Source of the DNA: a virus | Strand: one strand, 5' to 3' | Virus record (IMG/VR): IMGVR_UViG_3300023223_001051 | Location: 1-30,179 of that record | Length of the DNA stretch: 30,179 nt | Shown here: positions 1 through 30,179 of the stretch, in pieces | How the letters are laid out: every line of letters starts with the position of its first letter | How positions within the stretch are numbered: the first letter of the stretch is position 1 | Program-made: the position numbers and the translations under genes | Notes under the pieces: model-generated | The model's input: only the letters and a program-made list of their open reading frames with translations | Told to the model about the DNA's origin: nothing | Databases searched by the model: none

Positions 1-502
1 ACTCAAACGCAGCCTGAACTTCAGTTTGTGCTATAAGTTTTCTTCTAGCTCTAAGTTTGCGGGCTAAGATAACACCTGTAACCGCCCATAAAGATTGATT
101 AGTTACGCCCGCTTCTTCCTCTACCAAAAGGCTCATGGCCTCAGATCGGGATTGGTGGGCTTGGGTACTATTAGTCCTTGAGATTATCTGCCCACGTCTT
201 TGCGAGGTTTCACCCGCCCAATCATTTAATAATTCAGTGTAAAGTTTTTCAGCATTAGGGGCCTCCCCTAGGAAAAAATTATTTAACGCCCTATCTCGGT
301 ACGAGGACTGAATGGTTTTGTATCGGTTTTCTAGTGCCCTGGCCGTATCGTCAAGTGAAAAAAGAGGCCCTGGAAGTGCATCCCCGGTCAAGATTGCTTT
401 ACGAACCCCCCTTTGGAACCGAGCAAATACAAGCGTCAAAGATGCTGCTAAGACAGCTTCTTGCGTTCTTTTCTCTTCGTCCAATGGATCAATCTTTGGC
501 AT
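1..502 (-). CDS. Minor head / head morphogenesis protein (SPP1 gp7 / Mu F-like), C-terminus cut by window edge
   Basis: About 167 residues are visible; the C-terminus runs off the left edge. The chosen ATG (502-500) has an AGAGGA-type ribosome binding site about 10 nt upstream and lies 36 bp after the portal stop. The sequence is charged and helical, and at about residues 155-167 it carries IAQTEVQAAFE, the type of motif (I-x-x-TE-x-x-x-A) found in SPP1 gp7 / Mu gpF minor head proteins. Such proteins are usually encoded directly after the portal, sit inside the prohead near the portal and help in head assembly or DNA ejection. Position and motif agree. The family assignment is inference, because the most diagnostic C-terminal part is missing. 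Confidence 0.6.
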   Translation of the reverse strand, partial: MPKIDPLDEEKRTQEAVLAASLTLVFARFQRGVRKAILTGDALPGPLFSLDDTARALENRYKTIQSSYRDRALNNFFLGEAPNAEKLYTELLNDWAGETSQRRGQIISRTNSTQAHQSRSEAMSLLVEEEAGVTNQSLWAVTGVILARKLRARRKLIAQTEVQAAFE

Positions 503-537
503 TAAAAGAAATCCTCTTCCCAATCATTCTAGAGACT

Positions 538-1854
538 TTATTCTCCCTCAGCATCTCTTGAGTCTTCATCTAACTGTGTGATATCATCTAGACTAGTATC
601 CAAACCGACAGGTATCAGGGTAGCGGGTTGGTAAAGAGTGTCCCCACCTTCAGCAGGATCCCGTCCCGGTATTGCGGTTCGAAGTTCATTAATAGTTTCA
701 AGGTTAAGGTCACGTCTTACTTTAAGCTCTTCTAGCATGCGTCCTCTGACAGCCGTAATCTTGTCAGGGTCAAATGTTAACGTGAATTCATTAAGATCAA
801 GGCCTACCCGAGGGAATAGAAATTGACTGATACCTTGGGCTAAAACATTAAAAGTAGGTATCACAGCCCTATCATACAAATCAAACTTGGCTTGCCGCAT
901 GTTATTATAAGTGGAACTATCAGTAGTTACGAGAGGTAGAGGTATTTTATATCGAAGGAAAACCGCCTGAGAACTTATCTTATCTAACTGAGCGTAATCC
1001 ATGTCTTTATTTGAAGTTCCGACTTCTTTTAGCTCCATATCCTCAGAACTTATAACCGCAATTTTTCCCGTATTCGCAGCCCCCGCAATCTGTTGATTTA
1101 ATAGATGTTTCCGACTCTCGTGCTCTTCTGGGCTTAGGCTGTCTTTCATTATCGCAACTAGGGATAGCCGAGCCCCATTCTCCAGAAGTTTCGCGTTATG
1201 GATGCGACCATTTATCTGTTGTCTGATCTCAAGCGCCGCAGCCAATAATGGAGAATCAGGAATTGTTGACCCCGATTGACTTGAAAAGCCTGATATTCTA
1301 TATAGTTCCGACAACTCATTTGCTAGGAAACGCCAATTCTTCTTATCGATACTTCGTTTATACGAGTTCTGGCAAGGGCCCGAAGTTACTAAGTATTGAT
1401 CAGGGTACCTGTCCGCTCCATTTTCTGTAATCGAGATATGCTGGGGCTTAACCCCCCAGAGTTCCACGGGTATAAAATTAATATTACCCTTCGCGCCTAT
1501 CGGTACCGTTCGAGTTATAAGCCAATTTCTCGCTAAAGCACCAATAAAAGTACGGTAGTCTTCTGCGGGGTTAGGGTTTCGTAAGAGATCTAAGATAGCG
1601 TGTTTTTCGACCACACCAGTGTCTTTATGGATTAGAATCGGGCACATTTGCTCGACTTCTTCGGCGATCAAATCAACTGAGGTAGCCACGGCTGAACTTG
1701 TCCTATAATATTGAAAGGCTAGACTCGGAGTCAAATTAGAAAGTGAGCCTCCTAATGCAAATGAAAGGAAAGAATCGGGGTTTATTGACACGCCAGTGGA
1801 TTTGTACTCAAGTTTTCTTTGCTTTTTACCGAAGAGACTTTTGAGGATAGTCAT
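538..1854 (-). CDS. Portal protein, HK97 family
   Basis: The portal forms the dodecameric ring at the head vertex through which TerL pumps DNA and to which the tail attaches. The 438-residue protein has the family pattern: an N-terminal segment, a central wing with RTSSAVATSVDLIAEEV, and a C-terminal region with MDYAQLDKISSQAVFLRYKI followed by IPLPLV, TYNNMRQAKFDLYD and LFPR, all typical of HK97-type portals. A longer reading frame begins with TTG at 1899, but that start has poor ribosome binding site spacing; the ATG at 1854 starts MTILKSLFGKK, a normal portal N-terminus. It is transcribed leftward, divergent from the transglycosylase gene, and is followed by the minor head protein. The family is clear; only the start is open. 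Confidence 0.9.
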   Translation of the reverse strand: MTILKSLFGKKQRKLEYKSTGVSINPDSFLSFALGGSLSNLTPSLAFQYYRTSSAVATSVDLIAEEVEQMCPILIHKDTGVVEKHAILDLLRNPNPAEDYRTFIGALARNWLITRTVPIGAKGNINFIPVELWGVKPQHISITENGADRYPDQYLVTSGPCQNSYKRSIDKKNWRFLANELSELYRISGFSSQSGSTIPDSPLLAAALEIRQQINGRIHNAKLLENGARLSLVAIMKDSLSPEEHESRKHLLNQQIAGAANTGKIAVISSEDMELKEVGTSNKDMDYAQLDKISSQAVFLRYKIPLPLVTTDSSTYNNMRQAKFDLYDRAVIPTFNVLAQGISQFLFPRVGLDLNEFTLTFDPDKITAVRGRMLEELKVRRDLNLETINELRTAIPGRDPAEGGDTLYQPATLIPVGLDTSLDDITQLDEDSRDAEGE

Positions 1855-1882
1855 TATTATATCCGTTCCGTAGTTAAACCGT

Positions 1883-1901
1883 GTTTGAGTATCGCTCAAA
1901 C
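1883..1901. repeat. Inverted repeat between divergent portal and transglycosylase genes
   Basis: GTTTGAG (1883-1889) and CTCAAAC (1895-1901) form a perfect 7-bp stem around a 5-nt loop. It sits in the roughly 70-bp space between the two divergent start codons (1854 minus, 1927 plus). It could be an operator serving both directions or a leader hairpin. On the minus strand a weak sigma70-like pair, TTGATT-17-GATACT, overlaps it. I cannot tell which, if either, is used. Confidence 0.4.
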
Positions 1902-1926
1902 CCCCAAACTAATCAAGGTGATTAAT

Positions 1927-2382
1927 ATGAGTAAATGTGCCATACTAGCCTTTCTACAAACTTTATCAATAGAATTATCACTTCCGCCGGAGATTCTTCC
2001 AGCGCTAGTCGCAGAAGAATCAAGCTTTCGACTGAATGCACTATCACATAAAAACGCAAAAGGGTTGATGCAAATAACCCCCATCGCCGTAAAAGAGGTA
2101 CACAATCAGCTTTGGAGACTCCCCGAAATTTGTACCATATCGGGTGATCATTATAGCCCGAAAGTTAACCTAACCCTAGGCGCGTGTTTTTTCAAACTTA
2201 TGTACATGGATTTTAGCGACGATCTAAGTCGTGCTATTATGGCTTATAATGCCGGAATTAGTAGGGTTAATGATTGGGTTAAAACTGGACGTACCTTGCC
2301 CAAGGAGACTCTAAACTACCGGAAGAAAGTTATATCGTCACTAGGTAAGCAGGAGATAACTTGCAAAAAGCCCGAAAGTTAG
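1927..2382 (+). CDS. Lytic transglycosylase (SLT domain)
   Basis: A 151-residue soluble lytic transglycosylase-like protein, which would cleave the MurNAc-GlcNAc bond of peptidoglycan. The start ATG is preceded by AAGGTG six nt upstream. The catalytic segment is VAEESSF (Glu31 in the E-S motif), followed by the family motif GLMQI at residues 46-50 and by AYNAG at 106-110, all in the right order. There is no signal peptide, so it probably acts as a virion-associated enzyme that opens the wall for DNA entry, or is released on lysis. The next gene encodes a large metallophosphoesterase-like protein that may belong to the same entry apparatus. It is separate from the M15 endolysin at 15821, so the phage carries at least two wall-degrading activities. 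Confidence 0.88.
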   Translation: MSKCAILAFLQTLSIELSLPPEILPALVAEESSFRLNALSHKNAKGLMQITPIAVKEVHNQLWRLPEICTISGDHYSPKVNLTLGACFFKLMYMDFSDDLSRAIMAYNAGISRVNDWVKTGRTLPKETLNYRKKVISSLGKQEITCKKPES

Positions 2383-2421
2383 GTACACTGTCCAAACATT
2401 AATCATAAAGGAGTGTTCTAT

Positions 2422-4170
2422 ATGAGCCGCAAGAAAATATCAAGAAAAGGTGTCCCTAAAATGAGGTGGACCGACGACTACTTAAAAACTCTGTTTGAAC
2501 TATATAAACGAGGCTTAACTTACGAACAGATCTCAGCCCGCCTCAACGCTAAGTACGGTATATACACTACAGGTAGGGGTGTCCGGGGTGCGGCCTTCAC
2601 TCGGCCAGAACTAAAAGCAAAAATTGATTCCCACGACCAAACTAGGTCAGGTATTGGTGACATTATAAAAAATAGAAATATAAAAAGAGAGAGAATTTTT
2701 ATAACTTATGCCACCCCTGTCGAATGGGTACATGATAAAAATGGTAAGCCCATTGAGCCTACTAAACAGACTGCACATAATGGTTTTTTAAAGGCTATTG
2801 ATACCTTCTTAACTCATAATAAAATGTCAAAACTATACATCATTCCTGGCAGAGGTCACTTACAAGCCTTGCAAACTCAAAAGCTCCAATATGATAATAA
2901 GATCATGGAATATCGCAGTAGATTTGTGACTGAAATGGAGATTAACGGAAAACTTAAAATATTTGATGCTAAACTAAACCCTCAACAGATAAACCCTCTT
3001 ACAGGTTTGCACCATATTCAAGACGGAACCTCAGGGTATCTCTTCCGACAGGAGGATAGCAGCGGCGATATTGGCCGTTATATAAAAAATAAGCGCCCAG
3101 GACTGATTATAGGCCACCCGAAACAACTTCAAGAGTTTCAGCCTACTGGTAAGTCGACGCTCCCAAGGCCAATAATTTCTACAGGTTCTTGTTGTGTGCC
3201 TGATTATCAAAAGGATCAACGTATAGGTAAAATAGCCCACTCAATGCATACACTAGGCGGCGTGGTTATCGACATAGTTGGTGATTACTATTTCCCCAGA
3301 GTTGTTCAAGCAAACCTAAAGACTGGGGAATTTGTTGACGACGGTATTCGGTATTTGCCGAACGGGAAAACCAAAAGAGAATCAGCGTTATTAATCAAGC
3401 CAGGCGACAGACACTGCGGGGAGTCGGACCCACTGGCGATGAAAGCTCTTTATGAGATGGCTCAGAGGTACAATCCTGCTGAAGTTATCTGGGAAGATTA
3501 TGTCTCGTTCGGTTCTATTAACCCTCATATCAGGAAAAAACCGACCTCACGCGCTATGATGCCAAAGTACTTTCACTCCCTAGAAGCTGAAATGGCTATG
3601 GTCCATGCTGAAGTAGCTAAAGATATTGCTAATTTTCCAAAGAAGACCAGACACATTGCTAACTACTGTAACCATCATGCATGGTTAGATGATTATGTTG
3701 ACCAAGGAGTCTACAAGAAAGAGTTTTACAATAATGAACTAGGTGTAATTTTTGACATAGCAAAACAAAGAGGCATTAACGTGGCCCAATTGTTTGCTGA
3801 CTGCGACACTGAAGACCTCCTAGATGCTGTAGTCAACGGATTCGAGTCTGAAATGGAATGGCTAGACGGCACAGAGGACTATAAGGTAGAGGGGGTTGAA
3901 AATGGTGAACACGGCCATATAGGTATGCAAGGGGCGCGAGGGTCTAAAAATTCACACTACTTGGCTCATGGTAAAGCTAACGTCGGGCATTCCCATAAAG
4001 CCAGTATATACAACGGAATTTTCACCACAGGCGCTTTGACGACATACAAGCAGGAATACGATAAAAGACAGCCTATGACTAAGACCCACTCGCATATAAT
4101 ACAATACGCCGGAGGACACCGGCAATTAGTAACCGAAGTTGGAGGGTTTTGGAGAGGTAACTTCAATTGA
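2422..4170 (+). CDS. Large protein with N-terminal helix-turn-helix and calcineurin-like metallophosphoesterase domain (possibly T5 A1-like)
   Basis: A 582-residue protein whose ATG follows an AAAGGAG site (2417-2423 region). An upstream GTG at 2413 overlaps that site and is unlikely. Residues about 12-60 (WTDDYLKTLFELYKRGLTYE and onward) resemble an HTH used for DNA binding. The middle and C-terminal parts hold a metallophosphoesterase signature in order: GDRHCGESD, then CNHHAWLDDYV (in place of the usual GNHD), HGHIG-x-QGARGS and GHSHKASI. Such domains bind two metal ions and hydrolyse phosphodiesters or phosphomonoesters. A fused HTH and phosphoesterase is reminiscent of phage T5 A1, a protein needed for second-step DNA transfer and host takeover; that link is from memory and is inference. 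A strong terminator follows directly. Confidence 0.65.
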   Translation: MSRKKISRKGVPKMRWTDDYLKTLFELYKRGLTYEQISARLNAKYGIYTTGRGVRGAAFTRPELKAKIDSHDQTRSGIGDIIKNRNIKRERIFITYATPVEWVHDKNGKPIEPTKQTAHNGFLKAIDTFLTHNKMSKLYIIPGRGHLQALQTQKLQYDNKIMEYRSRFVTEMEINGKLKIFDAKLNPQQINPLTGLHHIQDGTSGYLFRQEDSSGDIGRYIKNKRPGLIIGHPKQLQEFQPTGKSTLPRPIISTGSCCVPDYQKDQRIGKIAHSMHTLGGVVIDIVGDYYFPRVVQANLKTGEFVDDGIRYLPNGKTKRESALLIKPGDRHCGESDPLAMKALYEMAQRYNPAEVIWEDYVSFGSINPHIRKKPTSRAMMPKYFHSLEAEMAMVHAEVAKDIANFPKKTRHIANYCNHHAWLDDYVDQGVYKKEFYNNELGVIFDIAKQRGINVAQLFADCDTEDLLDAVVNGFESEMEWLDGTEDYKVEGVENGEHGHIGMQGARGSKNSHYLAHGKANVGHSHKASIYNGIFTTGALTTYKQEYDKRQPMTKTHSHIIQYAGGHRQLVTEVGGFWRGNFN

Positions 4171-4174
4171 AATG

Positions 4175-4205
4175 AAAAGGCACTCATAAGAGTGCCTTTT
4201 TCTTT
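4175..4205 (+). terminator. Rho-independent terminator
   Basis: AAAAGGCACTC (4175-4185) and GAGTGCCTTTT (4190-4200) form a perfect 11-bp stem with a 4-nt ATAA loop, followed by TCTTT. It starts five bases after the stop codon of the phosphoesterase gene, so it closes the 1927-4170 unit and insulates the next cassette. Confidence 0.92.
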
Positions 4206-4267
4206 AGTCCTCGCCCACCATGTCTCTCAACGAAATTCAATAATATCAACCTGTTATACGATTGTGC

Positions 4268-4294
4268 TAAAGGTTTTCTGAGAATTGCCGATAG
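4268..4294 (+). promoter_or_regulatory. Sigma28 (FliA)-type promoter
   Basis: TAAAGGTT (4268-4275), 11 nt, GCCGATAG (4287-4294). This matches the flagellar sigma28 consensus TAAAGTTT-N11-GCCGATAA at 14 of 16 positions with exact spacing. It lies 35 bp before the GTG start at 4330, directly behind the terminator that closes the upstream unit. It would drive 4330-5183. Confidence 0.75.
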
Positions 4295-4329
4295 GTAATA
4301 TGTAACTGGACCGAACAAAGGAGTTAGCA

Positions 4330-4734
4330 GTGGCACAAATGCTTAACGAACCGATAGCTTGTTTAAGTCCATTGATGAATAAATTAATGATCTGCGCAGC
4401 ATGCAATATAGCCATGCGTTTTTGCGCCCCCGTTTACGTTGTAGGGTCGTCCATTATTTATGATAACCCATTGGATATTGATATAATATTGGTTGTTAGC
4501 GAAAAGCAATTCAAGAATTTAATTGGTACTACTGGAGAAATTAATACCGCTTATATCAATAACGAACCATCTCCTGCCTACCTGAGGTGGGCGAGGTTTA
4601 CAATGAAGCAGAAGCGATATTTTGAAGAAAGGGTGAGTGAATGGGATATTGATTTCAAAATAACAACACGTAAACAATTTTTTAAAGTCCAAGGTCGAAA
4701 AATCCGACTCGATGTATTTAAGAGTATTTTTTAA
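4330..4734 (+). CDS. Nucleotidyltransferase-fold protein
   Basis: A 134-residue protein starting with GTG, chosen because AAAGGAG (4317-4323) lies six nt upstream. Residues about 36-57 (YVVGSSIIYDNPLDIDIILV) match the GS-x(n)-D-x-D motif of the nucleotidyltransferase superfamily, in which the two Asp residues bind Mg2+ for transfer of a nucleotide to a protein, RNA or small molecule. The downstream part is basic (MKQKRYF, RKIRLDVFK). It is the first gene of a three-gene plus-strand cassette with its own sigma28-type promoter between two structural regions, so it behaves like an accessory (moron-type) gene. Target unknown. It is not paired with a HEPN-like gene that I can recognise, so a classical MNT/HEPN toxin-antitoxin role is not supported. 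Confidence 0.6.
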   Translation: MAQMLNEPIACLSPLMNKLMICAACNIAMRFCAPVYVVGSSIIYDNPLDIDIILVVSEKQFKNLIGTTGEINTAYINNEPSPAYLRWARFTMKQKRYFEERVSEWDIDFKITTRKQFFKVQGRKIRLDVFKSIF

Positions 4735-4758
4735 CTATACTGAACAAAAGAATTGAAA

Positions 4759-4962
4759 ATGTCAAAAATTAATCCTGAACTACTTGATACAAAAGCAACA
4801 CACAAACTGAAAGACGGTACCCCTATTAAATTATTCAAGTCCTGTGCCGAAAGATTTGATTTCGATGGAAATTTGTCCGGAACGGCCGAAATCATGGACA
4901 GCTCAAGTAAGGGGAAGTGGACTTCTGTTTCGTTGAAAGAATTAATCAAAGTAGAATGCTAA
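4759..4962 (+). CDS. Small phage protein, paralog of the protein at 14258
   Basis: A 67-residue protein with ATG at 4759 and an AAAAGAA-type site upstream. I do not recognise the family. It is clearly homologous to the 66-residue product at 14258: both share KINPELL near the N-terminus, then KATH, DGT, KLF, FDFDG, GTAEIM, a KGK-x-T turn and a C-terminal ELI, at matching spacing. The shared core suggests a small beta-rich domain. Both copies lie downstream of sigma28-type promoters. It is the second gene of the 4330-5183 cassette. Confidence 0.7.
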   Translation: MSKINPELLDTKATHKLKDGTPIKLFKSCAERFDFDGNLSGTAEIMDSSSKGKWTSVSLKELIKVEC

Positions 4963-4976
4963 CAAAGGAGTTAAAA

Positions 4977-5183
4977 ATGTCAAATATGAAAAAGATCACC
5001 CGGCAGAAATCAGCTTTATTAAGTAGGCAAGCAGAAGAAAAAACCTGGCTGTATAAATTTAACCAATGTATTGACCCCGGCGCAAAAGCCGAGCTTCTGC
5101 GGAAGGCGAGGCTGGCGGGGAAAGAGGTGAGGATCCTACAAGAGAAATTAGGGCTTAAAGGTGATAAGATCCTCAAGGCCTGA
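4977..5183 (+). CDS. Small basic helical protein, unknown function
   Basis: A 68-residue protein, ATG at 4977 with GGAG six nt upstream (4967-4970 region). It is rich in Lys, Arg, Ala and Leu, with a predicted helical C-terminal half (GAKAELLRKARLAGKEVRIL). No recognisable domain. It is the last gene of the plus-strand cassette, and its 3' end overlaps by 36 bp the convergent gene at 5148-5438, so transcription from the two sides collides here with no visible terminator. Confidence 0.6.
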   Translation: MSNMKKITRQKSALLSRQAEEKTWLYKFNQCIDPGAKAELLRKARLAGKEVRILQEKLGLKGDKILKA

Positions 5184-5438
5184 CTCTAATAGACGAACGA
5201 AGGCTTCCTCTTCTCGGCATCCCATCCTGTACGACATGCCGCCTATGTCTAGGATGGCATGGATGCATTCATGGATGAGAGTAGTTTTAAGTTGATTGGG
5301 TGGGGTTGAAATATCTATTGTTATCTCTAGATCGTCGCGATTAAACTTACCCTGGTCATCCTCTAGATCCGTAAAAGTTATTTTTACCTTCTTACCTAGT
5401 ATCATTACGTGGTTAGGTATGGATTTCTTTTTGCTCAT
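5148..5438 (-). CDS. Small zinc metallopeptidase-like protein (HExxH)
   Basis: A 96-residue protein with ATG at 5438, AAGGG six nt upstream and an ATGA overlap with the preceding gene. The active-site motif HECIH (in LIHECIHAILD, about residues 55-65) fits the HExxH zinc site of metallopeptidases; an acidic helix (CREEEAFVRLLE) follows and could supply the third ligand. The N-terminal half (ILGKKVKITFTDLED) is beta-like. It resembles short phage-encoded ImmA/IrrE- or SprT-like proteases. Substrate unknown. It is the last gene of the long minus operon. Confidence 0.62.
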   Translation of the reverse strand: MSKKKSIPNHVMILGKKVKITFTDLEDDQGKFNRDDLEITIDISTPPNQLKTTLIHECIHAILDIGGMSYRMGCREEEAFVRLLESGLEDLITFKP

Positions 5439-5716
5439 AGTTTACCCTTAGGATTTGTGTATTTACTAATTGCCAACCGAACCGATGGCCGGCTTATATC
5501 AATTCCTACCATATCGGTCGTATAAGAATCGGAGTATAAAGACTCTAACTCATCATAGTCCGCGTCTGAAACTCTTAGTTTTTCATGCCAACTTTTATGA
5601 ACTAAATCAGGCCTATAGTACATTAATTTACATTCGATCAATTTCCACGATAGGCCAATTTGAGGATCAATATCTAGCCCGCATTCGAATAGTAGTTGAT
5701 CGTCTGCTAAGGTCAT
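5435..5716 (-). CDS. Hypothetical phage protein
   Basis: A 93-residue acidic protein, ATG at 5716 with AAGGG six nt upstream. Its start overlaps the upstream stop as ATGA, and its own stop overlaps the next start in the same way, so it is translationally coupled on both sides. No domain recognised; it has several Tyr and Trp residues and an acidic middle (DADYDELESLYSD). It lies between TerL and the zinc peptidase gene. Confidence 0.65.
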   Translation of the reverse strand: MTLADDQLLFECGLDIDPQIGLSWKLIECKLMYYRPDLVHKSWHEKLRVSDADYDELESLYSDSYTTDMVGIDISRPSVRLAISKYTNPKGKL

Positions 5717-6048
5717 AGAATGCCCTTAGATTCTAGATATACCATCCATGCGTCTAATTCCTTCTCATATTTCGATTCATCAAAGTTAATAGACTTGAAT
5801 TTCATTCCAGTATCCAACCACCAGCTTGCTGCCTCGGTGTAGAGATCATGGGGGCATTTGTGAGCCCCTTCAATTTCTTCTAGAAACTCTTTGAGCGGGC
5901 TGAAGAATGAGACTGAAGTTCTTTTCGGAAAAAACATAGCCCATACCTGTTTCATTTTACCCAATTTTATAGTAGGGATGCTTAGACTCTTCGATAGGTC
6001 TTTTAGTTTCTTTCGTTTGTTTTTGTCTTTAATTCTTATCTTTTTCAT
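5713..6048 (-). CDS. Hypothetical phage protein, basic N-terminus
   Basis: A 111-residue protein with ATG at 6048 and a strong AGGAG site six nt upstream. The first 30 residues are very basic (KKIRIKDKNKRKKLKDL), which may mean nucleic acid contact; the rest is mixed helical with aromatic residues (EAASWWLDTGMKF). No family recognised. It overlaps the upstream small membrane protein gene by 20 bp and the downstream gene by 4 bp. Confidence 0.65.
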   Translation of the reverse strand: MKKIRIKDKNKRKKLKDLSKSLSIPTIKLGKMKQVWAMFFPKRTSVSFFSPLKEFLEEIEGAHKCPHDLYTEAASWWLDTGMKFKSINFDESKYEKELDAWMVYLESKGIL

Positions 6049-6196
6049 ATTCCTCTCCTGTAATATCTCTGTGAACTACCTTAGTTAGTCTCAACAGATT
6101 CTTTTTAGTTGCTAAGTTCGAAGCTTCTAAGGCGTTGACTCTGTAAATAAGTACCGAAACCGTAGTCGCTAGTATAATCATGCTTAAATTTGTCAT
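6029..6196 (-). CDS. Small membrane-anchored protein, unknown function
   Basis: A 55-residue protein. The ATG at 6196 overlaps the TerL stop as ATGA, the same coupling seen through the operon, and is therefore preferred over an in-frame upstream ATG inside terL. Residues about 3-20 (NLSMIILATTVSVLIYRV) form one membrane segment; the remainder is charged and helical. This N-in single-span layout is shared by inner-membrane spanins and by many small phage proteins. It is short for an i-spanin and no partner o-spanin is visible next to it, so the role stays open. Confidence 0.55.
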   Translation of the reverse strand: MTNLSMIILATTVSVLIYRVNALEASNLATKKNLLRLTKVVHRDITGEEYEKDKN

Positions 6197-7800
6197 GCGT
6201 AAAACCCGCCTCCTGTTTTTGGCCAAAATGCCATAACGATAGCATCAGCCATATTGGGCGATTTAGCTCCGTTTGGTTTCTTATCGATCTTAAGTCTACC
6301 CTTGCCGTCATACTCAAAGACTGGGCGGCTGAGTTCGTTTACGATTTCGTGAAGATACTCTAAATCACCCGAGAGTACAATCAAATTTTCTACGTCTTCT
6401 ATGTTTACTTTACCAGTCTGCAATACCCTGTAACTGTTGTAGAATTTTCTCCTGAGTTCCCACCACGCTTGAGCCTTAAGATTCGAATAAAAGTCTTTGT
6501 TCTTAGGCGAATCGGAGTCGCCTGCAACCACTCGTCGTTCGGGGAAAAAAGCCTTTGAAGCTGCGTTCCAGGCTTTCGCCTGTATTTTACCTGTATCCAT
6601 TTGGTTGAATGCGGCCTTAACGCCCGCCCCCACACCGATAGAATCATAAGAAATATGAAGAACTTTCTGTTCTCCGCTGTATTGGATTGCTTTTTTGGCT
6701 GTTTGGAATGTGTCACCTTTACCCCACTTTTCGACAAAGTCTAATTTAACCCCATTTCGGGAAGCGTAGGCATTGAGATCGCCACCTTCATCGGCAACAT
6801 CAAGTCCAGCAAATATTTGGCCCGATGTGACCATGGGTACTCTTAAATGGAGATCAATCGCAGCTTTCACCCATTCTGAAGGTATTACGACATTTTCTAC
6901 AGCCCCCGAATAATCCCTATCAACCTCTTGTTTAAAGATGTGCAGAAGGCCCTCGGCCTCCGCCCTGGCTCTTCTTTTGTCATACCATTCTTGATTTTTA
7001 TTAGGGTGGTCGCGCCAGTCAAAAATAAAAACTCTAGTGTTACCACTTTCTATCTCGCTGCCTGGAGACCATATGGTTCCTTGTTCGCGCTTTCTATGAT
7101 AAACATTGCCGGTACCATGGACCGAAGATATGTCAATCTGGACATTCGTATTATCCCCCAAAGAAGCCTCAACTAATTCAGGTCTTTCGAACCACGCGCT
7201 TTCATCTTTGAAGAAAATAAGCTTTCTACCACCACGGCCAATATTATCACCGGCTTCCCCGGTAATAGTTGATCCGTTTTCGGGGTTAATTATTTTCATA
7301 TAATTAGCGTGTTTTTTCCGCTCGTAGCCCTTTGGTCTAAGGAACGGCGGCAAAGTATCGAGAGTCATTCGTATTTTCTCAAAGATACTATCAGGGTCAT
7401 CAAGGCGATCAACGTACATCTCTTTTCTAGACCCCCAACCTATCGATGCCCCTTCCCGAAAAAGGAATATCCAAGTGGAGAACGCACAGGAAAGCCAAGT
7501 CGCGCCCATATCACGCGCTTTTTCAATTAGGCCATTCTCCTCATCGTCCAAACAGCCTTGTAAGAAATAAACTAACTCACGCTGCCGGGGGAAAAGGATG
7601 AAGGGCATAAGGGTGGGTATTTTCTTGGAAGAATTTCTAGGGTCATAAGTACAGCACCAGTCCTCAATAAACTCAGCGGGCCGAGTCTTATAATACTCTT
7701 TAGCCCCAATAATAAACTTGGGGTCCTCTACCATTTTTTTGATTCTAACAGCACGTTTAGAAAACTCAGCACTGTAGTCGGGAGGCCAGTTTACTTCCAC
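6193..7800 (-). CDS. terL: Terminase large subunit
   Basis: The DNA packaging motor and nuclease that cuts the concatemer and pumps DNA through the portal. The 535-residue protein has the two expected domains. ATPase: Walker A variant EKARDMGATW at about residues 93-102 and Walker B LIFFKDES at about 192-199, whose Glu is catalytic. RNase H-like nuclease: GLDVADEGGD near residue 330, SYDSIGVGAG, and C-terminal NMADAIVMAFW. The start is GTG, overlapping the preceding DUF1353 gene by 10 bp, with GGTGG upstream. TerL lies far from both portal and the TerS candidate (14499), an unusual separation. Confidence 0.92.
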   Translation of the reverse strand: MEVNWPPDYSAEFSKRAVRIKKMVEDPKFIIGAKEYYKTRPAEFIEDWCCTYDPRNSSKKIPTLMPFILFPRQRELVYFLQGCLDDEENGLIEKARDMGATWLSCAFSTWIFLFREGASIGWGSRKEMYVDRLDDPDSIFEKIRMTLDTLPPFLRPKGYERKKHANYMKIINPENGSTITGEAGDNIGRGGRKLIFFKDESAWFERPELVEASLGDNTNVQIDISSVHGTGNVYHRKREQGTIWSPGSEIESGNTRVFIFDWRDHPNKNQEWYDKRRARAEAEGLLHIFKQEVDRDYSGAVENVVIPSEWVKAAIDLHLRVPMVTSGQIFAGLDVADEGGDLNAYASRNGVKLDFVEKWGKGDTFQTAKKAIQYSGEQKVLHISYDSIGVGAGVKAAFNQMDTGKIQAKAWNAASKAFFPERRVVAGDSDSPKNKDFYSNLKAQAWWELRRKFYNSYRVLQTGKVNIEDVENLIVLSGDLEYLHEIVNELSRPVFEYDGKGRLKIDKKPNGAKSPNMADAIVMAFWPKTGGGFYA

Positions 7801-8249
7801 GCCCCACCACCAAAAGCTCTAACTGCCCAGTACACTATGTTAGCCCGCGTACGATTGACACCCGCTTCCAACATCGTGTGGTAAAAAATATTATCAGCTT
7901 GTTTTCGAGTGAATTTACCTGGATACGACATCCAGTGCCCGGTAGTGGTACGCGCCATAAAAAGAGAACTCTTCATATCCCCACTCTTGCCGTAGATAAA
8001 ATCATGCACGGTAGCAGCAGCCCTGTGAAGGCCATCCTTACTCAGACCCAAAGGTGTCCAGAATATCCTAGGTATAGAAGCCCCATCGTACCTAAACCCT
8101 TTTGGGACGATAATCCTATATAATTTACCGGATCTACCCCGCCATGTGTAAACAAAAGACCTTGAAAGTACGTAAGTGCCCCTCAAAACGGGAATGTTTT
8201 CAGGCTGTGGGTATGGTTTTTTATCTTTATTTAGGATTATCATAATCAT
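7791..8249 (-). CDS. DUF1353 family phage protein
   Basis: A 152-residue protein carrying the characteristic DUF1353 core: VPKGFRYDGASIPRIFW, then a short spacer and AAATVHDFIYG, followed by KQADNIFYHTML. DUF1353 proteins are common in tailed phage genomes, often next to structural or lysis genes, and their biochemical role is not settled. The start ATG overlaps the stop of the tail-protein gene as ATGA, and its end overlaps TerL by 10 bp, so it is firmly inside the virion operon. Confidence 0.85.
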   Translation of the reverse strand: MIMIILNKDKKPYPQPENIPVLRGTYVLSRSFVYTWRGRSGKLYRIIVPKGFRYDGASIPRIFWTPLGLSKDGLHRAAATVHDFIYGKSGDMKSSLFMARTTTGHWMSYPGKFTRKQADNIFYHTMLEAGVNRTRANIVYWAVRAFGGGAWK

Positions 8250-10084
8250 GTATCCGTTTCAAAGAAAGTTAGATCTTTAAGGTCTATAATCGATTGGCTC
8301 GGGACTACCGCAAAACCCAATAGAATCGATTTAGCTGTAGAATTTACATCATGCCGAAGTGTGAACTTGTATCTACGTATACCGCTTGGGACTAGAAACA
8401 AACTGAATTCCCCATTAGATACAACAGAGGTCGCTATAAGTCCAGGTTCAAGCAAAACATCATCTACAAATACCGGCTGGCCCGCAACACCAATTAATTC
8501 AACATCAATCGCAGCGTCATTAATAGGAGAAAAGACCCCATTAATATCTAAGACCGCGCCCTGTACATTCGTCAAAGAGGGGGTTATCACTTCTGGTATA
8601 TTAAGATCATACTCTAGTCCAACTGTGAATAACTCAGGAGATAATGTTCTAGCTGCATTAGACATAAGGCAAGCCCTAATTTTTACTTGTGCCCCGTCGT
8701 CTATAGGTAAGCTACTCTTATTTGTAACTATCTCCGCCGCTGTGTTGGATTCGGCGGGGGTGCCATCGGAAAGCACCCAATTGGCTCCATCATGCCAAAT
8801 ATCTACCCCATCTGTATTAATAGTATATGCAACTGAAGTCCCTGCCGCAGGGCTAGCCCCAAGAAACTCAGTAAAATCTACTAAAGTATCCATAGAGGCA
8901 ACCAAGCTACTTGTAATCGCGGAAACCACTGGATAAGCTAGTGCGGCATATCCAAAAGTCGCGTCCCCTGATGAACCCTGAACCGCATTATTTGCTTCAA
9001 ATATTACATCGACACTCATAGTATCCGATACATTCGGGTGGGTGGTCAAGTTTGAATTTATGTCAGCCGCTAAAGAAGACTGCGCAAATGTGCCATCGGA
9101 AGTCGCCCATGCAGCGCCAGTCCAATAGTGCCCATTTACTGTCCACTGTGTAGCCCCGACTACCGTAGCAATAAAAGAACTGAACGCCGTTACGGTATTT
9201 GTCTCGACTATATCAGGCAACTCAACCGTAGTCTCTAAAAATAAAGGAGGCACTTGGAAAGGAGTATAGCTAGCAGCGGATGTATGTTGGGGTGTGTTAA
9301 AAATAAGAAGGTCATCAATAGTGCCATTGACTCCTACCGCTGGTGTACTGAGGAAATCATCACCTACTCGGATAATTCCCTGAGCCCCTATGGTCCCCGT
9401 GCCACTTTTAACCCCATCAATATTAACCCCGTCTATAAAAAGTCTATGCTCCCCTATATCAGCATCCCAGTTAAGTTCAATCTCATTCGGTACGCCTGCG
9501 GTTGGGCTGAAAACATTCCCAGTTTGGTCAATCATAATTGTGGCACCAACTGAATCAAGAATATCCAACCGTAATAGGGTGCCATTATGCTGGATTCGCA
9601 CAAGATTATTAGTGTTATCTTCAGCTGCTGAAGACACGAAAAAAACCTGACCCGATCCGGCTCCGTTATAATTAGAAGTAAATGTAAACCTAACACACCC
9701 TTTGTTACCAGTAGGCATGTTCGCGCCACTATAAGCAACTCGACCCGAAGTTACTGGGAGGTTTAGAACTCCCCCAGAAACAGTTGCACTACCACTAAGA
9801 GTGCCTGTCAACGTTCCATCGCCCCAAATACCATCTTTAGTGAGAAAGCTATTATAGAAAGTAGAATTAGTTAGAACTTGTAGTTTTTGTTGGACAGAGC
9901 CCCCAACGAACTCAGCCTTTGCGCTATCAAAAGTGAACCCGGTGTCATCGGCAAAATCTTCATTCCAACTAAATGGAGAAGCGGCTCTGATCAACTGTGC
10001 GCGACTATTTGCGATTGAAATTTCGCTTGAATTAAAAGTAAAACTATTGGAGTTATCGTATCTTATATCAACCGATATAGTCAT
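8246..10084 (-). CDS. Virion appendage / tail protein with LamG-like domain and internal repeats
   Basis: About 612 residues, rich in Ser, Thr, Gly, Asn and Val, and poor in Cys, as in extended virion proteins. Roughly residues 110-275 resemble a concanavalin A/LamG jelly roll (VRFTFTSNYNGAGSGQVFF, ELNWDADIGEHRLFIDGV, GTIDDLLIFN). Two later segments, near residues 310-355 and 415-460, repeat the pattern W- or Y-T-V/I-N-x(n)-W-x-SDGT followed by AA(D/E)I. This fits a receptor- or glycan-binding fibre, which is inference. The ATG at 10084 has GAGG seven nt upstream; an ATG two codons earlier (10090) has too short a spacing. The 3' end overlaps the DUF1353 gene by 4 bp. Confidence 0.65.
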   Translation of the reverse strand: MTISVDIRYDNSNSFTFNSSEISIANSRAQLIRAASPFSWNEDFADDTGFTFDSAKAEFVGGSVQQKLQVLTNSTFYNSFLTKDGIWGDGTLTGTLSGSATVSGGVLNLPVTSGRVAYSGANMPTGNKGCVRFTFTSNYNGAGSGQVFFVSSAAEDNTNNLVRIQHNGTLLRLDILDSVGATIMIDQTGNVFSPTAGVPNEIELNWDADIGEHRLFIDGVNIDGVKSGTGTIGAQGIIRVGDDFLSTPAVGVNGTIDDLLIFNTPQHTSAASYTPFQVPPLFLETTVELPDIVETNTVTAFSSFIATVVGATQWTVNGHYWTGAAWATSDGTFAQSSLAADINSNLTTHPNVSDTMSVDVIFEANNAVQGSSGDATFGYAALAYPVVSAITSSLVASMDTLVDFTEFLGASPAAGTSVAYTINTDGVDIWHDGANWVLSDGTPAESNTAAEIVTNKSSLPIDDGAQVKIRACLMSNAARTLSPELFTVGLEYDLNIPEVITPSLTNVQGAVLDINGVFSPINDAAIDVELIGVAGQPVFVDDVLLEPGLIATSVVSNGEFSLFLVPSGIRRYKFTLRHDVNSTAKSILLGFAVVPSQSIIDLKDLTFFETDT

Positions 10085-10107
10085 ATCCATTACCTCATAG
10101 AGTTAAA

Positions 10108-11451
10108 TTATTCAAATTGCCGGAATGTCATGCCGACAGTGACGTCAGTCACTGTAGCCAACGAAGTAGCAAATATCACAAGCACCTGGGAGTTATCAGA
10201 ATCAAAATTTTGGTAAATAGTATTGTGAACATTCTCAAAATGACCCTGGCCCTCCCCTAAACTAGGGCTAGTCATACTCCCCTGAGACGTAGCTGGGACA
10301 AGCCCCGTTTCTACTATACGCACGGGATTACCTGTAATCCCAGATATATCAGTGCTAAACTCCACCGCGCTATCGGGCCCCACATCAGTCCAAGTAGCTG
10401 TTATAGCAGAGGGGTTATGCATGTTAACTGTCTCACAAAATACCGCTTCAGCTTCAGAATACACCCAGGATGATATGAGTCTAATCTCAGCCCTATTGGG
10501 CAGCCCATGAAGAGTATCTTTAAGCCTGATCGCCATTATAGGCTGCCTAACCGTGACCGAACGCGTGGCTATCCCATTTGATCGAGATAGGTCAAACGCA
10601 GGGAGTGAATAGCCGGCATTGGATACCACAACGCTGCAAATTTCTTTCATAAAAGAAGTACTGGCGCTCGTGCCCACGTTTCGGATCTCAAAACGAACCG
10701 GAAGATTCGGATCTCTCATAAAAACTTTATCAATACTATTAACATTTTGAAATTCATGAACAAAGATTGGGCCGGAATCCAAACCTAAATCAAAACCAAA
10801 TCTGACGCGTCCCACCCCAAGCCACTGTAAATCAAAGAAAAGTAGCTGGGTTTTACTAAAATCAATCGTCACCCCACTTGGACCAGTACCGTCAAGCTTA
10901 TCAATATTCCACTCTGACCGTATCTTAAACTGTGTATCAACGGGGGAACCGCTCGTGTTTGTTCTTATAACAAGGCGCTCATCGTTCTCGTTTCTCTCGA
11001 GAAACACCCCATTGTCATCATTAAAAAGACCTACTCGGCTAACAACATTAGCCTTTTGGGGCCCCATAACAAAGGTGTATTTAGCCTCATGGCTCTTACC
11101 CGGCGCATACTGAGGATGGACTAGGCTCTGCCTAATCGCGTTATCTCCTGAGGCCGTACCGACTTCAAGCTTAACGGCGGACTCATTTATTAGGTAAGAA
11201 ACCGTCCCACCACCACTAGTGGACTCCGCCCAACGAGTGGAGTGTTCTGAACCAACATTTTTGTTATCGAATATGGTAAAAGGGCCACCAACTTTTTGCA
11301 AACCAAAAGCATCTCTAGAGTCCTCCCCGGATGAGGTCAAAATTGCCCCTTCGGCGGTTACCTTCACATCTGAATATTGTTTATGGGGTTGGCCAGGGAG
11401 TCTAGGATTTGCCCCAGCAAGTCTAAATCTTCCGAGTAAAAATCTAAGCAT
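10108..11451 (-). CDS. Probable virion structural protein (beta-rich)
   Basis: A 447-residue protein with a virion-type composition: many Ser, Thr, Gly and Val residues, alternating hydrophobic patterns and few Cys. Recognisable stretches such as STSGGGTVSYLINESAVKL and GTASGDNAIRQS are, as far as I recall, frequent in structural proteins of uncultured aquatic phages, where the exact location in the particle is not settled. The N-terminal RFLLGRFRLAGANPRLPG may be an anchoring segment. It precedes the LamG-like gene and follows a run of small genes; head fibre, tail fibre or baseplate roles are all possible. Start ATG at 11451, overlapping the previous gene by 8 bp. Confidence 0.55.
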   Translation of the reverse strand: MLRFLLGRFRLAGANPRLPGQPHKQYSDVKVTAEGAILTSSGEDSRDAFGLQKVGGPFTIFDNKNVGSEHSTRWAESTSGGGTVSYLINESAVKLEVGTASGDNAIRQSLVHPQYAPGKSHEAKYTFVMGPQKANVVSRVGLFNDDNGVFLERNENDERLVIRTNTSGSPVDTQFKIRSEWNIDKLDGTGPSGVTIDFSKTQLLFFDLQWLGVGRVRFGFDLGLDSGPIFVHEFQNVNSIDKVFMRDPNLPVRFEIRNVGTSASTSFMKEICSVVVSNAGYSLPAFDLSRSNGIATRSVTVRQPIMAIRLKDTLHGLPNRAEIRLISSWVYSEAEAVFCETVNMHNPSAITATWTDVGPDSAVEFSTDISGITGNPVRIVETGLVPATSQGSMTSPSLGEGQGHFENVHNTIYQNFDSDNSQVLVIFATSLATVTDVTVGMTFRQFE

Positions 11452-11641
11452 TATTCACGCCCCACTCCCATTCAAGGGATTTTACTACAGTTTTCCGAAT
11501 TTCCTCGGGCTCATTATTTACATCGTAACTTATACCATCCGCAACGCAAAAATTCCCTCGTGGGCCAGTGCCCATGCAAGTGATTGATTTAGCGAGGAAA
11601 AATAATGGCCGGCCAGATAAGTCTTCTAATTCTATGAACAT
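11444..11641 (-). CDS. Small hypothetical protein
   Basis: A 65-residue protein. The ATG at 11641 is chosen because AGGAGG lies six nt upstream; the frame extends nine codons further but without a comparable site. The order of hydrophobic strands (MFIELEDLSGRPLFFLAKSI, GNFCVADGISYDV, EEIRKTVVKSLE) suggests a small beta-sheet with a C-terminal helix. No family recognised with confidence. It overlaps the virion gene downstream by 8 bp and is probably translated with it. Confidence 0.6.
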   Translation of the reverse strand: MFIELEDLSGRPLFFLAKSITCMGTGPRGNFCVADGISYDVNNEPEEIRKTVVKSLEWEWGVNNA

Positions 11642-11675
11642 ACAAAGCCTCCTACGACTTGTTGGCATTATACTT

Positions 11676-11885
11676 TCATTTTCTTGCTAAGTCACGTAAA
11701 AGCCGGCGGAATGCAAAATCCGAGGGGTACTTCTCCTCAGCATGCCTTGCAATATCCATTAAAATGTCAGCGTAAAAATATGACCATGCCTCGGGGCTGA
11801 GTTTAGCCCCGGGCATGCCATCGCCCCATCGTATCTCTATCTTATCAATACAACTTGGTTTTTTCTCTACATCGTCTCCTACCAC
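11676..11885 (-). CDS. Small hypothetical protein
   Basis: A 69-residue protein starting with GTG at 11885; GGGAGG eight nt upstream, inside the end of the preceding gene, supports this start. Charged, with a helical C-terminal half (YADILMDIARHAEEKYP, then FAFRRLLRDLARK). No domain recognised. Coupled to the gene at 11887-12189, whose stop is one base away. Confidence 0.6.
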   Translation of the reverse strand: MVGDDVEKKPSCIDKIEIRWGDGMPGAKLSPEAWSYFYADILMDIARHAEEKYPSDFAFRRLLRDLARK

Positions 11886-11886
11886 A

Positions 11887-12189
11887 TCATATACCTCCCC
11901 GTAAAAAATCTTTTATGAGCTCAGGCTTAGAAAGATCAATCAGAAAGTCTGACCCTAAAAAACCCTCAGAACGACCGTCTCCCCAGAATGAGGCAGAAAA
12001 CTTCCTTTCACTATTCTTAGACAGAAAACTAAAAGTAATCTCCTCAATTGAGTTTACCTCAATTAAGGTGGGCACTTCAAGAAAACTGGCTAGAAACTTT
12101 TCGGCGTTCAATACTGCCCTACCCCCGCTCGCGGATTTTTGTCTAACCAGGGTTTGGATGAATTGTGCTAATTTTCTATCCTTACCCAT
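11887..12189 (-). CDS. Hypothetical phage protein
   Basis: A 100-residue protein with mixed alpha/beta character (MGKDRKLAQFIQTLVRQKSA at the N-terminus; IEVNSIEEITFSFLSKN in the middle). No recognisable family. It overlaps the upstream gene by 8 bp and ends one base before the next GTG. The C-terminal codons (LRGGI) also encode the ribosome binding site of the following gene. Confidence 0.62.
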   Translation of the reverse strand: MGKDRKLAQFIQTLVRQKSASGGRAVLNAEKFLASFLEVPTLIEVNSIEEITFSFLSKNSERKFSASFWGDGRSEGFLGSDFLIDLSKPELIKDFLRGGI

Positions 12190-12430
12190 CCTCTAATTCC
12201 CCCATAAAACACTTGCCCGAACAAAATATGTAGGTTACTCTAGTTGGCTTCTGATTCTCTGTTAACGAAGAGAAAAAACAAGTGTCTGGATCATCTAGTA
12301 TCTTCCTACAAGCATTACTATCACACCATGCATTCTCAACTTTCTTCTCTAGCCCCAAGACTTCTAAGGCACTAAGGTTACTAGCCATCTCACTTAATGT
12401 ATATGCATTTACGCCTTCACATGTAAGCAT
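12182..12430 (-). CDS. Small Cys-rich protein
   Basis: An 82-residue protein with ATG at 12430 and GAGGAG eight nt upstream. It has Cys residues in CEGVN, WCDSNACRKIL, DTCFF and IFCSGKCF; the spacing CxxxxC and CxxxC could bind one metal ion, which is inference. Second gene of the long minus operon, six bases after another Cys-containing small protein gene. Confidence 0.6.
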   Translation of the reverse strand: MLTCEGVNAYTLSEMASNLSALEVLGLEKKVENAWCDSNACRKILDDPDTCFFSSLTENQKPTRVTYIFCSGKCFMGELEDG

Positions 12431-12435
12431 GCCTT

Positions 12436-12621
12436 TTACTCCTCAACTTCATAATTTCGAACGCCACGTCGACCGTGCTTTTCTAAGACTTTGCGGCACT
12501 TTGAGCAAACACCGAGCACCTCACCTTTTCTAATCTTTCCCTTAACTTGGAACCTACCGCACCATTGCTCATGATGTTCAAGTCTGCCCGCGCCTTGACT
12601 ACTTTCATGTATTTTTACCAT
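12436..12621 (-). CDS. Small basic protein with CxxC motif, first gene of the long minus operon
   Basis: A 61-residue protein with ATG at 12621 and an AAGGGA site upstream. It contains VCSKCRK and an isolated Cys at WCGR, with nearby His residues (IHESS, EHHEQW), so a small zinc-binding nucleic-acid contact domain is possible. It is the promoter-proximal gene of the 12621-5148 operon, directly behind the minus-strand promoter at 12647-12675. Function unknown. Confidence 0.62.
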   Translation of the reverse strand: MVKIHESSQGAGRLEHHEQWCGRFQVKGKIRKGEVLGVCSKCRKVLEKHGRRGVRNYEVEE

Positions 12622-12646
12622 AATAATTCCCTTTCATTGAGAGCAG

Positions 12647-12675
12647 AGTGTATCACTGAATACTTGACTTCTCAA
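12647..12675 (-). promoter_or_regulatory. Sigma70-type promoter for the long minus-strand virion operon
   Basis: On the minus strand TTGAGA (12675-12670), 17 nt, TACACT (12652-12647), about 26 bp before the ATG at 12621. The -35 differs from TTGACA at one base, the -10 from TATAAT at two. Its -35 hexamer directly abuts the -35 of the divergent plus promoter (12664-12669), so two polymerases could not bind at once. Confidence 0.6.
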
Positions 12676-12693
12676 CCCCCCTTGACGTATAAT
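12664..12693 (+). promoter_or_regulatory. Sigma70-type promoter for the Fis-type regulator gene
   Basis: TTGACT (12664-12669), 18 nt, TATAAT (12688-12693): near-consensus. The predicted transcription start near 12700 is just upstream of AAAGGA and the ATG at 12717, giving a very short leader. Divergent from, and overlapping the footprint of, the minus promoter. Confidence 0.78.
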
Positions 12694-12716
12694 CCGCCTA
12701 ACTCGAAAGGAATAAA

Positions 12717-13178
12717 ATGAATTTACGACAGTTCAAAATAAAATATACCACTAATATATTTATACTTTGTGGATATAGTATCAAAAGAACCCAGAAGGTC
12801 ACAGGCATGTGGCCTGAAGAAATCAAAAGATATCTAAGCATAGACCATAAAATTAAAGCCGTGCCAGTTGGCCCAATTCAAGTAGACCCCTGGAAAACAG
12901 TAGAGCGTAAGCACGTCTTATCAGTGTATAAACACTTTGAATACCATAAAACAGCGGCTCAAACCGCGCTAGGCATAAGCGGTAGCGGACTGTCGTTTAA
13001 ACTCAAAAAACTTGGGGTGTTAAAGCACACGTTGACTCACGCAACACCCATCCAACTGTTTAAATCAGCTATGAATTTTAAAAGTATACATGAGTGGTTT
13101 GACGCAGACCCTGATGAAGTCCAGGCCGCGTATAAGGCAGGTATCACTGATGAAATCAAAAGGGAATTGGGGTGGTAG
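12717..13178 (+). CDS. Fis-type helix-turn-helix DNA-binding protein, probable phage regulator
   Basis: A 153-residue protein with a near-consensus sigma70 promoter and AAAGGA five nt before the ATG. Residues about 62-101 match the Fis-family HTH (HTH_8) pattern: VERKHVLSVYKHFEYHKTA, then ALGISGSGLSFKLKKLG, where family members read N-x-x-x-AA-x-x-LGI followed by L-x-x-KLKKLG. The N-terminal 60 residues and C-terminal 50 residues are not recognised. Such HTHs occur at the end of sigma54 activators and in Fis itself; here no AAA+ domain is present, so a small DNA-binding regulator is likely. Its position beside back-to-back promoters suggests that it controls the switch between them. The stop codon lies inside the first copy of a 23-bp direct repeat. 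Confidence 0.7.
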   Translation: MNLRQFKIKYTTNIFILCGYSIKRTQKVTGMWPEEIKRYLSIDHKIKAVPVGPIQVDPWKTVERKHVLSVYKHFEYHKTAAQTALGISGSGLSFKLKKLGVLKHTLTHATPIQLFKSAMNFKSIHEWFDADPDEVQAAYKAGITDEIKRELGW

Positions 13179-13207
13179 CCTATTTGAAACTTCTAGTCAT
13201 TCCATAG
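13172..13207 (+). pseudogene. Duplicated 5' end of the thymidylate-synthase-like gene (11-codon remnant)
   Basis: GTG at 13172 opens a frame reading MVAYLKLLVIP then stop. Its first eight codons are identical to the start of the gene at 13538 (apart from the start base). AGGG lies seven nt upstream of the GTG. I infer that this was the original start, overlapping the stop of the Fis-type gene, before a segment was inserted and the first 23 bp were duplicated. Confidence 0.5.
13173..13195 (+). repeat. 23-bp direct repeat, copy 1
   Basis: Identical over 23 bp to 13539-13561, 366 bp apart. It spans the stop codon of the Fis-type gene. The two copies bracket a sigma28-type promoter and a complete 76-codon gene. 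Confidence 0.9.
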
Positions 13208-13223
13208 AGTTAAGCAGTTTTTC

Positions 13224-13250
13224 TAAAGTTATTCTGTCTTGTGCCGATAA
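13224..13250 (+). promoter_or_regulatory. Sigma28 (FliA)-type promoter
   Basis: TAAAGTTA (13224-13231), 11 nt, GCCGATAA (13243-13250): 15 of 16 positions of the FliA consensus with exact spacing. 54 bp before the ATG at 13305. A 35-bp window around it (13223-13257) is 32/35 identical to the minus-strand copy at 15526-15492, spacer included. Confidence 0.82.
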
Positions 13251-13304
13251 AAGGTTTGGAAGCGAGGTGTGGAATGAATGCAATTGACACAAAAGGGAGC
13301 AAGT

Positions 13305-13535
13305 ATGACGCGATATGTATTTGAAGAAATTAAAGTAAAAAGAGTTAAGAAGTTTAAAGATGCTGAGACTGGTAGAAAAAGGCAAGTAACACGTACTTTT
13401 TTGCAAACTCTGAATCCTTTCAATGTGACCCCCGAACAAATCCCAAAATCAAGAGATCAAATCTTGACAGAAATAAATGAAGAGGCAAATAGATGGGTGC
13501 GATCTAATAGTTTTGAAAAACGGGGCACTTTCTAG
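13305..13535 (+). CDS. Small hypothetical protein of an inserted cassette
   Basis: A 76-residue protein, ATG at 13305 with AAGGGAG five nt upstream; a longer frame from 13278 lacks such a site. Basic N-terminal half (EEIKVKRVKKFKDAETGRKR) and a C-terminal helix (RDQILTEINEEANRWV). No family recognised. It has its own sigma28-type promoter and lies between the two 23-bp direct repeats, so gene and promoter were probably acquired together. Confidence 0.65.
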   Translation: MTRYVFEEIKVKRVKKFKDAETGRKRQVTRTFLQTLNPFNVTPEQIPKSRDQILTEINEEANRWVRSNSFEKRGTF

Positions 13536-13537
13536 CC

Positions 13538-14131
13538 ATGGTAGCCTATTTGAAACTTCTAAGCACTGTTTTGTCTCGTGGCCTAAGATCCAAGGAATGT
13601 CTGTATTTATCAGGCCAAGTGCTCCAGATAAAACAATTGCCTGATATGAGCGTGGAATGGAACTTCACCGTTAACGAATATATATCGGCTAGGTATGGTC
13701 ATCGATTCCACAAAAGTTACAAATCGACTTGGGGCTCTGATAACTTCGGCATAAAACTGAGAAATATCAGAACTAATATACGTGCGAACAGAGAGGCATC
13801 CTTAATCGACAATGAGCATTCTTTGTTTTTCCATGTCAACGGAAAGCGTCTAGATTTGTCAGTTCACTTGAACTCTGTGGATGTACTCGACGCCCTCCCA
13901 TATTGGTTAGCCGCAATCGGCCTTGTATGGCGGGTGCTGTCATATGAAACAAAAGTTCCGCTCGGCAATCTAACAGTCCTTATCGGCCACGCTTGGATAC
14001 CCAAGGCCGCAATGATAGAGGCTAAGACAATATTAATAGGGCCGGTGCCTAAAACTCAAACAGTTACTATAAAGAAAACGGCGGGTAGGAATTTCGCTGT
14101 GAAGAATTTTAACCTAATAAATCAAATCTAG
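13538..14131 (+). CDS. Thymidylate-synthase-fold protein with degenerate active site
   Basis: A 197-residue protein that I align by eye with the C-terminal two thirds of thymidylate synthase / dCMP hydroxymethylase. IRTNIRANREASLI (77-90) resembles the Arg-rich segment before the active site. DNEHSLFFHVNGKRLDLSVH (91-110) matches the P-C-H-x-x-x-QF strand region, but Glu93 stands where catalytic Cys is expected. LNSVDVLDALPYWLA (111-125) matches the QRS-x-D-x-x-x-GLPFN-x-A segment with Arg and Asn lost. GNLTVLIGHAWI (143-154) matches the GD-x-HIY region with Asp changed. A catalytic role in methyl transfer is therefore unlikely; nucleotide binding or a structural role is possible. The ATG lies at the edge of a 23-bp repeat and has only a distant GGGG upstream. 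Confidence 0.55.
   Translation: MVAYLKLLSTVLSRGLRSKECLYLSGQVLQIKQLPDMSVEWNFTVNEYISARYGHRFHKSYKSTWGSDNFGIKLRNIRTNIRANREASLIDNEHSLFFHVNGKRLDLSVHLNSVDVLDALPYWLAAIGLVWRVLSYETKVPLGNLTVLIGHAWIPKAAMIEAKTILIGPVPKTQTVTIKKTAGRNFAVKNFNLINQI
13539..13561 (+). repeat. 23-bp direct repeat, copy 2
   Basis: Second copy of the repeat at 13173-13195. Here it encodes the first codons of the thymidylate-synthase-like gene. Beyond the repeat the two flanks diverge at once, as expected at an insertion or duplication boundary. Confidence 0.9.
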
Positions 14132-14184
14132 TCGACATTGTAGATTATTTAGACAGAAGAAAGAAAGATCTCAGTGATTTTGGG

Positions 14185-14198
14185 GTATTTCAAAATAC
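14185..14198. repeat. Short palindrome next to a sigma28-type promoter
   Basis: GTATTT (14185-14190), CA, AAATAC (14193-14198). It ends four bases before the -35 element at 14202, so it could be an operator. Short and AT-rich, therefore weak evidence. Confidence 0.3.
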
Positions 14199-14201
14199 TT
14201 C

Positions 14202-14228
14202 TAAAGGTTTTTGAAATATTGACGATAT
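14202..14228 (+). promoter_or_regulatory. Sigma28 (FliA)-type promoter, weaker -10
   Basis: TAAAGGTT (14202-14209), 11 nt, GACGATAT (14221-14228): 13 of 16 positions, exact spacing. It shares the TAAAGGTT variant with the promoter at 4268, which drives the operon holding the paralogous gene. ATG of the target gene is 29 bp downstream. Confidence 0.6.
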
Positions 14229-14257
14229 AGTAGTTATCAAACACACAGGAGGCTATT

Positions 14258-14458
14258 ATGATGATGTTAAAAATCAATCCAGAACTATTGAGCAAAAAAG
14301 CAACACATGAAATGTTTGATGGTACTTTGGTTAAATTGTTTACTATGGATGAATCCTTTGATTTTGATGGAAGAAAAGTGGGCACAGCAGAAATCATGAA
14401 TGGTGCAGATAAAGGTAAATACACAACAGTTGTTATTGAAGAATTAATTGTTATCTAA
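14258..14458 (+). CDS. Small phage protein, paralog of the protein at 4759
   Basis: A 66-residue protein, ATG at 14258 with AGGAGG five nt upstream. It shares with the product at 4759 the segments KINPELL, KATH, DGT, KLF, FDFDG, GTAEIM and KGK, in the same order and spacing; the C-terminus is EELIVI. The DNA of the two copies has diverged, so the duplication is not recent or one copy came from a related phage. It is a single-gene unit with its own sigma28-type promoter, convergent with the TerS candidate. Function unknown. Confidence 0.72.
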   Translation: MMMLKINPELLSKKATHEMFDGTLVKLFTMDESFDFDGRKVGTAEIMNGADKGKYTTVVIEELIVI

Positions 14459-14498
14459 ATACTAAAGGCCAAAAATGAGCTTAATCTACGTCGGTCAG

Positions 14499-14975
14499 TT
14501 AATCTTCGAAGAAATCACCGAGACTTGAAATTAGAAGTAATTGCTTATACTTCTGGCTTGCCTCGACTGGGCTTATATCCTTAGAGATCAAAGGGATTTC
14601 ATCCTGCCCTTTATGTGTAATGGTCTGCTCGTCCTTGTAGTCCCGTCTAAAGTTATTTTTCATCATGAACTGAAAAGTCCCTGACTTATGATGCCCAAGA
14701 TCACCTTTTGATGCGTCCCGTCCTATATTTTCCCAATAGGCTTGCGAGCACATCGAGGCTACCTGATAGGCGTCCTCAAAGTCCTCGTTATAATCTGGGC
14801 CCCCTTGAGCCAAGAACGCATTAAAACGGCGCTTTGATAGCCCAGTGACAAGTATTATCTCATTACGAGTGCCCCCCGATTGCCCGGCGTCCCGCATCGC
14901 CGCCAACATCCAAGGTTCAAACGTCTTCAAAATTTCTGTGGGCAAACACATTTGCCCGTTATTATCATACGGCAC
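14499..14975 (-). CDS. terS: Terminase small subunit candidate
   Basis: A 158-residue protein beginning with GTG at 14975, supported by AGGGGG five nt upstream. Residues about 30-65 hold an HTH-like region (GGTRNEIILVTGLSKRRFNA). The central part AYWENIGRDASKGDLG and then FQFMMKNNFRRDYKDEQTIT followed by HKG is the pattern seen in many phage small terminase subunits, which bind pac or cos DNA and deliver it to TerL. The gene is about 6.7 kb from terL and in a different operon, behind a Cys/His-rich protein and a sigma28-type promoter. The assignment rests on motif recognition, not on neighbourhood. Confidence 0.65.
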   Translation of the reverse strand: MPYDNNGQMCLPTEILKTFEPWMLAAMRDAGQSGGTRNEIILVTGLSKRRFNAFLAQGGPDYNEDFEDAYQVASMCSQAYWENIGRDASKGDLGHHKSGTFQFMMKNNFRRDYKDEQTITHKGQDEIPLISKDISPVEASQKYKQLLLISSLGDFFED

Positions 14976-15019
14976 AATAACCCCCTAAAAGGGAAGTATA
15001 TTGCATAAAGGTAGGGAAA

Positions 15020-15403
15020 TCAAGAGGGTTCTATTTTAAGAAGCCCTAGGCTCTTAGCGTAGTTTTCTATGTCTTCTAGCACCCCCGAGAATCCTAGGCC
15101 TGAGAGGCACTGGTGGCCCTCGTTTCCGTACCGCGCGATAACTGTGGGGAACTCAGGGATTATTTCACAGTAATACGCATCAAACCTTTCCCGCCCGGAA
15201 TCATATGTGAAGGTAAACTGGCCCAAATACACACACTCCTCACAATCGTGGTGAAATCGTTTCGCTCTGGGGTCATTCTCATGATCAAAACAACAGGGGG
15301 TCTTTGGGATAACATGAGTCTTACCATCTTTTACACGTACCAAGAATCCGCCATCAACGGAGAAAATTCCTATTTGGCCCTCTTTGATTTCAATACCATC
15401 CAT
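15020..15403 (-). CDS. Cys/His-rich hypothetical protein, possibly metal-binding
   Basis: A 127-residue protein; ATG at 15403 with AAGGAA six nt upstream is preferred to a longer start at 15439. A cluster of putative ligands lies at about residues 37-58: TPCCFDHENDPRAKRFHHDC, then EECVYLGQF, with another Cys at AYYCEI and one at HQCLSG. This suggests one or two zinc ions. The N-terminus (EGQIGIFSVDGGFLVRVKDG) is beta-like. It is the first gene of a two-gene minus operon with the TerS candidate and is driven by a near-consensus sigma28-type promoter about 95 bp upstream. Confidence 0.62.
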   Translation of the reverse strand: MDGIEIKEGQIGIFSVDGGFLVRVKDGKTHVIPKTPCCFDHENDPRAKRFHHDCEECVYLGQFTFTYDSGRERFDAYYCEIIPEFPTVIARYGNEGHQCLSGLGFSGVLEDIENYAKSLGLLKIEPS

Positions 15404-15425
15404 AATAATTTCCTTAAAATGAAAT

Positions 15426-15455
15426 AGGGTGCCGGCCACAATTGACCAGCACCCT
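15426..15455 (-). promoter_or_regulatory. Hairpin in the leader of the 15403 gene
   Basis: AGGGTGC (15426-15432) and GCACCCT (15449-15455) form a 7-bp stem with a 16-nt loop. Read on the minus strand it lies between the sigma28-type promoter and the ATG at 15403. On the plus strand it is followed by TTCTTT and could act as a weak terminator for antisense transcripts. Either reading is tentative. Confidence 0.3.
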
Positions 15456-15498
15456 TTCTTTGGAGAAAATCAAGTCGAAAGCATCAACTATAAACCTC

Positions 15499-15525
15499 TT
15501 ATCGGTATAAGACAGAATAACTTTA
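15499..15525 (-). promoter_or_regulatory. Sigma28 (FliA)-type promoter
   Basis: Minus strand: TAAAGTTA (15525-15518), 11 nt, ACCGATAA (15506-15499): 14 of 16 consensus positions, exact spacing. A copy of the promoter at 13224 with the same spacer (32 of 35 bases identical). It faces the Cys/His-rich gene and the TerS candidate. Confidence 0.8.
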
Positions 15526-15547
15526 GGCTTTTATTGTAACTCATTGA

Positions 15548-15754
15548 TCACTCAAGTTTATTACTTTTAGCTCTATTCTCTTTTGCAGTAAGGATTTGCA
15601 AGTTCCAAGGGACATGTAGCCCACTCACCGTCTTACCCTGGAGCGGATGAATGTGGTCAACATGATGGGCAATACCAGTGAGGTCTGTGAGATCCCCAGC
15701 GAGAACATAGAAAGCAAGCATCTCTCTTTTATGGGCATAATAATTGCATTTTTT
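15548..15754 (-). pseudogene. HNH homing endonuclease remnant (C-terminal part)
   Basis: The minus frame from 15754 to the stop at 15550-15548 reads 68 residues ending in [19 protein letters not shown], then [18 protein letters not shown]: the H-V-D-H and N-L-x-x-x-x-x-x-x-N core of phage HNH nucleases of the GLHVPWNLQ type. The catalytic core looks intact, but the frame is closed upstream by TGA at 15757-15755 and no ribosome binding site precedes the only ATG (15721). Family members usually have about 30-60 more N-terminal residues. I infer a 5'-truncated, probably inactive free-standing nuclease. It lies directly upstream of the endolysin, on the opposite strand. Confidence 0.62.
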
Positions 15755-15820
15755 TCACCTATACCCTCCCTTTTTGTGCTAATGTACCACATAAGTAACC
15801 CCAATCATAGGAGATATATT

Positions 15821-16213
15821 TTGTACACATACAGCACTAGAAGTAAAAAAGAACTTAGCACCGTTCACAGGGATCTACAGTTACTTATGGAAGTAGCTCT
15901 AAAGATAGGGTTATTTGACCTAACAGTTATCAAAGGCACTAGAACCTTCTTCAGGCAGAAATTCCTATTTGCAACTGGGGCAACAAAGACAATGGATAGT
16001 AGACACCTTACCGGTCACGCGGTGGATATCGGTATCTTTAAAGGTGGTAAGATCGATTATGAGGATGAACAGGCTTATTATGTCTTGGCAGGTCTTATCT
16101 ACACCCTAGCCGCTCAATTGGGCATTAAGGTGCGTTGGGGCGGGAATTGGGATAAAGATACCGATATGAATGATCAAAACTTTAACGATCTAGTCCACTG
16201 GGAACTTGTTTAA
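15821..16213 (+). CDS. Endolysin, peptidase M15 (VanY / L-alanyl-D-glutamate peptidase type)
   Basis: A 130-residue zinc peptidase that would cut peptide cross-bridges of peptidoglycan for lysis. The start is TTG at 15821, chosen because AGGAGA (15809-15814) lies six nt upstream and because the protein then begins MYTYSTRSKKELSTVHRDL, the usual N-terminus of phage M15 endolysins. In-frame ATGs at 15782 and 15647 would add residues with no family match and run antisense into the HNH remnant. Zinc ligands are visible: SRHLTGHAVD (His62, Asp69) and DLVHWELV (His126). No signal peptide, so it would depend on a holin; small two-span proteins at 19447 or 22561 are possible partners, but neither is adjacent. 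Confidence 0.88.
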   Translation: MYTYSTRSKKELSTVHRDLQLLMEVALKIGLFDLTVIKGTRTFFRQKFLFATGATKTMDSRHLTGHAVDIGIFKGGKIDYEDEQAYYVLAGLIYTLAAQLGIKVRWGGNWDKDTDMNDQNFNDLVHWELV

Positions 16214-16241
16214 TAAACACGTCTTTTTGACGATGCCTAAT

Positions 16242-16466
16242 TTAAGCCCACATCGTTGCTTTCCCTGATTTAAACCCATGTCGATAAGCATTGTCAATCG
16301 CAAGAAAAAAATAGTGCCATTCCCGCTCCGTTAATTGCGCGTCTAATGCACCTATAGGTAGACAGCCCTCAATCAAAGAAATTCTGTCCTCACTGTGGTA
16401 AAAGTCTTCAAGTAATTTTTCTTTAGCAGATTGCTTGAATTTAGCAAGATTCATTTTAATACTCAT
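16242..16466 (-). CDS. Small hypothetical protein
   Basis: A 74-residue protein; ATG at 16466 has GGAG ten nt upstream. A second ATG four codons later is also possible. Sequence: basic N-terminus (MSIKMNLAKFKQSAKEKLL), then a mixed region with REWHYFFLAIDNAYRHGFK. No family recognised. It has its own sigma28-type promoter (16509-16535) and is convergent with the endolysin gene. Confidence 0.62.
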   Translation of the reverse strand: MSIKMNLAKFKQSAKEKLLEDFYHSEDRISLIEGCLPIGALDAQLTEREWHYFFLAIDNAYRHGFKSGKATMWA

Positions 16467-16508
16467 AGGTATTAATCTCCATTGGTTTATTTTCAATTTC
16501 AATTATAC

Positions 16509-16535
16509 TTATCGGTAGAGCTCTGGAAAACTTTA
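16509..16535 (-). promoter_or_regulatory. Sigma28 (FliA)-type promoter
   Basis: Minus strand: TAAAGTTT (16535-16528), 11 nt, ACCGATAA (16516-16509): 15 of 16 consensus positions with exact spacing. ATG of the target gene is at 16466. A CCCTAATAGGG palindrome (16538-16548) begins three bases upstream of its -35 element, so binding there could control it. Confidence 0.82.
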
Positions 16536-16537
16536 GC

Positions 16538-16560
16538 CCCTAATAGGGTTTGAGGCCACT
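16538..16560 (+). repeat. 23-bp inverted repeat, left arm
   Basis: The exact reverse complement of 16824-16846. It starts with CCCTAATAGGG, continues TTTGAGGCCACT, and so joins the palindrome motif to an iteron half. Arms are 263 bp apart. Confidence 0.88.
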
Positions 16561-16823
16561 GAGGCCACATTTTGACCACCAGTAAATAATTTTTGCCCGA
16601 ATTCGTTAGTGAAGCCAGGGGGTTAAGGAAAGTGGCCTCAGTGGCCAAAAAATACCCCCCTTTCAAACATATATAATACACATATACCCCATATTCTATT
16701 TTTTCAATCTAAAGTCTTTAAGAAATGAATAATGAGGCCACTGAGGCCACTTTGCTCTAACCTTTTGACGTTAATAGGTAATTCGGGATTTTCGGTGGCC
16801 AGTGGTGGTCAAAAAGTGGTACA

Positions 16824-16846
16824 AGTGGCCTCAAACCCTATTAGGG
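16824..16846 (-). repeat. 23-bp inverted repeat, right arm
   Basis: The reverse complement of 16538-16560. It is followed at once by another GAGGCCAC unit (16846-16853) and GGCCACTT (16858-16865). Confidence 0.88.
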
Positions 16847-16903
16847 AGGCCACTTTCGGCCACTTCGTGTCAATATATATAGCCTCTTTTCATACTCACG
16901 GCA

Positions 16904-16935
16904 CCTATTAGGGGCTGACAACCTCCCTAATAGGG
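16904..16935. promoter_or_regulatory. Paired CCCTAATAGGG-type palindromes upstream of the AbrB-like gene (putative operators)
   Basis: CCTATTAGGG at 16905-16914 and CCCTAATAGGG at 16925-16935; further copies at 16538-16548 and 16836-16846. The last unit ends two bases before the -35 of the sigma70 promoter at 16938. The spacing of 21 bp between the two units is two helical turns, as for cooperative operator sites. The binding protein is not known; the AbrB-like product of the next gene is the obvious candidate. Confidence 0.55.
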
Positions 16936-16937
16936 GA

Positions 16938-16966
16938 TTGACAGTTACCTCTGATCCCGCTAGTAT
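16938..16966 (+). promoter_or_regulatory. Sigma70-type promoter for the AbrB-like gene
   Basis: TTGACA (16938-16943), 17 nt, TAGTAT (16961-16966). Consensus -35 and spacing, -10 with two changes. The transcription start would be near 16973, 25 bp before the ATG. Confidence 0.75.
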
Positions 16967-16997
16967 CTAGGCAGTACTTAACTAAAAGGGTTTACAT

Positions 16998-17156
16998 ATG
17001 AAGAAAGAGATTAGATTAATCGACGGACAAGGACGGGTCACTTTAGGAAAAAGCTGGGCAAGTAAGGTTGTATCATTAGATATCAATGGGTCGGTTATTA
17101 CTATCAGGGAACAAGTAGTAAAGAATGTAAATGAGGGTGATTTTTTCGACAGCTAG
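16998..17156 (+). CDS. AbrB / MazE-like small DNA-binding protein
   Basis: A 52-residue protein with ATG at 16998 and AAAAGGG upstream. MKKEIRLIDGQGRVTLGKSW matches the swapped-hairpin AbrB pattern (ID-x-x-GR-(I/V)-T-L), used by transition-state regulators and MazE-type antitoxins to bind DNA as dimers. The rest (SLDINGSVITIRE and a short acidic tail) completes the beta-fold. There is no toxin gene next to it, so a stand-alone regulator is more likely than an antitoxin. It lies behind a good sigma70 promoter and two palindromes, which suggests autoregulation and perhaps control of the origin region. Its stop overlaps the convergent primase-helicase stop by 4 bp. Confidence 0.68.
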   Translation: MKKEIRLIDGQGRVTLGKSWASKVVSLDINGSVITIREQVVKNVNEGDFFDS

Positions 17157-19249
17157 TCAGCCATGAAGTCTACAAATTCTGGGTCTACTGGGACGAAGCC
17201 CCTGGACCTAACACCGTTTTCTTGGTGTCTTGACCATTGCCAACCTATTGCATCAAAGTGTCTTTTCATTGTCTGACTACTGATCTGTCTAGTGGGGAAT
17301 TCAATTCGGAACTTGCGCTTAATATCGTCTATTTGAATAAAAGTTACGCCCGCTGCTATGCGGCCATTAAGGTAGTTTTTAACGCTCTCTTCGAATGCAG
17401 ATACAACACGTCGGCTTTCCTGATACCGTTTTGCTAAGGCCATAACTTCATTCGAGAACATTAGGAACTTATCCTCTTTACCCTCTGCATTATATAGATG
17501 CATAGCCTCGGCAAATATTTGATCCCGCACTAATTTAAGTTCTTCAATTAGAAGTTCACCTGTTTGCACAGGTAGGAAGCGGCGGTTGCCTGTAGTATCT
17601 TGAAGATAAAACTCATCGTTAGTTGTACCAATGAAAACGCAACCCCTGGCTACATCTTCGGTAACGCTACTATATGGCCTACGAAATCTATCGTGGGTTT
17701 TTGTGACGAAAGCTTTTAGAGTGTTGGGGTCTTTTTTGGCGAACCTAGATAGCTCGGGGAGTTCTATTAACCATTTGCCCTCAAGTGTCATTGCCATATC
17801 TTTTTTGTTGCCGACTGTTAGCGGGTCCTCATCTGAGTCCCAAGGTGAAGCCAGAACTTTACATAAGGCGGATTTACGTGACCCTTGGGGTCCTTCCATT
17901 ATGAGCATGTAATCGGATTTACAGCCAGGCTTAAACGCACGTTTTACCATTGCTTTGATTAAGTGGACACCGATTGCCCTTGTGTAAACACTGTCCTCAC
18001 ATCCTGTATATTTTGGCAACCATGTATCCAACCGATTAACCCCGTCCCACTCACGATTATTTAAGTAGTCTCGGATCGGATGTTTTTGGAATTCTTTGCG
18101 GGCTAAAGCTGACTTAAATGCGCTATTAAACCGAGCCTCTGGGAGCTCATATCCTGCGCGGGCAATGTGTTCATGGAAGGCCTTTTCATGATTATCTGAC
18201 CAATATCTAGCCTCTTGTGCCCAAGGTAACCCCCCATTAAATTTGATTAAGTGGTCATTTATGTCAAGGTAGATATCAGTTCTCCGTAAGAAAAATCGGA
18301 GCACTTTACCTGAATTGACAGTGTTTACTACTGCGTCATCGTTTCTGTCACGTTGAAGCGTATTTTCAAACTTAACTAACTCATTGCCGTTGTCGACAAT
18401 GACTTGAACATCTGCAAAATCATCCGTCGCCCTGGCCTTTGGTATTATAGCCCCTACGGTTTTCATAATTTTTTTCAGGTAATGGAAATTTATGGCTCCG
18501 TCAGTGAAGCCGCCCCAAGTCCTTCTGCATTGACCAGATTCGTAGTCACTGTCATATTTTGGGTCCGTCCGAGTCCAGTCGACCCATAAATCTAGCGCTT
18601 CCTCCGACCCCCCGCTACCGGAATGGACCGCCATACCTACATTCAACCAATCGTCTCTGTCCAGACCGATTGGGGATATATTGTATAAATGCTCTTTTAT
18701 CGTGTCTATTGCTACGTGTACAGTGCCCGCGTTTGTTCCTGAATACTTCTTTTCTACGCATTTAAGAAGACTCAAGGGCGCATGTAGTGGCAGGCCATCG
18801 GTAATTATGGTGTACTCACCGCCATCTATGGTGCAGCCAGGGGCCAAAACCTGGCTACCTTTTGTTTTAAATTCTATTATGTTCTGCCATCGGTCCTTAT
18901 TATATCTATGAATCTTGACAGTTGGGTCTTTTTTTAGGTATATATGGAGGCCACCGCTTATAGTCCTAACAGTCAGGGCGTCTTTGATGCCGAACTCATC
19001 TAAAAACTCTTGAACATATCCCTCGACATCGTCATCCGTGTAATTTTTTGTATCAAAATCAACTACGAGGTCAGTATCTTGCAGCAAAACGCCGATGTTG
19101 TGGCCTTTTGCGATGAATTCCTTTATTTCTTCTAGTGAGTGATTTGAGTTTGGCCAATCTGTAGACAGCGGAATTTTGGCATTAGAGTGCAAAGGAACAT
19201 ATTTGCCCTTGAATCCATTGTTAAATTTTTCAAAATGGGTTAAATTCAA
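17153..19249 (-). CDS. Bifunctional primase-polymerase / VirE-type helicase
   Basis: A 698-residue replication protein. N-terminal Prim-Pol domain (about 1-170): YVPLHSNAKIPLSTDWPN, VVDFDTK (metal-binding D-x-D) and GGLHIYLKK. A PriCT-like linker follows at about 205-265 (LDRDDWLNVGMAVHSGSGGS). The C-terminal VirE/PF05272-type ATPase begins near REWDGVNRLDTWLPKY; Walker A is EGPQGSRKSAL at about 452-462, Walker B KWLIELPEL, and TTNDEFYLQDTTGNRRFLPV contains the sensor and arginine finger. It would unwind the origin and lay primers. TTG at 19249 is the start; AAAAGG lies about six nt upstream, and an in-frame stop lies further upstream. Convergent with the AbrB-like gene. Confidence 0.88.
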   Translation of the reverse strand: MNLTHFEKFNNGFKGKYVPLHSNAKIPLSTDWPNSNHSLEEIKEFIAKGHNIGVLLQDTDLVVDFDTKNYTDDDVEGYVQEFLDEFGIKDALTVRTISGGLHIYLKKDPTVKIHRYNKDRWQNIIEFKTKGSQVLAPGCTIDGGEYTIITDGLPLHAPLSLLKCVEKKYSGTNAGTVHVAIDTIKEHLYNISPIGLDRDDWLNVGMAVHSGSGGSEEALDLWVDWTRTDPKYDSDYESGQCRRTWGGFTDGAINFHYLKKIMKTVGAIIPKARATDDFADVQVIVDNGNELVKFENTLQRDRNDDAVVNTVNSGKVLRFFLRRTDIYLDINDHLIKFNGGLPWAQEARYWSDNHEKAFHEHIARAGYELPEARFNSAFKSALARKEFQKHPIRDYLNNREWDGVNRLDTWLPKYTGCEDSVYTRAIGVHLIKAMVKRAFKPGCKSDYMLIMEGPQGSRKSALCKVLASPWDSDEDPLTVGNKKDMAMTLEGKWLIELPELSRFAKKDPNTLKAFVTKTHDRFRRPYSSVTEDVARGCVFIGTTNDEFYLQDTTGNRRFLPVQTGELLIEELKLVRDQIFAEAMHLYNAEGKEDKFLMFSNEVMALAKRYQESRRVVSAFEESVKNYLNGRIAAGVTFIQIDDIKRKFRIEFPTRQISSQTMKRHFDAIGWQWSRHQENGVRSRGFVPVDPEFVDFMAD

Positions 19250-19316
19250 TAAGTGCCTTTTTCCTTCAGGTCGCCTTAGTTTTCTGAGGTGGCCCCTTTT
19301 CGTCTAGTGAGTAACA

Positions 19317-19346
19317 GTTCTACTCTATGCCCCACTAGTTTGTCAA
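19317..19346 (-). promoter_or_regulatory. Possible sigma70-type promoter for the primase-helicase gene
   Basis: Minus strand TTGACA (19346-19341), 18 nt, TAGAAC (19322-19317). The -35 is consensus, the -10 has two mismatches. About 68 bp before the TTG start. Divergent from the sigma28-type promoter at 19375. Confidence 0.42.
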
Positions 19347-19374
19347 GGTATTCCAATATGATATACGAAAGTCC

Positions 19375-19401
19375 TAAAGTTTTATTCAAAACCACCGATA
19401 A
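19375..19401 (+). promoter_or_regulatory. Sigma28 (FliA)-type promoter of the early / replication region
   Basis: TAAAGTTT (19375-19382), 11 nt, ACCGATAA (19394-19401): 15 of 16 consensus positions, exact spacing. 45 bp before the ATG at 19447. It would start the long plus-strand transcript of small genes. Confidence 0.83.
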
Positions 19402-19446
19402 GTTAAAAGTAAGCGGGGCAATTAAGCCTTTTTAAACGGGTGAACT

Positions 19447-19656
19447 ATGATATACTATAGGCTAATATGTGAAATGATTGGGGCAATAGTCGTGCCCGCC
19501 GTATGTGGTATTAGCATAGGCGCGTTAACAGACTACATGAGATCTCTACCTAGCCCTTACAATTTTATATCTATTTTTTTGGCGGTTACGGCTATAGTTT
19601 CTGTATCTGCAACGATATGGTTAATAACAAAACAAAGGAAAATGCTATGCAAGTAA
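19447..19656 (+). CDS. Small two-span membrane protein
   Basis: A 69-residue protein with two hydrophobic segments, about residues 8-28 (CEMIGAIVVPAVCGISIGAL) and 41-61 (ISIFLAVTAIVSVSATIWLI), joined by a short polar loop and followed by a basic tail (KQRKMLCK). That topology fits class II holins, but the gene is first in an early-type operon, not beside the endolysin, so other membrane roles such as superinfection exclusion are equally possible. The ribosome binding site is weak (GGGTGA). Overlaps the next gene by 10 bp. Confidence 0.58.
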   Translation: MIYYRLICEMIGAIVVPAVCGISIGALTDYMRSLPSPYNFISIFLAVTAIVSVSATIWLITKQRKMLCK

Positions 19657-19952
19657 AAGTTAAATTCGGTGACACAATTCTTTTATCATTAGGCGGTGGA
19701 CTTTTCAGAGAAATTTCTTACGACCGCTTGAAAGACAATTTCGAACGTGTTAAAAAGTACAACCAAACTAAAGTCGGGGCGGTGTCTAGAGCTGTAAAAC
19801 TCTATGACTACGCAAAACGAAATGGGAAATTTACTAACGGTGCTAAAACTACCCCCGAGAGTTTAGCTAGAATGGCATCCACAATCACAGGGAAAATAAT
19901 GGCTCTCGATCCACATGAACACGCGCAGTTTAAAGGTTGGATGTCGAAATGA
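19647..19952 (+). CDS. Hypothetical phage protein
   Basis: A 101-residue basic protein; ATG at 19647 follows AAGGA by about seven nt. It begins MQVKVKFGDTILLSLGGGLF (a beta hairpin) and continues with a helical, Lys-rich middle (DRLKDNFERVKKY; SRAVKLYDYAKRNGKF). No family recognised. Its stop overlaps the ATG of the HD-domain gene (ATGA), so the two are translationally coupled. Confidence 0.65.
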   Translation: MQVKVKFGDTILLSLGGGLFREISYDRLKDNFERVKKYNQTKVGAVSRAVKLYDYAKRNGKFTNGAKTTPESLARMASTITGKIMALDPHEHAQFKGWMSK

Positions 19953-20491
19953 TTAAGATGCAGATGCGGTCTGGGACCGTAGTAGATATCTTGGCTTTAA
20001 AGCCAAGTGACTTTAACATTCGAGATATAGCTCACTCTTTGAACCACATATGCAGGTTTAACGGGCATACTTCGAAGTTTTATTCAGTTGCGCAGCACAG
20101 TCTGCATGTCTCTGAATTAATGAGGCAGGCAGGCTACTCTCCTATACTAGTCCTGATGGGACTTTTACATGACGCCCATGAAGCATTCACGGGAGATATG
20201 GTCACTCCGATGAAAAAATTATTCCCTTACTTTGAGGTGATTTCTAACAATATACAAGATGTGATCTGGAAGAAATATGGACTAAACCCTTCAAGTGCGG
20301 ACACCGCAATTATTAAAGAGTACGACACGATGTCACTGCTAATTGAGGCAAAATATCTAATGGGTGACCCGCAATGGGCAAGAGACATCGAGGTGTTAGT
20401 AGCGGGGCATATACTGCCGTCGCGCACCCGCGCCAAGCTAGACTTTATAAATACTTTTGACTACTTAGTTGAGGAGATTGAGAGTGAGTAA
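19949..20491 (+). CDS. HD-domain phosphohydrolase (YfbR-like)
   Basis: A 180-residue HD-superfamily metal-dependent phosphohydrolase. The motif set is complete: H...HD at VAQHSLHVSE (His50) and LLHDAHEAF (His74, Asp75), with a downstream Asp in AIIKEYDTMSLLIEA. The RFNGHTSKFYSVAQHS opening is typical of the YfbR / 5'-nucleotidase group that removes phosphate from dNMPs, which would fit phage nucleotide metabolism; the exact substrate is inference. The ATG at 19949 overlaps the previous stop; an in-frame TTG four codons earlier is unlikely. Confidence 0.82.
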   Translation: MIKMQMRSGTVVDILALKPSDFNIRDIAHSLNHICRFNGHTSKFYSVAQHSLHVSELMRQAGYSPILVLMGLLHDAHEAFTGDMVTPMKKLFPYFEVISNNIQDVIWKKYGLNPSSADTAIIKEYDTMSLLIEAKYLMGDPQWARDIEVLVAGHILPSRTRAKLDFINTFDYLVEEIESE

Positions 20492-20573
20492 ACTAGTAGT
20501 AGGCCCTAAACCAACAAAATTATGGTTTGAAGACAGGATTGAAGAGATGTCTAACCGAAAGGAAACGAAATGA
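20484..20573 (+). CDS. Very small hypothetical protein (29 aa)
   Basis: GTG at 20484 overlaps the HD gene by 8 bp, with AGGAG seven nt upstream. The product is 29 residues with a MSKLVVGPKPTKLWF start and a charged tail, ending in TGA that overlaps the next ATG by 4 bp. Spacing and couplings on both sides argue for translation; otherwise it may simply serve to couple its neighbours. Confidence 0.48.
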   Translation: MSKLVVGPKPTKLWFEDRIEEMSNRKETK

Positions 20574-20782
20574 TTAACGCTAATGATAAAGCTGATGTGC
20601 ATCGTATTTTAAATAATTTTGCACGTGTTCCTGGATGGAATGCCACGATGAATTCAGACCAGGTTGATTACTTATTTCAGAATCATTCTGACACGATTTT
20701 TTGTAGGGGTTATTTACGTAGGATTGTGGCAAAGTCTATCACGAATAAAACGTACACAGTTAAAACGGAGCCATTTCTATGA
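20570..20782 (+). CDS. Small hypothetical protein
   Basis: A 70-residue protein, ATG at 20570 with AAAGGA six nt upstream. It reads MINANDKADVHRILNNFARV and then a mixed region ending NKTYTVKTEPFL. No domain recognised. Coupled at both ends by ATGA overlaps. Confidence 0.62.
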   Translation: MINANDKADVHRILNNFARVPGWNATMNSDQVDYLFQNHSDTIFCRGYLRRIVAKSITNKTYTVKTEPFL

Positions 20783-20949
20783 TTTTATCTAAAAAAGAAG
20801 TTGAAGGATTTAAAAAAGCAGCCGAGCCTTTGATGAAATGGATGGCTGAAAACTTACATCCACACACAACGGCGATTGTTGATCAAGGCCGGGCTGAACT
20901 ACTTGAAGGAAAATGTGCTCATGTGACCGAGGAGTTTATTTTAGATTGA
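20779..20949 (+). CDS. Small hypothetical protein (56 aa)
   Basis: ATG at 20779 overlaps the previous stop (ATGA), with CGGAG eight nt upstream. The product is 56 residues, mostly helical (SKKEVEGFKKAAEPLMKWMA; then RAELLEGKCAHVTEEFILD). No family recognised. Confidence 0.58.
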   Translation: MILSKKEVEGFKKAAEPLMKWMAENLHPHTTAIVDQGRAELLEGKCAHVTEEFILD

Positions 20950-20978
20950 TGACTATTCAACAAACAGAGGGTAAATGA

Positions 20979-21116
20979 ATGAGTTGTGAATCTTGTCAGA
21001 CACCAAAAGTCGAAGTTGAATATTGCGATAGGTGCAAACTTAATCTTTGCAAAATTTGTGATGAAGATCCTGATCATGCTGACAGTCACGACAACGTTCA
21101 AAATACAGATGATTAA
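20979..21116 (+). CDS. B-box-like small zinc-binding protein (45 aa)
   Basis: ATG at 20979 with AGAGGG seven nt upstream. The 45-residue product has the ligand order C-x2-C-x9-C-x2-C-x4-C-x2-C followed by acidic residues and two His (MSCESCQTPKVEVEYCDRC; then LCKICDEDPDHADSHDN). This closely follows a B-box type zinc finger, better known from eukaryotic TRIM proteins and occasional in bacteria and viruses. Two zinc ions are likely; partner or target unknown. Confidence 0.62.
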   Translation: MSCESCQTPKVEVEYCDRCKLNLCKICDEDPDHADSHDNVQNTDD

Positions 21117-21135
21117 GGAACCTGAGGAAATATAA

Positions 21136-21417
21136 ATGAAGAAAACTAAGCATACTATAGTTGAGATTCACCCTGATGTGTTTTTTCACATGTTAGGGCT
21201 ACCCGACGAAGTTAAGTACGAGGGATGTGTGATTTCTTGGCGTCACGGTAGACAAGTAATTGAAATGGGGCTTTCGGGTGAAGGGCTGAGTAAAGAATTT
21301 ATTGCCCTCGAAGGTAGCGAACCCAAACGTGCAATTATACATCTTGACCAACTATACGATGAGAAAACTAACCGAAAATCCGTTGCTTTTAAGGGGATAG
21401 CTCCAGTTGAGTACTGA
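21136..21417 (+). CDS. Hypothetical phage protein
   Basis: A 93-residue protein, ATG at 21136 with GAGGA seven nt upstream. Beta-rich pattern in the middle (GCVISWRHGRQVIEMGLSGE) with several His residues. No domain recognised. It is the last gene before a gap of about 90 bp that holds no clear promoter. Confidence 0.62.
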   Translation: MKKTKHTIVEIHPDVFFHMLGLPDEVKYEGCVISWRHGRQVIEMGLSGEGLSKEFIALEGSEPKRAIIHLDQLYDEKTNRKSVAFKGIAPVEY

Positions 21418-21509
21418 AAAGATAAATATTTCAACTAACAAGTGCTAGGTAGAATCTAAAAAGTGTGTTACCCTCCGCTTCACGTAATAACTTAGAAAAG
21501 GAAAAAGCC

Positions 21510-21926
21510 ATGACCAGAGAAGAGGCAATAGAACTAATCGGGCCATTAGCAGAAGCGCTAAAAATTCTAACCGAAGGGGGAGAAGATTCGAAGGCTAAAA
21601 AAGCAGCGGATGCAAAAGCTAAAAAAGCAGCGGATGCAAAAGCTAAAAAAGCAGCGGATGCAAAAGCTAAAACAGAAGAAGTTACGGAAACTCCCACTGT
21701 GGATGACGACCTTTTTGGGGAGGATGACGGTGAGCCTGCTGAGGTAAAAACGCCTGGGGAGGTTAAAACATTAGTTCTTGAGTGGATTCAAAGCGACCCA
21801 GATAAAAATCGGCCAATAGCTCAAGAGACCTTTCTAAAAATCACAGGGCTAGAAAAAATGAACAAAGTCACAGACAAAAATGCGACTGAAGTCTATGGGA
21901 AACTTGTAGCAGCTTTTAAAAAATAA
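21510..21926 (+). CDS. Hypothetical protein with Lys/Ala-rich repeat linker
   Basis: A 138-residue protein; the ATG at 21510 follows AAAAGGA by about seven nt. Three parts: a short helical N-terminus (MTREEAIELIGPLAEALKIL), a low-complexity linker made of the repeated octapeptide AKKAADAK (residues about 28-55), an acidic hinge (VDDDLFGEDDGE), and a C-terminal globular region of about 55 residues (VLEWIQSDPDKNRPIAQETF and onward). The linker is encoded by perfect 24-bp tandem repeats and may vary in length. A terminator hairpin follows. Function unknown; two-domain adaptors with such linkers often bind nucleic acid or protein partners. Confidence 0.65.
   Translation: MTREEAIELIGPLAEALKILTEGGEDSKAKKAADAKAKKAADAKAKKAADAKAKTEEVTETPTVDDDLFGEDDGEPAEVKTPGEVKTLVLEWIQSDPDKNRPIAQETFLKITGLEKMNKVTDKNATEVYGKLVAAFKK
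21594..21672 (+). repeat. 24-bp tandem repeat inside a gene
   Basis: Three perfect copies of a 24-bp unit (21594-21617, 21618-21641, 21642-21665) and a partial fourth (21666-21672). Each unit encodes eight residues, so copy-number change keeps the reading frame. Confidence 0.92.
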
Positions 21927-21933
21927 TTGATAT

Positions 21934-21957
21934 TGGTGGCCGCCTGGCCGCCATTTT
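21934..21957 (+). terminator. Rho-independent terminator (moderate)
   Basis: TGGTGGCC (21934-21941) pairs with GGCCGCCA (21946-21953) with one G-U pair and a 4-nt loop, followed by TTTT. It starts seven bases after the stop of the repeat-linker gene. The U-tract is short, so partial read-through into the next genes is likely. Confidence 0.65.
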
Positions 21958-21972
21958 AATAAGGAATTACTC

Positions 21973-22218
21973 ATGCAACAAAGACACTTTGCCACAGTAC
22001 TTAAAGAACGTGGGGGCAATTTAATGTCTTTTATTGAGAATTTTAAAGAACAAAAACCGCAAGAACATATTTTAGACTGCATTCTCTTAGAGGCTACGTT
22101 CTCCCTGATAATTGCTAAGGCTTTTGATTGGTCAAAGAGTAACGAAGGTTGGAAGCACTGGCATGCAGTAGCCTTTCCATTCGGGGTAGATGGAACAGAT
22201 TTTTCAATAATGCATTAA
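21973..22218 (+). CDS. Small hypothetical protein
   Basis: An 81-residue protein; ATG at 21973 with AAGGA seven nt upstream. A second in-frame ATG 17 codons later, behind GGGGG, is an alternative start (64 residues, MSFIENFKEQKPQEHILDC). The C-terminal half has Trp and His residues (SNEGWKHWHAVAFPFGVDGT). No family recognised. Confidence 0.58.
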   Translation: MQQRHFATVLKERGGNLMSFIENFKEQKPQEHILDCILLEATFSLIIAKAFDWSKSNEGWKHWHAVAFPFGVDGTDFSIMH

Positions 22219-22230
22219 AAAGGACATGAA

Positions 22231-22701
22231 ATGATTAAGCGGTTAGGCGTTATACCTGATTTGTCCGCCGGGTTTAACAAGCATAATGGGATGATTAGAC
22301 AGCTAGATACCATATCTGCTATATCCGCCTGGTTTAACGAGCAGAAAATACCAGTGTTATTTAGAGAAAACACAAACGAGCGTTCCATTACCTTAGCTAT
22401 ACTTGAGAAAGATAGGGTTTTTGTGCAGGCGGCAATGGCCTATCAAACATCATGTGCATTAGGTATAGATTACATTATTGTAGAAGACGCCGCGCAGCTT
22501 ACACAAAAACTATTGGGTCCGATTAGTATAGAAGAGGAAATAAAACTGAAGGAGAATGGGATGAATATCGAACAACATATAAATATAGTACTAGGTCTGT
22601 TGTATTTGGGGTCTGTGTTTATATATATTAGGACTGAAAACTATGTATCCATGCTTTTAATGCTTTTAATGAGTTTGGTTGTCGTATATCGTATGTTTTA
22701 G
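22231..22701 (+). CDS. Hypothetical protein with C-terminal membrane hairpin and an internal in-frame start
   Basis: A 156-residue protein; ATG at 22231 with AAAAGGA upstream. Residues 1-105 are soluble, of mixed fold (AISAWFNEQKIPVLFRE; then ALGIDYIIVEDAAQL). Residues about 113-156 contain two hydrophobic segments (INIVLGLLYLGSVFIYI and VSMLLMLLMSLVVVYRMF). Met111 at 22561 is preceded by AAGGAG six nt upstream, a better site than that of the full-length start, so a 46-residue two-span product could be made separately. Either a membrane-tethered protein with a short isoform, or two genes fused in frame. Function unknown; a holin-like role for the short form is possible. Confidence 0.6.
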   Translation: MIKRLGVIPDLSAGFNKHNGMIRQLDTISAISAWFNEQKIPVLFRENTNERSITLAILEKDRVFVQAAMAYQTSCALGIDYIIVEDAAQLTQKLLGPISIEEEIKLKENGMNIEQHINIVLGLLYLGSVFIYIRTENYVSMLLMLLMSLVVVYRMF

Positions 22702-22712
22702 TAATAAAAAAC

Positions 22713-22740
22713 TAAAGTTTCTCCTCCGATCTACCGATAA
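22713..22740 (+). promoter_or_regulatory. Sigma28 (FliA)-type promoter with 12-nt spacing
   Basis: TAAAGTTT (22713-22720), 12 nt, ACCGATAA (22733-22740): both boxes near-perfect, spacing one longer than optimal. 23 bp before the ATG at 22764. It would boost transcription of the nuclease-to-polymerase block. Confidence 0.65.
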
Positions 22741-22763
22741 GGTATTTGAAAGGGGGAGAAGAC

Positions 22764-22916
22764 ATGACCCGAATGGCAACCGAAGAAGAAAAGATGATAT
22801 CACGAAAGTCTATCGAGTACTTTCAAGAACTAAAAAAACTAAAAGCTCAGCTAGAAAAGGAAATATATGACAGTCCATGCGAAACTAGGCGCATCGTCAG
22901 CAAAAAGGTGGTTTAA
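22764..22916 (+). CDS. Small coiled-coil-like protein (50 aa)
   Basis: ATG at 22764 with GGGGGAG five nt upstream, directly behind a sigma28-type promoter. The 50-residue product is charged and helical (ATEEEKMISRKSIEYFQEL, then KKLKAQLEKEIYD), typical of a short coiled coil. It overlaps the next gene by 50 bp in another frame; its last third shares DNA with the start of the nuclease. No family recognised. Confidence 0.55.
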   Translation: MTRMATEEEKMISRKSIEYFQELKKLKAQLEKEIYDSPCETRRIVSKKVV

Positions 22917-23937
22917 GTGCCCTGGCTCATTGAAGCTCGTAGAGATGACTCCCGAGTCTTGGTTGGATGATTCATCTGAATACTCTGACGAGGGCACGCA
23001 TGCCCATGACCTAGCCGAGTTTTGTCTAAATAGAGGTATGACAGGGCTTGACGCTACTCCTAACGAAATGTTAGCCGAAGCAATTCAGGTCTATTTAGAT
23101 AAGGTTCTGGGCGATATGGACACTCTCTTAAACCCGGTACTTTTTGTTGAGAATAAATTCAAAATATCAGACGAGTTGTTTGGAACTAACGACTCTCTTA
23201 TCTGGGATGATATATCCGAAACTCTGCTCGTCTATGACTACAAACACGGTGCGGGGGTTGTTGTTGAAGTCGATAGTAATAAACAGATGTCTTATTATAC
23301 TCTCGGTGCCATTAAGCAACTAAAAATTAATCCTAAACGAATTGTAATGACTATTATTCAGCCAAGGATCGATCATGCAGAGGGTACCGTGAGGAGTTTT
23401 GAAGCTAATCAGGAATATATGGCCCAGTTCAAAAAGGACTTAGACGCTGCGGTTGCTAGGGTGAAAGACCCAAAGGCCCCTTTAGAAGCTGGCGACCATT
23501 GCCATTTCTGTCCGGCACTAGCAGTATGCCCTGCGTACCGGAAAAAGATTGTAGACTGCGGAAATAATGCGTTATTAGTCGAGAATTATAAGCTCGGTGA
23601 GTACCTTGGGAAATGGAAAGCGGCCCTTGGCCGAGTTATTTACCTCAATTTAGCAAGTGGAAAAACAGTGCCCGGATTTAAATTAGTTCTGGGTAAGAAA
23701 AATAGGCAATGGAGAGATGCTGACAAAGTATCTGAGCTTTTAAAAGACGAGCCAAAAGCATTTAAACCATCAGAACTAAAATCACCTGCTCAGATTGAGA
23801 AGGTAAAAAGTAAAAAATGGGTCGCAGAGTATGCATTTAAACCAGAGGGCGCATTGACCACTGCGCCATCATCGGATAAAAGGCCTGCTTGGTCAAAAGC
23901 AGCGCATGACTTTAAAGATGTGGAGTGTGAGAAATGA
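22867..23937 (+). CDS. DUF2800 / PD-(D/E)XK nuclease (RecB/Cas4-like)
   Basis: A 356-residue protein with the order of motifs found in phage DUF2800 proteins: SSAKRWFKCPGS near the N-terminus, GTHAHDLAE (about 43-51), GTNDSLIWDD, then LLVYDYKHGAG, whose D-x-K is the catalytic PD-(D/E)XK core, QMSYYTLGA, and a Cys cluster CHFCPALAVCPAY with an upstream Cys that may hold an Fe-S cluster or structural zinc as in AddB/Cas4-type nucleases. It probably trims or recombines phage DNA; such genes sit next to DUF2815 and polA-type genes in many phages, as here. ATG at 22867 follows AAGGA. Confidence 0.82.
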   Translation: MTVHAKLGASSAKRWFKCPGSLKLVEMTPESWLDDSSEYSDEGTHAHDLAEFCLNRGMTGLDATPNEMLAEAIQVYLDKVLGDMDTLLNPVLFVENKFKISDELFGTNDSLIWDDISETLLVYDYKHGAGVVVEVDSNKQMSYYTLGAIKQLKINPKRIVMTIIQPRIDHAEGTVRSFEANQEYMAQFKKDLDAAVARVKDPKAPLEAGDHCHFCPALAVCPAYRKKIVDCGNNALLVENYKLGEYLGKWKAALGRVIYLNLASGKTVPGFKLVLGKKNRQWRDADKVSELLKDEPKAFKPSELKSPAQIEKVKSKKWVAEYAFKPEGALTTAPSSDKRPAWSKAAHDFKDVECEK

Positions 23938-24098
23938 AGTGTCTAATACTAGTGCTAACGCTAATCCTAATACTATTGCTATCAAGTTGCGCGTCTATGA
24001 AACAAGTGGTAGATCCGATTGAGGCAATGCAAATCTGTGACGAATCCGGCGTTCGAAGCTATTCCGCCCTTTCGGGGCGTGTCACTTGTAGGGAGTAA
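23934..24098 (+). CDS. Small predicted lipoprotein (54 aa)
   Basis: ATG at 23934 overlaps the nuclease stop (ATGA). The product starts MKCLILVLTLILILLLSSC, a signal peptide with a lipobox (LSSC, lipidated Cys19), then about 35 mature residues with two further Cys (QICDESG, VTCRE). It should be anchored in a membrane on the periplasmic side, which fits a Gram-negative host. Small phage lipoproteins include Rz1-type spanins and superinfection-exclusion proteins; the mature part is not Pro-rich as in Rz1. Role open. Confidence 0.68.
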   Translation: MKCLILVLTLILILLLSSCASMKQVVDPIEAMQICDESGVRSYSALSGRVTCRE

Positions 24099-24101
24099 GA
24101 G

Positions 24102-24632
24102 ATGAATAGAATGATGATAGATATTGAAACTCTAGGTATTGGCATAGACGCGGTAGTTCTAACAGTGGGGGCTGTAGTTTTCACAGATATTAAAGTGACC
24201 AAGAAAGTATACTGGGAGTTAGATTGGTTGGATCAAGTAACTGAAGGCCGAAAAGTAGATAAAAGTACTTGGGCTTGGTGGAGGCAGCAAAATAAGGACG
24301 CGTACAACAAAGCTTTGTATAGATTACACGAAAGTTGTCCTACCCTAGACGCACTAAAAGGGCTACACAAACTGTACACAAGTAGTAATTGCGCAGAGAT
24401 ATGGTGTCAAGGGGGCTCTTTTGACATACCTATTATCGAAAGTCTAATAAGTACTTATGGGCTAACACCCGCTTGGCGTTATAATCAAGCACGGGACAGC
24501 CGAACGCTCAGAAAAATCCTAAACTTGAGGGAGCCCGCTTTTAAAGGAACCCCGCACCACGCTCTCCATGATGCATTATACCAAGCTAACAGGGTTATTG
24601 ATTGTCTTAAACATATTGCGGGTGGGGGGTAG
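24102..24632 (+). CDS. DnaQ-like 3'-5' exonuclease (DEDD family)
   Basis: A 176-residue protein with the DEDD exonuclease motifs: MMIDIETLG (Asp7, Glu9), WCQGGSFDIPII (third acidic residue near 108) and HHALHDALYQA (His and final Asp near 154-158). The R-D-x-R-TL before the last motif and the short length recall the phage exoribonuclease/exonuclease group related to T4 DexA. It would degrade DNA or RNA from 3' ends in nucleotide recycling or DNA processing. Start ATG at 24102 with GGGAG six nt upstream. Confidence 0.82.
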   Translation: MNRMMIDIETLGIGIDAVVLTVGAVVFTDIKVTKKVYWELDWLDQVTEGRKVDKSTWAWWRQQNKDAYNKALYRLHESCPTLDALKGLHKLYTSSNCAEIWCQGGSFDIPIIESLISTYGLTPAWRYNQARDSRTLRKILNLREPAFKGTPHHALHDALYQANRVIDCLKHIAGGG

Positions 24633-24634
24633 AG

Positions 24635-25174
24635 ATGGAATTAAAAGAATTTAAAGGCAGACTAGAACGGCAAGGCGTAAGCTGGGAGTTATTCTGCGAA
24701 AGGGCGGGCCCCACCTTTAGAGCCAGCAGGGACGACGATTTTTATAGCCTTGTTAGCACGGCTTTTAATTGGTGGTATACCGATGAGAAGTATGACTTCT
24801 GGGATGAAGTGGCAAGTGAGATAACGGTTGAACCGAAGAAAGGGAGTGCTATGACAACAGAAGAATTCTTTAAATTTTTTGAGGAAACGACAGCTAGAAT
24901 GGTGAAAATCAGTAGGGCTAAGAACTCTGACTACACGGGCGCGGCTGATAATGATCCATTTGCCAACTTTACCCGGGTAGAATCCATCGGTATATGTAGC
25001 ACCGAGACAGGATTCTTAACGCGTATGACTGACAAGCTGTGCCGCATCGCATCTTTCGTTAAACAAGGAAGCCTGCAAGTTAAAGACGAGTCTGTACAGG
25101 ATACACTCCTAGACCTAGCTAATTATTCGATCCTAATGCTAGCGTATTTGGAGTCTCAGAAAGGTAACAAATGA
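24635..25174 (+). CDS. DUF1599 (nucleotide modification-associated) domain protein with N-terminal extension
   Basis: A 179-residue protein. Residues about 73-175 match the small DUF1599 / Nmad1 family: AKNSDYTGAADNDPFANF, then RMTDKLCRIASF and DESVQDTLLDLANYSILML, with acidic residues on two helices as in MazG-like pyrophosphatases. Family members are usually about 100 residues and begin where Met73 lies; here ATG at 24851 has AAAGGGAG four nt upstream. So either a fusion with a 72-residue Trp-rich N-terminal region (FNWWYTDEKYDFWDEV) or two nested products. Likely role: handling of modified or unwanted nucleotides. Confidence 0.72.
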   Translation: MELKEFKGRLERQGVSWELFCERAGPTFRASRDDDFYSLVSTAFNWWYTDEKYDFWDEVASEITVEPKKGSAMTTEEFFKFFEETTARMVKISRAKNSDYTGAADNDPFANFTRVESIGICSTETGFLTRMTDKLCRIASFVKQGSLQVKDESVQDTLLDLANYSILMLAYLESQKGNK

Positions 25175-25413
25175 GTTTTAAAAGAATGAACGTACAATTT
25201 ATCACTAGTAAAAATGTTCTAGAAAGTACGGCGGATGTGGTTTTTAAAAATTCTATTCCTGGTGAGTTCACACGGCCCGTGGCTATTAAAGAACTTGTTA
25301 AATTGTGGGCGCAACATAAACCCAGGCGCGGCGAAAAGTTTTTAGTCAAGGCCAATAAACGAGGTTATCTAATAACTACCGCCGAATTTAATAAAGCTAA
25401 GGGTTTACTATAG
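25171..25413 (+). CDS. Small hypothetical protein
   Basis: An 80-residue basic protein; ATG at 25171 overlaps the previous stop (ATGA). Reads MSFKRMNVQFITSKNVLEST at the N-terminus and KRGYLITTAEFNKAKGLL at the C-terminus, with a Lys/Arg-rich middle. No family recognised; nucleic acid binding is possible from the charge alone. Confidence 0.6.
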   Translation: MSFKRMNVQFITSKNVLESTADVVFKNSIPGEFTRPVAIKELVKLWAQHKPRRGEKFLVKANKRGYLITTAEFNKAKGLL

Positions 25414-25415
25414 AC

Positions 25416-25589
25416 ATGACGACAAAGTGTAACAGATCAGCGTGTAGTAGCACCAAAACAAACTACTATAATTTCTCTACGAGGAAATATTATTGTGAGC
25501 CGTGCGCGGAAAAAATTAATAAGTTGAATCGAAAAGACGCTCTTAGATTATACGGACATGACTTATGCTTAAAAAGGAAAGATTTTTGA
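25416..25589 (+). CDS. Small zinc-ribbon-like protein (57 aa)
   Basis: ATG at 25416, two bases after the preceding stop; the ribosome binding site is weak, so coupling is likely. Four Cys in the order KCNRSAC and YYCEPC (C-x4-C, then C-x2-C) and a C-terminal HDLC may form a treble-clef or ribbon zinc site. The product is basic. Function unknown. Confidence 0.52.
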   Translation: MTTKCNRSACSSTKTNYYNFSTRKYYCEPCAEKINKLNRKDALRLYGHDLCLKRKDF

Positions 25590-25653
25590 TAGATAATTAA
25601 GACTCGAATTACCTAGGGGCAATGGCTACGCTCCGAAAAACGAGGATAGATAG

Positions 25654-25799
25654 CTAGTGGCACAAGAAAGGAGCTGGGAAACCATAAACCATTGTGACAA
25701 CCACAAATTTCGGGCTCTCGACGTAGGAAAGACGATAACTGTCCCACTGGTAAAAGCGGAGCGGGATGATGGACCTAGGATAGCCGACCCCCGTTCCGC
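25654..25799 (+). ncRNA. Possible structured non-coding RNA or leader
   Basis: 25590-25827 holds no convincing gene. It can form CTAGTGG (25654-25660) with CCACTGG (25744-25750), seven pairs; TTGTG (25692-25696) with CACAA (25702-25706); and GCGGAGCGGG (25756-25765) with CCCGTTCCGC (25790-25799), ten pairs with one G-U. The last stem is unusually GC-rich for this genome and ends 28 nt before the next ATG. No U-tract follows, so it is not a standard terminator. I do not recognise a known RNA class; a regulatory leader, a small RNA or a processing site are all possible. Confidence 0.3.
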
Positions 25800-25827
25800 C
25801 TAAACTATTCACTTGAGAAGGATAAAA

Positions 25828-26088
25828 ATGATGTGGCGGGATAAAAGTTCCAGACACGACGATGGGCGGATATGGGAACTAAAGCTCCCTAATTTGAAGG
25901 TTTGTGTTCACAGACATATTTATTACGATAAGAATACATGGCTTCTTACTTGTGGTGAGTTAGATATTATCGGTCGAGTTTTGACTTCAAACGCTTTAAG
26001 AGAGGCGCAAGTTGAGGGCCTAAAACTAGTGCAGGCAAAAATAAACAAATATCGTTTGGACATTGATAAGGAATTAGGAAAGATATGA
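25828..26088 (+). CDS. Small hypothetical protein
   Basis: An 86-residue basic protein; ATG at 25828 with GAAGGA five nt upstream (ATG three bases later also possible). Begins MMWRDKSSRHDDGRIWELKL, with Trp, His and Cys residues in a beta-like first half, and ends in a helical REAQVEGLKLVQAKINKYRL. No family recognised. Preceded by the GC-rich stem-forming region. Confidence 0.6.
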   Translation: MMWRDKSSRHDDGRIWELKLPNLKVCVHRHIYYDKNTWLLTCGELDIIGRVLTSNALREAQVEGLKLVQAKINKYRLDIDKELGKI

Positions 26089-26137
26089 TAAATGAGCTAC
26101 TAAATCACCCATGACCTAACGGAAAGGATTGAACTAG

Positions 26138-26245
26138 ATGTTTGATGAACTTGAACCAAAAGATTTTTTAATAGCTGGAGTCGTCGCTTATATTTCGGCT
26201 GTAGTATTTTTTGGCTCATTACTTGGAGCTATTTTAATACGATGA
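26138..26245 (+). CDS. Very small single-span membrane protein (35 aa)
   Basis: ATG at 26138 with AAAGGA nine nt upstream. Acidic N-terminus (MFDELEPKDF) then one membrane segment of about 23 residues (IAGVVAYISAVVFFGSLLGA) and a single terminal Arg. Its stop overlaps the next ATG (ATGA), which supports translation. Role unknown. Confidence 0.52.
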   Translation: MFDELEPKDFLIAGVVAYISAVVFFGSLLGAILIR

Positions 26246-26412
26246 CTAATGAGCTTGAAAATTGGCCTGATTGCCCCGTAGACGGGTGTGACAAAAAGAT
26301 ATGTCTTGCCCTAGATAGTGATAGATGTTTTCCGCATACGATGGACAGACACACTAAAAAAATTATTAGAGATATGAAGCTAAACTTTGAAAAAATAAAA
26401 GAGACCGTTTAA
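26242..26412 (+). CDS. Small Cys/His-rich protein (56 aa)
   Basis: ATG at 26242 overlaps the previous stop. Cys and His residues occur as DCPVDGC, KICLAL, RCFPH and DRH, enough for one zinc site (C-x4-C-x4-C-x7-C), followed by a basic helix (KKIIRDMKLNFEKIKE). Could be a nucleic acid-binding finger; no family recognised. Confidence 0.55.
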   Translation: MTNELENWPDCPVDGCDKKICLALDSDRCFPHTMDRHTKKIIRDMKLNFEKIKETV

Positions 26413-26506
26413 CAGATGGTTGATACCTAAGAAAATAAAGCTTGATTAATCCTTCAGTCTACAGTAAGTTTATAACCCTCAACAATTTAATAATCGGAGT
26501 ATTTTT

Positions 26507-27088
26507 ATGAGTAAAGAGCAATTTAGGACGCCAAAATTTAGAGTTTCTTTCCCGCAGTTATTAGCCCCGGGGAAACCAATGCAGGAAGGGGGGAAAGAAA
26601 AGTATTCTGTCATGATGATTTTTGACGAGGCAGCACAAGCGACTGATCATTTCAAAGCGATCAAAAAAAGTGTTGTAGAGTTACTTAAAAATGAATGGCC
26701 TAAAGCTAAAAAAGAAGTGCTACAAGAACGGTATTTGAAAGTGTTTAAACCCGCTGAAAAGTGTGTACGTCAAGACGACGGTGAGAGATACCCCGGTTGC
26801 GAGGACGGTTGTATTGTCCTAAAAGCACAGTCTGACTACAAGCCTGAGGTTATTAATCAGCAAAAAGAATCGATAACTGAAGAGAGCGAGGTTTACGCTG
26901 GGTGTTACGCGATCTGTAAGGTAACCCCCTCTATCTATGATATGCCGACCAACAAGGGAGTAACTCTTTATCTTGGCAATGTCATGAAGTTAGCAGAGGG
27001 TGAGAGACTCGCGGGGAATAAATCAGCAGATGCTGACTTTGAAGATGTTGAGGTTGAAGAGATAAACCTAGACGACATAAACTTATAA
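26507..27088 (+). CDS. DUF2815 family protein, probable single-strand DNA-binding protein
   Basis: A 193-residue protein; ATG at 26507 with CGGAG seven nt upstream. KFRVSFPQLLAP, then GGKEKYSVMMIFDE near the N-terminus is the DUF2815 signature, a phage family related to T7 gp2.5-type OB-fold ssDNA-binding proteins. The C-terminus is strongly acidic (DADFEDVEVEEINLDDINL), as in ssDNA-binding proteins that recruit partners by an acidic tail. It would coat single-stranded DNA and organise the polymerase and primase-helicase. Its position two genes before the polymerase agrees. Confidence 0.82.
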   Translation: MSKEQFRTPKFRVSFPQLLAPGKPMQEGGKEKYSVMMIFDEAAQATDHFKAIKKSVVELLKNEWPKAKKEVLQERYLKVFKPAEKCVRQDDGERYPGCEDGCIVLKAQSDYKPEVINQQKESITEESEVYAGCYAICKVTPSIYDMPTNKGVTLYLGNVMKLAEGERLAGNKSADADFEDVEVEEINLDDINL

Positions 27089-27103
27089 TCGAAAGGTACG
27101 CAC

Positions 27104-27481
27104 ATGCTAAAATTAATACTGTTTGCGTTAGTACTAACGAGTTGCATATCAAGCTACCCAACTGTATCGGAAGTTTCCGAAATATTTGAAGACCCCGACG
27201 TTGAGAAGTGTGAAGACATTGTAGCCGCAATGATAACAGACCTAATACATAAAGGGTGGCGTCCTAGTCAGCCAAACATATCAGACCAAGGGGTAACTTT
27301 CTCCCTGACAAAAGGTAACTTTAGAAAACTTATAGTGGTTATGGACGCAGCTAAGCGCTGGGATGTCTCCAAGTCGGCTGAGTACTTAGGATTCTGTGTG
27401 GCCAGGGGCGCGCGGATTGGCCACGTGATGCAGGATACAGTCACAGTCCCCCCTATCCCTTCGGAGATCATAATACGGTGA
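27104..27481 (+). CDS. Predicted lipoprotein
   Basis: A 125-residue protein; ATG at 27104 with GAAAGG seven nt upstream. N-terminus MLKLILFALVLTSC is a signal peptide with lipobox LTSC (lipidated Cys14). The mature part has two more Cys (VEKCEDIV, LGFCVARG), a repeated hydrophobic pattern and a Pro-rich C-terminus. It should sit in the periplasm on a membrane. A secreted lipoprotein inside the replication block is unusual; superinfection exclusion is one explanation but not shown. Its end overlaps the polymerase start by 4 bp. Confidence 0.68.
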   Translation: MLKLILFALVLTSCISSYPTVSEVSEIFEDPDVEKCEDIVAAMITDLIHKGWRPSQPNISDQGVTFSLTKGNFRKLIVVMDAAKRWDVSKSAEYLGFCVARGARIGHVMQDTVTVPPIPSEIIIR

Positions 27482-29724
27482 CAGTAAATATCCATTTAGA
27501 CTTTGAAACTAGATCCAAGTGCGATCTCATGAAAAGAGGCGCTTGGGTCTATTCAAAAGACAAATCCACTGGAATTCTGTGCATCTGTTATGCGTTTGGA
27601 GATGGGCCCGTTCAGTTGTCTCATCCCGCTTATCCTCAAATCCCTGCTAGAAACTGGCCGCCAAAAGATCTATTAAACGCCGTATCTGACAGGTCTAATA
27701 CAGTCCATGCTCACAATTCTTTCTTTGAAATGTCTATCTGGGAAAATGTACTTGTCGGTCAATTCGGGTGGCCGGCTGTACTGGATAACCAATGGCGTTG
27801 CACACTATCAATCGCCGCGTTCCATGCGCTTCCTAGAAGCCTAGATGGTGTATCAAAGGCGCTAAGCCTAGATAAGATCAAAGATCTATCCGGCAAACGA
27901 ATGATGCTTAAATGCTCAAAGCCAACTCAGGACGGCGGCTGGCATGAGGTTAAAGACGATCTTTTAACTACATTCAAATACTGCATCCAAGATGTAGAAG
28001 TAGAGCGGGCTGTTGAAGATCGCCTGTCTCCGCTGCCGCCAACCGAGTTATTAGTTTGGCAATTAGATCAAAAAATAAATAAACGCGGTATTCTGTTTGA
28101 TAAAGTTCTAGCAGAAAACGCGATTGAGATAGCAGAAGAAGAGAAAGCCAGGGCTAATATATCTATATTCGAGATGACTGATGGGGAAGTTATGTCCACA
28201 GGAGCTCGAAAGGATTTTGACGAATGGACTTTTTGGAATGGATACGACTTCAAGGGTCTATCACTCTCAAAAGATTTAATCCCTGATTATCTATCTGATT
28301 CAAAAATACCTAAAATAATAAAAGACGTAATAGAACTAAAATCATCTGTGTCGGTTGCCAGTGTCAATAAATACAAAGCTATGATTAACCTTATGGACGA
28401 CGATAATAGAGTAAGAGATGGGCTTAGATATTACGGCGCGACAACTGGCCGATGGGCAGGTAAGGGCGTGCAGATTCATAACTTCCCCCGTGGCTATGGT
28501 AAAGAGATGGTGGACGTTTGCGAGGCGCTTCACACCAAGCAGCTAAACTATATTACTTTTATGTATGACGACAAACCAATGCAAGCTTTAAAAAAAGCAA
28601 CCCGTGGGGCTGTAATTAGCCCACTGGGTGAAGAGATGCTTGTAGCAGATTATAGCTCAGTAGAAGCTCGTGGGCTGATGTGGTTAGCTGGTGACGATGA
28701 GGCAGTTAAAGTATTCATGGACTCTGATAGAGACCCCAAGAACCACCCCGACACTTATTGCGTAATGGCCACCGCTATCTATGGGTACCCTGTGAATAAA
28801 AAAGATCATCCGTTCGAGAGACAACTAGGAAAAAAGTCAATACTTGGAGCAGGTTATGGCATGGGCTATGCAAAATTCTTTGCTACCATTACTCAGGACG
28901 GCATCATTCTCAGCGCGGCACTTGTTAAGAAAATGGTGCCCCCTGATGAATTGGAGGCACTTAAAAAACAAGTTATTGCAGACGCCCCCCAGTTAGCCAA
29001 GTCTGGGATAAATGTTAGAGAGAATCTAGCTGGACTTGTTGGCAGTAAGTACATCATAAATATGTACCGCGATAAATACCCCTTAGTAAAAAAGCTTTGG
29101 TATGATGTAGAACAGGCTGCTTTAGAAGCTATGAGAAATCCAAACACTGATGTCCTGGTTTCTAAGTTGAAATGGCGGTACGAACAAGGCTACGGGTTCT
29201 TACAGTGCGAATTGCCTAGCGGTAGAAAATTAAACTATCCATTCCCGAGACTTGAGCCGACAATGATGATAACGTTCACGGCTGTTAACCCAAAGGGCCG
29301 AAAGATTAAAATAAAGTTTAATAAAATACACACAATAACCGATGAACCAATTAAGGCTAAGAGGCTAGCAGAATCAAAAGGATATAAACTTGAGAGCGAT
29401 GAGCCAGACATTTGGGAAAGCGAGAAATTAACTTACCTCAAAGCAGAGTCAGGGCAGGTGAGGAGAACCCCGACATATGGGGGGAAGCTAGTGGAAAATG
29501 TGACTCAAGCAGTATGTCGAGACTTAATGGCTGAGGCGATGTTAAACGCGGAGGACGCTGGGTTTGCACTCACGTTCACAGTACATGACGAGATAGCCTG
29601 CGAGGTCAAAAAGAATACTAAGACGCTTAAAGAGTTTGAAGAAATACTCTGTCAATTGCCTCCGTGGGCTGAGGGCTTCCCAATTAGCGCGGAAGGCTTT
29701 CAATGCACTCGGTATAAAAAATAG
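27478..29724 (+). CDS. DNA polymerase, family A (with 3'-5' exonuclease)
   Basis: The phage replicative polymerase, 748 residues, starting with GTG that overlaps the previous stop (GTGA). Exonuclease domain: LDFETR (Asp8, Glu10), HNSFFEMSIWE, and FKYCIQDVEVER. Polymerase domain: TTGRWAGKG-x-Q-x-HNFPRG, motif A VADYSSVEARG (Asp391, Glu396), motif B RQLGKKSILGAGYG, motif C VHDEIACEV (His703, Asp704, Glu705). All catalytic residues expected for an active, proof-reading enzyme are present. No 5'-3' exonuclease domain. It is preceded by the ssDNA-binding protein and nuclease genes, forming the replication core of the plus-strand operon. Confidence 0.94.
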   Translation: MTVNIHLDFETRSKCDLMKRGAWVYSKDKSTGILCICYAFGDGPVQLSHPAYPQIPARNWPPKDLLNAVSDRSNTVHAHNSFFEMSIWENVLVGQFGWPAVLDNQWRCTLSIAAFHALPRSLDGVSKALSLDKIKDLSGKRMMLKCSKPTQDGGWHEVKDDLLTTFKYCIQDVEVERAVEDRLSPLPPTELLVWQLDQKINKRGILFDKVLAENAIEIAEEEKARANISIFEMTDGEVMSTGARKDFDEWTFWNGYDFKGLSLSKDLIPDYLSDSKIPKIIKDVIELKSSVSVASVNKYKAMINLMDDDNRVRDGLRYYGATTGRWAGKGVQIHNFPRGYGKEMVDVCEALHTKQLNYITFMYDDKPMQALKKATRGAVISPLGEEMLVADYSSVEARGLMWLAGDDEAVKVFMDSDRDPKNHPDTYCVMATAIYGYPVNKKDHPFERQLGKKSILGAGYGMGYAKFFATITQDGIILSAALVKKMVPPDELEALKKQVIADAPQLAKSGINVRENLAGLVGSKYIINMYRDKYPLVKKLWYDVEQAALEAMRNPNTDVLVSKLKWRYEQGYGFLQCELPSGRKLNYPFPRLEPTMMITFTAVNPKGRKIKIKFNKIHTITDEPIKAKRLAESKGYKLESDEPDIWESEKLTYLKAESGQVRRTPTYGGKLVENVTQAVCRDLMAEAMLNAEDAGFALTFTVHDEIACEVKKNTKTLKEFEEILCQLPPWAEGFPISAEGFQCTRYKK

Positions 29725-29734
29725 GAGATTTATT

Positions 29735-30133
29735 ATGACTACTGAAACACCTACATTTCTAGTAAGATCGGGTAGCTCCCCAAAAAGAGCGGTAGTCCGC
29801 AAAGGAAAGCTCTACTTTGGGTGTGAGATATGGCCGGTAAATAGAGCTTATCTAGCTCTAGATAAGCTATGCAATAGGCAGCAGTCACACACTATGGTCC
29901 TAGATGGTGTTGTCCTATTGGCTACTAGAAAGGGCATTCAATATAATGATATGACATTATCTTGGGAAGATGCGGATAGTTTAATTACACTCTTATATCC
30001 TCATTACCAGCATAAATTCTATGAGGACTCCGATCAGAAACTTTCTGAAAAATATCAGAAAGCTTCATTTCGGGGTGTGAATTTCTTGCTTCGATCGGAA
30101 GATGTCAGAGAGGAAGACCTAGAAAGTGACTGA
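29735..30133 (+). CDS. Hypothetical phage protein downstream of DNA polymerase
   Basis: A 132-residue protein; ATG at 29735 with AGGAG seven nt upstream. An earlier in-frame start inside the polymerase gene is unlikely. Basic first half (SSPKRAVVRKGKLYFG), hydrophobic middle (TMVLDGVVLLATRKG), acidic C-terminus (DVREEDLESD). No family recognised. Ten bases after the polymerase stop, so the same transcript. Confidence 0.62.
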   Translation: MTTETPTFLVRSGSSPKRAVVRKGKLYFGCEIWPVNRAYLALDKLCNRQQSHTMVLDGVVLLATRKGIQYNDMTLSWEDADSLITLLYPHYQHKFYEDSDQKLSEKYQKASFRGVNFLLRSEDVREEDLESD

Positions 30134-30179
30134 CTGTACACATACTATTAGTTTTGTAAAGAGACAAGCTAAGTGGATT
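30126..30179 (+). CDS. Start of a further gene, cut by the right edge (tentative)
   Basis: GTG at 30126 overlaps the previous stop by 8 bp and stays open to the window edge, 18 codons reading MTDCTHTISFVKRQAKWI. The ribosome binding site is distant (GAGAGGA about 12 nt upstream). Too short to identify. Confidence 0.35.
   Translation, partial: MTDCTHTISFVKRQAKWI

Follow-up and report, generated by a model that had tools for sequence, protein, structure and literature searches.

A promoter and a small gene enclosed by a duplicated gene start in a tailed-phage contig: a probable recombination scar

A clear published parallel for a phage cassette bounded by direct repeats is LRRHood of the Subcluster C1 mycobacteriophages, where genes 43–46 occupy 1.35 kb between 29-bp direct repeats; relatives carry a single copy, and recombination within the repeat has been proposed (PMC3029335). 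Phage morons are described in the same source as one reading frame and a promoter between two genes that were apparently once contiguous (PMC3029335). MPMEs, the ultra-small mobile elements of mycobacteriophages, as far as that source describes them (PMC3029335, citing Sampson et al. 2009), have terminal inverted repeats, occur as identical copies at several sites, and show a 6-bp addition. In T4-type phages, small genes are shuffled by way of PeSL regulatory cassettes, repeats that lie at gene boundaries, according to the summary in PMC4503421 (citing Arbiol 2010 and Comeau 2014). Finally, Cluster K mycobacteriophages contain start-associated sequences (SAS), a dispersed 13-bp ribosome-binding-site element present in many copies (PMC3203893).

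The locus described here lies in a 30,179-bp linear virus contig, the whole of which was analyzed and is referred to as the window. As in LRRHood, extra sequence is located between two exact short direct repeats at a gene boundary. LRRHood, however, comprises four genes, has its repeat at a gene 3′ end, and has a known empty site, whereas here the insert measures 343 bp, a gene start forms the repeat, and the empty site is a prediction. The initial annotation had considered a long target duplication unusual around an added gene; for long direct repeats around an added segment, the 29-bp repeats of LRRHood provide a precedent (PMC3029335). With MPMEs the locus shares a very small insert, and none of their traits (terminal inverted repeats, several copies, a 6-bp addition) was seen here. 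Unlike PeSL promoter–terminator elements, as these are summarized in the citing source, the 23-bp repeat is coding sequence and occurs in two copies only. Like SAS, the repeats are found at translation starts; unlike SAS, they represent the coding start of one gene.

The window encodes a portal, a terminase, DUF1353, virion structural proteins, an M15-type endolysin, a VapE-like primase-helicase, an Enc34-type ssDNA-binding protein, a DUF2800/PD-(D/E)XK nuclease, and a family A DNA polymerase. It belongs to a tailed phage and probably covers about half of the phage genome, judging from the 50–60 kb of many terminase relatives. On the left of the locus is a helix-turn-helix gene of 153 amino acids (12717–13178, plus strand), which has no Pfam match and whose Fis-type assignment was made by eye in the initial annotation. 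Upstream of it, a sigma70-type candidate matching 11 of 12 consensus positions (TTGACT-18-TATAAT, 12664–12693, plus strand) is probably the original promoter of the Fis-type and the following thymidylate synthase (TS)-like gene, with the qualification that seven sigma70-type sites in the record against 5.9 expected make it a match by consensus only.

The sequence TGGTAGCCTATTTGAAACTTCTA is present on the plus strand at 13173–13195 and again at 13539–13561, with 23 of 23 positions identical and a start-to-start distance of 366 bp, as initially reported. No third copy at 73% identity or above was detected in the 30,179-bp record, where an exact-repeat search returned only one longer exact direct repeat, a protein-coding tandem array at 21.6 kb (24-bp tandem repeats at 21585–21678 inside a small gene, coding for a Lys/Ala-rich AKKAADAK array). 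Across 100 Markov-1 simulations preserving the dinucleotide composition of the window, the length of the longest exact repeat had a median of 15 and a maximum of 18 bp, and the observed 23-bp repeat is therefore beyond chance.

The two copies differ in what follows them. Copy 1 begins at a GTG codon preceded by a ribosome-binding site (AAAAGGGA), overlaps the TAG stop of the Fis-type gene (13176–13178), and reads GTG GTA GCC TAT TTG AAA CTT CTA GTC ATT CCA TAG, or VVAYLKLLVIP*; that is, the frame VVAYLKLL continues into unrelated codons and a stop. This GTG-led 11-codon remnant (13172–13207, plus strand) is, by its translation and alignment with ThyA, the displaced start of the TS-like gene. 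Copy 2 represents codons 1–8 of that gene, whose present ATG lies 2 nt beyond the stop codon of the small gene g76. Both the shared eight codons and the restart of the downstream gene at a new ATG, noted from the first reading of the DNA, are thus borne out.

The TS-like gene (13538–14131, plus strand) encodes 197 amino acids. Its assignment is based on matches to PF00303 (E 0.0026) and phrog_160 (E 0.0022) and on best PDB matches that are thymidylate synthases; each of these is weak alone, and the agreement of the N-terminus with ThyA adds to them. The protein lacks the catalytic-cysteine segment, other active-site residues, and much else, and is probably a non-catalytic homologue unlikely to be an active synthase. 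A structure model made without an alignment was poor (pLDDT 37) and was set aside. Gapless alignment anchored at the first residue was used to decide whether the eight codons are part of the TS-like gene or a feature of the junction. The repeat codons MVAYLKLL match the Escherichia coli ThyA N-terminus MKQYLELM, and the agreement extends through MVAYLKLLSTVLSRG against MKQYLELMQKVLDEG, with 7 of 16 residues identical, no gaps, and an anchored score of 32. The best other placement on ThyA scored 9, compared to 32 for MVAYLKLLSTVLSRGL against MKQYLELMQKVLDEGT, a value not attained in any of 20,000 shuffles. The same anchored test with Td of Aeromonas phage Ah1 gave a score of 17 (p 0.00035).

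The repeat thus carries the genuine TS N-terminus, copy 1 is a TS-like start stranded beside the Fis-type stop, and an ancestor would have carried both genes stop-on-start. Joining the flanks in a script produces an intact GTG-started frame (VVAYLKLLSTVLSRGL...) behind AAAAGGGA, overlapping the Fis-type stop, and the predicted empty-junction sequence is GGGGTGGTAGCCTATTTGAAACTTCTAAGCACTG. The ancestral junction proposed at the outset thereby gains independent support from the ThyA match and the intact joined frame, which together argue strongly for a former direct junction of the Fis-type gene with the TS-like gene.

The data are best explained by a small-gene cassette whose borders record a recombination event: it lies between two genes that were once coupled, and the TS start is present twice; we consider this account likely. 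The left edge of the repeat coincides exactly with the start codon (GGGG|TGG versus GCCA|TGG), which is where two parental sequences would naturally cease to match. This edge fits a single illegitimate crossover between two related phages, in which a Fis-type–TS parent, broken after codon 8, was joined upstream of the promoter in a promoter–g76–TS parent, so that the Fis-type side would be the newcomer and no target-duplicating insertion would have occurred. Such an event needs only one new junction, at 13195/13196, but it requires two parents with identical TS starts, none of which is known in the collections searched; we regard it as unlikely. Cassette insertion with duplication and one illegitimate crossover between relatives would each leave the same structure and are hard to tell apart. 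Copy 1 might instead have been retained because it serves the TS-like gene as a short leader frame or a regulatory decoy, given that it is undecayed and still has its start codon and ribosome-binding site. A functional repeat of this kind seems extremely improbable, however: the sequence has no further copy in the record, copy 1 passes into unrelated sequence beyond codon 8, and recency accounts for the identity without function.

The unique segment between the repeats (13196–13538, plus strand) has a GC content of 37%, compared to 42% for the window, and encodes only g76 (13305–13535, plus strand), a 76-amino-acid protein. The sharp edges of the repeat and a length near the 439 bp of a mycobacteriophage MPME would suit a genuine mobile element, or a site-specific integration event, that duplicated a 23-bp target or core, either as an MPME-like ultra-small element or as a cassette moved by an integrase acting in trans. 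Against this stand the absence of terminal inverted repeats above 7 bp near the segment ends and of any recombinase or mobility gene within it, as well as a g76 family with no known mobility function and no constant boundaries. Furthermore, only the promoter block of the segment recurs in the record, no DNA match was obtained in phage records, and an exact 22-mer of the repeat is absent from other IMG/VR viral contigs. A mobile element is therefore very unlikely. An old tandem duplication of the neighbors as the source of the insert was ruled out, similarity scores falling within those of shuffled sequences.

Two population variants, one with and one without the cassette, could in principle have been concatenated in the assembled contig. 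We judge such an artefact highly improbable, because all frames are intact on both sides, the contig contains no N, and g76 has a good ribosome-binding site and a stop 2 nt before the next ATG, features not expected of a random join.

The cassette carries a sigma28 (FliA)-type promoter, TAAAGTT-N12-GCCGATAA (TAAAG-N15-CCGATAA), at 13224–13250 on the plus strand, some 55 nt upstream of position 13305, where g76 likely starts; the site is a consensus match only, at 15 of 16 positions. A second copy of the promoter block, 35 nt long and identical at 32 of 35 positions (91%) including the spacer, precedes a 139-amino-acid minus-strand gene (15492–15526, minus strand). An extension of this 15.5-kb match into the 3′ end of the Fis-type gene was ruled out, as only scattered AT-rich identity was found. 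The pattern TAAAG-N15/16-NCGATA is present at 4268, 13224, 14202, 19375, and 22713 on the plus strand and at 16535 and 15525 on the minus strand. With at least 13 of 16 FliA consensus positions required, seven sites were counted against 0.45 expected; these strict matches are six of the sites just listed plus one inside the polymerase gene. A loose pattern allowing three mismatches was not above chance (12 versus 11.3 expected). Five of the seven sites are followed, at a distance of 24–43 nt, by a reading frame that has a ribosome-binding site, and the sites precede small genes on both strands. One such gene (14258–14458) directly follows a sigma28-type promoter and has a paralog 9.5 kb away at 4759–4962; the two encode about 66 and 67 amino acids, respectively, with a DNA identity of 71% over 82 nt.

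About seven sites of this kind are spread across the phage, and the cassette promoter, being of the phage's own class, is not peculiar to the insert. The terminase relatives show no such excess of sigma28-type sites, and in a limited literature search no phage using flagellar sigma promoters was found described. A phage running several genes on flagellar-type promoters would be unusual.

These results bear on the moron label in the initial annotation. The repeats do enclose a sigma28-type promoter and a 76-codon gene, as claimed, and like a moron g76 is a frame with a promoter of its own between apparently once contiguous genes. In contrast to morons, no terminator follows g76, there being no terminator-like site on the plus strand in 12400–14600, and the membership of the promoter in the phage's own class weakens the label. 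"Moron" is thus a loose, partial fit for the g76 unit, and a foreign origin is conjectural. The 32/35 promoter match elsewhere in the genome is explained as well by acquisition from a relative or by internal copying as by a foreign moron.

The g76 protein belongs to phrog_35236 (E 5.5e-8), whose members include proteins of Vibrio phage phi50-12, Pseudomonas phages Lana, PMBT3, and UAntarctica, and Tsukamurella phage TPA4, among others. The family was found in 59 viral loci, no common neighborhood was apparent in the four loci inspected, and the family is scattered over unrelated phages. Many members have a CxxC...HxxC pattern; the g76 of the window falls in a subtype without these Cys/His ligands. 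Loss of zinc ligands within this phage was ruled out, given that the non-zinc subtype exists in many phages. An AlphaFold2 model of g76 (pLDDT 84) shows two long strands and a helix, with no significant PDB match and, among viral models, matches only to its own family. Repeated leader or start segments flank 4 of 55 g76 relatives (loci L044, L048, L056, and L069; in L056, for example, 44 nt at about 91% identity), compared to 4 of 165 control small tandem genes. With p = 0.11, a special enrichment of g76 relatives between gene-start repeats was not significant; flanking by repeats seems to accompany the accretion of small genes in phages generally and not to be peculiar to the g76 family.

Searches of IMG/VR with the Fis-type, g76, and TS-like proteins, with the promoter block, and with the helicase, as well as a DNA search of phage records, yielded no relative with this neighborhood. 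The nearest terminase relative in IMG/VR is 57% identical, one GTDB locus was obtained by terminase (Bosea, 53%), and terminase relatives carry none of the neighborhood. These outcomes, from collections in which records very close to the window may be missing, reflect the absence of a usable relative and are not evidence against an empty site. A single 23-bp copy with a GTG start provides a clean sequence signature by which future relatives can be recognized.

In the favored account, the Fis-type gene of an ancestor would have ended where the TS-like gene began, at its GTG start codon, and both genes were probably read from the 12.66-kb promoter. Illegitimate or short-homology recombination may then have placed the promoter and g76 between them, leaving the start codon and the first eight TS-like codons in two copies. 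The TS-like gene, its ATG being 2 nt after the g76 stop, would probably be translated by coupling to g76 and probably also transcribed from the sigma28-type promoter. Because both 23-bp copies are still identical, the event was probably recent, and recombination between them would be predicted to restore the empty site exactly. Which part is the newcomer we can only infer. Against this account, no empty-site relative was found in the collections searched, neither junction has a donor for comparison, and the insertion is inferred from one assembled contig.

The locus represents ordinary phage gene shuffling at a recent stage, a fresh case of small-gene gain in which the scar still displays the original junction and the downstream gene has been put back in phase by a new start codon. 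More speculatively, units of a small gene and a promoter of the phage's own sigma28 class may be exchanged by recombination at gene starts, leaving start-codon repeats through which the downstream gene stays translatable and the unit can be lost precisely; we consider this reading, a reversible route of gain and loss at translation starts that recurs in unrelated phages, improbable.

Other repeats were observed in the window. In an operon at 4.3–5.2 kb, 28–30 nt are common to three successive gene starts at 79–83% identity. Beside the primase-helicase gene, a dense cluster of repeated palindromes at 16500–16950 contains GTGGCCTCAGTGGCC in both orientations, CCCTAATAGGG several times, and a 44-bp inverted repeat (89%; 16538–16581/16803–16846), and looks like a replication origin or operator region.
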